NCBI GenBank assembly: GCA_024680055.1
Contig: JAILCP010000097.1
Span: 1-64,000 of the forward strand
Direction of reading: 5' to 3'
Length of the DNA stretch: 64,000 nucleotides
DNA from: Lachnospiraceae bacterium
GTDB lineage: Bacteria; Bacillota; Clostridia; Lachnospirales; Lachnospiraceae
The stretch's first letter is position 1, and every line of letters starts with the position of its first letter. Of this stretch, positions 1 through 64,000 are shown one piece after another. The position numbers were made by a program, and so were the translations under genes. Under the pieces are notes generated by a model that worked only from the letters and a program-made list of their open reading frames with translations, was not told the origin of the DNA and did no database searches.

Positions 1-98
1 TTATCCACTGCAATGAGGCAATCAAACCCTTGCTTTTCCAGCTCATTTTCCACAAATTCTCTGTCCAGATGTCCGCCGGTAATAATCCCTACTCTCAT
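1..98 (-). CDS. Thiamine diphosphokinase (ThiN-like), N-terminal fragment cut by window edge
   Basis: Reverse strand from ATG at 98 reads MRVGIITGGHLDREFVENELEKQGFDCLIAVDK; position directly after rsgA-rpe matches the usual Firmicutes order rsgA-rpe-thiN. Confidence 0.7.
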   Translation of the reverse strand, partial: MRVGIITGGHLDREFVENELEKQGFDCLIAVD

Positions 99-752
99 TT
101 ATTTTAACTTCTCCAAAAATCCTTTGACATTTGCCGCAGCATCCCCTTTGAACACTGCACTGCCGGCTACAAACACATTGGCTCCGGCCTCTTTGATTTC
201 TTCCACGTTGTTTAAGTTCACTCCGCCATCTACTTCAATATCCACGTTAAGATTTCGCTCATTTACCATGGCTCTTAATTTGCGTACCTTGTCGGTGCAG
301 TACGGAATGTATTTCTGTCCGCCAAATCCCGGATTCACTGTCATAATCAACACCATATCCACCTGTGGTAAAATCCATTCTATGGTGGATAAGTCTGTGG
401 CCGGATTCAATGCCACACCGGCCTTGCAACCGGCATCTTTAATATGCTGAATGGTTCTGTCCAAATGTTTGCAGGCCTCCACATGAACCACAATAATGTC
501 TGCTCCGCATTTTGCAAACTCATCCACATAGCGATCCGGTTCTTCTATCATTAAATGAACATCAAACACCCTTTTGGTAACCGGACGAATGCTTTTGATT
601 ACCGGCATTCCAAAGGAAATACTCGGTACAAATGTCCCATCCATAACATCAATATGCACGTACTGCGCTCCTGCTTCGTCAATACATTTTACTTCTTCTG
701 CTAATTTTCCAAAATCACATGCAAGCAGTGATGGTGATAAATAATAGTTCAT
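99..752 (-). CDS. rpe: Ribulose-phosphate 3-epimerase
   Basis: 217 aa; LSPSLLACDFGKLAEEV, HIDVMDGTFVP, HLMIEEPDRY, MTVNPGFGGQ, EVDGGVN motifs. Confidence 0.97.
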   Translation of the reverse strand: MNYYLSPSLLACDFGKLAEEVKCIDEAGAQYVHIDVMDGTFVPSISFGMPVIKSIRPVTKRVFDVHLMIEEPDRYVDEFAKCGADIIVVHVEACKHLDRTIQHIKDAGCKAGVALNPATDLSTIEWILPQVDMVLIMTVNPGFGGQKYIPYCTDKVRKLRAMVNERNLNVDIEVDGGVNLNNVEEIKEAGANVFVAGSAVFKGDAAANVKGFLEKLK

Positions 753-762
753 TCTTTTCTCC

Positions 763-1641
763 TTAATAACGTTTTACATTTTTTAATTCTTCAAACAACA
801 ATTTATAGTTTTCATAACGGGTAGAAGAAAGCAATTCTTCCTCCACCGCCTTTTTTACCCCGCAATCCGGTTCACTCAAATGATTGCAGCCAAGGAATCG
901 GCACTCCCCGCTGTACTTTGCAAACTCTTCATAATAGTCCTTCAGCTCCTCTTTTTGAAGCTCATTGATATATAAGGTGGAAAAACCCGGGGTGTCCATA
1001 ATATAAGTCCCCTTTTTGATTGGAATCAGCTGGGAATGTCGGGTGGTGTGTTTTCCACGTTCTATTTTGGTGGAAATACTTCCGGTTTCCATTTCAATGT
1101 TTTCCTGCATCAAGTTGATTAATGAGGATTTTCCAACGCCGGAAGGCCCTGCCACCGTGGAAGTTTTGTTCTCAAGACACTGCTCCAACTGTTCTATGCC
1201 ATCCCCTGTTTTTGCACTGACAAAATGGATGGGATAACCGCTGTCCTTATAAATGCGAAACAGTTCCTCTCTTTCCTCATGAGTCAACAAATCGCACTTG
1301 TTAAAACAAATCACCACCGGTGTATGTTCCATCTGCATACGTATCAAAAACCGGTCCAATAAATTGAAATTTGGATCCGGTTTCTTTGCAGCAAAAATCA
1401 CCAGTGCCTGATCCACATTGGAAACCGCCGGTCGCAATAGCTGATTTTTACGGGGCAGTAAAACACTGATGTTCGCTATTTTTTCCTCTTCATTGAGAAT
1501 GTCAATTTCCACATTATCTCCCACAAGAGGTTTCGTATTCAGTTTACGAAAGATACCTTTCGCTTTACACTCATAGATACCGGATCCTGCCACGTGAACG
1601 TAGTAGAATCCGGCAATTCCTTTCACAATTTTTCCTTGCAT
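763..1641 (-). CDS. rsgA: Ribosome small-subunit GTPase RsgA
   Basis: Circularly permuted GTPase motifs: FNKCDL, GPSGVGKSSLIN, DTPGFS; C-terminal zinc knuckle C-x-C-x-H-x-C. Confidence 0.96.
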   Translation of the reverse strand: MQGKIVKGIAGFYYVHVAGSGIYECKAKGIFRKLNTKPLVGDNVEIDILNEEEKIANISVLLPRKNQLLRPAVSNVDQALVIFAAKKPDPNFNLLDRFLIRMQMEHTPVVICFNKCDLLTHEEREELFRIYKDSGYPIHFVSAKTGDGIEQLEQCLENKTSTVAGPSGVGKSSLINLMQENIEMETGSISTKIERGKHTTRHSQLIPIKKGTYIMDTPGFSTLYINELQKEELKDYYEEFAKYSGECRFLGCNHLSEPDCGVKKAVEEELLSSTRYENYKLLFEELKNVKRY

Positions 1642-1644
1642 ATA

Positions 1645-3690
1645 TTAATCTTTCTTAAATGTAAGATTTCTGGATTCAGACTCGGTAAAGGTGTCTGATG
1701 AATCATCTTCATTTTCGTAGGTCCATACAATCTTCATGGTTCCTGAAGAAGCACTTAAATCACTTAGAGAAATACTCTTAGGGAAGGAAGATGTCTCTGT
1801 ACTGTACACGGTCTTTCCTCCGCAGGTGATCTTAATTGTGGCAGATGCTACCACGTAAAGAGAATCACCCTTCTCCACATCTCCTGCTTCATTCACGGTT
1901 CCTGAATAGCTGTAGCTGGAACTCTTTTGTCCAAGGCTGACAACAATGGTTACCGTTGCGCCGGATTCTGCTGTTTTACTTGGAGACTGGCTGATAACCT
2001 TTCCTTCGGCCACAGAATCACTGTACTCTGTCTTGGTTTTTACGGTAAAACCGGCTGCCACCAATGCACTCTTGGCTGCGGACTCTGTTTTACCAACCAC
2101 ATTTGGTACATCCACCGCTTCTTCGCCGCGGCTGACCGTAACGGTAATGGTATCTCCGGAATGTACCGTTGTTCCCGCTGCCGGTGAAGTGGAAATAACA
2201 CTTCCTGTTTTTACGGAAGAATCATAGTCATAGGAAATGGATACCACCAAATTGTATGGGTCACTCTGCAGTGTGGTGGTAGCTTCACTTTCTGTTTTCT
2301 TACTTACATCCGGAAGGGCAAAACCTTCAGAACCTGCACATACCACAACGTTAATTGTGGAATTTTTCTTCACCATTTCTCCTGCGGATACGCTTTGGGA
2401 AATGATTTGTCCATCTTCGTATTGCTCAGATTCTTCTGTCTTTTCAAGCTGAATTCCAAGACCCAGTTCGTTTAACATTTTCTGAGCTTCTTCAAAGGTC
2501 TTTCCTCTGATATCAATCATCTCTACCTGATCGGAATCTTCTTCGGTGGCCTCTGAATCAGATTTCTTTGAGGAACCGAAATGGAACCAGTCAAATACGG
2601 TACCAAGGATTAAAATCACCACAACAACCATAAAAATTGCTGCAACAATTCCCATAATGGTAACCGCTTTTTCCATTTTTGGATTCAGAATCGGTTTATC
2701 TTCACCATCTTCTTCCTCGTCCATCAACTCATCGGAGGAATCTTCGTCTTCCTCCTCTTCATTTTCTTGATTATTCTTAATTCCCTGCTGAATCTGTTCT
2801 ACTTCTTTTGCCGAGATCACTCTGGTACTTTCGGTTAAAGGATTGGCATCAAGTACAACAAAATCCTCATCCGGAGTAATTAATGCCTTCTTCAAATCTG
2901 CAACCAACTCATCCACAGATGCATAACGGCGATCCGGGCTTTTCTGGGTACATTTTAAAATAATCTTTTCAAGACTGATCGGTAAATCCTGTGTATAGGC
3001 ACTTGGTGTTACCATCTCTTCCTGAAGGTGCTGTAATGCCACAGATACGGCGCTGTCACCGTTAAAAGGTACACGTCCTGTGACCATTTCATACATTACA
3101 ATACCAAGGGAATAGATATCACTTTTGGCGTCCACGTATCCGTTTCTTGCCTGCTCCGGTGATGTATAGTGCACTGAACCCATCACATCGGAATTAATGG
3201 TGTTGCTGGAGGCTGCCCTTGCAATACCAAAATCCGTAACCTTCACCTTTCCCTCTGTGGAAATAATAATATTCTGAGGCTTAATGTCTCTGTGAATTAT
3301 ATTCTTGTTATGGGCTGCACGAATACCGTTACAAGTTTGAATTGCAATACTGATGGCTTCCTTATATCCCAGCTTTTCCTTCTTTTCGATATAAGTTTTT
3401 AAAGTAATACCTTCAATATATTCCATTACAATGTAATGCATCTTATTCTCGCTGCCTACATCATAGATATTTACAATATTCGGATTTTCCAGTCCGGCTG
3501 CCGCCTGGGCTTCTGTTCTGAACTTTGTAAGGAAGTTGACATCTTCGCTGAACTCCGGTTTCAAAACCTTTACTGCCACATGTCTGCTAAGAAGATTGTC
3601 TGTTGCCTTGTACACATCAGACATGCCTCCTGTACCGATTTTCTCTATAATTTCATATCTATCGCCAATATTCATTCCTTCTGTTAACAT
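1645..3690 (-). CDS. prkC: Serine/threonine protein kinase with PASTA repeats (PrkC/Stk1)
   Basis: N-terminal kinase motifs (HRDIKPQNIII, DFGIA), acidic linker, one TM, PASTA repeats (VPNVVGKTESAAKSAL..). Confidence 0.96.
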   Translation of the reverse strand: MLTEGMNIGDRYEIIEKIGTGGMSDVYKATDNLLSRHVAVKVLKPEFSEDVNFLTKFRTEAQAAAGLENPNIVNIYDVGSENKMHYIVMEYIEGITLKTYIEKKEKLGYKEAISIAIQTCNGIRAAHNKNIIHRDIKPQNIIISTEGKVKVTDFGIARAASSNTINSDVMGSVHYTSPEQARNGYVDAKSDIYSLGIVMYEMVTGRVPFNGDSAVSVALQHLQEEMVTPSAYTQDLPISLEKIILKCTQKSPDRRYASVDELVADLKKALITPDEDFVVLDANPLTESTRVISAKEVEQIQQGIKNNQENEEEEDEDSSDELMDEEEDGEDKPILNPKMEKAVTIMGIVAAIFMVVVVILILGTVFDWFHFGSSKKSDSEATEEDSDQVEMIDIRGKTFEEAQKMLNELGLGIQLEKTEESEQYEDGQIISQSVSAGEMVKKNSTINVVVCAGSEGFALPDVSKKTESEATTTLQSDPYNLVVSISYDYDSSVKTGSVISTSPAAGTTVHSGDTITVTVSRGEEAVDVPNVVGKTESAAKSALVAAGFTVKTKTEYSDSVAEGKVISQSPSKTAESGATVTIVVSLGQKSSSYSYSGTVNEAGDVEKGDSLYVVASATIKITCGGKTVYSTETSSFPKSISLSDLSASSGTMKIVWTYENEDDSSDTFTESESRNLTFKKD

Positions 3691-3702
3691 CTTTTCACCT
3701 CA

Positions 3703-4422
3703 TTAGGGTTCTATCACTACAACCGTAATGTTATCCTTTCCGCCATTCTTATTAGCCTCATCAATCAGCCGTTCGGTAATTTCAATAACATCTCTTCCAC
3801 TGTTGACAACAACACGGATTTGACTGTCATCCACCATATTGGTTAATCCATCCGAGCATAATACTATGATGCTTTCTTCCGAAAGCAATACGTCAAAAAA
3901 GTCCACTTTCAATGACTCGCTGACTCCAATGGCTCGTGTGATTACATTCTTTCTTTCGTGATTTCTGGCATTGTCCGGATCAAGCTCTCCCATACGAACC
4001 ATTTCCTCTACCAAAGAGTGGTCGATGGTAATTTGCTTCATCTCTTTCGGGGTTACAATGTAAAGTCTACTGTCCCCTACATTGGCAACGTAAAGGTGTT
4101 CACCGATAATTGTGGCGGCAACAATGGTTGTTCCCATACCTTCCATGCCCTGTAACTTTGCCTGCTCCATCACTTCAGAATTTGCTGTCTGTATTGCCTG
4201 ATCCAAAATTTCCTTTGGATCTTCTTCTTTGATTTCTTTAATACTGTCTATCACCGTCTGCAACGCTGTATGAGATGCACATTTTCCACCAACGTGTCCT
4301 CCCATACCGTCTGCAACTACAAATAGGTTCGGAAGATTTCCTACCGGCATTTCTGAGGTATAAAAACAATCCTGATTTTCATTTCGAGCCAACCCTATGT
4401 CAGTTAATGCATGTGTTTTCAT
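3703..4422 (-). CDS. prpC: PP2C-family protein phosphatase (PrpC/Stp)
   Basis: LARNENQDCF, VADGMGGHVGG, GDSRLY, SDGLTNMV; adjacent to prkC. Confidence 0.95.
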   Translation of the reverse strand: MKTHALTDIGLARNENQDCFYTSEMPVGNLPNLFVVADGMGGHVGGKCASHTALQTVIDSIKEIKEEDPKEILDQAIQTANSEVMEQAKLQGMEGMGTTIVAATIIGEHLYVANVGDSRLYIVTPKEMKQITIDHSLVEEMVRMGELDPDNARNHERKNVITRAIGVSESLKVDFFDVLLSEESIIVLCSDGLTNMVDDSQIRVVVNSGRDVIEITERLIDEANKNGGKDNITVVVIEP

Positions 4423-4429
4423 CTTCCCC

Positions 4430-5458
4430 CTACCTTTCCATATATTTCTTTCTCAACTGGCCGCAGGCACCGTCAATGTCCCTGCCCATTTCTCTTCTAA
4501 TAGTAACATTTATTCCGTTATTTTCAAGTTTATTTTGAAACTTGAGAATATTCTCACGATTAGGTTGTTTAAAGTTTCTCTCCTTAATCGGGTTCACCGG
4601 AATCAGGTTTACATGGCAATTCATATGTCCAATCAAATCTGCCAAACGCTGTGCATCTTCTTCATGATCGTTGACTCCGGCCACCAGACTGTACTCAAAA
4701 GATACGCGTCTTCCCGTTACGTCAAAATAATGTCTGCAGGCGTCAAGCACCTGGTGAATCTCATAGGTTTTTGCGATTGGCATCAGCTCTTCTCTTTCTT
4801 TTTGAGAAGATGCATGAAGTGATAAAGCCAATGTAATCTGTAATTTTTCTTCTGCCAAATCCATCATTTTTGGCACAATACCGCAAGTAGATACGGTAAT
4901 ATTTCTCTGACTTATATGCAATCCGTTTTCATCGGTGAGAAGACGGATAAATTTTATCAAATTGTCATAGTTGTCCATAGGTTCTCCCGTTCCCATAACA
5001 ACCACATTACTTACACGCTCACCGGTGTGCTTTTGTATCTGATAAATCTGTTCCAGCATTTCTCCCGGCAGCAAATTGCGAAGCCAGCCATCCAGAGTGG
5101 AAGCACAAAAACGACATCCCATTTTACATCCCACCTGAGATGAAATGCATACCGAGTTGCCGTGCTTATATTTCATTAAAACGCTTTCCACCACCTGGTG
5201 ATCGTATAATTCAAATAAATACTTTCTTGTACCGTCAATTTTTGATTCCTGATATTCCAAAATTTTAGGAACCTGAAAGGTATATCCGTTATTTATCAGC
5301 TTTTCTTTTAATTTTTTCGGAACATTTGACATATCATCAAAATCAGAGGCGCACTTTTTATGAATCCATTCATATAACTGCTTACCGCGAAATTTCGGTT
5401 CCTCCAACTGTAAAATCAGCTGCTCCATCTCTTTTGTATCAACGGATGCTAAATCCAT
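4430..5458 (-). CDS. rlmN: 23S rRNA (adenine2503-C2)-methyltransferase RlmN
   Basis: Radical SAM CxxxCxxC (CKMGCRFCAS), GTGEPMDNYDN, C-terminal RREMGRDIDGACGQLR. Confidence 0.97.
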   Translation of the reverse strand: MDLASVDTKEMEQLILQLEEPKFRGKQLYEWIHKKCASDFDDMSNVPKKLKEKLINNGYTFQVPKILEYQESKIDGTRKYLFELYDHQVVESVLMKYKHGNSVCISSQVGCKMGCRFCASTLDGWLRNLLPGEMLEQIYQIQKHTGERVSNVVVMGTGEPMDNYDNLIKFIRLLTDENGLHISQRNITVSTCGIVPKMMDLAEEKLQITLALSLHASSQKEREELMPIAKTYEIHQVLDACRHYFDVTGRRVSFEYSLVAGVNDHEEDAQRLADLIGHMNCHVNLIPVNPIKERNFKQPNRENILKFQNKLENNGINVTIRREMGRDIDGACGQLRKKYMER

Positions 5459-5463
5459 ACCTT

Positions 5464-6813
5464 TTACTTATCTCCCTTCTGAAACAAGGCATAATAAAAT
5501 CCATCTTCCACAGCATCTTTTGGATATCTTTGTTTTGATTGTACCAAAGAAAACTCCGGATGCTTTTTTAGAAAGGACTCCACATGGTCCTGATTTTCAT
5601 AGTGATTTATGGTACAGGTGGAATACAATAGTCTTCCACCCTTTTTTACATAGTTACATACCACATCCAAAATCTCCTCCTGCAATTTTGCAAGTTCTAT
5701 AACCGAATCCATGGATGTGTGAAATTTAATGTCCGGCTTTTTAGAGAGAACGCCAAGTCCTGAGCAAGGCAGATCCGCAATCACAAAATCCGCGCTTTCC
5801 ACCTTATCATCAAGAAGTTCTCTTGCATCATGGCAATCTGCCACAATGTTGGTAATGCCGTGTCTCATGCAGTTCTCTTCAATCAGCGCCACCTTATAAG
5901 GGGTGACATCGTAGGAATAGATGACTCCGGGCTTGTTCCCTGAATCTTTTAAAAACTCCTCCGACTGTTCTGCCAGCTTCATTAAACTTGCTGCATGAAT
6001 ACTTTTTCCACCGGGAGCGGCACACACGTCCATGCCCACCTCTCCTGCTTTTGGTTTTATTAAATAACCCACTTCTATAGAAGAAACATCCTGCACATAA
6101 AAAAGTCCAAGGTTAAATTCTTCTATGGAAGCAAGGCTGTCATAATTTCGAATATACAAAACATCCTCATACTCCGGATGTCTTGTCACTTCTATATTCT
6201 GTTTCTTTAGACGTTCCACCAGGTCAAATGGTTTCACTTTGTCCATTTCAACTCGAATGGAAGTTGGACCTTCACTTAAAAAGGCCATTCCCATCTCCTC
6301 AATTACATCCTCCTCCATGGACTCTCTCCACAAAGTTGTAATCCAAGGTAAAATGGAATACTTCTTTTCCATATAATTTACGAAATCACTTTTGTCAGGA
6401 TAACAAATGCGATCTTTGTTTCTGGATATATTACGAAGAACACCGTTAACGAAGGCCTTTAAATTTTTAAAGCCCCGTTTGCCGGCCAGTTTCACCGCCT
6501 CATTGCAGGCTGCACTGTCAGGGACGCTGTCCATATACAACATCTGATACAATGCGCTTCGTAAAATGCAGCGAATCACCGGCTTCATTTTATTGACTTT
6601 CACTGTGGAAAACCGGTTTAAAATGCCATCCAATTCCGGCATTCTTTCCAAGGTTCCATGGCATACTCTTGAGATAAAACTGCGATCCCTTTTATCCAGG
6701 TAGGCATATTTTGTTAAAACATCATTTAATACCACATGGCAAAATTGGTTATCTCTGGTAACTGCCAAAAGTACATCTAAAATGATTTCTCTGGTATTCA
6801 CACCGTTAGTCAC
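5464..6813 (-). CDS. rsmB: 16S rRNA (cytosine967-C5)-methyltransferase RsmB
   Basis: NusB-like N-terminus plus NOL1/NOP2/sun domain (CAAPGGKSIHAA, DLPCSGLG, YSTCTI). Start placed at a GTG with upstream GGAGG; the supplied ORF extends to 6828. Confidence 0.93.
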   Translation of the reverse strand: MTNGVNTREIILDVLLAVTRDNQFCHVVLNDVLTKYAYLDKRDRSFISRVCHGTLERMPELDGILNRFSTVKVNKMKPVIRCILRSALYQMLYMDSVPDSAACNEAVKLAGKRGFKNLKAFVNGVLRNISRNKDRICYPDKSDFVNYMEKKYSILPWITTLWRESMEEDVIEEMGMAFLSEGPTSIRVEMDKVKPFDLVERLKKQNIEVTRHPEYEDVLYIRNYDSLASIEEFNLGLFYVQDVSSIEVGYLIKPKAGEVGMDVCAAPGGKSIHAASLMKLAEQSEEFLKDSGNKPGVIYSYDVTPYKVALIEENCMRHGITNIVADCHDARELLDDKVESADFVIADLPCSGLGVLSKKPDIKFHTSMDSVIELAKLQEEILDVVCNYVKKGGRLLYSTCTINHYENQDHVESFLKKHPEFSLVQSKQRYPKDAVEDGFYYALFQKGDK

Positions 6814-7540
6814 GTCGTCTTCCTCCAAAAATCATAATTAATCGAAGTAACTGTAAAATACTTGCTGCCGCACTTGCCACATAAGTCAAAGCCGCTGCGG
6901 TCAATACTTTTCTTGTATAATGACTTTCTTCCTCAGATAAAATACCTGTGGAAACAATCATTTTCATAGCTCTGCTTGAAGCGTTAAATTCCACCGGTAA
7001 AGTAACCAGCTGAAATAACACTGCAAAACAAAAGAATAAAATTCCTGCCTGAATCAGCATATATCCAAGCTGCGCTTTTGCAGACATTCCACCAAGCACT
7101 GCTCCAAGAATAATCAACGGAATTCCTGCCTGAGAACCAAAATTAGCCACCGGTACCAATGCAGAACGAATGGCTAATGGGGCATAATGTCTTGCATGCT
7201 GAATGGCATGTCCACATTCATGACAGGCAACTCCCACCGCTGCCACTGAGGTAGAATTATAAACGGACTGTGATAAATTCACTGTTTTATTTCTCGGGTC
7301 ATAATGATCGGTTAAATTTCCTGCCACCGGTACAATCTGCACGTCACGAATTCCTGCGTTTAAAAGCATACGCTCCGCTGCCATAGCTCCGGTCATCCCC
7401 GAATGGCTTCGCACATTCTGATATTTGTTAAAAGTAGTTTTTACCTTTGCCTGTGCCGCAAGACATAACAAAGCTCCTATAATTACTAAAATATAAGTGG
7501 GGTCCATGTACATTCCGTAATATCCCATCATTGAAAACAC
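6806..7540 (-). CDS. Zinc metallopeptidase, YugP family
   Basis: HECGHAIQHA zinc-binding motif, several TM helices, YugP-like HYDPRNKTVNLS. Confidence 0.93.
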   Translation of the reverse strand: MFSMMGYYGMYMDPTYILVIIGALLCLAAQAKVKTTFNKYQNVRSHSGMTGAMAAERMLLNAGIRDVQIVPVAGNLTDHYDPRNKTVNLSQSVYNSTSVAAVGVACHECGHAIQHARHYAPLAIRSALVPVANFGSQAGIPLIILGAVLGGMSAKAQLGYMLIQAGILFFCFAVLFQLVTLPVEFNASSRAMKMIVSTGILSEEESHYTRKVLTAAALTYVASAAASILQLLRLIMIFGGRRRD

Positions 7541-7552
7541 CTCCAGTTTTGT

Positions 7553-8494
7553 TTAAAGAACGATTCCTGTCTCTACCTGATATCCTCGTAAAAAATCTTC
7601 ACAACTCATTCTTCTTTTACCTTCCAACTGAACTTCATCAAAACGTAAAATTCCTTGGCCGGTGTTTACATAAATGTTATGCTTATCAACTTTTATAATT
7701 TCCCCTGCTTCCGGATCCGCCTTGGTCTCTCCATCCACTTCATCCAAAATGGTACATTTCCAAACCTTTAAAGTCTTTCCCTTCAGCTTACAATAGGCAC
7801 TTGGCCATGGGCTCATGCCTCGTACATGTCGTTCCAGTTCCACCGCACTGCGATTGAAATTCATTTTTCCCATTTCCTTGGAAATCATTCGGGTCTTGGT
7901 GGCCTCACTATGATTCTGTGGAGTATAGGTGGCCGTACCCTTTTCAATGGCATCAATGGTCTCCATTAAGGTGGTTGCGCCAAGTCCCATCAAATGATCA
8001 AACAGGCTTCCCGCCGTTTCCTCCGGAGTCAATGTATACTCTTTTTTCATAATAATGTCACCGGTATCAAGGCCTTCATCCATTCGCATGGTGGTCACTC
8101 CGGTTACCTCTTCCCCGTCGAGAACTGCCCATTGAATCGGTGCAGCACCACGGTATTTAGGAAGCAATGACCCATGCACATTGATACATCCGTAGGCTGG
8201 AAGGTCCAGAATCTCTTTGGATAAAATCTGTCCAAAAGCCACAACCACAATTAAATCCGGTTGATATGATTTTAAAACTTCCACGCTCTGTGCATCTTTG
8301 ACCTTTTTAGGCTGAAATACTTCAATGCCGTGTTCCAGCGCCACTTCTTTTACCGGTGAATAGGTAACCTTGTTTCCTCGTCCTCGTTGACGATCCGGCT
8401 GGGTTACTGCAAGTACCACTTCGTGGTTGCTTTTTAATAATGCTTCAAAGGAACCCACGGCAAAATCCGGTGTTCCCATAAATATAATTCTCAT
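7553..8494 (-). CDS. fmt: Methionyl-tRNA formyltransferase
   Basis: MRIIFMGTPDFAV, VHGSLLPKYRGAAPIQWA, DTGDI. Confidence 0.97.
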   Translation of the reverse strand: MRIIFMGTPDFAVGSFEALLKSNHEVVLAVTQPDRQRGRGNKVTYSPVKEVALEHGIEVFQPKKVKDAQSVEVLKSYQPDLIVVVAFGQILSKEILDLPAYGCINVHGSLLPKYRGAAPIQWAVLDGEEVTGVTTMRMDEGLDTGDIIMKKEYTLTPEETAGSLFDHLMGLGATTLMETIDAIEKGTATYTPQNHSEATKTRMISKEMGKMNFNRSAVELERHVRGMSPWPSAYCKLKGKTLKVWKCTILDEVDGETKADPEAGEIIKVDKHNIYVNTGQGILRFDEVQLEGKRRMSCEDFLRGYQVETGIVL

Positions 8495-8497
8495 GTC

Positions 8498-8977
8498 CTA
8501 TTCCTCTTCCATCTCATCGTAAGTCACATCATGAATGGTATCTCCGGCCAGTTCCACATACATATGTCCGTCCAGATGATCCAATTCATGGCAGATGCAT
8601 CGTGCAAGAAGTTCCTCTCCTTCCACAATCACCTCGTTCATATCCAAATCGTAGTATTTTGCCTTCACATAGTTGGGTCTTGTAACAATACCTGCTTTTC
8701 CCGGATAGCTAAGACATCCTTCTTCTCCGGTCTGCTCTCCGGAAGTTTCCAAAATGGTAGGATTGATCATAACAATTGGGCCTTCTCCCACATCGATTAC
8801 CACCATTCGTTTCAGAATACCAACCTGAGGTGCTGCAAGGCCCACTCCCTGAAACTCATACATGGTTTCAATCATGTCATCAGCCAATGTTCTGATACGG
8901 TCAGTAACCTCCTTGATTGGTTTACATCCTTTTTTTAAAATATCGTCTCCTAAATAACGAATCTGTCTAAGTGCCAT
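8498..8977 (-). CDS. def: Peptide deformylase
   Basis: GVGLAAPQVG, EEGCLSYPG, CHELDHLDG. Start at MALRQIRYLGD preceded by TAAGGAGG; the supplied ORF reaches 9037 but the upstream part lacks homology. Confidence 0.95.
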   Translation of the reverse strand: MALRQIRYLGDDILKKGCKPIKEVTDRIRTLADDMIETMYEFQGVGLAAPQVGILKRMVVIDVGEGPIVMINPTILETSGEQTGEEGCLSYPGKAGIVTRPNYVKAKYYDLDMNEVIVEGEELLARCICHELDHLDGHMYVELAGDTIHDVTYDEMEEE

Positions 8978-8987
8978 TCCATCCTCC

Positions 8988-11201
8988 TTAAAATCCTTGA
9001 ATCGGGTCAAAATCAAAGGAAACATAGCCTCCCTCATAATCTGTTTTTTCCCGATACGTTTCTATGGTATTTTTTATTTTAATTAACTGCCGGTAATCCA
9101 TGGCTTTTACGTAGATTACCTTTCGATAAACATCTTGTATCTTTTTGATTTTTGCATCGGTGGGTCCTAAAAGAATCACCTTTTCTTCTGTCTTATTTGC
9201 CACTTCATAAAGGGTTTCCGAAAGCTTTTGTGCCACCTCTTCCTTTTCTGCCATAATGGCAATTAACAACATATGTCCTTTTGGCGGATAATGAAGCAGT
9301 TTTCGATAGGCGATTTCTTCCCGGTAAAAGCTTTCATAATCCTGGCTTGATGCATCTTTGATGGCAAAATGTTCCGGATGATAGGTCTGAATCACCACTT
9401 CTCCGTCCACTGCACCTCTGCCTGCCCGTCCCGCTGCCTGGGTCAAAAGCTGAAAGGTCTTTTCCGACGCCCTGTAATCATCTGCATTCAGTGACATATC
9501 GGCGGCTAGAATCCCCACCAAGGAAACCTTTGGAAAATCGTGTCCCTTTACGATCATCTGGGTTCCCACCAAAATGTCCGCCTCCCCATTTGCAAAGGCA
9601 GACAAAATATTTTCATATCCGTCCTTGGTTCTTGTGGTATCCCTGTCCATACGAAGGATTCGCGCCTTTGGAAAAAGCGTCTGCAGACTTTCCTGTACCT
9701 TCTCGGTACCAACCTTAAACCCTCCTATATATCCGGAACCACATACCGGGCATTGCTGTACTTTCGGAATTTTGTATCCACAATAGTGACATTGCATGGT
9801 TCCGTCCAAATGCTCTGTTAAAGATACATCACAGTGGGGACATTTCACCACGCTTCCGCAGCTTCTGCAACTGATAAAACCGCTGGCTCCGCGCCGATTG
9901 AGAAAAAGTATACTCTGCTCCTTCTTCTCCAGTCGGTCCTTTAGTTTATTCATAAGTAAATCGCTGAACATAGAGCGATTTCCAAGCTTTAATTCCTCCC
10001 GCATGTCCACCACATGGGCCTTTGGAAGTTGTTTTCCGTTGTATCTATGTTTTAACGGGAAATAATGATATTGTCCCGTCTCTGCCTGATAAAAGCTTTC
10101 CACCGACGGTGTGGCGGATCCTAAAATTACCCTGGCTCCGTTTTGCTCTCCGCGGTAAATGGCCGTTTCTCTGGCGTGATACTTTGGGATACCTTCGCTT
10201 TTATAGGTGGATTCATGCTCCTCGTCGATAATAATCAATCCCAGATTTAAAAACGGAGTAAAAAGTGCACTACGTGGGCCAATCATAATGTCCACCTGGC
10301 CTTTTTGGGCCCTCTCCAACTGATCAAAGCGTTCTCCCTGAGATAGTTTTGAATGAAGAACGGAAACCCGATCTCCAAACCGATGATAAAACCGCATCAC
10401 CGTTTGATAGGTCAATGCAATTTCCGGAATCAGCATAATCACCTGTTTTCCCTCATCAATGACATGCTGCATTATTTCCATGTATACTTCAGTCTTACCG
10501 CTACCTGTGATTCCATGAATCAGACAGGGTTTTAAATCCCGACAGGAAAGAATCCCCTCCACCACCTGTTGCTGTTCGTAAGTCAACGTTGGGCGATAGG
10601 TATTTGCATGATCTGTGTCAATGGGATTTCGATAACTCCTTTTGGTAGTTACCGCCACAAATCCCTGTTCTTCCATTTTTTTGATTACTGCGGTGGATAC
10701 ATGAAGCTTACCGGTAAGCACCCGTTGTTCTATGGTTCCATCGTCCATCAATGCATTGATCAAACGAAGCTTGGCCACTTGCTTTTTTTCTTCAAAACTT
10801 GCTGCCAACTCCATGGCACGCTGTTTTGTTAAAAGCAGCTCCACCATCTTCACTTCCTTGGCTTTTCCTTTTGCCTTCATGGGAAGAACTGTCTTTAAAG
10901 CTTGATTTAATATTCCGCCGTATTGCTGTTTCATCCAGGCCGCCAGTCGAATCAATTGTCCTGTTACCCCGGCGTTGTCCATGACCTTTTCAATGTCTTT
11001 ATAGGTAATGGTCTCATCCGGCACCTGATTTGTGATTCCCACCACAAATCCCTGCAGTTTTCGATTGGCCTTTCCAAAGGGAATCACCACCAGGCTGCCA
11101 AGATGCACCTGCTCTTCCAATTCCTTTGGAATCTTATAGGTAAAAGGACGATCCAGTTTTTCAATTGATATATCTACAATAATGTTGGCATAATTTGCCA
11201 T
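8988..11201 (-). CDS. priA: Primosomal protein N' (PriA helicase)
   Basis: GITGSGKTEVYM, DEEHE, zinc-binding CRSCGSVVKCPHCDVSL..CHYCGYKIPKVQQCPVCG, helicase motifs. Confidence 0.97.
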   Translation of the reverse strand: MANYANIIVDISIEKLDRPFTYKIPKELEEQVHLGSLVVIPFGKANRKLQGFVVGITNQVPDETITYKDIEKVMDNAGVTGQLIRLAAWMKQQYGGILNQALKTVLPMKAKGKAKEVKMVELLLTKQRAMELAASFEEKKQVAKLRLINALMDDGTIEQRVLTGKLHVSTAVIKKMEEQGFVAVTTKRSYRNPIDTDHANTYRPTLTYEQQQVVEGILSCRDLKPCLIHGITGSGKTEVYMEIMQHVIDEGKQVIMLIPEIALTYQTVMRFYHRFGDRVSVLHSKLSQGERFDQLERAQKGQVDIMIGPRSALFTPFLNLGLIIIDEEHESTYKSEGIPKYHARETAIYRGEQNGARVILGSATPSVESFYQAETGQYHYFPLKHRYNGKQLPKAHVVDMREELKLGNRSMFSDLLMNKLKDRLEKKEQSILFLNRRGASGFISCRSCGSVVKCPHCDVSLTEHLDGTMQCHYCGYKIPKVQQCPVCGSGYIGGFKVGTEKVQESLQTLFPKARILRMDRDTTRTKDGYENILSAFANGEADILVGTQMIVKGHDFPKVSLVGILAADMSLNADDYRASEKTFQLLTQAAGRAGRGAVDGEVVIQTYHPEHFAIKDASSQDYESFYREEIAYRKLLHYPPKGHMLLIAIMAEKEEVAQKLSETLYEVANKTEEKVILLGPTDAKIKKIQDVYRKVIYVKAMDYRQLIKIKNTIETYREKTDYEGGYVSFDFDPIQGF

Positions 11202-11202
11202 A

Positions 11203-12669
11203 TTACACTCCTGCGTTTTGTAATGCGTCTTTGATTAATTCTCTGTCATCCATGTGGTATTTTACCCCTTTGATTTCCTGGTAATCCTCATGGCCCTTGC
11301 CGGCCACAATAATTACATCCCCTTCTTTGGCGTTATCTACCGCATATTGAATGGCTTCTTTTCGATCCTCAATCATACAATAATTTCCGTCTGTTTTCTT
11401 CATTCCTGTTTCAATATCTGCAAGAATATCTTTCGGTTCTTCATCTCGTGGATTATCCGAGGTAATGATTGTATAATCCGCCAGCTTTCCTGACACCTCT
11501 CCCATCTCAAAACGACGAAGTTTGGAACGATTTCCTCCACAGCCAAATATACAAACCAGTCTTCCCGGCTGATATTCTTTCATGGTGCTGAGAAGACTCT
11601 CAAGAGCCATGGCATTGTGGGCATAATCCAGTAAAACAGTGTATCCTTTTCCTGTCTCCACTTTTTCCACACGACCTCTTGCCTTTGCCTCTTTTAACAC
11701 CTTTTTCATGGTAGCTTCCTCCACGTCAAAATGACGGCAAATGGCCAGGGCTGCCAGGGAATTATAAACACTGAATTTTCCCGGCATATCCACTTCCATA
11801 TGTCCCTGATAACTTCCCACGGTATCGTAGGCAATTCCAAGGTATCCGGGACGCTTCACCAATTCTATATTCACTGCCTGAAGGGATGCTCCGGGGTTCA
11901 ATCCATAGGTTTCCACCGTACAGGTATGACCCTCTAACACCTGCTTATAGTGAGAGTCGTCGGCATTTACAATACCGTGGCGACACTTCTTAAACAGCAT
12001 TCCCTTACATTGCATGTATTCTTCAAAACTTTCATGTTCGTTAGGTCCGATGTGATCCGGCTCCAGATTGGTAAATACACCAAGTTCAAAGGTAAAACCA
12101 TCGGTTCTGTGCATTTTCAATCCCTGGGAAGACACTTCCATAACGGCGGCTTCACAACCTGCCTCCACCATTTTTGCAAAATATTCCTGAACCAGATAAG
12201 ACTCAGGTGTGGTATTCACTGCAGGAATCACCTCATCTCCCATAATGGCCTCAATGGTACCGATTAAGCCGGTTTTATAACCTGCGTTTTCCAATACGGA
12301 ACGTACCATATACGTTGTGGTGGTCTTTCCCTTGGTTCCGGTTACACCAATCACCTTTAATTTATCGGCAGGATAATCAAAATATGCAGCTGACAAATAC
12401 GCCAGTGCCTCTCTGGAATCCTTTACTTTAATCACGGTAATCTCTTTTCCAACAGTTACATCTTTTGTAACCACAAGGGCTGTGGCACCTTTTTCAACGG
12501 CCATATCGATATAGTCATGACCATCCACTGCCGTTCCCTCTATGCAAACAAATAAGGTATTTTCTTTTACTTTTCTGGAATCGTATACCAGATATTGAAT
12601 TTCCTTCTCCAGTTCTCCTTGTTCCAATGTGTATTCCACACGTTCTAATAATTGTTTAAGACTCTTCAT
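11203..12669 (-). CDS. murE: UDP-N-acetylmuramyl-tripeptide synthetase MurE
   Basis: GVTGTKGKTTTTYM, DYAHN, SDNPRDEEP, AGKGHEDYQ. Confidence 0.96.
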   Translation of the reverse strand: MKSLKQLLERVEYTLEQGELEKEIQYLVYDSRKVKENTLFVCIEGTAVDGHDYIDMAVEKGATALVVTKDVTVGKEITVIKVKDSREALAYLSAAYFDYPADKLKVIGVTGTKGKTTTTYMVRSVLENAGYKTGLIGTIEAIMGDEVIPAVNTTPESYLVQEYFAKMVEAGCEAAVMEVSSQGLKMHRTDGFTFELGVFTNLEPDHIGPNEHESFEEYMQCKGMLFKKCRHGIVNADDSHYKQVLEGHTCTVETYGLNPGASLQAVNIELVKRPGYLGIAYDTVGSYQGHMEVDMPGKFSVYNSLAALAICRHFDVEEATMKKVLKEAKARGRVEKVETGKGYTVLLDYAHNAMALESLLSTMKEYQPGRLVCIFGCGGNRSKLRRFEMGEVSGKLADYTIITSDNPRDEEPKDILADIETGMKKTDGNYCMIEDRKEAIQYAVDNAKEGDVIIVAGKGHEDYQEIKGVKYHMDDRELIKDALQNAGV

Positions 12670-12825
12670 ATTTATCCCCTTCTACATTAACGACACATTA
12701 ATTCATTATACTAAATTTCGGCCTTTTTTACAAGTAATGGGCTACCTTCCACCGGAAGATAGCCCTTTGTTTTTCTCACTTTTTCTATAGTTCAAGGCTC
12801 TTTTTAAAGCCCCGGTCACGTCGCG

Positions 12826-13488
12826 TTAAAAACGAATGCCGTACCATCCGTTTCCGCAACAGAATATATTGCAAAATAGATTTAAAAGGAACATGGACAC
12901 GCACCATCTGCCCATATTGCCCACAGGATTTTCGTAGGTATTTCCCATGTTCTGATACCAGGTACCGCCGTTTTCCAGATATTCCAAAAACTGACGATAC
13001 TCAAGATTACTGGGATCCCGACGTACCGCTTCTCTGGCCATAGCCATGGCATTGACATTATTTCCCATGCCGTTGTTGGCCACTGCACTATAGTAGAACC
13101 ACTGTCCGTTGCGGGAAGCCTGGGAAATGCTGTCTAACACATGCAGCGCCTCTTTGTAATAACGATTACGAATATAGTTGGCTGCCGCCTGTAATTTCAC
13201 ACCATCATCAGAATCGCTGTAGGTCTGAGAGCTTCTTTCAAAACCTCCAAAACCACCGAATCCGCCATAATAGCTGCCTCCGTATTCACTTCCGCCGGAC
13301 TGTCTTTGATGCATTATATCATTGTAAGCCTGCTGTACTTCCTTAAAACGTTCCTCTGCCAACTCTTTGTTCGGATTGTTCACATTGGCATCGGGATGAT
13401 ACTGCCTGCTTAGTTTTCTGTATGCTTTTTTGATTTCCTCGTCTGTAGCACTTCTGGAAACTCCCAATACTACATATGGATCTCTCAT
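12826..13488 (-). CDS. J-domain (DnaJ-like) membrane-associated protein
   Basis: [35 protein letters not shown] with HPD motif; GYGG-rich linker; hydrophobic C-terminus. Confidence 0.92.
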
Positions 13489-14345
13489 TTACTCTTTCTC
13501 TTTTCTTTCATTTTCTTGCGCTTTTTCAACTGCTTCATTTCGTACCTTGTCCAAACACCGGAATATAAAATATTCCGAAGCAAGTCCGCATGATGCACAA
13601 TCGGCATACGTTCAAAGGAACGGGCACACTCTGCCATCATACTTTTTAGAATTAATTTCACAAAGGTATCGAAATCCTCCCCTGCATTTTGTTGACGCCA
13701 AAAACTAAAAGGATTGTACAATCCCATTTGTTCATCCTTTTCGATATCCTCATAGGCATCCATTAGATAAACAAATTTTCCAAGATAAAAACCAAGCGCT
13801 CTCAGCTCCTCAGACCACATATCTTCCTTCCAGTCAAAAATTTCGGAAAGCATTTCTCCTGTAAGTCCTGCCACCGCATCCAGATTGGTTTCGTAGCCTG
13901 CCTCTGTAAGCGCCAATTTCTTAATATAATCCTCAATCGCCGTTGCCTGCCTCGGATATTCCGCAGAAATCCGGTCATACTGTTTCTTAAGACTCATGGC
14001 CAGTGTCTTCTTTGATATGGACCTGCTATCTTTCCAATCATCCTGCAAGTTCTGATAGGATAACAAAATATTCATCTTGGCAGCATATACACTTGCTTCC
14101 GAGCTGCGGGATGTTTTCTTCTTGGCCGGGTGCATAAAACATGTAAATCGTTCTTTGATCACCTGCGGCTCGTAAAGTCCCGTCAGCAAAATGGTTAAAA
14201 AGGTCATGTCATAGTTTAAAAGAATCTGCCCCTTAGGACCTGCAAGTTCTTTTAACTCTCTACAAAGACCGCAATAATAGGATTGATATTGTTCCTGTTG
14301 TTCCTTTGACAACTCTTGTCTGTTAATATTGATATATCCAAACAA
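13485..14345 (-). CDS. DUF5685-family protein (unknown function)
   Basis: [34 protein letters not shown]-terminus; overlaps the J-domain gene by 4 nt (ATGA). Confidence 0.75.
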
Positions 14346-14351
14346 TGCAAA

Positions 14352-14756
14352 CTAACTCCTCTTAACAAACGCCTGTCTGCATTGCGGACAGGTAATCTCA
14401 ATTTTTCCTTTTCCCTTTGGAACACGTACCTTCTGACCGCATGTTGGGCATGCATAAAAACGGTACATTTTTCTCTGTTTTGCGTGAAGCTGTTTCAATT
14501 TCAACCATCCGACCACGCTGTTTTGTATAGAAAGATACTTTTGATTTTCCTGGTATCTCTTTGGAATATTTTTTGAAAACATTCGAACATATGCAAGTAG
14601 TAAAACTACCAGTCCAAGACCATAAAAAATACGGATTCTGGCGAAGGAAGAAAGAAGGAGACAAAGAATGGATATTACAAGCATCCCCTTATTCAACTGG
14701 TCATTTCCGTATCTACCATACATTGCCCTTGCTACACGATCTCTAAACTTCATCAA
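14352..14756 (-). CDS. Small membrane protein with C-terminal zinc-ribbon-like motif
   Basis: Two hydrophobic segments followed by CPTCGQKVRVPKGKGKIEITCPQC. Confidence 0.7.
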   Translation of the reverse strand: MMKFRDRVARAMYGRYGNDQLNKGMLVISILCLLLSSFARIRIFYGLGLVVLLLAYVRMFSKNIPKRYQENQKYLSIQNSVVGWLKLKQLHAKQRKMYRFYACPTCGQKVRVPKGKGKIEITCPQCRQAFVKRS

Positions 14757-14863
14757 ATCACCTCTCTAAACGTCATTGAAACAAGTCTAGAATATCGCTT
14801 TGCACATGTCAACACAGTTATTTTCTTTTTAGATTTCTTAATATTTTTTTTATAAAATCAATT

Positions 14864-15208
14864 AGTAAGCAGGACTGTAAGCCGGGTTATGTCGTGAATG
14901 ATCATCTATCTAGAACGATTGTTACCAACCGTCTCAAGCGACCTACCTGAAGCTGGCGGGCCACGTCATCGCTTCTATCTGGTCTTGCTTCGAATGGGGT
15001 TTGCAGAGCCTGTCCTGTTACCAGAACAGCGGTAGTCTCTTACACTGCCTTTCCACCCTTACCGTAAAATACGGCGGTATATTTCTGTTGCACTTTCCTG
15101 GGAGTCACCTCCACCGGCCGTTAGCCGGCATCCTGCCCTATGAAGCCCGGACTTTCCTCACCTGCGGTCTTTCGACACTTGCAGCCGCGATCATTCGTCC
15201 TGCTTACT
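14864..15208 (-). ncRNA. rnpB: RNase P RNA (bacterial class A)
   Basis: Reverse strand has terminal P1 pairing (AGTAAGCAGGACGAATGATCGCGGCTG ... CTTACAGTCCTGCTTACT), conserved GAGGAAAGTCCGGGCT, and an internal GCGACCTACC region on the plus strand. Confidence 0.95.
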
Positions 15209-15219
15209 ATGATTCAATT

Positions 15220-16869
15220 TTAAACGTTAAAACAGCTACCTCCGATAAACTCGCGGAATAAGGAGTTATTGTTAATATCCTCACTTGGAGCCGGAAGCAC
15301 ATATTCAAGCATCTTTAAAAGACGCTTTGCTTCATAATATTCCGGATCACTTGGTTTGATCTGGTGAAGCAACGGTTGTACATATGGTTTAATTACAGCC
15401 ATTTCATAAATAAAAGCTGAATTAAACATTGCATCTGCACTGTCCTGATTCGGGAAGATATATTTTTCTTCGCCTCGTCTTACGGAGTACCACATGGCAA
15501 TGGTTTCCTTTGCACTGGTACCTCTTGTTCTTGCATCACGAACAATACGGCGAAGCAGTCTTCCGTCTGTGGTATGTAAACAATTGTGCTCATCTAAGTT
15601 TAATACAACCAGAGCACTGATGTAAATTTTAAATTTCAAATCGGAATCAATTCCGTAGGACATTTTTTCATTCAATCCATGAATGCCTTCAATAACCAAA
15701 ATGTCCTCATCCCCAAGTTTCATATAATCTCCACGGTATTCTCTTCGACCGTTTTTAAAATTATATCTTGGCAATTCCACCTTCTCACCTTTCAAAAGGT
15801 TTTGCATATCCTCATTGAACTGTTTTACGTCAAGGGCTTCCAGGCATTCATAATCCGGATTTCCCTGTTCGTCCAAAGGTGTATCTTCTCTGTTGCGATA
15901 ATAATTATCAAGTCCGATCGGATGCGGCTTCATTCCCTGTGCCATAAGCTGAATGGAAAGACGATGGGAGAAGGATGTCTTACCTGAGGAAGACGGTCCT
16001 GCAATCATAACAAACTTGCTTCCCCGCTCTTTGATTTGAGCCGCAATGTCTCCGATTTTCTTTTCCATCAAAGCTTCCTGTACAAGTACAATGTCCTGAA
16101 GCTTGCCATCCACAATGGCATCATTTAAATCACCAAGGGTAACGATGCCAAGCATGTCTCCCCATTTGGTGCTTTCTTTTAAAGTCTCATATAACTTTCC
16201 TGATGGGGTAAAAGGAGCTACTTCCCTACTGTTTTCATTTGGGAACAGTAACACAAAACCATCATCATAAAGTGCCAGGTCAAAATATTTAATCATGCCT
16301 GTATTTGGAAGCATATAGCCGTAATAATAATCCACATAATGACGGATACTGTAAACATTCACGCTGGAGCTGGCACGATATTTAAACAAATTGCCTTTGT
16401 CATGCATGCCTACCTCTTCAAACATTTTTACAGCATCGGTGGTATCATAGCTGTTTTTGCAAATAGGAATATTTTGGTCCACCAGCTTTTGCATTTCTGC
16501 TTTCAGCTGATCCAAAAGCTCCTGAGTTACTTTTACATTCTCACGCAGTCTGCAGAAAAATCCCTGACTGAGGGAGAACAACACTTCCACATGTAAATCA
16601 TGATTAATATTGTAAAGTGCCTTTTGCATCAACATGGTTGCGCTTCTTCTGTAAGTTCTGATTCCTGTGGAGGAAGCTGTGGTCAAAAACTCAACTTCTC
16701 CTTCCTCTGTAATCGGTTTGTTAAGCTCAACCAATTTACCGTTTCTCACTGCAAGCGCAATATCATCAGGATAATCCTTTTGAAACTGATTTGCAAGTTC
16801 CAAAAAAGTCATACCCTCTTCTACTTCTAAAGCCTGACCGTTTACTGAAATTTTTACACTATTTGCCAT
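15220..16869 (-). CDS. TGS/ThrRS-like domain fused to uridine kinase (nucleoside kinase)
   Basis: N-terminal TGS-like ISVNGQALEVEEGMTFLELA; C-terminal P-loop IAGPSSSGKTSFSHRL and uridine kinase/PRK motifs (LDNYYRNREDTP, IEGIHGLN). Confidence 0.88.
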   Translation of the reverse strand: MANSVKISVNGQALEVEEGMTFLELANQFQKDYPDDIALAVRNGKLVELNKPITEEGEVEFLTTASSTGIRTYRRSATMLMQKALYNINHDLHVEVLFSLSQGFFCRLRENVKVTQELLDQLKAEMQKLVDQNIPICKNSYDTTDAVKMFEEVGMHDKGNLFKYRASSSVNVYSIRHYVDYYYGYMLPNTGMIKYFDLALYDDGFVLLFPNENSREVAPFTPSGKLYETLKESTKWGDMLGIVTLGDLNDAIVDGKLQDIVLVQEALMEKKIGDIAAQIKERGSKFVMIAGPSSSGKTSFSHRLSIQLMAQGMKPHPIGLDNYYRNREDTPLDEQGNPDYECLEALDVKQFNEDMQNLLKGEKVELPRYNFKNGRREYRGDYMKLGDEDILVIEGIHGLNEKMSYGIDSDLKFKIYISALVVLNLDEHNCLHTTDGRLLRRIVRDARTRGTSAKETIAMWYSVRRGEEKYIFPNQDSADAMFNSAFIYEMAVIKPYVQPLLHQIKPSDPEYYEAKRLLKMLEYVLPAPSEDINNNSLFREFIGGSCFNV

Positions 16870-16882
16870 ATGATTAGCCCCC

Positions 16883-17593
16883 TTAAAAAAAGTTCTGTGC
16901 CGCCTGATTCCTTCGCATCTTTTCCTGTAATTCTTTCTTTCGCAATTCCTTTTGAGCCCCCTCTTTCATTTCCGTAAGAGATTCTTCAATTTTCATTAAA
17001 TTTTCTTGTTCTTTCAAAACATATTGCCAAAGCACGGTGTTCTTCTCTTTCAAAAGTAACGGTCCGTATTCATCAAAAAGGGAAGTTTCTGAAGTAACCT
17101 GTTCCTGTCCCTTCACATATTTTCCCATAGGATAATACTTTCCGTCCTCAAACACCATATCTTCTTTTACACAAACATATCCCAGCTCCCTCATGGAAGA
17201 GCGAAAAAATGCCTGTTCCGATTGCGGTTGCAAAATCAATTCCTTTACGCCACTATCTTTTTTTAGGATATCAATACTTTGTGTCAGAATCTTGATAACA
17301 AGTCTGCCACCCATTCCGGCAATAATCACACTTTCCCCTTCGGATTCCAAAAGTTCTTTCAGACCATCGGAACGTCTTGTTTTAATTTTGTCCTGAAGTC
17401 CTTCTTTTTGAATATTCTTCCGGGCTGCCTTTAAAGGGCCTTCATTAATATCCATAGCCACGGCACTTGGTGCAATGTGATTCTCCACCAGGTAAATCGG
17501 TAGATATCCATGGTCACATCCAATGTCCGCCACCTTTCGTCCCGGTGTCACCAAAGATGCCACAGCCTGCATTCTATGTGTTAATTTGATCAT
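16883..17593 (-). CDS. trmK: tRNA (adenine22-N1)-methyltransferase TrmK
   Basis: RMQAVASLVTPGRKVADIGCDHGYLPIYLV, IAGMGGRL; downstream of rpoD as usual. Confidence 0.93.
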   Translation of the reverse strand: MIKLTHRMQAVASLVTPGRKVADIGCDHGYLPIYLVENHIAPSAVAMDINEGPLKAARKNIQKEGLQDKIKTRRSDGLKELLESEGESVIIAGMGGRLVIKILTQSIDILKKDSGVKELILQPQSEQAFFRSSMRELGYVCVKEDMVFEDGKYYPMGKYVKGQEQVTSETSLFDEYGPLLLKEKNTVLWQYVLKEQENLMKIEESLTEMKEGAQKELRKKELQEKMRRNQAAQNFF

Positions 17594-18711
17594 TACTCTA
17601 AATAATCCTTTAATTTACGACTTCTGCTTGGATGTCTTAACTTACGAAGCGCTTTCGCCTCAATCTGACGAATACGCTCACGGGTAACGTTAAATTCTTT
17701 TCCAACTTCTTCCAGGGTACGTGCTCTTCCATCGTCCAATCCAAAGCGTAAACGAAGTACCTTCTGTTCACGTTCGGTCAATGTTTCAAGCACTTCGGAA
17801 AGCTGTTCCTTAAGCAGGGTAAAAGCAGCTGCTTCCGCCGGTACCGGTACCTGCTCATCCTGAATAAAGTCTCCAAGATGGCTGTCTTCCTCTTCACCGA
17901 TTGGTGTCTCTAAGGAAACAGGCTCCTGTGAAATCTTCAAAATTTCTCTTACACGATCCACGTTCATGTTCATTTCCACAGCAATTTCTTCCGGGGTAGG
18001 TTCACGACCCAACTCCTGAAGTAACTGTCTGGAAACACGGATCAGTTTATTGATGGTTTCTACCATATGCACCGGAATACGAATGGTTCTTGCCTGATCC
18101 GCAATGGCACGGGTAATGGCCTGACGAATCCACCAGGTTGCATAGGTTGAAAACTTAAATCCTTTGGTATAGTCGAATTTTTCTACTGCCTTGATTAATC
18201 CAAGATTTCCCTCCTGAATTAAATCAAGGAATAACATTCCTCTTCCCACATAACGTTTTGCAATGGATACCACCAAACGAAGGTTGGCTTCTGCCAAACG
18301 TTTTTTGGCTTCTTCATCTCCATGCTCCAAACGTTTTGCCAATTCCACCTCTTCTTCCGCAGTTAACAGAGGTACCTTACCGATTTCTTTTAAATACATA
18401 CGAACCGGGTCTTCAATACTGACCCCTTCCGGAACCGTAAGGTCAATGGCTTCCATTTCCACATCTTCTTCATCGTTTAATTCACCGTCATCCGGCTCTA
18501 AAAGCAATGCATCCACATCATCATTGATTTTTAAAATTTCAATGTTGTTGCTTTCCAAGGTTTCGATAACCTTTTCGTATTGTTCTGTTTCCAGTTTCTG
18601 ATCGCTGAAAAATTCATTAATATCAGAATCTTCCAATACGTTTTTTTTGCTCTTTGCAAGTGTTACAAGTTCCTGCACTTTCTCATTGAATTTCTGTTCT
18701 TTTTCGTCCAT
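17593..18711 (-). CDS. rpoD: RNA polymerase primary sigma factor (SigA/RpoD)
   Basis: [54 protein letters not shown]; region 4 [26 protein letters not shown]. Confidence 0.98.
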
Positions 18712-18729
18712 ATTTCCTCCCTTACGGTG

Positions 18730-20526
18730 CTAATTTTGATCATTGTTTAAATGTATCTCAATTTTTTCTATTTTTTCCAGCTTCCGTTTTTCATCAATTA
18801 GTTTCATTAGAAGTTGCATATCCTGAGGATCCATCTTCTCTGTTTTATCGTCAATACTGTTTTGTTTTACCTTTGCAATGACATCTTTAATGGCCTGTTC
18901 CTGTTCCGCAGCGGTTTCAATATTATGAATGGTGGCATTAAATAAGGACGCCACTTCCCGCTGTTCCTCTTCCAGTTCAAATCTGCTTATAATTTGCGGT
19001 GGATTTAAACTGCCATGTTCCAAGCCGTCATAAACAATGGTTGCCACCTGATAATACAATTCCTCTGTAAAATCCAAAGGCTCCACAAACTGTTTTACCG
19101 TATCAAAAATCTCCGGATGTTCAATCAGAGAAGTAATCAAAAGCTTTTGTGCCTTTTTATTTCCATCCTCTTTTAATTTATCGGAATTAATCCCGCTTTT
19201 CAGCGGTTTTTTCTTCACTACCTGTCCATCCATCTTGGAACTGATACTGGCTACCAGCTTCATCAATCCATCCTGTTTTATATGGAATGTTTGAGAAATT
19301 GCCTCGATGTAGTTGTTCCGTTCCAATTCTTCATGAAAGGTGGTAATCAGCTTCCTGGCAACCTGTTCCTGAAATGCGGTTTTCCCTTGCGGGTCACCCA
19401 TGTTGTATTCCTTTTGTAACATCCTGATTTCAAAAAGAAAACTGTTTTCAGCCTCATCAATTCGCTTCTGATATTCCTCCGCACCCAGATTTTTAATAAA
19501 TTCATCCGGATCCTTGTAAGGATTCATATTAATCACCCTAGCAGGCAATCCCACTTCCCTTAAAATTGGAATGGCTCGAAGCGCAGCCTTCACTCCCGCA
19601 TTATCGCTGTCAAAGGTTAGATACACTTCCTTGGCATATCGTTTCATCAAAAATGCATGTCCCTGGGTAAAAGCTGTACCAAGGGCCGCCACCGCCATAT
19701 CAAATCCTGCCTGATGAAGACTGATTACATCCATATAGCCCTCACACAAAAGCAAATAGGGTTTCCTTGAAGTTCTTGCAATATTTAATCCGTAAAGATT
19801 ACGGCTTTTATCAAACACCGGGGTTTCCGGAGAGTTTAAGTATTTCGGTTCTCCATCTCCCAAAACTCGGCCTCCGAATCCCACCACGTGATTGTGCACA
19901 TCCATAATTGGAAACATCACCCGGTTCCAGAATTTATCGTAGCCCCCTCGTTTTTCATCCAGGGTTACCAGACCCGAGTCCTTTAAAAGATCTGTACCGG
20001 TACCTTTTTTCACCAGGTATTGATACAAGTCATCACTGTATTTATTGGAATATCCAAGGCCGAATTTCTTCATGGTCTCTTGAGATAATCCTCTTTTAAT
20101 AAAGTACTCCATCCCACTCTTTCCCTGCTCTCTACGAAGCTGGGTATAAAAGTAAGTGGCGGCTTCTTTGTTCAATTCCAGAAGGCGGCTTTTCTTATCT
20201 GCCCTTGCCCTTTCCTCTTTGCTCATTTCCTGCTCCGGAAGGGCGATTCCTGCCCGATCCGCCAGGGCCTCCATGGCTTCTTTAAAGCTGAAGTTTTCAT
20301 AGTTCATCAAAAAGGTAAAAACGTTACCTCCGGCACCGCATCCAAAGCAATAATACATTTGCTTACTTTCACTGACGGAAAAGGATCCGGTTTTTTCATT
20401 ATGGAAGGGACATAATCCAAAATAGGAGCTGCCCTTCTTTTTCAAACTGACATACTCACCAATCACATCCACAATGTTATTGGCAGAACGGACTTCTTCA
20501 ATTAATTCATCCGAATAAAATGCCAT
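18730..20526 (-). CDS. dnaG: DNA primase
   Basis: CHC2 zinc finger (CPFHNEKTGSFSVSESKQMYYCFGCGAGGNVFTF), toprim CEGYMDVI. Confidence 0.97.
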   Translation of the reverse strand: MAFYSDELIEEVRSANNIVDVIGEYVSLKKKGSSYFGLCPFHNEKTGSFSVSESKQMYYCFGCGAGGNVFTFLMNYENFSFKEAMEALADRAGIALPEQEMSKEERARADKKSRLLELNKEAATYFYTQLRREQGKSGMEYFIKRGLSQETMKKFGLGYSNKYSDDLYQYLVKKGTGTDLLKDSGLVTLDEKRGGYDKFWNRVMFPIMDVHNHVVGFGGRVLGDGEPKYLNSPETPVFDKSRNLYGLNIARTSRKPYLLLCEGYMDVISLHQAGFDMAVAALGTAFTQGHAFLMKRYAKEVYLTFDSDNAGVKAALRAIPILREVGLPARVINMNPYKDPDEFIKNLGAEEYQKRIDEAENSFLFEIRMLQKEYNMGDPQGKTAFQEQVARKLITTFHEELERNNYIEAISQTFHIKQDGLMKLVASISSKMDGQVVKKKPLKSGINSDKLKEDGNKKAQKLLITSLIEHPEIFDTVKQFVEPLDFTEELYYQVATIVYDGLEHGSLNPPQIISRFELEEEQREVASLFNATIHNIETAAEQEQAIKDVIAKVKQNSIDDKTEKMDPQDMQLLMKLIDEKRKLEKIEKIEIHLNNDQN

Positions 20527-20538
20527 AGTTCCTCCTTA

Positions 20539-21549
20539 TCAATAAATCTGCCATGACTTCGGCAAGAAATAATCCTCAAATAAATTATACGCAAATTCAT
20601 CTGTCATACCGGAAATGTAATCACATACCACCCGGTCTTTGGCATCTCCGTCTTCTTCATGAAAACGTCGGAATTTCTCAGGGAGCAAATCAAAATGCTC
20701 CATATAGTGAGTAAACAAAAATTCCAACATACGATCTGCCTTCACTTCTTCAGACTTTGCCGTAGGATTCATGTAGACTCTTTCAAACATAAACCCTCGC
20801 AGTTCCCTCATAGCGCCTAGCACATCATCCGACATGGTAACGTCATTTTTTCCAAGACTTTGAATTATTATATCGTGAATTAATGTGTCCAGGCGATCAT
20901 TGGGACTATAACCAAGCACCTCATGTATGTGCTTTGGAATATCGTCTTCACTTAACACTTTGGCACGAATGGCATCATCAATGTCATGGTTGATGTATGC
21001 GATTTTATCGGAAAGGCGTACCACCTTTCCTTCTAAGGTGTGGGGCATCAAACTGGTCTGGTGATTTAACATTCCATCCCGGACTTCTTTGGTAAGATTC
21101 AATCCCTCACCATTTTTCTCTAATTTTTCTACAATACGAACACTTTGCTCATTATGGCGAAAACCATCCTTACACAAACGATTTAAGGTGCGCTCCCCTG
21201 CATGGCCAAAAGGCGTATGACCAAGATCATGTCCAAGGGCAATGGCTTCGATTAATTCCTCGTTTAATTTCAGTGCTCTACCTATGGTTCTTGCATTTTG
21301 TGACACTTCCAAGGTGTGTGTCATACGGGTTCTGTAATGATCTCCCTGGGGATCTAAAAACACCTGGGTTTTTGATTTCAATCGGCGAAATGCTTTACAA
21401 TGAAGAATTCGATCCCTGTCTCTTTGATAAACCGGGCGAATATCACACTGAGCCTCTTCCTTATCCCTTCCTTTGGAATTCACACTTAAAGATGCATAGG
21501 GACTCAATGTTTCCTTTTCCATCTGCTCCAATGTTTCACGTATTGTCAT
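20539..21549 (-). CDS. dgt: Deoxyguanosinetriphosphate triphosphohydrolase-like protein
   Basis: HD-domain: RRLKSKTQVF, TRMTHTLEVSQNAR, LGHDLGHTPFGHAGE. Confidence 0.94.
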   Translation of the reverse strand: MTIRETLEQMEKETLSPYASLSVNSKGRDKEEAQCDIRPVYQRDRDRILHCKAFRRLKSKTQVFLDPQGDHYRTRMTHTLEVSQNARTIGRALKLNEELIEAIALGHDLGHTPFGHAGERTLNRLCKDGFRHNEQSVRIVEKLEKNGEGLNLTKEVRDGMLNHQTSLMPHTLEGKVVRLSDKIAYINHDIDDAIRAKVLSEDDIPKHIHEVLGYSPNDRLDTLIHDIIIQSLGKNDVTMSDDVLGAMRELRGFMFERVYMNPTAKSEEVKADRMLEFLFTHYMEHFDLLPEKFRRFHEEDGDAKDRVVCDYISGMTDEFAYNLFEDYFLPKSWQIY

Positions 21550-21661
21550 AGTTTTTTCCTTTCATTTGTATCGCCAAATAAAAACACTCATAATATATAT
21601 TACCTGTGAGAGTTGTATTTCCTTTTTTTATTTTTAAAAAAGTTCAAAAAAAAGAAAACCT

Positions 21662-22630
21662 TTAAAAGGTTTCCTCTAATTTGCCCTGTAAAAGGCGCAA
21701 TGTTTCTTTTTCCTGCTCCAAAAAACAGTCTTCCTGTTCCATAAAATGCAAGGTGTCTTTTTTAAACTTCTCTTCATCCATGTGCACATCCCTTTTTACC
21801 ATAAAAAGGAAATAGGAAATGGCCAATAAATCGGCAGCTCCGCCGGGACTTAGATGATATTTTATAAAAAGTTCGTCCAATTGATTCAAGAAACATTTGC
21901 TGGTTTCAGCTTCATCTCCCGTGGCATCAAAGTGATTCTTTAAACACTTCCGGATAAAAAAGGCCGTCTCCTTATTGGATCTTGAAATCATGTTGGAATC
22001 CTCAAGATTGGCCATAATCTGAGTAAGAATTCCGGCTCCTACCCGGTATAAGTTATCCGGATTGGCCCTCTTTTCCAAAAGAGGTAATGCGAAAAGTCGT
22101 ACCGACGGCATTCCAAGAGCCGCCTCTCCTCTGGCACCGGTTAAACCGTATTTTTTATATTGCTTTTCTCCGGATGTTCCTGGAATAAGTTCTTTATTAA
22201 AGTCAGTTTTAATTGTACTTTTACCAAGAACCGAAACCGTTTCCCACAGCAGTTCTTCGTTATAATATTGCCCCATGGCCACTTCTCTTCCCAGGGCAAT
22301 CATCAGCAATCCCATGGAATAAATCATCCCTTTATGGGTATTCACTCCACCGGTGGCCTCAAACATGGCTTTCTCTGCCTGTATACCAATGGGGCGAAGC
22401 TCTTTTAGCAACTCCTCTTTGGGAACATGAACAGTTTCTGCTCCTCCTTTTGCAAATTGTCCAAGAAAAGGTTTTATGGCTGCGGCGCTTTTTTCAAAAA
22501 GGGAAACATCCATATCCTCATGGGATCCGCAGTTACATAAATCCACCAATCCGGGTTTTCTTGAGGTGTACACTTCAAGAAGCAAGGCTTTATAAGCGTA
22601 ATTCTCCAAGTTCTTTAATCTTGTATCCAT
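21662..22630 (-). CDS. citG: Triphosphoribosyl-dephospho-CoA synthase CitG
   Basis: LLLEVYTSRKPGLVDLCNCGSHEDM, GGVNTHKGMIYSMG, GGAADLLA; next to citC/X. Confidence 0.92.
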   Translation of the reverse strand: MDTRLKNLENYAYKALLLEVYTSRKPGLVDLCNCGSHEDMDVSLFEKSAAAIKPFLGQFAKGGAETVHVPKEELLKELRPIGIQAEKAMFEATGGVNTHKGMIYSMGLLMIALGREVAMGQYYNEELLWETVSVLGKSTIKTDFNKELIPGTSGEKQYKKYGLTGARGEAALGMPSVRLFALPLLEKRANPDNLYRVGAGILTQIMANLEDSNMISRSNKETAFFIRKCLKNHFDATGDEAETSKCFLNQLDELFIKYHLSPGGAADLLAISYFLFMVKRDVHMDEEKFKKDTLHFMEQEDCFLEQEKETLRLLQGKLEETF

Positions 22631-22631
22631 T

Positions 22632-24194
22632 TTAACTCAATCCCTGTATCATAACTTCTATACTTTTATCCTGCAGTTCTTTTACGGAGTGTGCCCGGCT
22701 TCTTGCGCATTCACTGCCCGGCTTTTTACAAACGAGGCAGCTTCGTTCGCCCATTCCAATGTCCTCACGGCTAAGCTTTGTTTCTTCCCCATCTTTTACC
22801 ACCAGAACATCAATGTCAAACAGTCTGCCAAGGGAACTGCCATCTTCAATATGAACCATAGCTTCCTTAACTTTCATTGGGTCAAAACACACTGCATAAA
22901 AGGCGGTAACCCCGGTCACCTCCTGATGAGATTCGTGATGTAGTACAGGCGCACCCATATTCTTTAATGTACTTTCAATTTCTTCCTTTCCTTTTTCAAA
23001 GGCTCTGGACAAAAGTTCAAAATACTTCACCGGTCCGGCCATGTTCATGGTAAAACAGATCAGCACCGTGCCTTCTCCATACTGCTTCAGCAATTCCATT
23101 TGATGCATCACTCTTTGCTCTCTGGCAGATAACATCATGGGAAGATCCACCTCTTGACGATTCTTTAAATCTGCCTTTGCCTCTTCAAAGGTAGGCACCT
23201 TCTTCCCTTCTCCTGCAAAATAGGCATAGGTACTTTGAGGAACATAACACTTCAGTTCTTCAAAGTTCTTTTCCTTAATAAGGGCTCGCACCCTTGAGGC
23301 ACTAATAGCCTCTTTCTCTGTTTCCTTTCGCTCTATTACATGACAGGTGATTCCCTCACCCGGCAACTCCTGCTGCATCACCTCATTGTATAGTCCGGTG
23401 ATTTCGCTAAAAGGTTCTGTACCCACATAACGTGATGTAATATCCAAAGCCTTTGCTATGCTTTTAAACACTTCAATATCCAGTCTTGCATGGGACTGGG
23501 CCACGGTTTTCTCATCCTTCAAAAAGTAAGACGGGAAGGTGGCACTTGATATAATATAGGCACCGGACTCATGTACAATTACATTCTCAAGGTCTTTCAC
23601 TCCTTGCTTTACCAGTTCATATCGTACCGAAAAAGGCACTTCGGAAGCATCTTCCGATACCACAAATACATGGACATAATCATTTTCTTTTGCTGCTCTT
23701 TCTACCAGATAACGATGTCCCAGGGTAAAAGGATTTGCATTCATAACAATAGAAGCTATGCTATTTCCTTCTACTTTTGTATTACTTAAATCTTCAATAT
23801 ATTTATCGAAACCGTTTTTGCGATTCTCCATAAAGACCAGTTTCCCATCCACTCTTGCAATCTCATAAAATCCAAGATCCCCAAAAAACTTTGCAGAATC
23901 AATCTTTGTATACAAAAACAAATGAGTATACCCACGCTCCAACTCATGAGCCACCAGATGGGTTACCACATCGTTCATCAGACCCTCACCCTGGTGATCA
24001 CTGTCCACCGCCATACATCGCAAGGTATTCTTAAACAAAGAACCGGTGGCCACCAAATTGTAATCCTCATCAAAAAGGCCCACGGTATAATCAAGATTTC
24101 CGTCCCTGTCAATCCCTTCTTTCAGCAGAAGTTCCTTTTGCTTTCTTATGTTTCGTTTATCATCTTTCTTAATTTCACTCAATGTATAGCTCAT
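22632..24194 (-). CDS. citC: [Citrate lyase] ligase CitC fused to holo-ACP synthase CitX
   Basis: N-terminal GNAT-like and nucleotidyltransferase (MNANPFTLGHRYLVE, SASRVR) = CitC; C-terminal LSAREQRVMHQMELLKQ...GERSCLVCKKPGSECARSRAHSVKEL = CitX. Confidence 0.92.
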   Translation of the reverse strand: MSYTLSEIKKDDKRNIRKQKELLLKEGIDRDGNLDYTVGLFDEDYNLVATGSLFKNTLRCMAVDSDHQGEGLMNDVVTHLVAHELERGYTHLFLYTKIDSAKFFGDLGFYEIARVDGKLVFMENRKNGFDKYIEDLSNTKVEGNSIASIVMNANPFTLGHRYLVERAAKENDYVHVFVVSEDASEVPFSVRYELVKQGVKDLENVIVHESGAYIISSATFPSYFLKDEKTVAQSHARLDIEVFKSIAKALDITSRYVGTEPFSEITGLYNEVMQQELPGEGITCHVIERKETEKEAISASRVRALIKEKNFEELKCYVPQSTYAYFAGEGKKVPTFEEAKADLKNRQEVDLPMMLSAREQRVMHQMELLKQYGEGTVLICFTMNMAGPVKYFELLSRAFEKGKEEIESTLKNMGAPVLHHESHQEVTGVTAFYAVCFDPMKVKEAMVHIEDGSSLGRLFDIDVLVVKDGEETKLSREDIGMGERSCLVCKKPGSECARSRAHSVKELQDKSIEVMIQGLS

Positions 24195-24242
24195 GCTTTC
24201 TCTCCTGTTATCCTAACGTAATACTCCATTACACTATACCAT

Positions 24243-24286
24243 AAAAAAGGTGCTTTGACCCTACTTTTCATAAAATCAAAGCACCA
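24243..24286 (-). terminator. Intrinsic terminator after citF
   Basis: Inverted repeat GGTGCTTTGA...TCAAAGCACC followed by TTTTTT on the minus strand. Confidence 0.8.
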
Positions 24287-24309
24287 AATAATTTTTCATT
24301 TTTTGCTGA

Positions 24310-25890
24310 TTAATCAGCGAATTCGTACTCTTTTACCTGACGAACCACGTCAATGATGGTACCGTCACGGCTTTCAATGGCTCCAACCACTCTGTCACCA
24401 AACTGTACTTTTTCCGGTTCTCCAACAATGGCATAAGCCTGATCACGTAATTCTTCAATGGTGCAGAACGGGAGTTTTACATCCTTCATGCATTCAATCA
24501 AGTCTTTACGCTTCGGATTGATAGCAATACCGTAATCTGTAATAACAACGTCTACTGTTTCACCAGGTGTTGTAACAGTAGTTACATCAGAGCATACGCA
24601 TGGAATTCTTCCTCGAATCAAAGGAGAAATAATAATGGTACATTTTGCACCTGCAGCGGTGTCCGGATGTCCACCCTGAGCTCCTGTAATCACACCGTCA
24701 GAACCTACTACTACGTTTACGTTGAAGTGTGTATCAACCTCAAGGGCTGCCAAAATAACAAAATCCAAACGGTTTACATATGCACCCTTGTTCATTGGGT
24801 TTGCATACTCAGAACCGGAAATTTCAAAATGATTTGGATTGTTTCTTACAGATTCGATGGCAGTCAAGTCAAAGTCCTGTGTATCTACAAGTTTTTCAAT
24901 TAAACCTTCTTTTAATAAGTCGGCCATTGGTCCGGCAATTCCGCCAAGGCCAAGACCCATCTTAATTCCTCTTTCTCTCATGATTTCACCAAGATAAAGA
25001 GTGGATGCGATGGATGGTCCACCTACACCGGTCTGATATGAGAAACCGTCTTTAAAATAAGGTGTATTGATTACAAACTGTGTACAATAGTTGGCCATCA
25101 TAAGATTTCTTAAATCTTTGGTTGGTTTTGCAGCTCCGGTAGCAATTTTAGCAGCGTTACCGATTTCATCAACAACAACCACATAATCCACGTCTACCTG
25201 AGAAATGGAAGCCGGCTGATTTGGGAATGGTACCAAAGTATCTGTAATTGCCACAACCTTGTCTGCGTACTGAGCATCTACCATGGCATAGGATAATACA
25301 CCACAGTCGGATTTTCCGCCTACGGCTCTCATGTTACCGTAAGAGTCACAAGTTGGTGCTCCGATAAAAGCAATATCAATATGTACATCGCCCTCTTCGA
25401 TTGCTCTTACACGGCCACCGTGAGAACGCATAATTGCTGTTGTCTTTAATTTTCCGTTGGAAATCGCTTCTCCGATCTTACCACGTACACCGGAAGACTG
25501 GATTCCTGTAATGGTTCCGTCCTCAATCATCGGTACAATTGGATCGTGTGCTTTTCCTAAAGAACTTGCACAAATGGTAAGGTTCTTAATTCCCATTTTG
25601 TGAATTTCTTCCATAACCATGTTTACAACATAGTCACCTTCACGGAAATGATGATGGAAGGAAATTGTCATTCCGTCCTTAATTTCACATTTTTCAAGGG
25701 CAGCTTTAATTGATGGAAGTAATTTATCTTCGCTAGGATCAACTACACCGCGAACGGTAGGCGCTGCTTTTTTATAAGTTTTATTATGACGATAATAAGC
25801 TCCGTTAAAGCCTTCTACTTTTCTGCCATAACTATCTGTTAATTCCTGTAATACCTCGTCCGGTATTTCTCTTCCTACACTATTAATCAT
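24310..25890 (-). CDS. citF: Citrate lyase alpha subunit (citrate CoA-transferase)
   Basis: MINSVGREIPDEVL...; GGHPDTAAGAKCTII; start moved inward from the supplied ORF at 25983 because homology begins at MINSVG. Confidence 0.95.
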   Translation of the reverse strand: MINSVGREIPDEVLQELTDSYGRKVEGFNGAYYRHNKTYKKAAPTVRGVVDPSEDKLLPSIKAALEKCEIKDGMTISFHHHFREGDYVVNMVMEEIHKMGIKNLTICASSLGKAHDPIVPMIEDGTITGIQSSGVRGKIGEAISNGKLKTTAIMRSHGGRVRAIEEGDVHIDIAFIGAPTCDSYGNMRAVGGKSDCGVLSYAMVDAQYADKVVAITDTLVPFPNQPASISQVDVDYVVVVDEIGNAAKIATGAAKPTKDLRNLMMANYCTQFVINTPYFKDGFSYQTGVGGPSIASTLYLGEIMRERGIKMGLGLGGIAGPMADLLKEGLIEKLVDTQDFDLTAIESVRNNPNHFEISGSEYANPMNKGAYVNRLDFVILAALEVDTHFNVNVVVGSDGVITGAQGGHPDTAAGAKCTIIISPLIRGRIPCVCSDVTTVTTPGETVDVVITDYGIAINPKRKDLIECMKDVKLPFCTIEELRDQAYAIVGEPEKVQFGDRVVGAIESRDGTIIDVVRQVKEYEFAD

Positions 25891-25891
25891 C

Positions 25892-26794
25892 TTACAAATC
25901 CCCCTCGTATACGCCTGCAGCCTTTGCCAACTGGATAGTACGCTTAGCTCCAGGATAGAATGCGATATCAACCATCTTACCATCTACAGTGAATACACCG
26001 ATTCCCTGTGCCTTCTTTTCATCAATTTCCTTGATGACTTTTTCAGCATAGATGATTTCCTTTTCAGAAGGAGTAAAGATTTTGTGTACGATTTCAATCT
26101 GTCTTGGGTTTACAAGGGATTTTCCGTCATAACCCATGGCTTTGATCATACGAACCTCTTTTTCAAATCCTTCCATATCGTCAAGATTTGTAAATACAGT
26201 GTCAAAACACATAACACCGGCAGCTCTTGCAGCAATAATCATCTGCTGTCTTGCTCCTGCAAGTTCCACACCGGTACCTGAAATGGTTGTCTGAAGATCC
26301 TTTGTATAATCTCCACCGGATAATGCCACACCAAAAAGTCTTTCAGAGGACTGACAGATTTCGTAAACATTCATCATACCCTTGGTAGACTCAATGGCTG
26401 CCATCAAAAGTGTAGAACCTTCCGGTCTTCCAAACTCTTTTTCTGCAGCAAGTGTTGCTTCTTCAATAATATGTACATCCTTTGCAGACTCAACCTTAGG
26501 GATACGAATAGAATCACATCCTCCGGCTACACAAACACGTACATCCTCTTTCCAGTGAGGTGTATCCAATCCGTTAATACGTACTACACGTTCGGTTCCT
26601 CTGTAATCGATGGTCTTTAATGCATGATATAAGGAAAATCTTGCAACATCTTTCTGATTCTCTGCTACAGCATCCTCTAAGTCAAGCATAATAGAATCAA
26701 GTTTATAAATGTACGGATCCTTGATTAAGCTAGGCTTCTGTGCATTTAAAAACATCATGGATCTTCTTAATCTTTTTAAATTCGGATTCTTCAT
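25892..26794 (-). CDS. citE: Citrate lyase beta subunit (citryl-CoA lyase)
   Basis: RRSMMFLNAQKPSL, DLEDAVAENQKDVAR, IRIPKVES; start at MKNPNLKRLRRS. Confidence 0.95.
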   Translation of the reverse strand: MKNPNLKRLRRSMMFLNAQKPSLIKDPYIYKLDSIMLDLEDAVAENQKDVARFSLYHALKTIDYRGTERVVRINGLDTPHWKEDVRVCVAGGCDSIRIPKVESAKDVHIIEEATLAAEKEFGRPEGSTLLMAAIESTKGMMNVYEICQSSERLFGVALSGGDYTKDLQTTISGTGVELAGARQQMIIAARAAGVMCFDTVFTNLDDMEGFEKEVRMIKAMGYDGKSLVNPRQIEIVHKIFTPSEKEIIYAEKVIKEIDEKKAQGIGVFTVDGKMVDIAFYPGAKRTIQLAKAAGVYEGDL

Positions 26795-27093
26795 TAGCGA
26801 ACTGCACCTCCCCACGGAATATCAGATACAATATCATTGGAACGATATACAGCACCTTCTACTCTTGCTTTTAATGTGCAATCAAGTGCACCTTTATCTA
26901 CAACGGTTACCTTTGCGTCTTTAACCTCTAGTCTATCTAATGTCTCAATAATGGTTTTCTTGATCTGGTTACCAAACTGGTTGATAACACTGCTCTCGAT
27001 GGATAATTCCACACCTTTGCTTCCAGGCTCTACTGTTACCTGGCAATCAGATGATTCCAATGTTCCAGCTACTGCTGCTTTCTTAATCTCCAT
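26794..27093 (-). CDS. citD: Citrate lyase acyl carrier protein (gamma subunit)
   Basis: MEIKKAAVAGTLESSDCQVTVEPG - typical CitD with prosthetic-group serine; followed by citE and citF. Confidence 0.95.
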   Translation of the reverse strand: MEIKKAAVAGTLESSDCQVTVEPGSKGVELSIESSVINQFGNQIKKTIIETLDRLEVKDAKVTVVDKGALDCTLKARVEGAVYRSNDIVSDIPWGGAVR

Positions 27094-27145
27094 TCGTTCT
27101 CCTTTCTTTGATCAAAAATAATTACAAAAGTATAATAACATAAAT

Positions 27146-27172
27146 AACACCCACGGCGTAGCCATGGGTGTT
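27146..27172 (-). terminator. Hairpin downstream of icd (possible terminator/attenuator)
   Basis: AACACCCATGGCTACGCCGTGGGTGTT on the minus strand; the following T-tract is weak. Confidence 0.5.
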
Positions 27173-27184
27173 AAAAATCACAAT

Positions 27185-28387
27185 TTACGCCTCTAATCTT
27201 GAACGGATAGCTTTGATAAAGTCTTTACTGTTAACCTGTTTTGCATTTGGATCTGTTGTGATTGCCTTAAGATCCTTTGTCATGATACCGCTTTCAATGG
27301 TATCGATGGTTGCTTTTTCAAGTTTGTTAGCAAATTCAACTAATTCTTTATTGTCATCTAACTGTCCACGTTTTCTTAAAGCGCCTGACCAAGCAAAAAT
27401 AGTTGCTACAGAGTTTGTAGATGTCTCTTTGCCTTCAAGATGCTGATAGTAATGTCTCTGAACAGTACCATGTGCTGCTTCATACTCATAATATCCTTCC
27501 GGAGATACAAGTACGGATGTCATCATTGCAAGGGAACCGTAAGCTGTTGCAAGCATATCGCTCATAACATCTCCATCATAGTTCTTACATGCCCAGATGT
27601 ATCCACCGTTGGAACGGATTACACGTGCTACCACATCATCGATTAAGGTGTAGAAGTACTCAATACCTGCAGCATCAAATTTTTCTTTATAATCTTTTTC
27701 AAATACTTCGCGGAAAATATCCTTGAATGTATGATCGTATTTCTTAGAAATTGTATCTTTTGTTGCAAACCAAACACTTTGCTTTGTATCTAAAGCATAG
27801 TTAAAACAACTTCTGGCAAAACTTTCGATAGATTTGCTTCTGTTGTGCATACCCTGAATAATACCCGGCTCTTTGAAATCATAAATGGTTTCTTTCTGAA
27901 CAGTACCGTCTTCTCCAGTAAATACCAATTCAGCTTTTCCAGGTCCCGGAACCTTCATTTCAACACCCTTGTAAACATCACCGTAAGCGTGACGAGCAAT
28001 GGTAATTGGTTTGGTCCAATTCTTAACGTATGGTTCAATACCTTTTACGATAATCGGTGCACGGAATACAGTACCATCAAGTACGGCACGGATTGTTCCG
28101 TTTGGACTCTTCCACATTTCCTTTAAGTTGTACTCTTTCACACGTGCAGCGTTTGGTGTAATGGTTGCACACTTAACAGCTACGCCGTATTTCTTGGTTG
28201 CTTCTGCGGAATCGATTGTTACCTGGTCATTGGTCTCGTTTCTGTGCTCAAGTCCTAAATCATAGTACTCAGACTTAAGATCAATGAATGGGTAGATTAA
28301 TTCATCTTTAATAATCTGCCACAGAACTCGGGTCATTTCGTCGCCATCCATCTCTACAAGTGGAGTGGTCATCTGAATCTTTGCCAT
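27185..28387 (-). CDS. icd: Isocitrate dehydrogenase (NADP+), eukaryotic-type subfamily
   Basis: [14 protein letters not shown]-type start, [36 protein letters not shown]. Confidence 0.95.
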
Positions 28388-28466
28388 TGTAATTGTCCTC
28401 TTTTCTTCATTTATTGCTCATACTGCCGGCAGTGCCAATTCCACCGGCAGTGAGTTGACTTATAAA

Positions 28467-30767
28467 TTACTGGTTCTTCTTGTTCTTGTCTTTGTTGAAG
28501 TTAATGAGACATCCTGCAAGAATAATGGATCTTTCATCATCTGTAAGGTCTCCTGTGGTTACTTCAAACGGTACAAGTTCGTTACCTTTCACTGCGTATG
28601 CAGTAATGGTCTTCGCTTTCTCCTCAATTGCTTTCCTGATTCCAGGAACAAAAATATAATCTCCAAGTGCAAAAGGAATATCCTCTGTCGGGAACTGGAA
28701 TGGAATCATTCCCCAGTTAATACAGTTGGATCTGTATCTCTTGGTTGCATATTCCTTTGCAATGTTAGCCCATGCTCCAAGCACCTTCTGACAGGAAGCT
28801 GCCTGCTCACGTGCAGAACCGTCACCCGGTTTTACTGCGTAGATTGTGGATCCAAATGCGGTATTTGCAGGATCCACAGATGGGAACTTACCTTTAACAA
28901 CATCATATGCTGCCTTCAGATCTGCATCTTCTACTTTTCCGTCACGACGTTCCAATTCAACCTTGTATACTTCCTTTGCACGTCCAACATACTCAGGATC
29001 TCTACGAGACAATGCAAATTCTGCAAGTCCAAGTGGGTTGGAACGATAAGATGAAGTTTCTCCGGATGGAATCAACTCATCTGTGGTTGTTACAGGGTCA
29101 TGAATCTCAGATACCACCTTCAGCATTAAATCATCGGTAAGATGAGTCATTGCCGGCCATGGTTTGATGTTTGGGCCTTCCTGAATTTCCACTGTCGGGT
29201 CAGCCACACCATGAGAATCAAATACACGTGTTTCATAAATTGTCTTATCGAAGAAGTATTTCGGTCTTGTGTAGTCCACATCCGCTACTTCATCTGCTCC
29301 TGTTAAGAAGCCTTTATTTAATGCTGTTGCAGCAATGGAACGAGCGTCCATAAGTGCAACAGAAGAAATCTGTCCATTCTGTACCTTGGATCCTTCACGG
29401 TTCGGGAAGTTTCTTGTACAGTGACGAATACTGAATGCATTATTTGCAGGTGTATCTCCGGCACCAAAACATGGTCCGCAGAATGCTGTCTTAATAATTG
29501 CTCCGGCATCAATAAGTGCTGCCATTTCACCATTCTTAAGAAGCTCTTTATATACAGGCATGGAAGCCGGATATACAGATAAGGTAAATCTTCCGTTTCC
29601 GATTCCGTCACCTTTTTTAAGAATATCTGCTGCATCACAGATATTCTCGAATCCACCACCGGCACATCCGGCAATAAGACCCTGCTCTACATAAAGCTTT
29701 CCGTCTACAATCTTGTCCTGCAATGAGTAATCAATCTTGTCGCCAAAGCTTACCTTTGCGCGCTCTTCCACTTCATGCAGAACGTCTTTCAAGTTGGCCT
29801 TTACATCTGCAATGGCAAAGGCTTTACTTGGATGGAACGGCATGGCAATCATTGGTCTGATTTTGCTTAAATCTACCTTGATTAATCCATCATAATAAGC
29901 AACAGCACCCGGTTCAACCACCTTGTAGTCGCCGCTTCTTCCGTGGATATCATACCATTCTTTTACTCTGTCATCTGTCTTCCAAATAGAGGAAAGACAA
30001 GTTGTCTCTGTTGTCATTACATCAATACCGATTCTGTAATCAGCACTGAGGTTTGCAAGTCCCGGTCCAAAGAACTCCATCACTTTGTTCTTTACATAAC
30101 CGTTATCGAATACAGCACCGATAATTGCAATTGCAACGTCCTGAGGTCCTACGCCAGGATTTGGAGCTCCTTCAAGATATACGCCGATGACTCCCGGCAT
30201 ATTTACGTCGTAGGTCTGGGACAGTAACTGTTTTGCAAGTTCTCCGCCGCCTTCACCGATTGCCATGGTTCCAAGTGCTCCGTAACGAGTATGAGAATCT
30301 GATCCAAGAATCATTCCTCCACAGGTTGCAAGCATTTCACGGGCATACTGATGAATAACTGCCTGATGAGGTGGCACGTATACACCACCGTATTTCTGTG
30401 CTGCGGTAAGGCCAAACATGTGGTCATCTTCGTTAATGGTTCCACCTACAGCGCATAAGCTGTTGTGGCAGTTGGTAAGAACGTAAGGAAGTGGGAATTT
30501 CTCCATTCCTGAAGCTCTTGCTGTCTGAATAATACCAACGAATGTGATATCATGTGATGTTATCTTATCAAACTTAATCTTCAACTTCTCCATGTTGTCA
30601 GATGTGTTGTGCGCTTTCAAAATACCATAAGCCATGGTATTCTTGGCAGCGTCTGCCTTACTTGTGTTGATGCCTTTTGACTGTAAAACCGCTGATTCTT
30701 CCCCATTTTCTTCAACGATTTCGGTTCCGTTAAGAACGTAAGCACCATTCTTTAATAAAGTAATCAT
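28467..30767 (-). CDS. Aconitate hydratase family protein
   Basis: [22 protein letters not shown], cluster Cys region [29 protein letters not shown]; start at [14 protein letters not shown] (supplied ORF to 30797). Confidence 0.92.
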
Positions 30768-30847
30768 TTGGTCCTCCTTCACTTTATTCGGGTTCAAACC
30801 AAACCCCGAATTGTTCGTGTGTTCACGGCTTTTCTACCGTCGCGTTT

Positions 30848-30875
30848 ATTATATCATACTGATTTTTAATTACAA
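30848..30875 (-). promoter_or_regulatory. Sigma-A promoter for the aconitase-icd-cit gene set
   Basis: Minus strand TTGTAA-16 bp-TATAAT about 75 nt upstream of the aconitase ORF. Confidence 0.7.
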
Positions 30876-31082
30876 ACGTTTTAACTTAAGAAGAATAAAA
30901 GTCGATTACTTTTTGGTTTATCTATATAAATAGTGTGACATCGGGTTTATACCGCGTTCTATTCACACTTTTTTCACTACAATTTTCGCTCCAAAAGCGA
31001 CTTTACTAAATCTTGCTATAAATAATTTTAAACCTTATTGGTCTATGGTCTAAAAAGTCGTTTTTTTAACATTCTCAATACC

Positions 31083-31757
31083 TTACAATACCCTGTAAAT
31101 TCCTTTTGCCAATCTTTCATCGGTATCCTTAAAATGGTTGCCCGGATTGAACTGGAATTCTGTTTCAATTCCAATTCCTGTAAAATAATTGTATATTTCC
31201 AGGGTTTTCTCTTTGACGCAGCGAAGCATTTTATTTTTGGTTAGCTCTTCCTTGTCTCCCAGGGAAAAATAGACCCTTTGAGGCATTTTTTTCAACTTTG
31301 TCTTTTGTACATAGGAAGCAAACTCCGGAAACCACAAAGAACCTGAAGCGCTGACTGCTTTTGCAAAAAGATCCGTATGATAAAGACTGTAAATGGCAAA
31401 TAGTCCTCCAAGGGAATAGCCTGCAATAATTAATTCTGTCGGCTCATTTGCCAGTTTCTTTTTTACCTCAGGAATTATTTGTTCTGTCAGTTCTTTTAAA
31501 TAGCGTCCCGCTTCCCCCTTGCAGGGATCGTCATTTTTATAAAGGGGCTCACACTGCCAAGGTGTCATTTCATCATTCCATATTAATCCGCTCACAACCC
31601 CAAGGCACACGTCCTTATTTCCCTGCTCCTTTATCTTGTGATAAAGGTTCTCACCATCCCCCTCAAAGGCATTTACTATCACAAGAGGAACTGCCTGTTC
31701 CCTTTCTCCGTATAAGTAAATTCTTTTACCTGCCACATTGATTTCCATTTTCTCCAT
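31083..31757 (-). CDS. Alpha/beta-hydrolase, enterochelin-esterase-like
   Basis: AGYSLGGLFAIYSLYH nucleophile elbow, ASGSLWFP. Confidence 0.8.
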   Translation of the reverse strand: MEKMEINVAGKRIYLYGEREQAVPLVIVNAFEGDGENLYHKIKEQGNKDVCLGVVSGLIWNDEMTPWQCEPLYKNDDPCKGEAGRYLKELTEQIIPEVKKKLANEPTELIIAGYSLGGLFAIYSLYHTDLFAKAVSASGSLWFPEFASYVQKTKLKKMPQRVYFSLGDKEELTKNKMLRCVKEKTLEIYNYFTGIGIETEFQFNPGNHFKDTDERLAKGIYRVL

Positions 31758-31917
31758 ACAACCTTCCTCCCATGATTTTTATCCGATTTTATTTTACCTC
31801 ATCTGTTTATTTACATAAATTAAAAATTTTCACAGAATTTAAAAATTTATATGTAACAATTCATCTATAATAAATGTAAAAACAACTATGCTATGTAAAA
31901 AAACAGCAGGCACATGA

Positions 31918-33705
31918 ATGGAGAATCTTATGGTACAAAAAACTTACTTATTTTCAACCATTGAACAATTGCATCCGATTCTGAACACCATTACCTCTTC
32001 CACAGAATATCAAGAAGCCAGTGGTATTCTAATACAGGTGTTTAACCCTCGCGTCGACCTGGATGAGTCAAAACTCATTTCTGACATTAATGAAAAATGC
32101 AACAAAGCTTGCATTACAGGAATGACTGCATCCAATATTGCAGAGGCGTCTTATGATATCAGCGAAAAACCTGTGCAGCTTTCCATTTCCTATTTCTTTA
32201 AAACAAAGCTGCTTTATTTGGAATACGATTTAAAAGAAACTACCACCTTCGTTGCAGGTCGTAAGGTAAATGAGATTTTAGAGCATACTGAAAATGCTTG
32301 TGCTATGCAAATTATATATACTTCCAACAGCTCCAACATTCTGAGTTTTACCGGTGAATTCAGTCATCATGGAATCCCTGTCTTTGGAGCCAAAGCAGGT
32401 CGCAGCATCCGGGCGCTCAATACAGCCCATGTCTATGGAAGTCATTGCTATGAAAACGCCTTGATTGCAGTGATTTTTTGTAGCCAAGATTTAAGTGTGT
32501 ACCTGGATCATAACCTGGGCTGGCAGGAAATCGGCGTAGAAATGGTGGCCACAAAAGTAAACGGTAACCGGATTCTCAGTGAAGTGGACGGCCGGCCTGC
32601 AGTGGAAATCTACGAAAAATATTTAAACGTAAAACCGGATTCTTATTTTATGCAAAATGTTTGCGAGTTCCCATTGGTATGTCGGCGAAATAACATTCCC
32701 ACCACCCGTGTTCCTTTTTCCTACGATGAAGAAGGGGCCATCCATTTTTCCGCGGAAATTCGACCCGGAGAACATTTTCGTCTTTCCTATGCCGATGCGA
32801 ATAAGTTAAAACAGCTAAGTGCAGAATCCGTACAGGACCTGAACGAATTCCGGCCGGAAGCGATTTATATTATTGAATGCGGAAATCGAATGCGTTTCTT
32901 AAAGGATGATTATAGAAAGGAACTAGACAACTACAAAACCGTGGTACCTCAATTATCCTTTACAACCGGAAACGAGGAAATCTTTGTTACACCGGAAGGT
33001 TATGGCGGAGATTTAAACAGTGCTCTTATTACGGTGGGTCTGAAAGAAACCGGCCACACCAATTGGATCATTCCATATCGGGAAATCAAAAAAGATCCTG
33101 CAGAAACAGATTCTTTTGCCAATCAAAAAATCAGGGGAGAGATTCCTTTTGTGGACCGTATTTTAACCTTCCTTGCCAGCACTTCCAAAGAGCTGGACGA
33201 ATTAAACAAAGAACTGGGCCGCATTGCCTATACCGATCAGTTGACCCAGATTTATAATCGTTGGGAACTGGAAAACAAAATCAAAGAGGCCCTATCCCTA
33301 AAGAAGGCCAACAAAGATCACAGTGTAGCCCTTCTTTTCATGGATATTGACCACTTCAAAAAAGTAAACGATACCTACGGCCACGACGCCGGAGATATGG
33401 TACTGAGAGGAACGGTCAATCTCATTCGAGAAGAATTGAAAAACGAATGCGCCTTTGGCCGCTGGGGCGGCGAGGAATTCTTATGTTTGTTAAGATCGTC
33501 AAAAGAGGAGGCTCTGGACTTTGCAGAGCATATCCGAACTCTGATTGAAGAAACCTGTTTTGTGAATGTAAAGCATATTACCATCAGCATTGGTGTTACC
33601 ATGGTAAAAGAAGATGACACCGTTGAAAGCTTTATTAAGCGTGCCGACCAGGGCTTATACGACGCCAAGGAAGGCGGTCGAAACCGTGTTATCTTCCGTC
33701 CATAA
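31918..33705 (+). CDS. FIST-domain sensor diguanylate cyclase
   Basis: N-terminal FIST-like region (GMTASNIAEASYD, FGAKAGRSIR); C-terminal GGDEF domain with RWGGEEFLCLL. Confidence 0.88.
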   Translation: MENLMVQKTYLFSTIEQLHPILNTITSSTEYQEASGILIQVFNPRVDLDESKLISDINEKCNKACITGMTASNIAEASYDISEKPVQLSISYFFKTKLLYLEYDLKETTTFVAGRKVNEILEHTENACAMQIIYTSNSSNILSFTGEFSHHGIPVFGAKAGRSIRALNTAHVYGSHCYENALIAVIFCSQDLSVYLDHNLGWQEIGVEMVATKVNGNRILSEVDGRPAVEIYEKYLNVKPDSYFMQNVCEFPLVCRRNNIPTTRVPFSYDEEGAIHFSAEIRPGEHFRLSYADANKLKQLSAESVQDLNEFRPEAIYIIECGNRMRFLKDDYRKELDNYKTVVPQLSFTTGNEEIFVTPEGYGGDLNSALITVGLKETGHTNWIIPYREIKKDPAETDSFANQKIRGEIPFVDRILTFLASTSKELDELNKELGRIAYTDQLTQIYNRWELENKIKEALSLKKANKDHSVALLFMDIDHFKKVNDTYGHDAGDMVLRGTVNLIREELKNECAFGRWGGEEFLCLLRSSKEEALDFAEHIRTLIEETCFVNVKHITISIGVTMVKEDDTVESFIKRADQGLYDAKEGGRNRVIFRP

Positions 33706-33722
33706 CTATAATAAAAAAATGA

Positions 33723-33766
33723 AAGGTGAGCCTTTGACTTTTCATGTCATTGGCTCACCTTTTTTA
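33723..33766. terminator. Bidirectional terminator between convergent diguanylate cyclase genes
   Basis: AAAGGTGAGCC...GGCTCACCTTTTTT inverted repeat with A/T tracts on both sides. Confidence 0.85.
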
Positions 33767-35227
33767 TTGTTCATCCTGATTGGAATAGATACAATAGCCT
33801 CTCTTTCCGTGTTCTTTTACATAATAAAGACTTTGATCCGCCATTTTATATAACTCTTTGTACGTCTGTGCATCGTTAGGATATACCGCAATTCCAATGC
33901 TTACGGATATATCCACCGCTTCGCCTCCGTCTTCAATTTTCCAGGTAAAAAATTCCGTCAGTTCTTTTGCCTTTCGTTCAATCAACAAAGGATCAATCAG
34001 CCCCGGTGAAAATACCACAAATTCATCTCCGCCAAGTCTTCCCACAATATCTCCGGCCCTGAAATGTTTGGTCAATTCTCTTGCAAATTTTACAAGCACC
34101 TCGTCCCCTTTTCCATGGCCAAAAGTGTCGTTTATTTCCTTAAAATTATCCATGTCAAACAGGAACATGGACGCTCCGATTTGCCTGCTTTTTTCTCCTT
34201 CAAGGAAAAGATTAATGCTGGTATATAAACCGTTGACATTGGATACTTTCGTCAAAAAATCTGTTCGAACCTTATTTTTCAGTACCGCTTTTTCTCCCTT
34301 AAACTTGTGGAAATTTAAACAGGTTAATAATAATATCATAACCAGTGCGTAGACGGCAATACCTAAAAATACCCGGAAGAAACGCTGAGACAACATATAC
34401 TGATCGTTTTTTACAACCAGATACATACCCAATTCCGGAATAAATTTTCGAATGATAAAACCATCTTTGGTATACACCTGGTTCTCTCGTTTCATATCCT
34501 CGTTGTAATATCTGCTGTAATAGGCTTCACCTAGATTGATATCCTCATCATCCAGGGTGGTATTTCCGTCAATGTCTGTGAGACAAACATCCACATTATA
34601 TTTTTCAGAGCAACGCTTTATTTCGTTGGTAATATCCGATAAATAAACGGCACAGCCAAGCACTGCTCTTAATTTACCATTTACTTCCATACGCCGGTCT
34701 GTAAATACAACATAGGCCTTTTCATTAAACTGATCATAGGTCAAATCGGCGCCATACTCCATACCGGATTTTACAAAATTCTCATACCACACATCATAGC
34801 TGTCTTTGGATGGATCCACCACTTTTCCCACACCCCGAGGAGTGTAGTATTTGTTGGTGGTGCAGGAAATCAGGTAAGTACCTTCCCACTTGTTTACTGC
34901 CCTGATTTTTTCAAGATACTGCGCCATCTTCTCCTCAAACTCTTCTTCGGGCATATCATCTTCTTTTTCCAACATGTTTTGCAGAAGATAATCATTACAC
35001 ATTGCCTTTGTAAAATTAGCGGAATACTCCAACTGATTACTGATGGATCCGTATATACCGTCAAACAATGCACAGGTGGTACTTTCCATATCCTCTTTCA
35101 CAATGGAATGTATCACCGTATACGACATCCCAAGAGCAAACAGTGCCCCAAAGACTATAATACAAATATTTGTGATTAAAAGTACATTATCCTTTATAAA
35201 ACTTCTCACCTTTTTCATGGGCAACAC
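33764..35227 (-). CDS. Membrane diguanylate cyclase with extracytoplasmic sensor (Cache-like) domain
   Basis: Two TM helices bracketing a ~250 aa extracytoplasmic region; GRLGGDEFVVFSPG. Confidence 0.88.
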   Translation of the reverse strand: MLPMKKVRSFIKDNVLLITNICIIVFGALFALGMSYTVIHSIVKEDMESTTCALFDGIYGSISNQLEYSANFTKAMCNDYLLQNMLEKEDDMPEEEFEEKMAQYLEKIRAVNKWEGTYLISCTTNKYYTPRGVGKVVDPSKDSYDVWYENFVKSGMEYGADLTYDQFNEKAYVVFTDRRMEVNGKLRAVLGCAVYLSDITNEIKRCSEKYNVDVCLTDIDGNTTLDDEDINLGEAYYSRYYNEDMKRENQVYTKDGFIIRKFIPELGMYLVVKNDQYMLSQRFFRVFLGIAVYALVMILLLTCLNFHKFKGEKAVLKNKVRTDFLTKVSNVNGLYTSINLFLEGEKSRQIGASMFLFDMDNFKEINDTFGHGKGDEVLVKFARELTKHFRAGDIVGRLGGDEFVVFSPGLIDPLLIERKAKELTEFFTWKIEDGGEAVDISVSIGIAVYPNDAQTYKELYKMADQSLYYVKEHGKRGYCIYSNQDEQ

Positions 35228-35331
35228 CTCAAGCTTTTAAATTTTTAAGTTTAGGTATAATGATGCTGTTTCTATCATAGTAATTTTTCGTGAAAATACT
35301 GTTAATTTTTGGTACTTTTATTTACTATTTT

Positions 35332-36408
35332 TTAGTGAGAAACCACCTGATTTTTACCGCTTCGTTTTCCCTCGTAAAGACGTTTATCCACCTTTTCCAT
35401 CAGCTTCTCCACATCATACTTTGGATCATAGGCAATCACCCCAATGGTGACTGTAACTGCTGCTTTTTCCCCGCTGCAAAAAACAAATTCCTGTTGACTT
35501 ACCCTTGTTCTGATAAGTTCAGCCATCTCGGTAGCTTTTTCTTTACTGCCGTGAACTATGGCCAATATCTCCTCTCCGCCCCAGCGAAAAGCCTGATCGT
35601 CCTCTTCGATACAGGATAAAACCATACCGGAAACGGCTTTTAACACCACGTCCCCGCATTCGTGTCCGTAGGTGTCGTTGACTGCCTTAAAGTCATCAAT
35701 ATCCAGCATCAAAAGGCAAAACGGTTTTCCGTAACTCTGTGCCATTTTGTAAGCAATTTCCAAATAACCGTTCATGGTCTTTCTTGTCAAAAGATTGGTT
35801 AAAGAATCCCGATAGGCATATTTCTCCAGTTCTTCCACCAAAAATTTGCCGCCAAAATAGGTAAGCACATTCATGCTTACCGACATACCCAGAATTCCAA
35901 TCAGGCGAACGGTCATATTGGCCACAAAGTAGCCATCTTGAACAGGCAAAAGAACGTCCCCTTTGATCACCCAGGATATGGCGATGGAAATCACAAGTGC
36001 AATAGTTGTTTGTCGCACCAATTTTATATCAAAGAAAAGTGCTTCCCCCATGATAAAAAACATCAAAAATGCCCAAAAATCACGGAACGGGCAAAGATAG
36101 GTTATAGCGTTCCATTGAATCACCGCAATCAATGCAGCCGCATATTTTCCCTGCTTAAGTTTTTCACTTTTTACCATTCCACCCCGATCAAAACCGGTTT
36201 TAATATAATAGACACCGATTCCCACAAATCCAAGGTCCATTAGATTAAACAGCCACAAAAAAGTTTCATTGCAATCCCGAGCATATCCCAAATAATGCAG
36301 TGCAGTAATTGCAACACCGGCAATCATACAAGACCCTGATATGATTATCATTATTAATTTATACACTCTATTCATATAACCATCCAGAGATGCTTGTTCT
36401 TTTTTCAT
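35332..36408 (-). CDS. Membrane diguanylate cyclase (multi-TM N-terminus)
   Basis: Several TM helices, then LTNLLTRKTMNGYLE... RWGGEEILAIVHG (GGEEI variant). Confidence 0.85.
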   Translation of the reverse strand: MKKEQASLDGYMNRVYKLIMIIISGSCMIAGVAITALHYLGYARDCNETFLWLFNLMDLGFVGIGVYYIKTGFDRGGMVKSEKLKQGKYAAALIAVIQWNAITYLCPFRDFWAFLMFFIMGEALFFDIKLVRQTTIALVISIAISWVIKGDVLLPVQDGYFVANMTVRLIGILGMSVSMNVLTYFGGKFLVEELEKYAYRDSLTNLLTRKTMNGYLEIAYKMAQSYGKPFCLLMLDIDDFKAVNDTYGHECGDVVLKAVSGMVLSCIEEDDQAFRWGGEEILAIVHGSKEKATEMAELIRTRVSQQEFVFCSGEKAAVTVTIGVIAYDPKYDVEKLMEKVDKRLYEGKRSGKNQVVSH

Positions 36409-36458
36409 AAAATCATCCTTTAATTTTTTAATATTGCCAATTATATTGTCACAAAAGC

Positions 36459-36496
36459 ATCCCCCAAAAACATAACCGGGACGTTTTTGGGGGAAG
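36459..36496. terminator. Strong hairpin between GGDEF gene and response regulator gene
   Basis: TCCCCCAAAAAC...GTTTTTGGGGGA inverted repeat. Confidence 0.65.
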
Positions 36497-36500
36497 ATTT

Positions 36501-37262
36501 TCAGTTCAAAACTTCTGCTATCTTTTCATGCAACTTATCTTTTCGTGCAGGTTTCAACATATAACCTGCCGGCTGAAGCTTTAATACCGCTTCAATATTT
36601 TCACGATCATTGACACTGGTAAGAAATACCACCGGAATATCCTTTAAATCTTCCTCAGATTTCATCATTTCAAGAGTTTGTCTTCCATCCACCACCGGCA
36701 TTTCGTAATCCAGAAGCACAATGTCCGGCCTCTTTTTCCCCATCATGGTCATGGCTTTTACACCGGAAGTGGCAATCATTACCTCATAAGCATCATCCAG
36801 CATTCCCTTGATACTTCGCAGTGTAGTTGCCTCATCGTCAATGACCAGCACACGTTTACGCGTTGGTTTATCTTCGATTTCTCCCCGAGCCACTTCCTGT
36901 GGATTTAATCCAAGACAGGTACAAATACCTTCCAGTACACTTCTATTTGCTACCGGTCGCACCAGATTGGTAAACTGACTGCTTTCATAATATTTCAAAA
37001 AGCGATTGCACTCTTCCTCGGTTCCGATGGTTAACACCGGTATCTTCTCTTTTCTGATAGACAATTCTGTAAAAATACCTCCATCCATTTCCAGTACACC
37101 AATCAAACTAATCAACACCATCTCCGGCTTGGTAACATCCAGCATGCCGGCCATGGTACTTCGATCCACAGCGCATATCTGTACATGAAAGAAAGGTTCC
37201 AGATATTCGTGAAGATCCTTCATTATCTGATTCATTTTGCCTACAAAAAGTATTTTTCTCAT
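36501..37262 (-). CDS. Response regulator (receiver domain C-terminal; degenerate receiver-like N-terminus)
   Basis: C-terminal receiver VLVIDDEATTLRSIKGML...VLLDYEMPVVDG...VFLTS...KP. Confidence 0.87.
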   Translation of the reverse strand: MRKILFVGKMNQIMKDLHEYLEPFFHVQICAVDRSTMAGMLDVTKPEMVLISLIGVLEMDGGIFTELSIRKEKIPVLTIGTEEECNRFLKYYESSQFTNLVRPVANRSVLEGICTCLGLNPQEVARGEIEDKPTRKRVLVIDDEATTLRSIKGMLDDAYEVMIATSGVKAMTMMGKKRPDIVLLDYEMPVVDGRQTLEMMKSEEDLKDIPVVFLTSVNDRENIEAVLKLQPAGYMLKPARKDKLHEKIAEVLN

Positions 37263-37274
37263 AACGTCTCCTAA

Positions 37275-40200
37275 TTATAAAAGTAGCAACATGGCATCCA
37301 GAATGGCATTTGTTCCTTCTTCATCCAATCCGGTTACTGCCTGACGTAGCTCTTCCATTTTTTTCATTAATTCATTGGAATAACCATATTCAGAAAGGTT
37401 TTCTACAATTTCATCAGCTTTGTCCACATCCATTTCCTCCATTGCCTGTCGTAACATGGCGAAATATGCTTTTACCTTCTGGACGTCATATGGGGGCTTA
37501 TCTGCTTCTTGCGTCTCTTCTTCTCCAAGTCCCATGACTCCACGCAACTTCTCCTTATAAGAATACCATTCATTTAAGAAAATCCGGTGAAGTCCTTCAA
37601 TTATTTTTATATCTTTATCTCGAGCTGCAAACTCCAAAACTTTTGCCATTCCTCCAAGCGGGAAAATTCCAAGCATATTGGCAAGTCCCTTCATGGCATG
37701 CACCAGGATTCGATACTGATTCAAGGCCTCTTCTTTCGGCAGCATTTCATAGTATTCCTCCAGTTTCTTTCCATGCACCGGCAGCATGGCATAAAAATCT
37801 TTTAAAGTAGTGCGAATCAACTCATCGGACATCAGATGCATCCAGGCCACATCCCAGTCAATACCGTCCACAAACGGATACTCCGGCATTTCTTCGCTTT
37901 GCTGATTAGCTTCTTCTTCCCTTTGCGGTGCCTCCTGCACTTTTTCAGGATCCAACGCCTCAAGTATTGCCCCTTCCAATTTACGGGAGACAATTGGCTT
38001 ACTTACAAAGCCATCAAAACCTTCTTTCAAGTAACTCTCTTTGGCACCGATCACTGCATTGGCCGTCAAAACATAGATTTTTGTATTTCTGCACGGTGAA
38101 TCTTCCATTTGCCTTATGGCTTTCATGGCTTCTACGCCATCCATACCCGGCATCATATGATCCATGAATATAATGTCATAATAATTCTTGGCAGCCATTC
38201 TAACCGCCTCTTCTCCTCCTGAAGCCTCTTCTATTTGCATCAGGGTTCCTTTCAGCAAGGAAAGGAATACTCTGCGGTTGGTGCTGTTATCATCCACCAC
38301 CAGTACTTTGGCATCCGGTGCGATAAAGGATTCGCTGTAAGAATAATCCTGCGCCGCCTGTTTTACCCTCTGCTCAAAATTACCGATTGGAGTTTCATCC
38401 ATAATATCCTGCTCCAGATCAAATCCAAAGATGCTACCCTTGCCGTACACACTTTTTACCGTAAGCTCTGTTCCCATAAGTTTTAAAAGCTCCAAGGTAA
38501 TGTTCATTCCAAGACCGGTACCCTCAATATTTCGATTTCTCTTTTCTTCAATTCGGGTAAAGTTTTCAAACAGTTTTGGCAAATCCTCTTCCTTAATTCC
38601 AATACCGGTGTCTTCTACTTCAAAATGCAATATCTGCTTCTCCCCCTGCCTGTGACCCTCCACACGGAACCACACACTACCCTCATTGGTATATTTTGCA
38701 GCATTGGTAAGAATATTGGTCAGCACCTGGCGGATTCTTACGTCGTCACCATAGAGTCTGGATGCAAGGTCCTCCTGTACTTTTACCTCAAAATGAATAT
38801 CCTTAGCACTGGTTCTTACCTGAACCATATTACTTAAATCATTGATTACACTGGAAAGATCATACTCCACCGGTACAATCTCCAGTTTTCCCGCCTCAAT
38901 TTTGGAAAAGTCCAGAATATCATTGATCAGAGATAAAAGCATCTGTCCCGAGGTAAAAATATCCATGGCATATCCACGAATGGCCGGGTCCTTACTCTCC
39001 CTTAAAATCATTTCATCCATACCAAGCACTGCATTGATTGGTGTTCGGATTTCATGGGACATATTGGACAAAAATCTGCCCTTCGCCTCGTTGGCAATGT
39101 CCGCCTCATTTTTGGCCTCCGCTAACTTTTCGTTCTGTTCCAAAAGGAAGGTTTCTCTCTCTTTTACCTCCAATTGATGCAAATTCACCACATGATGCAA
39201 CTGCTGTATTGTCATAATCAGGAAAAATACCATCATAAGAATTACCTGCAAGGAATCGGTCCAATCACCATACTCGCCGCTCCATTTCAAATAGGTCATT
39301 ATTCCTGATAAAAATAGGCATACCATTCCCACTACGTCAGGCCAGATGCGATCGGTCTGTACTTTTTTGGGATATTGAAAAATCATGCAAAGAATCAAGA
39401 AACATTCCAACAAAAAGATAATGCTGATTGTAGCTTCGAAGTATTCCACATTAACGAATAAGCTCCCTGCTTCCATCAGCGCCGCCACCAGGATTCCAAC
39501 TACGGAGCCATACAGGGTAACCCTCATCAGTACCGGAAAATACGATTGGAAAGTTCTACGATAAAACAACGCCATCAAAGGAATAATAGCAATATATCCG
39601 GTTAATTTTAGGCCTAAGAACATCTTCTGGTTACCTGCAATTAAAAACAGCACATCCATGGACATCACGCAAAAGACAGTGGTAGCAATTCCCATCAATC
39701 CAAGGAAAAAGCCTTTTCTCACATCCCTTTTTGCTGCAAACTGTACCAAATCAAGCAAAAGAATTACCACAGAAAGCATAAAGATAACAATGGCACAAAT
39801 AATAGGTACCAGACTATTTTGAATTCCGTGAATAATGGCCACATCACGTTTGGCAACGGTAGCTTTTCTAAGAGTAACTCCCTGGGAAGCATTTACCTTT
39901 GTCAACTCAACACGGATTTCTCCTGAAGTTACCTGATCCGGAAATGATACAACAATGCGCTGCTGTGCATTATTTTCTGTTTCAGTATCTGTATTGACTT
40001 CCTGCTCTTTTACTTCCGTTTCCTCACCATTCTCCTTTTCCGGCCTGCTCTCAGTGGATTTACTTCCCATGCCATATACCGGTATGTCATCCACAAACAC
40101 ATTGGCGGTGGCATTTCCAACCTCAAGACTCAGGGCAAGTCCCTGATATTCTTCCACAAACTCATGAACAAACACCACCGTATCACCGTCCAGTTTACAG

Positions 40201-40388
40201 GGCAGTTTCATGTCCTTTTTTGTGGATTCATCCACCGTCACGTTCCATTTATCGTTGAGAACGTATTCTTTACCGAAGGATTGCTTTGCCTCGGTGGAAC
40301 TGTATTCTTTTATGGAAGTATAAAGCATAATTCCCATGGTCAGAATCAGTACCACAACAATTGGCCAATTTTTCAGTTTTTTATTCAT
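37275..40388 (-). CDS. Hybrid sensor histidine kinase (7TM-type sensor, HisKA, HATPase, receiver, Hpt)
   Basis: N-terminal extracytoplasmic domain plus ~7 TM; NMSHEIRTPINAVLGMDEM, VEDTGIGIKEEDLPKLFENF, receiver VLVVDDNSTNRRVF..DHMMPGMDG, Hpt-like VHAMKGLANMLG. Confidence 0.93.
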   Translation of the reverse strand: MNKKLKNWPIVVVLILTMGIMLYTSIKEYSSTEAKQSFGKEYVLNDKWNVTVDESTKKDMKLPCKLDGDTVVFVHEFVEEYQGLALSLEVGNATANVFVDDIPVYGMGSKSTESRPEKENGEETEVKEQEVNTDTETENNAQQRIVVSFPDQVTSGEIRVELTKVNASQGVTLRKATVAKRDVAIIHGIQNSLVPIICAIVIFMLSVVILLLDLVQFAAKRDVRKGFFLGLMGIATTVFCVMSMDVLFLIAGNQKMFLGLKLTGYIAIIPLMALFYRRTFQSYFPVLMRVTLYGSVVGILVAALMEAGSLFVNVEYFEATISIIFLLECFLILCMIFQYPKKVQTDRIWPDVVGMVCLFLSGIMTYLKWSGEYGDWTDSLQVILMMVFFLIMTIQQLHHVVNLHQLEVKERETFLLEQNEKLAEAKNEADIANEAKGRFLSNMSHEIRTPINAVLGMDEMILRESKDPAIRGYAMDIFTSGQMLLSLINDILDFSKIEAGKLEIVPVEYDLSSVINDLSNMVQVRTSAKDIHFEVKVQEDLASRLYGDDVRIRQVLTNILTNAAKYTNEGSVWFRVEGHRQGEKQILHFEVEDTGIGIKEEDLPKLFENFTRIEEKRNRNIEGTGLGMNITLELLKLMGTELTVKSVYGKGSIFGFDLEQDIMDETPIGNFEQRVKQAAQDYSYSESFIAPDAKVLVVDDNSTNRRVFLSLLKGTLMQIEEASGGEEAVRMAAKNYYDIIFMDHMMPGMDGVEAMKAIRQMEDSPCRNTKIYVLTANAVIGAKESYLKEGFDGFVSKPIVSRKLEGAILEALDPEKVQEAPQREEEANQQSEEMPEYPFVDGIDWDVAWMHLMSDELIRTTLKDFYAMLPVHGKKLEEYYEMLPKEEALNQYRILVHAMKGLANMLGIFPLGGMAKVLEFAARDKDIKIIEGLHRIFLNEWYSYKEKLRGVMGLGEEETQEADKPPYDVQKVKAYFAMLRQAMEEMDVDKADEIVENLSEYGYSNELMKKMEELRQAVTGLDEEGTNAILDAMLLLL

Positions 40389-40445
40389 AGACTTCTCCTC
40401 CTACTTAAAAAGAAGCGTATCATGGATCTGAGAATAAATGGTGAA

Positions 40446-40883
40446 TTACTTTTTCATTTCCATATAGGGTAAAACAGAAAACCCACTCTTTTCGTATACG
40501 TGGATGGCCCTCTCATTTTCCTCCTCCACTTCCAGACGAAAAATTGCATCGTTATACTTTTCGGCAATGTACGTAAAGAAGGCACTGCCAAGGCCTTTCC
40601 CCCGGTACTCCCGCTTCATATACAAATCTTCAATCCAGATACAACTTTTACCAAACTCCGTGGAGAAGCTTTTTGCCACCATAGCATACCCCATGAGTTC
40701 TCCCTGTTGTTGAAAGACATATCCTTCCAGATAAGGATTGTCATTTATGCAATTCTCTATATCATTTAAAAATATTTCTTTTGTTCCATTACTTAACACC
40801 GCCGGGGAAGCATAGAACACTTCCATCATAGCCATTACTTCTTCTTTATCACTTTCTGTCATGGGTCTGATTGTATTTTCCAT
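40446..40883 (-). CDS. GNAT family N-acetyltransferase
   Basis: YMKREYRGKGLGSAFFTYIAE; EVEEENERAIHVYEKSGF. Confidence 0.9.
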   Translation of the reverse strand: MENTIRPMTESDKEEVMAMMEVFYASPAVLSNGTKEIFLNDIENCINDNPYLEGYVFQQQGELMGYAMVAKSFSTEFGKSCIWIEDLYMKREYRGKGLGSAFFTYIAEKYNDAIFRLEVEEENERAIHVYEKSGFSVLPYMEMKK

Positions 40884-40980
40884 TGTTTTATCTCCTTCTC
40901 TTGATTCTTTTATTTTTTTATTATAACATACGTTTTTTTACCCTTTACCGGAGAAAGATAAATTTTTATTCCAATAACTA

Positions 40981-41011
40981 TTGACCTTCCCCCTTGTGGA
41001 AGGTTTATATT
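40981..41011 (+). promoter_or_regulatory. MerR-type promoter/operator (19-bp spacer with palindrome)
   Basis: TTGACC -35 (40981-40986), 19-bp spacer, TATATT -10 (41006-41011); perfect inverted repeat ACCTTCC-N7-GGAAGGT inside. Confidence 0.88.
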
Positions 41012-41052
41012 GATAGCAAAGACAAGGCCAAATCTTTTTTAACGGAGGCAGC

Positions 41053-41685
41053 ATGAAAATTAATCAGGTAGAAGAACTGGTGGGTATCACCAAAAAGAAT
41101 ATCCGCTTCTATGAGGACAAGGGACTGATTCATCCGGAGCGTAATCTGGAGAACGGATATCGGAATTATACCCTGGAGGATGTGGAAATTTTAAATAAAA
41201 TTAAGCTTTTGCGTAAACTGGATATTCCCATTGAAACCATACGCCAACTGGAGGAAAAACATGTCTCCATGGAAGATTGTATGACAGAACATATAAAGAA
41301 ACTATCCAAAAGACAACAAGAGCTTGATACCATCAAGGAGATGTGTCAAATCATTGCAAAAGACACCTCCCACACCAATCCGTTAGATGCCGGGAAATAT
41401 CTGGAGGACATGCGCCATCTGGAGGAAGGAGGCACTATGTTTATGGATGTAAAGAAACAGGATGTAAAACGAAGCAAGCTAAGCCCCATTCTTGCCGCCC
41501 TTTGCTGCATCACCTTATTTATTACCATCTTAGCACTGATAATAACCGAAAAGGACGTTCCAATCTTTGTACTGGTATTTTTCATTGTCCTATTTGGTGC
41601 CATGAGCGCCGGGGTTATTATAGCCCTGAAACAACGATTACACGAAATTGAAGGAGGAGAAATAGATGAAGCTCGTAAGTATTGA
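41053..41685 (+). CDS. MerR family transcriptional regulator with C-terminal two-TM region
   Basis: MKINQVEELVGITKKNIRFYEDKGLIHPERNLENGYRNYTLEDVEIL; C-terminal hydrophobic helices. Confidence 0.92.
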   Translation: MKINQVEELVGITKKNIRFYEDKGLIHPERNLENGYRNYTLEDVEILNKIKLLRKLDIPIETIRQLEEKHVSMEDCMTEHIKKLSKRQQELDTIKEMCQIIAKDTSHTNPLDAGKYLEDMRHLEEGGTMFMDVKKQDVKRSKLSPILAALCCITLFITILALIITEKDVPIFVLVFFIVLFGAMSAGVIIALKQRLHEIEGGEIDEARKY

Positions 41686-41977
41686 TACCATTCCGGGACA
41701 GGAAATTGAAGCCCTTGGCCTGGTAAAAGGAACCATTGTACAGTCCAAAAATATCGGACGTGATTTTATGGCAGGCATGAAAACCCTGGTGGGAGGAGAA
41801 ATTGCCGGCTATACAGAAATGCTAAATGAGGCAAGAATGATTGCCACCAAGCGTATGGTGGATGAAGCGGAAAAACTGGGGGCCGACGCTATTGTAGGCG
41901 TTCGCTACGGCTCCTCTGCGGTTATGCAGGGTGCTGCTGAAGTTGTTGCCTATGGAACGGCAGTGAAGTTTTTATAA
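41666..41977 (+). CDS. YbjQ/UPF0145 family protein
   Basis: LGLVKGTIVQSKNIGRDFMAGMKTLVGGEIAGYTEMLNEAR, GADAIVGVRYGSS; overlaps the MerR gene. Confidence 0.92.
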   Translation: MKLVSIDTIPGQEIEALGLVKGTIVQSKNIGRDFMAGMKTLVGGEIAGYTEMLNEARMIATKRMVDEAEKLGADAIVGVRYGSSAVMQGAAEVVAYGTAVKFL

Positions 41978-41995
41978 ATTATATCTGCACATAAC

Positions 41996-42026
41996 AAAAG
42001 CCCTGTATTTCGATATACAGGGCTTT
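41996..42026 (+). terminator. Intrinsic terminator after YbjQ gene
   Basis: AAAAGCCCTGTATTTCGATATACAGGGCTTTG hairpin with A/T flanks. Confidence 0.85.
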
Positions 42027-42031
42027 GTTCA

Positions 42032-42260
42032 TTATTCTTTTGTATCCACCTTCAACATACGATAACCGATTCCCACATGGGTTTGTATGAAAGAAGCTTA
42101 TATTCTATAGGCGTCAGTTTTAATTCCTCATCTCCTTGATAAGCACAACCGGCAACAAAGTCGATTTTTAACTTGCCATTGGTGTATATTGCACTTTCCG
42201 TGCTTTCCCCGTCACTTTGCAAAAGGGCAATTCTTCATCAAAACCGGTGATTCCCCCTGC
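42032..42260 (-). pseudogene. Decayed OmpR/KdpE-family response regulator remnant
   Basis: Minus-strand frame ALLQSDGESTESAIYTNGKLKIDFVAGCAYQGDEELKLTPIEYKLLS (winged-helix start), then a jump to another frame IQTHVGIGYRMLKVDTKE-stop (winged-helix C-terminus); the central helices are missing. Confidence 0.7.
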
Positions 42261-42348
42261 CCGGTTTGAAACCGGAAGAATCACTCCCGCAAAGCCTATA
42301 ATGATTATTTGAAAGGATGACAATTTGTCTCGTATCCTAAAACCCTTG

Positions 42349-43401
42349 CTAATTGTCCGGGTACCACTGATTCATTTGTTCATCGGATACTTCAAAATGC
42401 TGATAATCCTTGCAACTTTCAAACTCTCCTCCCCACAAAAATCCCTTCTCTGTAAAGAGTTGATAACAAAGATCTCCTTTTTCAATCTTATACGGATACT
42501 CTCCGTTTCGATTCGTATACGCCTCTCCCGTCACCGGCTCCACAACCCTTTTTCCGTCCACTGTCTTTACATAGGGATTATAGAGTGTGTTAATATCTAC
42601 AGCCAGTCCCAGTCCATGTTTGGACACCTTATTTGTATGGGATATAAATCGAAAGTTGAATGATGAGGAATTATTATCCTCCATAGATGCCTCATCATCT
42701 GCGTCATATTCATCCACCAGTCGTATTTTTTCTATTGGATACTCCTCCTCATATAACCGCTTCATGATTTCAAGCACATCCTTTGCTATATGCCTATTCA
42801 CAATCATCTCTCCCTCATGCTCTTTGTTCTTTTGATCTCTATGAAGAACATGCAAATATCGTAACTCTTCTCTTTCCAACGTGCAGTCTTCCTTATAAGA
42901 TTTACCCTCTATACGGGCAAATATTTCATCTGTGATAGGAGAAATGTAGAACGACTCTTCTTTTGCATCCTCTTTTTCAATCTCGCCTTTCCAGTCTACA
43001 ATTCCTCCGATGTTTGTAACATGGGTATACCCCATTGCCACCAGCTTAGAACAGGATGCCTTACTTCTTCTTCCGGTTCTGCAATACACATAAATCTCCT
43101 GTTGTGGATCCGGTAATTCTTCGGGCTGTACCCCTCTTATATTTTCATTACTGACATTCACCGCTCCCGGAATATGTCCCTCTTTATATTCATCAGCACG
43201 GCGTACATCCAGTATTACGTAATCTCCGGACTTCTCAAATATCTTCGTTGCCTCCTCCATGGAGATTGTTTTAAACTCCTCTTCTCCTTTTCGTGATGTA
43301 ATTACGTACTTTACAAGCATAAATCCAATTAACACCACCAGTACCAACAACACAATCCATAACTTCCTTGAATTCAAAGCAATCACCTCCGCTTCCTTCA
43401 T
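42349..43401 (-). CDS. Rhodanese domain fused to M15 (VanY/LAS-type) D-Ala-D-Ala carboxypeptidase
   Basis: TM, then DYVILDVRRADEYKEGHIPGAVNV..YVYCRTGRRSKASCSKL (rhodanese), then FISHTNKVSKHGLGLAVDINTLYNPYV...DYQHFEV (M15_4 zinc site SxHxxGxAxD/H). Confidence 0.88.
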   Translation of the reverse strand: MKEAEVIALNSRKLWIVLLVLVVLIGFMLVKYVITSRKGEEEFKTISMEEATKIFEKSGDYVILDVRRADEYKEGHIPGAVNVSNENIRGVQPEELPDPQQEIYVYCRTGRRSKASCSKLVAMGYTHVTNIGGIVDWKGEIEKEDAKEESFYISPITDEIFARIEGKSYKEDCTLEREELRYLHVLHRDQKNKEHEGEMIVNRHIAKDVLEIMKRLYEEEYPIEKIRLVDEYDADDEASMEDNNSSSFNFRFISHTNKVSKHGLGLAVDINTLYNPYVKTVDGKRVVEPVTGEAYTNRNGEYPYKIEKGDLCYQLFTEKGFLWGGEFESCKDYQHFEVSDEQMNQWYPDN

Positions 43402-43433
43402 GTATCCTCATCATAGCATAATTTCCCTATAAC

Positions 43434-43469
43434 AAAAAGAACCAAGGCCTTCGCCTTGGTTCTTTTTGC
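43434..43469. terminator. Terminator after tRNA-Leu(CAG)
   Basis: AAAAAGAACCAAGGCCTTCGCCTTGGTTCTTTTTG, near-perfect hairpin with T tract on either strand. Confidence 0.9.
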
Positions 43470-43474
43470 TATAG

Positions 43475-43558
43475 TGCAGGAGATGGGACTTGAACCCACA
43501 CGGTATTGCTACCACAGGCACCTGAAGCCTGCGCGTCTGCCTATTCCACCACTCCTGC
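43475..43558 (-). tRNA. tRNA-Leu(CAG)
   Basis: Minus: GCAGGAGTGGTGGAATAGGCAGACGC-GCAGGCTTCAGGTGCCTGT-...-GGTTCAAGTCC-CATCTCCTGCA; long variable arm; anticodon loop TTCAGGT. Confidence 0.95.
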
Positions 43559-43579
43559 GCATGCGCAACTGCAATGTTT

Positions 43580-43608
43580 ATTATAGTTTTTCCTCAGTAA
43601 AAAGTCAA
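43580..43608 (-). promoter_or_regulatory. Promoter of tRNA-Leu(CAG)
   Basis: Minus TTGACT-17 bp-TATAAT. Confidence 0.85.
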
Positions 43609-43654
43609 GGAATTTTGTATATATTACACTCCAATTCCACAAGACTTGGTGTAC

Positions 43655-44040
43655 GAGGATCTGATGCGGGGGGCGGAGCATCGGAAACATGAGAAATGGG
43701 GAATTTCGTTGCTTCTGTTCCCGGTCTAACGTGGTTCAGAGCATCGGAAACATGAGAAATGGGATATTTCGTTGCTTCTGTTCCCGGTCTAACGCGGCCA
43801 GAGCATCGGAAACATGAGAAATGGACTATTCCGTTGCTTGTTTCCCCGGTCTGATGGGGAACAGAGCATCGGAAACATGAGAAATGGGAAATTTCGTTGC
43901 TTGTTTCCCCGGTCTAACGTGGTTCGGAGCATCGGAAACATGAGAAATGGACTATTCCGTTGCTTCTGTTCCCGGTCTAACGTGGTTCAGAGCATCGGAA
44001 ACAAAAGAAATGGGATATCCCGTTGCTCATTGCTCTCCCC
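43655..44040. repeat. Tandem array of six 62-63 bp units with internal dyad symmetry
   Basis: GAGCATCGGAAACATGAGAAATGGGATATTTCGTTGCTTCTGTTCCCGGTCTAACGYGG...; units start at 43676, 43739, 43801, 43864, 43927, 43990. Confidence 0.95.
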
Positions 44041-44137
44041 TGCCTCATCTCCTTCTCTGAAAAACAAGTTTCGACTAAGACAAAACACCTCAAAGAAAAC
44101 AATATAATCTATTTTTTGAAAAATTTAAAAAATTCTG

Positions 44138-44166
44138 TTGACAAGTTGTGGTTCTTTTGGTATTAT
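44138..44166 (+). promoter_or_regulatory. Promoter of tRNA-Leu(TAA)
   Basis: TTGACA-17 bp-TATTAT, then tRNA 5' end 22 nt downstream. Confidence 0.88.
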
Positions 44167-44187
44167 AAACAAGTCGCGTGAGGACAT

Positions 44188-44271
44188 GCGGAAGTGCTGG
44201 AATTGGCAGACAGGCAAGACTAAGGATCTTGTGTCCGTATAGACGTGTGGGTTCAAGTCCCATCTTCCGCA
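44188..44271 (+). tRNA. tRNA-Leu(TAA)
   Basis: GCGGAAGTGCTGGAATTGGCAGACAGGCAAGACTAAGGATCTTGTGTCC...GGGTTCAAGTCCCATCTTCCGCA; anticodon stem CAAGA/TCTTG with loop CTAAGGA. Confidence 0.95.
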
Positions 44272-44277
44272 TTACAT

Positions 44278-44312
44278 AGCCTTTGGTTCAACGAACCAAA
44301 GGCTATTCTTTT
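44278..44312 (+). terminator. Terminator after tRNA-Leu(TAA)
   Basis: AGCCTTTGGTTCAACGAACCAAAGGCTATTCTTTT. Confidence 0.9.
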
Positions 44313-44341
44313 ATTTACTATAATTTGTAAAGAGGTAAGGT

Positions 44342-44773
44342 ATGATGATTGAAAAGTGTAATCTTGATCACATTCAACAATACGGAGAAATCTACGCAAA
44401 AGCCTTCCGGGGCGAACCATGGAATGACCCATGGAATCCAAAGGATGCTGCTACTCACGTACAAGAGATTTTAGAATCAAAACATTCTTATGGACTGGAA
44501 TATATTGAGGATGATAAAGTTGTTGGATTTATACTTGGATCTTCCATGCTGTTTCACTACGGAAGAACCTTTGAAATTAATGATTTGGCAGTGGATCCTG
44601 CCTATCAACGAAGAGGCATCGCCAGATCATTGATGACACAATGTATTAAGGACGTAAAAGAAATGGGCATTGTTGGAATTCATCTTATCACTGCAAAGGA
44701 AGGAGTACTTCCTAAATTTTATGAAGAATTTGGATTTAAGGTAGAAACAGATGTTATTCTGATGAGGATGTAA
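44342..44773 (+). CDS. GNAT family N-acetyltransferase
   Basis: FEINDLAVDPAYQRRGIARSLMTQCIKDVKEMGIVGIHLITAKEG..FYEEFGF. Confidence 0.9.
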   Translation: MMIEKCNLDHIQQYGEIYAKAFRGEPWNDPWNPKDAATHVQEILESKHSYGLEYIEDDKVVGFILGSSMLFHYGRTFEINDLAVDPAYQRRGIARSLMTQCIKDVKEMGIVGIHLITAKEGVLPKFYEEFGFKVETDVILMRM

Positions 44774-45060
44774 CCTGCTGCAAATTTTTATTAAAATGCT
44801 CGAAATAAAATTCCTTATTGTGTCTTTGTTGTGGCTACTGTAGCTCCCACTTTCTTGAGCCATTCCCACTACTCCCCAAACACGGTAAAATATAACACTA
44901 CTATCGTAATAGCTCAATTGCATCACCGATGCAAAGCACCCGAAGGGCCTGTCCTTGACGCCTGCTTTTCATACAGATAAAAAATAAGCAAGCCATATAA
45001 GGATTTTCCGGTTAAAAGGCAAAAGGAAAACCAGGAATGAAACTTTATCAGAATACGTAA

Positions 45061-45096
45061 TAAATCCCTGTGCAATGTTACTTACACAGGGATTTT
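45061..45096 (-). terminator. Terminator at the end of the putative corrinoid-uptake operon
   Basis: AAATCCCTGTG...CACAGGGATTT inverted repeat immediately after the 45098 stop. Confidence 0.8.
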
Positions 45097-45097
45097 A

Positions 45098-46057
45098 TTA
45101 TCCTCGTTTTATATTTAATAAATCAAAATAATAATCGTCTAAAAAGCAATACTGTTCTAATGTTGGACCGACATACATTCCATGGCGAACATTATAGCTT
45201 ATTTCAATAAGTTTTCCATTCTTATTAAAATAAAATACCAATGCCTGACTCATTAAAGGTGTGCAAGTGCCAGGATCATCATCGCCTTTTTGGGTTTTCG
45301 AATAAACAGGCTTTCCCATAAATACTAATGCATGGTGATAATCAGCATCCATATCATTTAAAAAAAGCATTTCCCACATTCCTTTTTTATCCCATGAGAC
45401 TTTCTTATCTCTATAGTATTCATAGTATTTTACACCTTTATACGCTTTTAATACATCTTTTTTTGTATCGCCATATTTAATTCCACGATTTGTAGGCTTG
45501 TCATAAATTGTATCATATTCTCCGTAGTTTTCTTTGTTTTCTGAACTTGTAACGGTGACCATAAGCACATCGTTCCATTTTTTATAAACCGCTTCTCCGG
45601 CTTTAATAAGGTCTGTAAATGTTTTCTTACCCCCCAATCTACACTTGAAAGAACCCGGCAACTTAAAATCTTCATTTTTCAAATAAATATCTTTGTTTTT
45701 TACAGTTACCTTTACTTTCGCAGTGCGATTACCACTTCTTACTGTAATGGTTGTCTTTCCCGGTTTTTTCCCTTTTACAACACCTTTTTTGGTAACGCTT
45801 GCAATTTTACTGTTGCTACTCTTGTAGGAATAGCTATGCTTCATTTTGTTTCCATGCTTGATAATTCTTCCGTAAGAGCGATAATCACGATAGGTTTCTC
45901 CTTTAATGACAACGGATCGAATTTCTCCCTTGCACAATGTCATGGATTTGTTCTCCACGGAAACACTTCCCTTTGCTGACACCGGAATGGAAGTGATACA
46001 GGTTGCTACTACAAGGACAAGTGCCATTGCAGTTTTTAATAGGTTGTTCTTTTTCAT
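45098..46057 (-). CDS. Secreted BIG2 (bacterial Ig-like) domain protein
   Basis: Start MKKNNLLKTAMALVLVVATCITSIPVSAKG (signal peptide); SYSYKSSNSKIASVTKKGVVKGKKPGKTTITV is a BIG2 signature. Confidence 0.88.
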   Translation of the reverse strand: MKKNNLLKTAMALVLVVATCITSIPVSAKGSVSVENKSMTLCKGEIRSVVIKGETYRDYRSYGRIIKHGNKMKHSYSYKSSNSKIASVTKKGVVKGKKPGKTTITVRSGNRTAKVKVTVKNKDIYLKNEDFKLPGSFKCRLGGKKTFTDLIKAGEAVYKKWNDVLMVTVTSSENKENYGEYDTIYDKPTNRGIKYGDTKKDVLKAYKGVKYYEYYRDKKVSWDKKGMWEMLFLNDMDADYHHALVFMGKPVYSKTQKGDDDPGTCTPLMSQALVFYFNKNGKLIEISYNVRHGMYVGPTLEQYCFLDDYYFDLLNIKRG

Positions 46058-46082
46058 AACTCCTTGGTCCTTTCGTTTTTTG

Positions 46083-47054
46083 TTAGCGGTAAATCCCGTA
46101 CTTAATCTTGATACGTTCGATTTTTCGTATGATGGGTTTACCAAAAAGAAATACACATACCGAGGCCATGGCCGCGTGAGTCAGGTCGTAGGGAAGCCCT
46201 GAGACGTAATAGACTTTTAGGGTTTCAAGGCTAAGGCCCATGCTGCCCGGCGCTGCCATGGAGGTGAACATGGTGGCCACATTCATAATGCCTCCGTATA
46301 TGAATAACACACTAAAAAAAGTATACACCGTTAAGGTAATCTGGTCTATCGGTAATTTTTTTCGCTGTAAAACAGCTCCTAGCCCAAGGCCCATGAGACC
46401 GGCCAGGTACACACGATAGCCAAAAAAGCTACCCTCCCCGTTGGGCCATAAAAGGTAGGTGCAAAAGGCGAGAACTTCGGTGATAAATACGCATACCAAA
46501 GGTCCCAGTACCATTCGAAAATGCTCCGATTTCATTTTTTCCTTTCGGAAATTTCCGGAAAGTTTCAATTCATCTTGTTCCAACTTGTTGAAAACAAAGC
46601 CCGCCAAAAAGGCCAACAGACCCCAGCTCACCATCTGCCAGGGCGTCCAGGCACCCTGACCCTGATAAAAGTTCAATACAAATCTGGAAATGGCACCGAT
46701 TAAAAAGCCGGCTTCCGGGCCAAAGGAAATGCCGGCCACCACCACCAGAGCGGTACCGATGGACACACCGCCCATCATATGAAATACCAGGTGGGCCATA
46801 ACAATGATTGCAATCATCATGGCAATTAAAACAATTTCCCTGGCTTTGGGCTTACGTTTTTCAAATATCATAAAAAAGGGCAACATGGTGTAAAACGCAA
46901 TCAGCAGACTCAGAAAAATATATCCTGTGTTTTTTAGCCAAAAAACCCCTGCATAAAGGGTAAAAGGCATAAGAAGGATAATAATGACTGTGGCTGCTAT
47001 GGTGCGCTTTTTGTGACTGATTGCCTCAATTCCTTCGTACGCTGTTCTACTCAT
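46083..47054 (-). CDS. ECF transporter S component (predicted corrinoid-specific)
   Basis: Multi-TM protein (GISFGPEAGFLIGAISRFVLNFYQGQGAWTPWQMVSWGLLAFLAG) next to ECF A and T genes, downstream of a cobalamin riboswitch. Confidence 0.82.
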   Translation of the reverse strand: MSRTAYEGIEAISHKKRTIAATVIIILLMPFTLYAGVFWLKNTGYIFLSLLIAFYTMLPFFMIFEKRKPKAREIVLIAMMIAIIVMAHLVFHMMGGVSIGTALVVVAGISFGPEAGFLIGAISRFVLNFYQGQGAWTPWQMVSWGLLAFLAGFVFNKLEQDELKLSGNFRKEKMKSEHFRMVLGPLVCVFITEVLAFCTYLLWPNGEGSFFGYRVYLAGLMGLGLGAVLQRKKLPIDQITLTVYTFFSVLFIYGGIMNVATMFTSMAAPGSMGLSLETLKVYYVSGLPYDLTHAAMASVCVFLFGKPIIRKIERIKIKYGIYR

Positions 47055-48741
47055 GAACTAATCTCCTAACCACACTTTCCCAGGTAACCGCATCCGGAAA
47101 CCAGTTACGTAAAAGACGATTGGCCCCTGTGGTGTAAAAACAATTTCCGGCAAAAAACGGTACCGCTTCACCCTCAGAGGTGATTTCGCCGTCAAAAAAC
47201 ATGGCGCAGCGATCCGCGTAGGATGCACAGAACTCCACATCATGGGACACCATTAAAATGGACATGCCCTCTTTTGTAAGGTCCTTTAAAATTCCTGCAA
47301 GGGTGCGCTTAAAAAATGGATCAAGCCCCTTGGTGGGTTCGTCCATTAAAAGGATTTTTGGTTTTAGAAGAAGAATTTTTCCAATAGCAAGTCGCTGCTG
47401 TTCCCCGCCGGATAAATCATAAGGGTGATTTTCGCGAAGGGCGGAAAGCTCCATTTTTTCAAGCATTTCTTCCACCATGGAAACTTTTTCTTCATCCGAA
47501 ATTTTCATAGGAAGTACCACTTCCAAAAGCTCATCTTCCACTGTAATCTCGGTAAACAGGGATTGTGGATTTTGCGGCACCATGGCAAGACTTCCCGGGA
47601 AAAAGTCGTTACGATGTTTCTTTTTCATTTCTTTTCCTGAAATGGTAATATGCCCGCTTTGAGGTTCTACAATGCCGCAAATACTTTTTAAGGTGGTGGA
47701 CTTTCCAACACCATTGCCCCCAAGAAGACAATAGAGTTGTCCCTTTTCCAAAGAAAGGTTCAAGCCACGAAGCACCGGCTCCTGATGTTTGCTGTAGGAA
47801 AAGTATACATCTTTTACCTCTAATACCACGTCCTTCTTCTCCCGTTCTCCGGTGGTAAAAGAAGGGGCACTGTAGGTTTTATCCCCAAGGATTTGCTTTA
47901 GCCAGCGCTTTCCTTCCAAAATGGTAAGGGGCGGTTTTTCCTGCCCGTTGACCAGGTAGGGATCAAGACCCTTCTCTCTTGTTTTGGCATAGATTTTGGA
48001 AATGGCAGGGAGGCCGTAAAACATAGGGTTATGTTCCTTTGCCAGCTTCATTCCAATGTGTTCCGGCTGATCTAGGGCCACCTTTTTTCCCCTGTCCATC
48101 ACAAGCACCTTTCCGGCCATGGTAAAAAGTTCCTCCAGCCGGTGTTCCGATATAATAATGGTGGTTCCAAGCTCCTGGTTGATTTTATAGACCGTTTTTA
48201 AAAATTCCGAGGCTGCAATAGGGTCCAGCTGACTTGTTGGTTCATCAAGGATCAGCACCTTGGGCTGCATCACCATAACTGATGCCAGATTCAAAAGCTG
48301 CTTTTGGCCACCGGATAAGGTGACCACATCCTTTCGAAACCAGGACTGAATTTCAAAAAAGCTGGCCATCTCCGCCACACGTCGTTTGATAATCTCATTG
48401 CTTAATCCAAGGGATTCCAGGCCAAAGGCCAACTCATGCCACACCTTGTCCGTAACGATTTGATTGTCCGGATTCTGGCTGACAAAACCAATTTCAGAAG
48501 CTGCCACCCGATCCTCAAGTTCTGTTACATTTTTTCCGTAGTAGCATACCTCTCCCTCCATCATGCCATAGGGAATCAGTTTCTTTTTCATATGACGCAG
48601 CAAGGTACTTTTACCGCATCCGGACTTTCCGCATACCACCAGAAACTCCCCCTCTTCCACACCAAAACTAATGTGATCAAGGGCTTGTCCCTCCGCCGTG
48701 GGATAGGTAAAACTTACATCTTTGACTTCAATTGCTGCCAT
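47047..48741 (-). CDS. ECF transporter duplicated ATPase (A1-A2 fusion)
   Basis: Two ABC cassettes: GKSGCGKSTLLRHM/TLSGGQKQLLNLASVMVMQPKVLILDEPT and GGNGVGKSTTLKSI/DLSGGEQQRLAIGKILLLKPKILLMDEPT. Confidence 0.95.
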   Translation of the reverse strand: MAAIEVKDVSFTYPTAEGQALDHISFGVEEGEFLVVCGKSGCGKSTLLRHMKKKLIPYGMMEGEVCYYGKNVTELEDRVAASEIGFVSQNPDNQIVTDKVWHELAFGLESLGLSNEIIKRRVAEMASFFEIQSWFRKDVVTLSGGQKQLLNLASVMVMQPKVLILDEPTSQLDPIAASEFLKTVYKINQELGTTIIISEHRLEELFTMAGKVLVMDRGKKVALDQPEHIGMKLAKEHNPMFYGLPAISKIYAKTREKGLDPYLVNGQEKPPLTILEGKRWLKQILGDKTYSAPSFTTGEREKKDVVLEVKDVYFSYSKHQEPVLRGLNLSLEKGQLYCLLGGNGVGKSTTLKSICGIVEPQSGHITISGKEMKKKHRNDFFPGSLAMVPQNPQSLFTEITVEDELLEVVLPMKISDEEKVSMVEEMLEKMELSALRENHPYDLSGGEQQRLAIGKILLLKPKILLMDEPTKGLDPFFKRTLAGILKDLTKEGMSILMVSHDVEFCASYADRCAMFFDGEITSEGEAVPFFAGNCFYTTGANRLLRNWFPDAVTWESVVRRLVHE

Positions 48742-49625
48742 TTTCTTTCTCCTCTAATATCCAGAATCATAGGCACAACCATAAGGCATACATATGCCAG
48801 ATAGGCCAATGCCTTCAAAAAGCTCCAGGGTTTTAGACGAACCACCGGATAATAATAACAGTTGGTATATCCAAGTACACAGCAGGGTAAAATAATCACG
48901 CTGCAAATCAACATAACAAAAAGTAAACGTCCATCCGATTTTTGAAACTTAAAAAGATGGAACTGACTTCGATGGGGCAATCCATAGCCCCTTGCTTCCA
49001 TGGAATCGGAGGTCTCAATGGAGGCTTCCAGGGACCAGGAAATCAAAATGGAAATTTCCTTGGTCAGCTGTCTCATCTGCTGAATCAAAGAGCCCTTTCC
49101 ATGGCGTCCCATACACTGCTGTCCCATGCGAATTTCCCGGTAACGCTCCTTTAACAGCGGAATGAACCGGAAAACCATACTTAGCGTCAGCCCAAGGACT
49201 GACGCTATTTTTCCAAATAAATATATAATTTTGTCCGCACTCATAATCACTTGAAAGGTGCGAAGCCATAAAATCACCGTAACGCAAAGGCACGCCGATG
49301 ATATACCAAAAAGAAAGGCCTCTAAGGTGATTCTGTTGTTATTGATAAAAAACAGTACCGTAGCACCGTTATGAGAGAAAAAACCGTTGATTGCCGTCAT
49401 CATAACTGCCACCGGCAGGGTGATGAGCAGGTTGATTTTCATGGTCTTTACTCCTCCAAGAATCACCGTATAAAACCAGGCGCATAAAAATGCGGTGGCT
49501 AAAAATACGGGATCGTTGGAAAAGATATTGATGACAATCACCAGAACATAAAAAATCACATTCACCATGGGATGCACTTTTTGAAATCCGGCACTTTCTC
49601 CCAATCCCTCCAATAAAAACTTCAT
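48714..49625 (-). CDS. ECF transporter T component
   Basis: Multi-TM with coupling motif SDSMEARGYG. Confidence 0.92.
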   Translation of the reverse strand: MKFLLEGLGESAGFQKVHPMVNVIFYVLVIVINIFSNDPVFLATAFLCAWFYTVILGGVKTMKINLLITLPVAVMMTAINGFFSHNGATVLFFINNNRITLEAFLFGISSACLCVTVILWLRTFQVIMSADKIIYLFGKIASVLGLTLSMVFRFIPLLKERYREIRMGQQCMGRHGKGSLIQQMRQLTKEISILISWSLEASIETSDSMEARGYGLPHRSQFHLFKFQKSDGRLLFVMLICSVIILPCCVLGYTNCYYYPVVRLKPWSFLKALAYLAYVCLMVVPMILDIRGERKWQQLKSKM

Positions 49626-51613
49626 TATAAAATCCTTATTTTTTTAACACTGCTATAGCTTGTGTATATTTTTTTGTTTCCGATTTTGTAGTAATTACGC
49701 ACCTTCACATAATAGGTTTTCTTTGATTTTAACCCGGTGATGGTGGTTTTATTTGTGCTCTTTTTATTCTTTGTAAAAGATTTGTTGGTGGCAAGTACCA
49801 CATTGCTTCCATCCGTCAAAAGATCTCCCTTTACACTTACGTTCAGGGTTCCCTTTTTGGTGGAAGAAAGACTTACCTTTTGTTTTGAAAAAGTTGCCTT
49901 TTTGTACTCTCCAAGGGCGTAAACCGCCTGTTCTGTGGCCATCTGGTTCACTGTGGCACTGTAGCCATCTGTGGCCTTATTCACGTGACGAAAGCCTCCC
50001 ACAGTGCTGTCGTAGTAGGTCAAAAAGTTATCCATCACACTATGACCCTGTTTTACAAAACGTGGGTCTTTATCTGCATCAATGCCAAGGGAAGAAAGGG
50101 CACAAATGACCTGAGCCGCACTTTCGCTGGACTGTACACCATAGGTTTGAAAGCCTCCGTCGGACTGCTGCATCGCGGATAAGGCATTGACTCCTTTTTT
50201 CACTGCCGCTTTTACCCTTTTATCGGAAGAGACATAAGGGGAAAGGGCGTGAATGCACATGGCTGTCACATCCGGATCTGCATTTCCCTTGTTATTAAGG
50301 TTCCATCCTCCGTTCTTTAAGGACGTATCCATCAGCTCCTGAATCAAAGCCTTTCTGGTGGTCTGCTTTCCCTCTGTTGTGGTTGGAATCTCATAGTTTC
50401 CCTGATCAAAGGCACGAAGGGCCCAGGCCGTACTGTTCACACCCTGCCAGTTCACTTTGTCAAGGTTGGCAAGGGGCGTTAAAAGATTGACCCCATTAAC
50501 ATTGGTAACGTCCCATCCCAGGGTTGCGTAACAAAATACCACACGTTCATACTCTGTCATTTTTCGATCGTGCAAAATTCCCGTCTGACCTCGGTAGCCT
50601 TCTTCCAACGCCTTTTCCACCGAAGTTCTGTAGGCATTCAAAAAGCTTTGCGGCATGTTGTAGTCTCCCAGTTTTAAGGCATACATCAACCATTCTCCGC
50701 CAATGTTTCCATAGGCCGGTGCTCCTTTTGCCGACTGATACAAATAGTCCAACGACTTCTTATAGGAGGTAGAAAGGCCGCTTGCTGCGGCTTTTCTGTA
50801 TGCTTTCTTGTTTCCGGCCCCCTTTAAGTCATCGCCCAGTCCTCTGCAGGTGTACTTCCACACAATAGTATCACCGTCTGACAGATAGTAGGAGGAACAA
50901 CCGTAATTAGGATACCAGCCGTTCACCTCATACATCCATCCGGACTGAGATCCTGCGTCAAATTCATAGAGGTAATTAATTCCCTCCACGTAATAAGACT
51001 CATATACCGGTGTGTAATTGTATTCAATCTGAATATCATTGTTTCTGCATAAGGTATTTAAAGCATCAAACACGGTGTTGTCCGTGGTTCCTTTGTAGGT
51101 TGTTTTGGCAAGAATCTCTCCATCTTCCGGAATATAATCCTTAATGGATTCATTCTCCAGATAATCCATGTGATTGGAAAGGGTGTCACAACGTATCTCC
51201 AGTGTGACAGTAACATTTTCCTTCTTTTCCGGTTTTAATGCTTCATTTCCGTCGTTGGATGCAGTTGGATCACTGCTGTTGTCCACTGCTGCTTCCTTTG
51301 GAGTCACCTTTTTATCCTTTGAGGCAACGGTCTTTTTCCCACTTTCCTTTTTGGTTTCTTTCTTTTTCTTTTCTTTTTGAGCTTCTTTTTCGGTTTCTTT
51401 TTTGGTTTTTTCCTTCTCTTTGGAAGGTTCCTTTGTCACTTGCGCAACTGCGTTGGCACTGGCCATATTTCCTCTGCCGTCGGCCAACTTACTGTTTTTT
51501 CCTTCAATTCGTGTAAGAACCCCGATACCCATAACCAAAATCAGTGCAATTACAATAAGGTACGCAAATTTTTGATTTCGGTGATTGTGTAGTTTTTTCC
51601 CTAAATCAGACAT
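49625..51613 (-). CDS. Membrane-anchored DUF4430 + alpha/alpha-barrel (prenyltransferase/squalene-cyclase-like) protein, transcobalamin-like
   Basis: N-terminal TM; DUF4430 region NTVFDALNTLCRNNDIQIEY..GINYLYEFDAGSQSGWMYEVNGWYPNYGCSSYYLSDGDTIVWKYT; repeats GVNSTAWALRAFDQGNYEIP, NADPDVTAMCIHALSPY, GGFQTYGVQSSESAAQVICALSSLGID; C-terminal FN3-like. Confidence 0.85.
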   Translation of the reverse strand: MSDLGKKLHNHRNQKFAYLIVIALILVMGIGVLTRIEGKNSKLADGRGNMASANAVAQVTKEPSKEKEKTKKETEKEAQKEKKKKETKKESGKKTVASKDKKVTPKEAAVDNSSDPTASNDGNEALKPEKKENVTVTLEIRCDTLSNHMDYLENESIKDYIPEDGEILAKTTYKGTTDNTVFDALNTLCRNNDIQIEYNYTPVYESYYVEGINYLYEFDAGSQSGWMYEVNGWYPNYGCSSYYLSDGDTIVWKYTCRGLGDDLKGAGNKKAYRKAAASGLSTSYKKSLDYLYQSAKGAPAYGNIGGEWLMYALKLGDYNMPQSFLNAYRTSVEKALEEGYRGQTGILHDRKMTEYERVVFCYATLGWDVTNVNGVNLLTPLANLDKVNWQGVNSTAWALRAFDQGNYEIPTTTEGKQTTRKALIQELMDTSLKNGGWNLNNKGNADPDVTAMCIHALSPYVSSDKRVKAAVKKGVNALSAMQQSDGGFQTYGVQSSESAAQVICALSSLGIDADKDPRFVKQGHSVMDNFLTYYDSTVGGFRHVNKATDGYSATVNQMATEQAVYALGEYKKATFSKQKVSLSSTKKGTLNVSVKGDLLTDGSNVVLATNKSFTKNKKSTNKTTITGLKSKKTYYVKVRNYYKIGNKKIYTSYSSVKKIRIL

Positions 51614-51615
51614 TT

Positions 51616-54600
51616 TTATTTACTTCTCCATTTAGATTTTACATATTTACATTTCGTCAAAGAAGTGCTGCTTACCTGCTTGCCGGATACGTCATAGACT
51701 CTCATTTTCACTTTGTAGTAATAGGACTTTCCCTTTTTACCACTGCGGTAGCTATAAGATGAGGCCGTTCTTGTTGCGGCTCTCTTATATCCGGAAGACT
51801 TCTTTGCAGATCTATAATAACTGTACTTAACAGTATAGCCCAATTTCTTTAATTTGGAAACGTTTGACTTGTTTCCTGTCACCGTCAGCTTTTTGCCGCT
51901 GACCTTGGCTTTCAATGTAACTTTGGTTAAAAGGTCTGTGACCTTCCCTGTCATTACACTTTCATCCACCAAAAGGAAACGACTGAAATGGCCTGTGGTT
52001 AACCCTGCATAGGTCACACCGTCCACCTTGGTTGTAGTTACGGCAAACTGTTCAAGGCTTCCGTCTTCCTTCTCATAAATACCAAGAAGACTCTTTCCTT
52101 CCAGGGCATCCGGGGTTGGCACCATAAGGCTTACCGTTCCTCCCTTAAAATCGTGAATGGTGGTGTCCCCCGCTGTAATGGTTGCATCAAAGGACACTGC
52201 TGCCTCTCCGTAGGTTTTCTTAACGTCCTTGGCTGCCTCCTGAGGCTTACTGATGGCAATGTCAATTTTCTTATCACCACATTGGGCCATGATTTCATTC
52301 ATGGTTTCACGGCTGAGATCCATATTTCCGCAAGGTGTTTCAATAACAATGGAGGCCTTGGTATCACTTACCACAGTTTCCAGAGTGGATTTATCCAGTG
52401 CCATGGATACCTCTTCTGCATCCTTTGTGTCTTCTCCTGCTACTGAAATCTTAATCTGCTCTGCATTTTTCTCTTTGGCGTCACTGATAATTTCTTTTAC
52501 CGTATCCTCGGTTAAGGTTGCCTTGGCTACCACCTTTTCTGTTCCATCCGCAGAAACTTTTACCTCCTTTTCCACTTTCGCTTCCATTGTGGAGGTCACC
52601 GCTTCTTTTTTCTCTTCTTTTTTCTCTTCCTCTTTCTTTTCCTCTTCCTTTTGGGTGTTTTCATCAGCCCACTTTTCCGATCCCTGTTCTTTGGTAAAAT
52701 CGTCGGTATAGTGGAATACCACACTGTCTCCGTCGGCTAAAAACTGCTCTGCCACACCAAATAACGGATGATTTCCGTTTAAGGTGTACATCCATCCGGA
52801 ATTCTTTCCATTGTCAAATTCTCCAAGGCCATTGATGGATTCCACATAATTGCCGCTTGGATTGCTATAGGTCATGTTGTTTTCACTTAACACCTTTTCC
52901 AGCAATTCCTTTACTGTGGCATTTAAATCCAGGGTGTAATTCTTCCTTGCCACCCAGGTTTTTAATCCGCCATTTCGTAGGGTATGCACGGTTCCTTCCC
53001 CGTGTTTGTCATCTCCGTATAAAACAAAGCTGACCGTAATGGTCTTTTTCTCTTCACTTTCTTTTTGTAATACGGTAACCTTCACCTGAGCTGCTGTATT
53101 CATATAAGTAAAGGTAACGGTTTGCACTTCATGTTTCTTCTTGTTGTAGCCTGTGATTTTTATATCCTTTGCACTTAACACCCTACTTGTACCATCGGTC
53201 ATATAGGCTGTGATTGCCGCATTGGAAAGATCCAGGTCGTCTCCAAGATAATAGGTGGTCGGAACACCCATCACCGTTAATTTATAACAATTGGTCTGTT
53301 TCACCCATTGTTCTACCGTTCCGTTTTTAAATAAGGCGCTGCTTACACCCTTTGTAAGTTTCTCCTTATCTGCACCAAGCGGATCGTCTTCCCGATTGTG
53401 CGCCACTTTAAAGGAACACCATTGTACCTTTGGACATCCCAGGGTATTTGCTTCTGTGTTAAAATACGTTACTCCATCCACCGGTGTATACTGTCCTTTT
53501 GTATCCACATACAATACGGCTCCAATACCTTCGCTTGCGCCGCAGGCAGTATCATAGTAATTGTTTTCCACGTTGGTATATTTATTCAGAGACTTTATAT
53601 AGCCTGCAATTCCTCCAACATACTCTGCACCATCTCCTGCATGCAAGGTTCCGGTAAAACTGTTATTTACAATGTACCCAATGCCGTTATCCCAGGCCTG
53701 AGAACATACCGGCTCTGCTCCAAGAATACCGCCTACATAATCTGTTCCCTGTACGGTGGCTTTTACCTTATTATCTTTTAAAACCGCACACGGTGTATTT
53801 GGCGCCGATCCATCCGGATAACCGCTACCGCAAATTCCGCCTGCGTAGTTTCCATCGGCAATGACTTCGCCTAAAAAGGTACATCCGTTGGCTTCAAAAG
53901 GTCCCATAGCCTGTCCCTTTCGGCCAAGAATACCGCCTACATAATTGTTTCCGTAGACAGTGGCATAGCTGACGCAGTTTTCCACTGTTCCGTTAAAGCT
54001 TCCTCCAATGGAACCGGTTCCTGTAACAGCATCACATTTTGCAGGCGCGTTTAAATCAGCATCGTAACCGATTTTGACACCTTTTTCCACAGTGCAGTTT
54101 TTTACATTGATGGTATTTACTCCGGAAGCGTATCCTGAGGCAATACCGCTTCCTTTGATGGTTGTTCCGGATTTTACGGTAACATTTTCCACATTTAAAA
54201 TATAATCCGGAGCCGAGGCATAACTTCCCTTTTCCCCGTAATCCACAAAGTAATGGTTCAAAAGTCCGCTTCCTGCAATGTAAGCGCCTTTGATATTTAC
54301 ATTTTTAACCGTTGCTTCCCTTGCATAGTTCAGCAGTGGTAATTGGCCATAAGCCATGGTAATGGTATGATGATCACCGTCTAGTATTCCGTTAAAAGGA
54401 AGGATATTCGCTCCCTTTCCCTCGTTCTTTGCTCCTTCTTTTAAACCGCCAAGACCGGTAAAACTATCGGACAGTTCAATGTCACCCGTAAGTTTAAAAT
54501 ACTTTCCTTTTATATCTTCTCCGGAAAGTACCAAAGAATTTAAAATACGTAGATCTTTCTCACCGGAAATCAGATAGGGATTGGTTTCACTGCCTGCTCC

Positions 54601-56229
54601 CTCCATATCTGCCCTGGTAACGGTAACAACCGCTTTTTCACTGACTGCCATATCGGAAATATAGCCATCTTCTATTTTTACCACCTTACAATAATAGTTT
54701 CCCTCACCGGCTTTATCCGTGGAAGGTGTGCAATAGGAGGTCAATCCGTCCTCTCCCTTATGAGATTTCACATAGTTTCCGTCTTTATACCAGGTAAAAA
54801 GATAAGTTCCCCGGCCTTTTACTTTTACGCTTAATTCCTTGGCAGAATCTCCCACTGCATAGGTAGCGCTCTTTGGCTGCTCAATCATGACCGGAGCTTC
54901 AATCTCCGGATTATAGCCGCGACACTGGCACATCCAGGCCGCATTTAAAATACTGTCGTTTTTGGTAGCTGAAATGGTGATTTTTTCTTTTTGCTCTTCT
55001 GTGCCTCCATAATATACATTGATTAAGGCCTTGCAATTGTTAAATGCGTATGAGCCTATATTGGTTACCGTTTCCGGAATATAAATCTCCTTTAAAGCCT
55101 CACATCCACCAAACGTATAACTGGAGACTCCGGTTAAAGCCTTTGGCATTACAACAGTTTCAAGAACCTTACAGTTGGTAAAAATATTGGTTCCAAAGCT
55201 TGTAATAGAATCGTTTAATACCACCTTTTTCAATGAAGCACATCCATTGAACATGGATTTTGGCAACGTCTTTACATTGGCATTTACAACCGCTTCCTGC
55301 ACTGAAGAATTGGCAAAAGCATTTTCTCCAAGGGCTGTCACTGTCCCCGGAAGAATCACTTTTGTAAGGCTTGTACAATAATAAAATGCATATTTTTCTA
55401 TGGATGTTACACTTTCGCCAAATGAAACTCCCGTAGGTGTCTGATATTGAAAAGCGTATTCTCCAATGGCAGTCACCGTTTCCGGAATACTTACTTCTTT
55501 TCCTGCAGTATTATAACCGAGTACCACCTTTTTCTTATCTGCGGTTAAAAGCAGTCCTCCTTCACTGACAAAATTCCCATTTTTCTCTGCCACCTGAATG
55601 TTTTCAATAGAAGGGCAATTCCTAAAATTATTTGCACCAATGGATTCCATGGTGGATGGAAAGGAAATGGTTTTTAGGGAAGTACAGTTTTGAAAAATCA
55701 TATTGTTTTTGTTAACCAGGCCGTCAACTCCAAGGCTTCCTTCTTTATAGGTAATTTCCGTCAGGCTTTTACAGTCTGCAAACGCAGAGTTTAAAATACC
55801 GTTTGCATTGTCCTTGGTGTTGGCCACAGCTGCCGGAATGGTCACACTTGTTAATCCGGATCCTTTAAAAGCATACATTCCGATTTTCACAAGGCTATCC
55901 GGCAATTCCACGCTGACTAACTTGGTCGCACTTTGAAATGCATATTTTGACACGGTGGTCACACCTTCGCCAATCACCACACCGGTGATGTTAGCCAGAT
56001 TCTTTTTCCATGGTACAGAATTTGCATTCTTAAATTCTGTCATCGCTCCGCTTCCCTGTATGGTTAATACCCCATCTTCCAGAGTGTAGGTGAGGTTATC
56101 CCCACAGGTTCCGTTTTGGGCTTCTTGTGCGTAAGAAATAAGATACCCAAAGTTGCTTACATCCACACCGGTAAAAATCAGTGTCAATGCAAGAAACAGT
56201 GCCAATAGTTTTGTTCCGTTCTTTCTCAT
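51616..56229 (-). CDS. Giant secreted BspA-type LRR / Ig-like / DUF4430 multidomain protein
   Basis: 1537 aa; signal peptide; LRR_5 repeats (VTTVSKYAFQSATKLVSVELPDSLVKIGMYAFKG); Ig-like; GLUG-like repeats; DUF4430 GEFDNGKNSGWMYTLNGNHPLFGVAEQFLADGDSVVFHYT; Lys/Glu-rich linker. Confidence 0.88.
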   Translation of the reverse strand: MRKNGTKLLALFLALTLIFTGVDVSNFGYLISYAQEAQNGTCGDNLTYTLEDGVLTIQGSGAMTEFKNANSVPWKKNLANITGVVIGEGVTTVSKYAFQSATKLVSVELPDSLVKIGMYAFKGSGLTSVTIPAAVANTKDNANGILNSAFADCKSLTEITYKEGSLGVDGLVNKNNMIFQNCTSLKTISFPSTMESIGANNFRNCPSIENIQVAEKNGNFVSEGGLLLTADKKKVVLGYNTAGKEVSIPETVTAIGEYAFQYQTPTGVSFGESVTSIEKYAFYYCTSLTKVILPGTVTALGENAFANSSVQEAVVNANVKTLPKSMFNGCASLKKVVLNDSITSFGTNIFTNCKVLETVVMPKALTGVSSYTFGGCEALKEIYIPETVTNIGSYAFNNCKALINVYYGGTEEQKEKITISATKNDSILNAAWMCQCRGYNPEIEAPVMIEQPKSATYAVGDSAKELSVKVKGRGTYLFTWYKDGNYVKSHKGEDGLTSYCTPSTDKAGEGNYYCKVVKIEDGYISDMAVSEKAVVTVTRADMEGAGSETNPYLISGEKDLRILNSLVLSGEDIKGKYFKLTGDIELSDSFTGLGGLKEGAKNEGKGANILPFNGILDGDHHTITMAYGQLPLLNYAREATVKNVNIKGAYIAGSGLLNHYFVDYGEKGSYASAPDYILNVENVTVKSGTTIKGSGIASGYASGVNTINVKNCTVEKGVKIGYDADLNAPAKCDAVTGTGSIGGSFNGTVENCVSYATVYGNNYVGGILGRKGQAMGPFEANGCTFLGEVIADGNYAGGICGSGYPDGSAPNTPCAVLKDNKVKATVQGTDYVGGILGAEPVCSQAWDNGIGYIVNNSFTGTLHAGDGAEYVGGIAGYIKSLNKYTNVENNYYDTACGASEGIGAVLYVDTKGQYTPVDGVTYFNTEANTLGCPKVQWCSFKVAHNREDDPLGADKEKLTKGVSSALFKNGTVEQWVKQTNCYKLTVMGVPTTYYLGDDLDLSNAAITAYMTDGTSRVLSAKDIKITGYNKKKHEVQTVTFTYMNTAAQVKVTVLQKESEEKKTITVSFVLYGDDKHGEGTVHTLRNGGLKTWVARKNYTLDLNATVKELLEKVLSENNMTYSNPSGNYVESINGLGEFDNGKNSGWMYTLNGNHPLFGVAEQFLADGDSVVFHYTDDFTKEQGSEKWADENTQKEEEKKEEEKKEEKKEAVTSTMEAKVEKEVKVSADGTEKVVAKATLTEDTVKEIISDAKEKNAEQIKISVAGEDTKDAEEVSMALDKSTLETVVSDTKASIVIETPCGNMDLSRETMNEIMAQCGDKKIDIAISKPQEAAKDVKKTYGEAAVSFDATITAGDTTIHDFKGGTVSLMVPTPDALEGKSLLGIYEKEDGSLEQFAVTTTKVDGVTYAGLTTGHFSRFLLVDESVMTGKVTDLLTKVTLKAKVSGKKLTVTGNKSNVSKLKKLGYTVKYSYYRSAKKSSGYKRAATRTASSYSYRSGKKGKSYYYKVKMRVYDVSGKQVSSTSLTKCKYVKSKWRSK

Positions 56230-56272
56230 TGTATTCTCCTGTTCTTAGAACCACTTTTTCGCACAAAAATAG

Positions 56273-56299
56273 CTTGTCCATGCTCCTCGGCACGACAAG
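56273..56299 (-). terminator. Riboswitch expression-platform terminator
   Basis: Minus: CTTGTCGTGCCGAGGAGCATGGACAAG then CTATTTTTG, between the aptamer and the first gene. Confidence 0.75.
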
Positions 56300-56309
56300 T
56301 TTTTCCGAA

Positions 56310-56470
56310 ATGTTATGCATGTCTCCTGACTTGGACGTCAACGCTTTATTCGCCTTCTCACTTTCGCAATGGCCTATTGAATAAAACTGTTTCCTTACAG
56401 TGGCGGGACCGTGCAGGTCTTTCACCTGCTTCCATCTTAGCTTTGTATTCCTACAAAGAACATAACCCGG
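56310..56470 (-). promoter_or_regulatory. Cobalamin (AdoCbl) riboswitch
   Basis: Minus: GGTTATGTTC..GGAAGCAGGTGAAAGACCTGCACGGTCCCGCCACTGTAAGGAAACAG...GTGAGAAGGCG...GTCCAAGTCAGGAGACATGCATAAC; has the GCCACTG and AAGTCAGGAGAC cores and P1 GTTATG/CATAAC. Confidence 0.95.
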
Positions 56471-56492
56471 TTCCTATTTTATTAACGGAACA

Positions 56493-56521
56493 ACTATACC
56501 ATGTTCTAATATTAATTTCAA
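56493..56521 (-). promoter_or_regulatory. Sigma-A promoter upstream of the riboswitch
   Basis: Minus TTGAAA-17 bp-TATAGT. Confidence 0.8.
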
Positions 56522-56532
56522 TAAATCAACTA

Positions 56533-57048
56533 TCAAAATATGTAATAAATAATGCAACCTACCAGCAATAAAAATGAACACAACAGCACTCTTTTGAAAA
56601 GGCCGAAAAAATACGGCTCCACCTGCCGGGGCACATAGTCCCATAAAATTACTCCGGTAGATTCTGCCGCTTCTCTTGCACCTTTTGTAAAGGTATTATT
56701 GGTCATCACCATGGCCACATCACACTGGTGTACACTGATTCCGGTATAGGCCTCCTGCACCGCTTTATTGCCCACAGGATTTAAATAATATTTGCACTGT
56801 ATACCGTATTTTTCACCACCCTTATAGGCAATAATATCAATTCCCTGATCTCCGCTACCTTTGGTAACTTCCACTTTCTTATAGCCCTTGTGGGCCAGTA
56901 CATTGGCACAATGTTGTTCAAATTCAAAGCCGTCCATTTCGCCGTAGTTTACTTTTTTGTTTCCGAGAAACAGCCACCGGCAAAACTTGAAAAACAGTAC
57001 CAACGCACCATACACAAGATCTATCAGGAAAGAAAAGATTCTTCCCAT
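56533..57048 (-). CDS. Membrane-associated Mrr-like restriction endonuclease-fold protein
   Basis: MDGFEFEQHCANVLAHKGYKKVEVTKGSGDQGIDIIAYKGGEKYGIQCKYY; D..QxK nuclease motif. Confidence 0.88.
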   Translation of the reverse strand: MGRIFSFLIDLVYGALVLFFKFCRWLFLGNKKVNYGEMDGFEFEQHCANVLAHKGYKKVEVTKGSGDQGIDIIAYKGGEKYGIQCKYYLNPVGNKAVQEAYTGISVHQCDVAMVMTNNTFTKGAREAAESTGVILWDYVPRQVEPYFFGLFKRVLLCSFLLLVGCIIYYIF

Positions 57049-57054
57049 GTAATT

Positions 57055-57624
57055 TTACTCTCCCAATTCTTTCTTCACATAGTCAAAAAGTTCATAGACT
57101 CTTTTCTTGGTCAGCTCTGCGCCCTTTTTATATTCCACCAAAGGTGCAATGCTTCCGCCCTCATACGCCTTGGCTTCCTTTTCCATAGCCGCCTCTTTCT
57201 CCTTGATCCATGCCCGCTGTTCTTTTAAATAGGTTTCCTTGGTTGTCTCGTCAATGCCTGCCACCAACTGTTTCCAAACCTGATTCAACTCCTTATCCCA
57301 CAATTCGTAAAGGTCTCTTGCGGCAAAATTCATATCTAGCTGTGGATAATCCCCATTGATAATATCTTCGTACTCCTTCGCCTTTTCTTCTGTGTCCTTC
57401 AATTCCTGTTCTACAGAAGAAACCACACCGGAATTCTGTGGCTTCTCACTTGGCTCTTCGCTTGGTTCTTCGCTTGGTTCTTCGCTTGGCTCCTCGCTCG
57501 GCTCTTCGCTTTCCTCCACCTTGGTCTCCGATTCCTTACTTTCCTTTGCTTCTTTCTTGGCTCCGCATCCACCCAAAGACAGAACTGCCACCAGTCCTAA
57601 TAACACCAAATAGTATTTTTTCAT
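57055..57624 (-). CDS. LprI-like (DUF1311) lipoprotein
   Basis: Lipobox LGGC in MKKYYLVLLGLVAVLSLGGCGAKKE; (SEEP)n linker; LDMNFAARDLYELWDKELNQVWKQL...QRAWIKEKEA. Confidence 0.82.
   Translation of the reverse strand: MKKYYLVLLGLVAVLSLGGCGAKKEAKESKESETKVEESEEPSEEPSEEPSEEPSEEPSEKPQNSGVVSSVEQELKDTEEKAKEYEDIINGDYPQLDMNFAARDLYELWDKELNQVWKQLVAGIDETTKETYLKEQRAWIKEKEAAMEKEAKAYEGGSIAPLVEYKKGAELTKKRVYELFDYVKKELGE
57440..57513. repeat. 12-bp coding microsatellite-like repeat encoding SEEP units
   Basis: Repeated TTGGCTCTTCGC/TTGGTTCTTCGC on + (SEEPSEEPSEEPSEEPSEKP in the protein). Confidence 0.9.
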
Positions 57625-57712
57625 AATGAGTAATTTCCTCTCCTGTTTTTTCCCATTATAGCCTAAAACCTTTGAAAATGCTATAATAACATGGATTAGA
57701 AAGGAGCAACCT

Positions 57713-58171
57713 ATGCTAAATACCACACTGTGTTACATTGAAAAAGACAACCGTTATCTCATGCTTCATCGGGTAAAAAAACAGCATGACATCAGTAAAG
57801 ATAAATGGCTTGGAGTGGGCGGTAAATTTTTGGAAAATGAAACCCCGGATGAATGCCTTTTACGTGAGGTCAAAGAAGAGACCGGACTCACCCTGAAGGA
57901 CTACCGTCTGCGAGGTGTGATCACCTTTCTCTCAGACCTTTACGAAGGGGAATACATGTACCTGTACACTGCCTCCTCCTACCAAGGTACCATTACCGAT
58001 TGCAATGAAGGGGTGTTGGAATGGATTGAAAAAGACAAGGTAAAAGAGTTACCTATCTGGGAAGGGGATCGCTTGTTTTTTGATGAACTGCAAAAAGACA
58101 GTCCCTTTTTTACCATGAAACTTCGCTATGAAGGGGATACCCTGGTGGAGTCTTCCCTGAAATATCATTAA
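57713..58171 (+). CDS. NUDIX hydrolase (MutT-like)
   Basis: GGKFLENETPDECLLREVKEETGLTL Nudix box. Confidence 0.95.
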   Translation: MLNTTLCYIEKDNRYLMLHRVKKQHDISKDKWLGVGGKFLENETPDECLLREVKEETGLTLKDYRLRGVITFLSDLYEGEYMYLYTASSYQGTITDCNEGVLEWIEKDKVKELPIWEGDRLFFDELQKDSPFFTMKLRYEGDTLVESSLKYH

Positions 58172-58196
58172 AAAAAGAGGGCCAAGCCCTCTTTTA
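58172..58196. terminator. Bidirectional terminator
   Basis: AAAAAGAGGGCCAAGCCCTCTTTTA between convergent genes. Confidence 0.85.
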
Positions 58197-58200
58197 TTCA

Positions 58201-58422
58201 TTATTCTGTTGCGGTTTTCAATAATGCCACAATTCCAAAGATCAAAAGCAGTGGAAATGCCAAATGAATCAACCCAATCAATACAAGTGCCACCAATATC
58301 AATGGCCAAAATGCAACTACAAAGAAAAATTTGGTTAATCCCCATGCTGCTCTGATACCAAAGAAAAATAATTTTCCAACTAAGCCAATCAGACAACACA
58401 TAAATAACAATGACAATATCAT
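58201..58422 (-). CDS. Small hydrophobic membrane protein
   Basis: 73 aa; two TM segments; between a terminator and the LOG gene. Confidence 0.6.
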   Translation of the reverse strand: MILSLLFMCCLIGLVGKLFFFGIRAAWGLTKFFFVVAFWPLILVALVLIGLIHLAFPLLLIFGIVALLKTATE

Positions 58423-58434
58423 GGCGCTCTCTCC

Positions 58435-58968
58435 TTATTCCGCTAAAAATTCCTCAATGGCAGTAATTTCTTCTGAAAATAAAATATCCTCAAAACACTT
58501 CTTCTGGCTAAATTCCTGCTTCACCATATTGGTAAGTGCTTCTTTTATGGATTGATAATACTCCATTACATTATAAAATACAACCTTTCCCTGAATTAAA
58601 TCCATATTTCGAAGATTCATAATCTCAAATGCCTGATTCAGGGTTTCAAGGCCACCCGGCATGGCAATGTAGGCATCTGCCATCTTCATCATGGTGGCAC
58701 GTCTTTGTGCAATGGTTTCGGTCTCCATATACCGGGTAAGTCCCGGATGTTTATGTGCCTGTATTTGCGGAATCTTTGGCAATACACCGACCACCTTTCC
58801 TCCGGCAGATAACACCGCATCTTCAATGGCTCCCATAAGTCCGGTATCTTCTCCACCGCAAATCAATGTATGACCCTGATTCCCTATCCATGTACCAAGA
58901 ACAATTGCTCCTTTTAAATAGGCCTCTTTGTTACCGGATGAGGATCCGCAATATACTGCTATATTCAA
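58435..58968 (-). CDS. LOG family protein (TIGR00730-like)
   Basis: NIAVYCGSSSGNKEAY, CGGEDTGLMGAIEDAVLSAGGKVVGVLP, MPGGLETLNQAFE. Likely TTG start preceded by GGAGG; the supplied ORF extends to 59052. Confidence 0.88.
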   Translation of the reverse strand: MNIAVYCGSSSGNKEAYLKGAIVLGTWIGNQGHTLICGGEDTGLMGAIEDAVLSAGGKVVGVLPKIPQIQAHKHPGLTRYMETETIAQRRATMMKMADAYIAMPGGLETLNQAFEIMNLRNMDLIQGKVVFYNVMEYYQSIKEALTNMVKQEFSQKKCFEDILFSEEITAIEEFLAE

Positions 58969-59072
58969 AACAACTTTCCTCCATAACGTTTTTCCAATGG
59001 TATTATACAATACTTTTTCTCTTTTGCCAAATATCGACTTTTTATATTCCAACGTTTTTAAGGAAACTCCAT

Positions 59073-61715
59073 TTATTCTGTAAACTTTAATTCGAATTCT
59101 TTTGCCGGCATAGGTTCTGCAAAGTAATATCCTTGAATCATGTTAATGTTATGCTTCTTCATGATTTTATACTGCACATCCGTTTCCACGCCTTCCACGC
59201 AAACATTCATTTTCATGGTCTTTGCCAATTCGGAAACCATGCGTACAAACACCTGTGAATACTCTTCTTCCCCTATGTTTTGTACAAAACAGCGGTCCAC
59301 CTTAATAATGTCAATCGGCATTTCATGGATGTGATTTAAGGAAGAATAGCCGGTTCCAAAATCGTCCAGTGCCACTCTGACTCCAATACGTCGTATGCTG
59401 TTTAACACCTGCTTCATATAGGCAAGATCGTTGATGGCAAGACTTTCTGTCACCTCAATGGTAAGATTGTGTGGTTCCAGCCCCGTCTCCGCCAACACAT
59501 CGGTAATTACGTTTTGAATGTCCTGCTGCAATAACTGCACCACAGAAAAATTCACGTTCACCTTGTAATTTGGATGTCCCATGTCATTCCAGCGCTTACA
59601 TTCCTTGCAGGCCGTTCGAAGTACATGTTCTCCGATTGGTTTGATCAGTCCAAGATACTCTGCCAACGGAACAAAATCTGTCGGCGATATTTCTCCCATT
59701 TCTTTGGAATTCCAGCGAAGCAGCGCCTCTGCTCCAACGCATGGATCTCCGGGAAGAGAAATATCAATAATCGGCTGATAATAGACCTCAAATTCCTCTT
59801 GAATATTGGTACAGGCATCTCGAATGAATTTTTCCATATCAAGACGCATAAAATTATCTGTGTCATTATCGTTGCGGTCAAAGAATTTTACCTGGTTCTT
59901 GCCTTTTTTCTTGGCATCATAAAGGGCTGCATCCACACACCGGATCACATCTTCCACCGTACTTGCATCCCTTGGGAATCTGGTAACACCCATACTCATA
60001 TTGCAATAATAATCATGTCCCTTTAAGAACCACGGATATTTAAAAATCTCCGAAATAGACTCCACAATTTCATCCAGTCTTTCGTACTGAATGCCGGAAA
60101 CAATCACCATAAACTCATCTCCACCCACCCGGTAACAACTGTTTTCAATTCCCGGAACTCTGCGCAAATTGGAAGAGATGGCCTTCAAAAGAATGTCTCC
60201 GTACTGATGACCTAAACCGTCATTGATTCTTTTAAAGTCGTCCAAATCAATGAACAAAAGGGCTCCCTTTCCGTTTCCCTGTTTGGTCATTTCAAGATAA
60301 CTGGCCAAATCCTCTTCGCATCGTTTTCGGTTGTACAAGCCGGTTAAAAAGTCGCTGGTGGTGGATTTTTTGTAGTCATTTTCCACCGTTTTATTTTTGG
60401 TTATATCGTAAAAAGAATACAATTCCACTTCGTTGCCATCCACCCAGCTGATGGTGGCCCGATAGAGAAGCATCCACTTTTGTAACGCTCCGATATAATA
60501 TTCTGTGGAATTCATTCCCTCCGGAAACAGTTTTCTTAAATCCAATTTTTCAAAGGTCTCATGCAATTCCCTGGAAAGAAGATGATTGGCAAAAAGCACC
60601 TGTCTGTTTTGCGGTCTTACAACCACGACGCCACAGCCTAAATTCTCCATAATTCCCTCCAGCGCCGAAATGGAACTGGTAAGAGAATTTTGGGTGACTC
60701 TTTTGGTAATAATGCTCTGCACAATTTTACGCACATTGGATAAAAACCGGATGGTCTCAATTTCCCATTGACACTCCCTGTTTTTGCAGCCAAACTGCAG
60801 ATACATAATCACTTCATCCCCAAGATAAATCGGTAATACCACAAAGGCTTTTAAACCGTATTTCTCCATAAAACCCTTCTGCTCATCATTCAAAGCAGTT
60901 CCTGAGGAAATAATATAATTCTCCCGTTTCATAAAAGGGTATTCTTTGATTGGTTTGTTTTGCTCACTTTGAATCAGGCTGTCCTTTGCATCTTCGCTCC
61001 ATTCACTGATCACAGAAATGGTACTGCGATTGGAATTGATTCTGGAAAGGCATCCCATATCAATGGATAAATGCTGGCACACCTTACGAATAATCTTGGC
61101 AATCACATCCACGATTTCCTCTTCCGATTCCATCATCTGTACAATCTCGGTAATAATGGTGCTTCGGATAAAATCCTCTTCCATCTTTGCCTCTGACTGT
61201 TTTGCCATCTCTGCTTCCAACGTGGCAGTATAAGCTGTCTCAGCCATTTTTAACCCACTGTTCATTTGTGCGCCCACCAGCTGAACAAAATAGTCGTATT
61301 TTTCCCTGGTAATGTGTTTTACAAAAGCCGGCAAATCATCTCCTACCTCTTCTTCAATAAAACCAAGAAAACACACCACACCCCTTGGCCGCCCTGATAG
61401 ACGCAGGATAAAAGCATCGCAAGCCACCGAAACCTCTTCTATCACTACAGGAAAAACCTGTTCCAACATGTTGTTTTCACCCTCATGTACAACCTGTTGT
61501 AATAAAGTTTCATTAAGGATGGTGCGAACATATTCTCCCTCTTTTTCATCGGAGTAACTAACATCTGCCAAAACATTTTCTTCCAGGTCCATACTCATGG
61601 CATAAAGCCCTGCGCTTTCATAAATAAATCGTTGCGGCCAGGAGAAAAAATCCCCCGGCAGACTTTGACTGTCCAACAAATCCTTCATCTTGATTTTTTG
61701 TTTTTCTTGTATCAT
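59073..61715 (-). CDS. GAF-GGDEF-EAL protein
   Basis: GGDEF: RVGGDEFMVIV; EAL: GAEALLRWNSKEMG, DDFGTGYSSLNH, VDRCFVQNI, CVEGVET. Confidence 0.92.
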   Translation of the reverse strand: MIQEKQKIKMKDLLDSQSLPGDFFSWPQRFIYESAGLYAMSMDLEENVLADVSYSDEKEGEYVRTILNETLLQQVVHEGENNMLEQVFPVVIEEVSVACDAFILRLSGRPRGVVCFLGFIEEEVGDDLPAFVKHITREKYDYFVQLVGAQMNSGLKMAETAYTATLEAEMAKQSEAKMEEDFIRSTIITEIVQMMESEEEIVDVIAKIIRKVCQHLSIDMGCLSRINSNRSTISVISEWSEDAKDSLIQSEQNKPIKEYPFMKRENYIISSGTALNDEQKGFMEKYGLKAFVVLPIYLGDEVIMYLQFGCKNRECQWEIETIRFLSNVRKIVQSIITKRVTQNSLTSSISALEGIMENLGCGVVVVRPQNRQVLFANHLLSRELHETFEKLDLRKLFPEGMNSTEYYIGALQKWMLLYRATISWVDGNEVELYSFYDITKNKTVENDYKKSTTSDFLTGLYNRKRCEEDLASYLEMTKQGNGKGALLFIDLDDFKRINDGLGHQYGDILLKAISSNLRRVPGIENSCYRVGGDEFMVIVSGIQYERLDEIVESISEIFKYPWFLKGHDYYCNMSMGVTRFPRDASTVEDVIRCVDAALYDAKKKGKNQVKFFDRNDNDTDNFMRLDMEKFIRDACTNIQEEFEVYYQPIIDISLPGDPCVGAEALLRWNSKEMGEISPTDFVPLAEYLGLIKPIGEHVLRTACKECKRWNDMGHPNYKVNVNFSVVQLLQQDIQNVITDVLAETGLEPHNLTIEVTESLAINDLAYMKQVLNSIRRIGVRVALDDFGTGYSSLNHIHEMPIDIIKVDRCFVQNIGEEEYSQVFVRMVSELAKTMKMNVCVEGVETDVQYKIMKKHNINMIQGYYFAEPMPAKEFELKFTE

Positions 61716-61729
61716 GATTTCCTCTTCAA

Positions 61730-63154
61730 TTACATATATTCAATAACATAAAAATGAGTGTCTAATTTTTCGCTGATAATCCGGTCTTTTAACAGCTTGA
61801 AGTTTTTATGCCGTCTCAGTTGCTGTTTCATAAAACCGTGTTCGTTGCCGTATACAAACATACGGCCTTTCTCATTTAAAAGCTCTTCCCCTTTTGTAAA
61901 CAATAATTCGTAATCTCTTTTTAACTCCTCACGGGTTACCATTTTCGATCCCCTTGGCATATCCGTAATGATTTCATCAAACTTGTAAGCGTGGGTGAAA
62001 TCCGCAAAATCCCTTTGTATAAAATGAATGTTCGGTCCTACCTTTTCACAGTTCTTTCTGGCTTTCTCAATTGCCTCCATAAAGGTATCCACACCATAGG
62101 TATCTCCGGTGTATAAGGCCATACGCCGCTCCACCAATAATGTTCCAACTCCGCAGAAAGGATCTAAAATCTGCGCCCCTTCTTTCATATACTCAAGACC
62201 AAGCTGTACCAGGTTGGCAGCCATATATGGCTTTAAGGAGGTGGCAATGGATTCCTTTCGATAATCAAATGGATTTCTTGGCAGGGTAAAAAGTTTTACA
62301 AAGACTCGATAGGTATCTTTTACCGTCTTCACCAGTCGAATTTCCGCCTCATATCCGGTGGTGGCATCGTAAATTTCACCTTGATAACAGTCCATCAGCC
62401 CAATCCAAAGATGCCTGATAAAGGCACCCCTCTTTTCCATTTCCATGGAACTCTCCAAAGAAATACGAACTCCCATAGGATGTTTTTCCCTGTGGCACTC
62501 CTTAATAAATTCCCCGATTTTCTTTTCTGCCAATAAATCTTTTAATTTGGCCGAATCTTCCTCTGCCGGAACTTCTCCCATATAGAATAACAATTCTTCG
62601 TAGGTCCGTAGCTGCAAAAGATCGTCAATGTCTGCTGTTTTTACCATGACTCCATGAGGAAACAGCTTCTTTGGCATTCCCTGGATTTGATTTTTGGTAA
62701 TGTCCTCCAGCCCTTTTCTGGTGGTTAAAAGTATTTCTGTTTCCTTCTGTAAGCCGGCAAAGCTATGACGTTTGATGCCTTCTTTTGCCACAATCAGTTC
62801 CTTTAAAATCTTCCGTTCCTTTTCCAGATGAACCTTCACATCCTCTTGAACATCCATCTCTGAAATCTCTTGAAGACAGTTCTTTAGTTCCGGCAAGAAC
62901 TTGTCATAGGTTAACTGTCCCATAGCCAAAAGATAATCCGGCCTGACAAATAGCGTCTCTTCCTTTTGATAGGTCAAAAACATATTTTCCAGCAAATCGT
63001 CCCATTTCATGGCTCCTATAATCTGCATGGCCAATCTTCTGACCTTTGGATCTTGATCTTCCAGCAAGGCGATAAAACGCTGCTTTTGGCTGTCCTCAAG
63101 GGTTTCTTTTCCGGCTCTGATTCTATCTCTAAGTTCTACTAATTCTTTTCTCAA
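61730..63154 (-). CDS. SAM-dependent RNA methyltransferase-like protein with helical (HEAT-like) N-terminus
   Basis: ILDPFCGVGTLLVERRM, GVDTFMEAIEKARKN, DEIITDMPRGSK; N-terminal LEDQDPKVRRLAMQIIGAM HEAT-like. Confidence 0.8.
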   Translation of the reverse strand: MRKELVELRDRIRAGKETLEDSQKQRFIALLEDQDPKVRRLAMQIIGAMKWDDLLENMFLTYQKEETLFVRPDYLLAMGQLTYDKFLPELKNCLQEISEMDVQEDVKVHLEKERKILKELIVAKEGIKRHSFAGLQKETEILLTTRKGLEDITKNQIQGMPKKLFPHGVMVKTADIDDLLQLRTYEELLFYMGEVPAEEDSAKLKDLLAEKKIGEFIKECHREKHPMGVRISLESSMEMEKRGAFIRHLWIGLMDCYQGEIYDATTGYEAEIRLVKTVKDTYRVFVKLFTLPRNPFDYRKESIATSLKPYMAANLVQLGLEYMKEGAQILDPFCGVGTLLVERRMALYTGDTYGVDTFMEAIEKARKNCEKVGPNIHFIQRDFADFTHAYKFDEIITDMPRGSKMVTREELKRDYELLFTKGEELLNEKGRMFVYGNEHGFMKQQLRRHKNFKLLKDRIISEKLDTHFYVIEYM

Positions 63155-63835
63155 TTATGTTTCTCCGTTCTCCAAAATAAATTGATTCACGTCCTCTTTA
63201 AAGTCTATCCAGGCGCTTTCATTCTCCACAAAATACTTTGGACAGTTCTTACCTGTAATATCATAATGACGTATCACGTCGTCTGTGGTCAGATCAAATT
63301 TTCCGAGAAGAAAGGCCGTCAACCGTATCAACGACTGATATGTGGCATCGGTGAACTTTCCGGTCTTATCCGGATGGCAACACTCAATGGCCACCGTATC
63401 CTGATTTCTGGAATTGGATGCGTAAGCAATTTCCGCCGTTGGAATGCACTGCACAATTTCTCCGTCAATGCCAATGACAAAATGGGCGCTGGCCTTTGTA
63501 ATATGACTGTCCTTCAGCCCTTCAAAATAATCCCGATTCTGCTTGGCACTGCTTCCCGGATTGGCAGTATAATGAACCACCACGCCTTTTACCTTATCAA
63601 GGGCAATCTGTGGCCTGCTGTATTCATTGGGGGTAAGCAAATCTATGTCCATATCCGGTTGATCCGTATAGACAAAACCTTCCTGCTCCACCTGTTCAAA
63701 GGCCGATAAATTTCTTTTATGAATTCCCCTTACAATGGCAACAATGCCAACGAGAACCACGACCACCACTGCAATGCAAATCAGTATGCGATTTCTTTGG
63801 TTTATGGTGATTCTTGCTTTCTTTCGTCTCTTCAT
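63155..63835 (-). CDS. N-acetylmuramoyl-L-alanine amidase (amidase_2/PGRP family), membrane-anchored
   Basis: TM; VKGVVVHYTANPGSSAKQNRDYFE, ASAHFVIGIDGEIVQCIP, AIECCHPDKTGKFTDATYQSL, IRHYDITGKNCPKYF. Confidence 0.93.
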   Translation of the reverse strand: MKRRKKARITINQRNRILICIAVVVVVLVGIVAIVRGIHKRNLSAFEQVEQEGFVYTDQPDMDIDLLTPNEYSRPQIALDKVKGVVVHYTANPGSSAKQNRDYFEGLKDSHITKASAHFVIGIDGEIVQCIPTAEIAYASNSRNQDTVAIECCHPDKTGKFTDATYQSLIRLTAFLLGKFDLTTDDVIRHYDITGKNCPKYFVENESAWIDFKEDVNQFILENGET

Positions 63836-63849
63836 GGTTACTTATGAAA

Positions 63850-64000
63850 CTACTCTCCCTCCGGTACAATTTGTTCCAGACATCCTGCAACCTTTTCATA
63901 CTTCTCTTTTTCCATATACGTTGCAGTTTTATTGATAATTTCCACATAGTCCTGTGGAATGGTACCGTCTTTCATCTTAAAAAGAATCTCTTTGGCTCCG
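63850..64000 (-). CDS. C-terminal fragment of an unidentified protein, cut by window edge
   Basis: Minus frame ...GAKEILFKMKDGTIPQDYVEIINKTATYMEKEKYEKVAGCLEQIVPEGE-stop. Confidence 0.5.
   Translation of the reverse strand, partial: GAKEILFKMKDGTIPQDYVEIINKTATYMEKEKYEKVAGCLEQIVPEGE

What the first reader, a model, noticed from the sequence alone, without database searches (positions are those of the whole stretch)
45098..56521. Candidate riboswitch-controlled Gram-positive corrinoid capture and ECF import operon
Seen: sigma-A promoter, cobalamin aptamer, terminator hairpin, then six same-strand genes with overlaps or short gaps, ending at a terminator (45061-45096). Gene order: BspA-LRR/Ig/DUF4430 protein, DUF4430/alpha-barrel protein, ECF-T, ECF-AA, ECF-S, BIG2 secreted protein. 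Established: DUF4430-like domains are related to the C-terminal domain of transcobalamin/intrinsic factor, and ECF transporters can import corrinoids. Inference: the two large extracellular proteins capture corrinoid and hand it to a dedicated ECF importer, a functional analogue of BtuG/BtuB/BtuF in Bacteroidetes or of intrinsic factor in mammals.
Basis: partly seen in the sequence, partly recalled or inferred. Interest (0 to 1): 0.92.

Follow-up and report, generated by a model that had tools for sequence, protein, structure and literature searches.

The report
Bacterial transcobalamin-like vitamin B12 import operon
This Gram-positive bacterium carries a B12-sensing RNA switch in front of genes for outside-facing proteins built from the same domain that human B12 carriers (intrinsic factor, transcobalamin) use to hold the vitamin, followed by a B12-type membrane importer; the pairing recurs in about half of the related genomes tested and points to a widespread, uncharacterised B12-capture system.

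Summary
On the minus strand lie an RF00174 cobalamin aptamer (105.5 bits, the only one in the genome), two large extracellular DUF4430 proteins, ECF-T, ECF-AA, ECF-S, a BIG2 protein and a strong terminator. (1) The S profile is nearest to CbrT, the one S component proven to import cobalamin (E=6e-19; next RibU 6e-6). (2) The predicted DUF4430 domain matches only transcobalamin, intrinsic-factor and haptocorrin beta domains plus one bacterial DUF4430 structure at E<=1e-3. (3) Across about 150 family genomes, CbrT-type S genes and DUF4430 co-occur in 71, with one exception each way. (4) cbrS, beside proven cbrT in L. delbrueckii, is itself a DUF4430 gene. (5) The genome lacks CobS and any BtuC-type permease but has MetH-like and other B12-binding proteins. 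Best explanation: a corrinoid capture-and-import operon in which transcobalamin-like proteins feed a dedicated CbrT-type ECF importer. Binding, B12 repression and hand-off are inferred, not shown. The alpha-barrel is a generic alpha/alpha toroid, and the BIG2 protein is not a conserved part. I rate it a new variant of a known kind (ECF-CbrT).

The parts
56493..56521 (-). promoter-like site TTGAAA-17-TATAGT with TG before the -10
   Evidence: consensus match only
56299..56480 (-). cobalamin riboswitch aptamer (RF00174)
   Evidence: 105.5 bits, E=2.2e-25; only copy in the genome
56265..56299 (-). candidate expression-platform hairpin CTTGTCGTGCCGAGGAGCATGGACAAG followed by a short T run
   Evidence: z=-1.7, weak; clearer terminators at this place in L032, L033, L036, L054
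51616..56229 (-). secreted 1537-aa surface protein: signal peptide, BspA-type LRR_5, Ig-like, Big_3, DUF4430
   Evidence: LRR_5 4e-62, DUF4430 1.8e-15, Big_3 2e-9; signal peptide by inspection
52705..52902 (-). DUF4430 (transcobalamin-beta-like) domain of the large surface protein
   Evidence: 62 bits in genome search
49625..51613 (-). membrane-anchored (N-terminal hydrophobic segment, by inspection) 662-aa protein: DUF4430, alpha/alpha-barrel, small C-terminal domain
   Evidence: model of residues 136-572, pLDDT 90
50846..51208 (-). DUF4430 domain with transcobalamin/intrinsic factor beta-domain fold
   Evidence: the PDB hits at E<=1e-3 are all TC/IF/HC or DUF4430 3u7z
49898..50704 (-). alpha/alpha-toroid barrel domain, conserved partner of DUF4430
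   Evidence: near DUF4430 in 64 of 81 barrel-bearing phylum genomes
48714..49625 (-). ECF transporter T component (CbiQ family)
   Evidence: PF02361 2.4e-9
47047..48741 (-). ECF ATPases A and A' fused in one protein
   Evidence: two ABC_tran stretches; TIGR04520 2.9e-109
46083..47054 (-). ECF S component, CbrT-type
   Evidence: 6fnp CbrT 1.3e-4; profile: CbrT 6.2e-19, RibU 5.6e-6
45098..46057 (-). secreted BIG2 protein at the end of the operon; lineage-specific, role unknown
   Evidence: its C-terminal part found no homolog in the 34 related loci
45058..45098 (-). intrinsic terminator of the operon
   Evidence: -21.4 kcal/mol, z=-5.9

Best explanation
The operon is a corrinoid (vitamin B12 and relatives) capture-and-import system, made when cobalamin is scarce. 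(a) A cobalamin riboswitch senses the intracellular corrinoid coenzyme and stops the transcript when it is plentiful. (b) Outside the cell, two proteins with transcobalamin-beta-like DUF4430 domains, one secreted on an LRR/Ig surface scaffold and one membrane-anchored with an alpha/alpha-barrel, bind corrinoid. By analogy with transcobalamin, whose separate alpha and beta domains assemble on the ligand, the beta domain binds first and the barrel closes over it. (c) They pass the corrinoid to a CbrT-type S component, which with the operon's own T and double-ATPase subunits imports it using ATP. (d) In the cell it serves a MetH-like methionine synthase, a corrinoid methyltransferase and a B12-radical-SAM protein in a genome that lacks CobS and BtuC. 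Shown here by computation: the parts, their co-occurrence, DUF4430 fold identity, nearest S relative, missing alternatives. Inferred: binding, riboswitch response, hand-off, order of steps.
For: RF00174 aptamer, sole copy. S profile to CbrT 6fnp E=6e-19 versus RibU 6e-6; 6FNP is the proven ECF-CbrT (PMC5997447). DUF4430 profiles hit haptocorrin, IF and TC by sequence, and the predicted domain (pLDDT 97) hits only these and 3u7z at E<=1e-3, TM 0.54-0.69, next unrelated at E=0.08. S and DUF4430 in the same genomes 71 times, S only 1, DUF4430 only 1; 41 of 42 short and 32 of 35 long S genes have DUF4430 near. 39 of 106 DUF4430 domains within 15 kb downstream of a riboswitch; my estimate by chance about 0.3. 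CbrS beside proven CbrT is DUF4430. Genome: no CobS, no FecCD, B12-binding proteins present. Isolated human TC-beta binds CNCbl and the two TC domains assemble on ligand (PMC5599065).
Against: No binding or expression data. ECF-CbrT transports cobalamin as a purified complex without any DUF4430 protein (PMC5997447), so DUF4430 is not strictly required. Lactococcus lactis has DUF4430 but no RF00174 hit among the controls, so not every DUF4430 need be a corrinoid binder; 22 of 110 domains are unlinked to S. The barrel's nearest structures are terpene cyclases, not TC. The leader terminator is weak. The ligand could be a cobamide precursor rather than B12. L. delbrueckii DSM 20074 kept cbrT after losing most of cbrS.
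Confidence: 0.85

Rival explanations
1. The ECF transporter imports corrinoids under riboswitch control, but the DUF4430/barrel proteins do not bind corrinoid themselves; they bind host or microbial B12 carriers, or act as adhesins that hold the cell near a B12 source.
For: The large protein carries BspA-LRR and Ig-like domains typical of adhesins; DUF4430 is a beta-grasp-like fold that could bind protein (weak Urm1/MoaD hits); CbrT works without DUF4430 in vitro (PMC5997447).
Against: Minimal loci have just a DUF4430 lipoprotein of about 140 aa plus an S component, with no adhesin part; in TC the same domain binds Cbl alone (PMC5599065).
Confidence: 0.1
2. The transporter handles a B12 precursor (cobinamide or a lower-ligand base) rather than complete cobalamin or cobamides.
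For: CbrT also moves cobinamide and is promiscuous (PMC5997447); cobalamin riboswitches often control precursor salvage (established knowledge).
Against: The genome lacks CobS, so a precursor without the nucleotide loop could not be completed by the known route; complete cobamides are the usable ligand.
Confidence: 0.1
3. The ECF-S is a riboflavin or other vitamin transporter and the riboswitch and DUF4430 are coincidental.
For: Pfam names the S protein ECF-ribofla_trS.
Against: The profile prefers CbrT by 42 bits over RibU; S plus DUF4430 plus RF00174 recurs across the phylum.
Confidence: 0.02
4. Cobalt import (CbiMNQO-like) under a B12 riboswitch.
For: The T component belongs to the CbiQ Pfam family.
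Against: No CbiM or CbiN gene in the operon; the S component is CbrT-like; CobS is absent.
Confidence: 0.02

Closest known systems
ECF-CbrT cobalamin transporter of Lactobacillus delbrueckii (PDB 6FNP; PMC5997447)
   Same: S component of the same family; a DUF4430 gene (cbrS) sits next to cbrT; lack of BtuCD.
   Different: Here T, AA and S are in one operon (dedicated module) under a cobalamin riboswitch, with two large extracellular DUF4430 proteins and an alpha-barrel; CbrS is one small protein of unreported function.
Transcobalamin / intrinsic factor / haptocorrin
   Same: DUF4430 has the beta-domain fold and detectable sequence similarity; partner domain is an alpha/alpha toroid; in some relatives barrel and DUF4430 are fused in the TC order (L048, L060, L061, L064).
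   Different: Window order is DUF4430 then barrel; barrel sequence and best structural matches are terpene cyclases rather than TC; no PF01122 hit; bacterial, membrane- or surface-attached, coupled to an ECF importer.
BtuG-BtuB of Bacteroides (PMC6143338)
   Same: Works-like comparison: a surface protein that captures B12 and feeds a transporter, encoded next to transport genes.
   Different: Unrelated proteins and a Gram-negative outer-membrane system; here a single-membrane cell and an ECF importer.
RUMGNA_00854 of Ruminococcus gnavus (PDB 3u7z, 'putative metal binding protein')
   Same: Short DUF4430 protein, profile E=1.2e-29.
   Different: A stand-alone domain with no published function in the held library; its genome context was not examined here.

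Membership tests
CbrT-type ECF cobalamin transporter | S component more similar to CbrT than to other solved S components | tested here: met
   CbrT 6e-19, RibU 6e-6, 4hzu 1e-4
CbrT-type ECF cobalamin transporter | complete energising module (T and two ATPases) | tested here: met
   T 48714-49625, fused double ATPase 47047-48741
CbrT-type ECF cobalamin transporter | ATP-dependent cobalamin uptake | not testable with these tools
   needs a transport assay
CbrT-type ECF cobalamin transporter | genome context tied to B12 use and lack of BtuCD | tested here: met
   RF00174, no FecCD, B12-binding proteins present
Transcobalamin / intrinsic factor / haptocorrin family | beta domain with DUF4430-type fold | tested here: met
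   all hits at E<=1e-3 are this family or 3u7z
Transcobalamin / intrinsic factor / haptocorrin family | alpha6/alpha6 barrel of the PF01122 family | tested here: not met
   no PF01122; same general toroid fold but nearest to terpene cyclases, TC at rank 22 (TM 0.42)
Transcobalamin / intrinsic factor / haptocorrin family | alpha domain first, beta domain second in one chain | tested here: not met
   window order reversed; TC order only in L048, L060, L061, L064
Transcobalamin / intrinsic factor / haptocorrin family | high-affinity cobalamin binding | not testable with these tools
   needs ITC, SPR or UV-vis
Cobalamin riboswitch (RF00174) | match above curated gathering score over the whole model | tested here: met
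   105.5 vs 31.5 bits, positions 1-189
Cobalamin riboswitch (RF00174) | ligand-dependent expression platform | tested here: inconclusive
   weak hairpin; clearer terminators in relatives

The most novel reading that the evidence does not exclude
Gram-positive bacteria have their own intrinsic-factor-like system: DUF4430 beta domains, alone or with alpha/alpha-barrels, are extracellular corrinoid-binding subunits that deliver ligand to CbrT-type S components. ECF importers, normally thought to need no extracellular binding protein, would then have one, and the vertebrate B12 carriers would share their ligand-binding domain with an old bacterial B12-uptake protein.
Probability: 0.65. Interest if true: 0.87.

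Novelty: new variant of a known kind. Interest (0 to 1): 0.76.

Why it matters
How B12-dependent gut bacteria obtain corrinoids is described as an open problem for many genomes (PMC6593275). This analysis attaches a domain of unknown function found in 72 of 150 family and 121 of 399 phylum genomes to B12 uptake, predicts the role of the uncharacterised cbrS gene beside a proven transporter, and names bacterial relatives of the ligand-binding domain of intrinsic factor and transcobalamin. If true it opens a direct test of competition for B12 between gut bacteria and host carriers, and of where the vertebrate carriers' domain came from.

Tried and rejected
Viral-contig scan with the S protein: nothing. 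A mixed CbrT alignment was too diverse for the search for related loci, so CbrT alone was used. Riboflavin transport (from the Pfam name) and cobalt transport rejected. Sequence profile of the barrel against the PDB found squalene cyclases, prenyltransferases and complement/alpha-2-macroglobulin toroids but no transcobalamin, so I do not claim barrel homology to TC. The BIG2 protein as a core part rejected: no homolog in the 34 related loci. No paper in the held library assigns a function to bacterial DUF4430 or CbrS; most subscription journals are not held and the founding ECF paper (Rodionov 2009) could not be read.
Full report
WHAT IS THERE. The minus strand from 56521 to 45058 carries a promoter-like site, a full-length RF00174 cobalamin aptamer (56299-56480, 105.5 bits), and closely packed genes. 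P0001 is a 1537-aa secreted protein with BspA-type LRRs, an Ig-like part, Big_3 and DUF4430. P0002 is a 662-aa protein with an N-terminal membrane anchor (by inspection), DUF4430 (179-255 by Pfam) and an alpha-barrel. Then come ECF T, a fused double ATPase, ECF S, and a BIG2 protein whose likely start is ATG 46057. A strong terminator follows (z=-5.9). The leader hairpin at 56299-56273 is only a plausible terminator, but four relatives have clear hairpin plus T-tract terminators between aptamer and gene.

SUBSTRATE. The only PDB chain with a good match to the S protein is 6fnp_A (E=1.3e-4). A profile of 19 relatives hits it at 6e-19, against 6e-6 for RibU and 1e-4 for 4hzu. 6FNP is ECF-CbrT, shown to transport cobalamin and cobinamide (PMC5997447). 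The genome (99% complete) has one cobalamin riboswitch, no CobS and no FecCD/BtuC permease. It does have corrinoid-binding proteins: a MetH-like protein (homocysteine methyltransferase, pterin-binding and both B12-binding domains), a small corrinoid protein flanked by a URO-D-type methyltransferase and a RACo-like reactivator, and a B12-radical-SAM protein. It therefore looks like a corrinoid user that cannot complete cobamides by the usual route, with this operon as the only importer I recognised.

CAPTURE PROTEINS. DUF4430 profiles from the operon and its relatives find, in the PDB, 3u7z (R. gnavus, E=1e-29), haptocorrin (7e-6), intrinsic factor (2e-3) and transcobalamin-2 (0.08). The predicted structure of the P0002 domain (pLDDT 97) matches transcobalamin, intrinsic factor and haptocorrin beta domains and 3u7z, and nothing else, at E<=1e-3 (TM 0.54-0.69); the next hit, Urm1, is at E=0.08. 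In humans the isolated TC beta domain binds cyanocobalamin and cobinamide, and the two domains assemble on the ligand (PMC5599065). The barrel is a well-predicted alpha/alpha toroid. Its nearest relatives by sequence and fold are terpene cyclases and prenyltransferases, with TC at rank 22, so its kinship to the TC alpha domain is not established.

COMPARATIVE GENOMICS. Around 34 S homologs in family genomes, 31 loci carry DUF4430, most also a barrel gene and the T-AA-S genes; DUF4430 and barrel are found split, fused DUF-barrel, or fused barrel-DUF as in TC, and S is often fused to the ATPase. Cobalamin riboswitches lie upstream in 17 of the 34. In 150 family genomes, 39 of 106 DUF4430 domains are within 15 kb downstream, same strand, of an RF00174 match; my estimate of chance is about 0.3. 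A second, minimal form exists: riboswitch, short DUF4430 protein (about 140 aa, lipoprotein or single anchor), short CbrT-like S (about 175 aa), with no T or ATPase gene beside them, so presumably sharing another ECF module. 41 of 42 such short S genes have DUF4430 within 1 kb; by genome, S and DUF4430 co-occur 71 times with one exception each way. Caveats: the short-S profile was built from DUF4430-adjacent genes, the cut-offs for counting S genes were mine, and the riboswitch table was truncated at 150 rows. In a 399-genome phylum sample the barrel is in 81 genomes, 64 of which have a listed DUF4430 within 10 kb. Of 11 phylum loci read, 8 have RF00174 and 10 have ECF genes; one is riboswitch, DUF4430, S, cobalamin adenosyltransferase (L102).

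LINK TO A PROVEN TRANSPORTER. In L. delbrueckii-type DNA (L091) the gene between nrdJ and cbrT, called cbrS in PMC5997447, encodes DUF4430 (Pfam 1e-20), as do its counterparts in three other lactobacilli. This ties DUF4430 to the experimentally proven ECF cobalamin importer.

MECHANISM. Most likely: low intracellular cobalamin turns the operon on; the surface LRR/DUF4430 protein and the membrane-anchored DUF4430-barrel protein bind corrinoid; the S component receives it; the T-ATPase module imports it. Shown computationally: parts, fold, kinship, co-occurrence, absence of alternatives. Inferred: binding, switch response, hand-off, the barrel closing over the ligand. CbrT works without DUF4430 in vitro (PMC5997447), so the capture proteins probably raise affinity or local concentration rather than being obligatory.

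KNOWN OR NEW. ECF-CbrT, cobalamin riboswitches and the DUF4430-transcobalamin resemblance are known (DUF4430 is named as the C-terminal domain of TCN proteins in PMC4350170). I found no paper in the held library that gives bacterial DUF4430 or CbrS a role in corrinoid capture; that search does not cover most subscription journals. I therefore rate it a new variant of a known kind.

Noticed in passing
L100 5961-9363: A fused NifH-NifD-like protein (Fer4_NifH plus Oxidored_nitro) and a second Oxidored_nitro protein sit between the DUF4430 gene and the S component of a riboswitch-led corrinoid ECF operon; not seen in the other loci fetched. Nitrogenase-like enzymes can act on tetrapyrroles (from memory), so a role in modifying imported corrinoid is conceivable.
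   Followed up: partly
L033 2513-6506, L034 10563-14681, L047 10210-14289: MoxR-like ATPase, DUF58-like and transglutaminase-like genes lie next to the DUF4430/ECF genes in three loci (names from sequence inspection).
   Followed up: partly
L092 4588-4981: L. delbrueckii DSM 20074 keeps cbrT but has lost most of nrdJ and cbrS: fragments of nrdJ run directly into the last 45 codons of cbrS.
   Followed up: yes
L091: A contig labelled Faecalicatena absiana holds a cbrT gene 98% identical to L. delbrueckii with the same gene order: probable contamination of that assembly.
   Followed up: no
L076 1-2469 and L077 231-1886: The window's genome has two further DUF4430 genes on other contigs (822-aa open frame cut at the contig start; 551 aa DUF4430-barrel), neither near an RF00174 match.
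   Followed up: partly
L094 4143-4854: Two cbrS-like DUF4430 reading frames in tandem upstream of cbrT in an uncultured Lactobacillus.
   Followed up: no
window 14862-15206 and L077 12258-12331: RNase P RNA (class A) in the window; a fluoride riboswitch on another contig of the same genome.
   Followed up: no
L052 14248-15138: Two divergent cobalamin riboswitches back to back, one facing the ECF operon and the other a 1362-aa DUF4430 protein.
   Followed up: no
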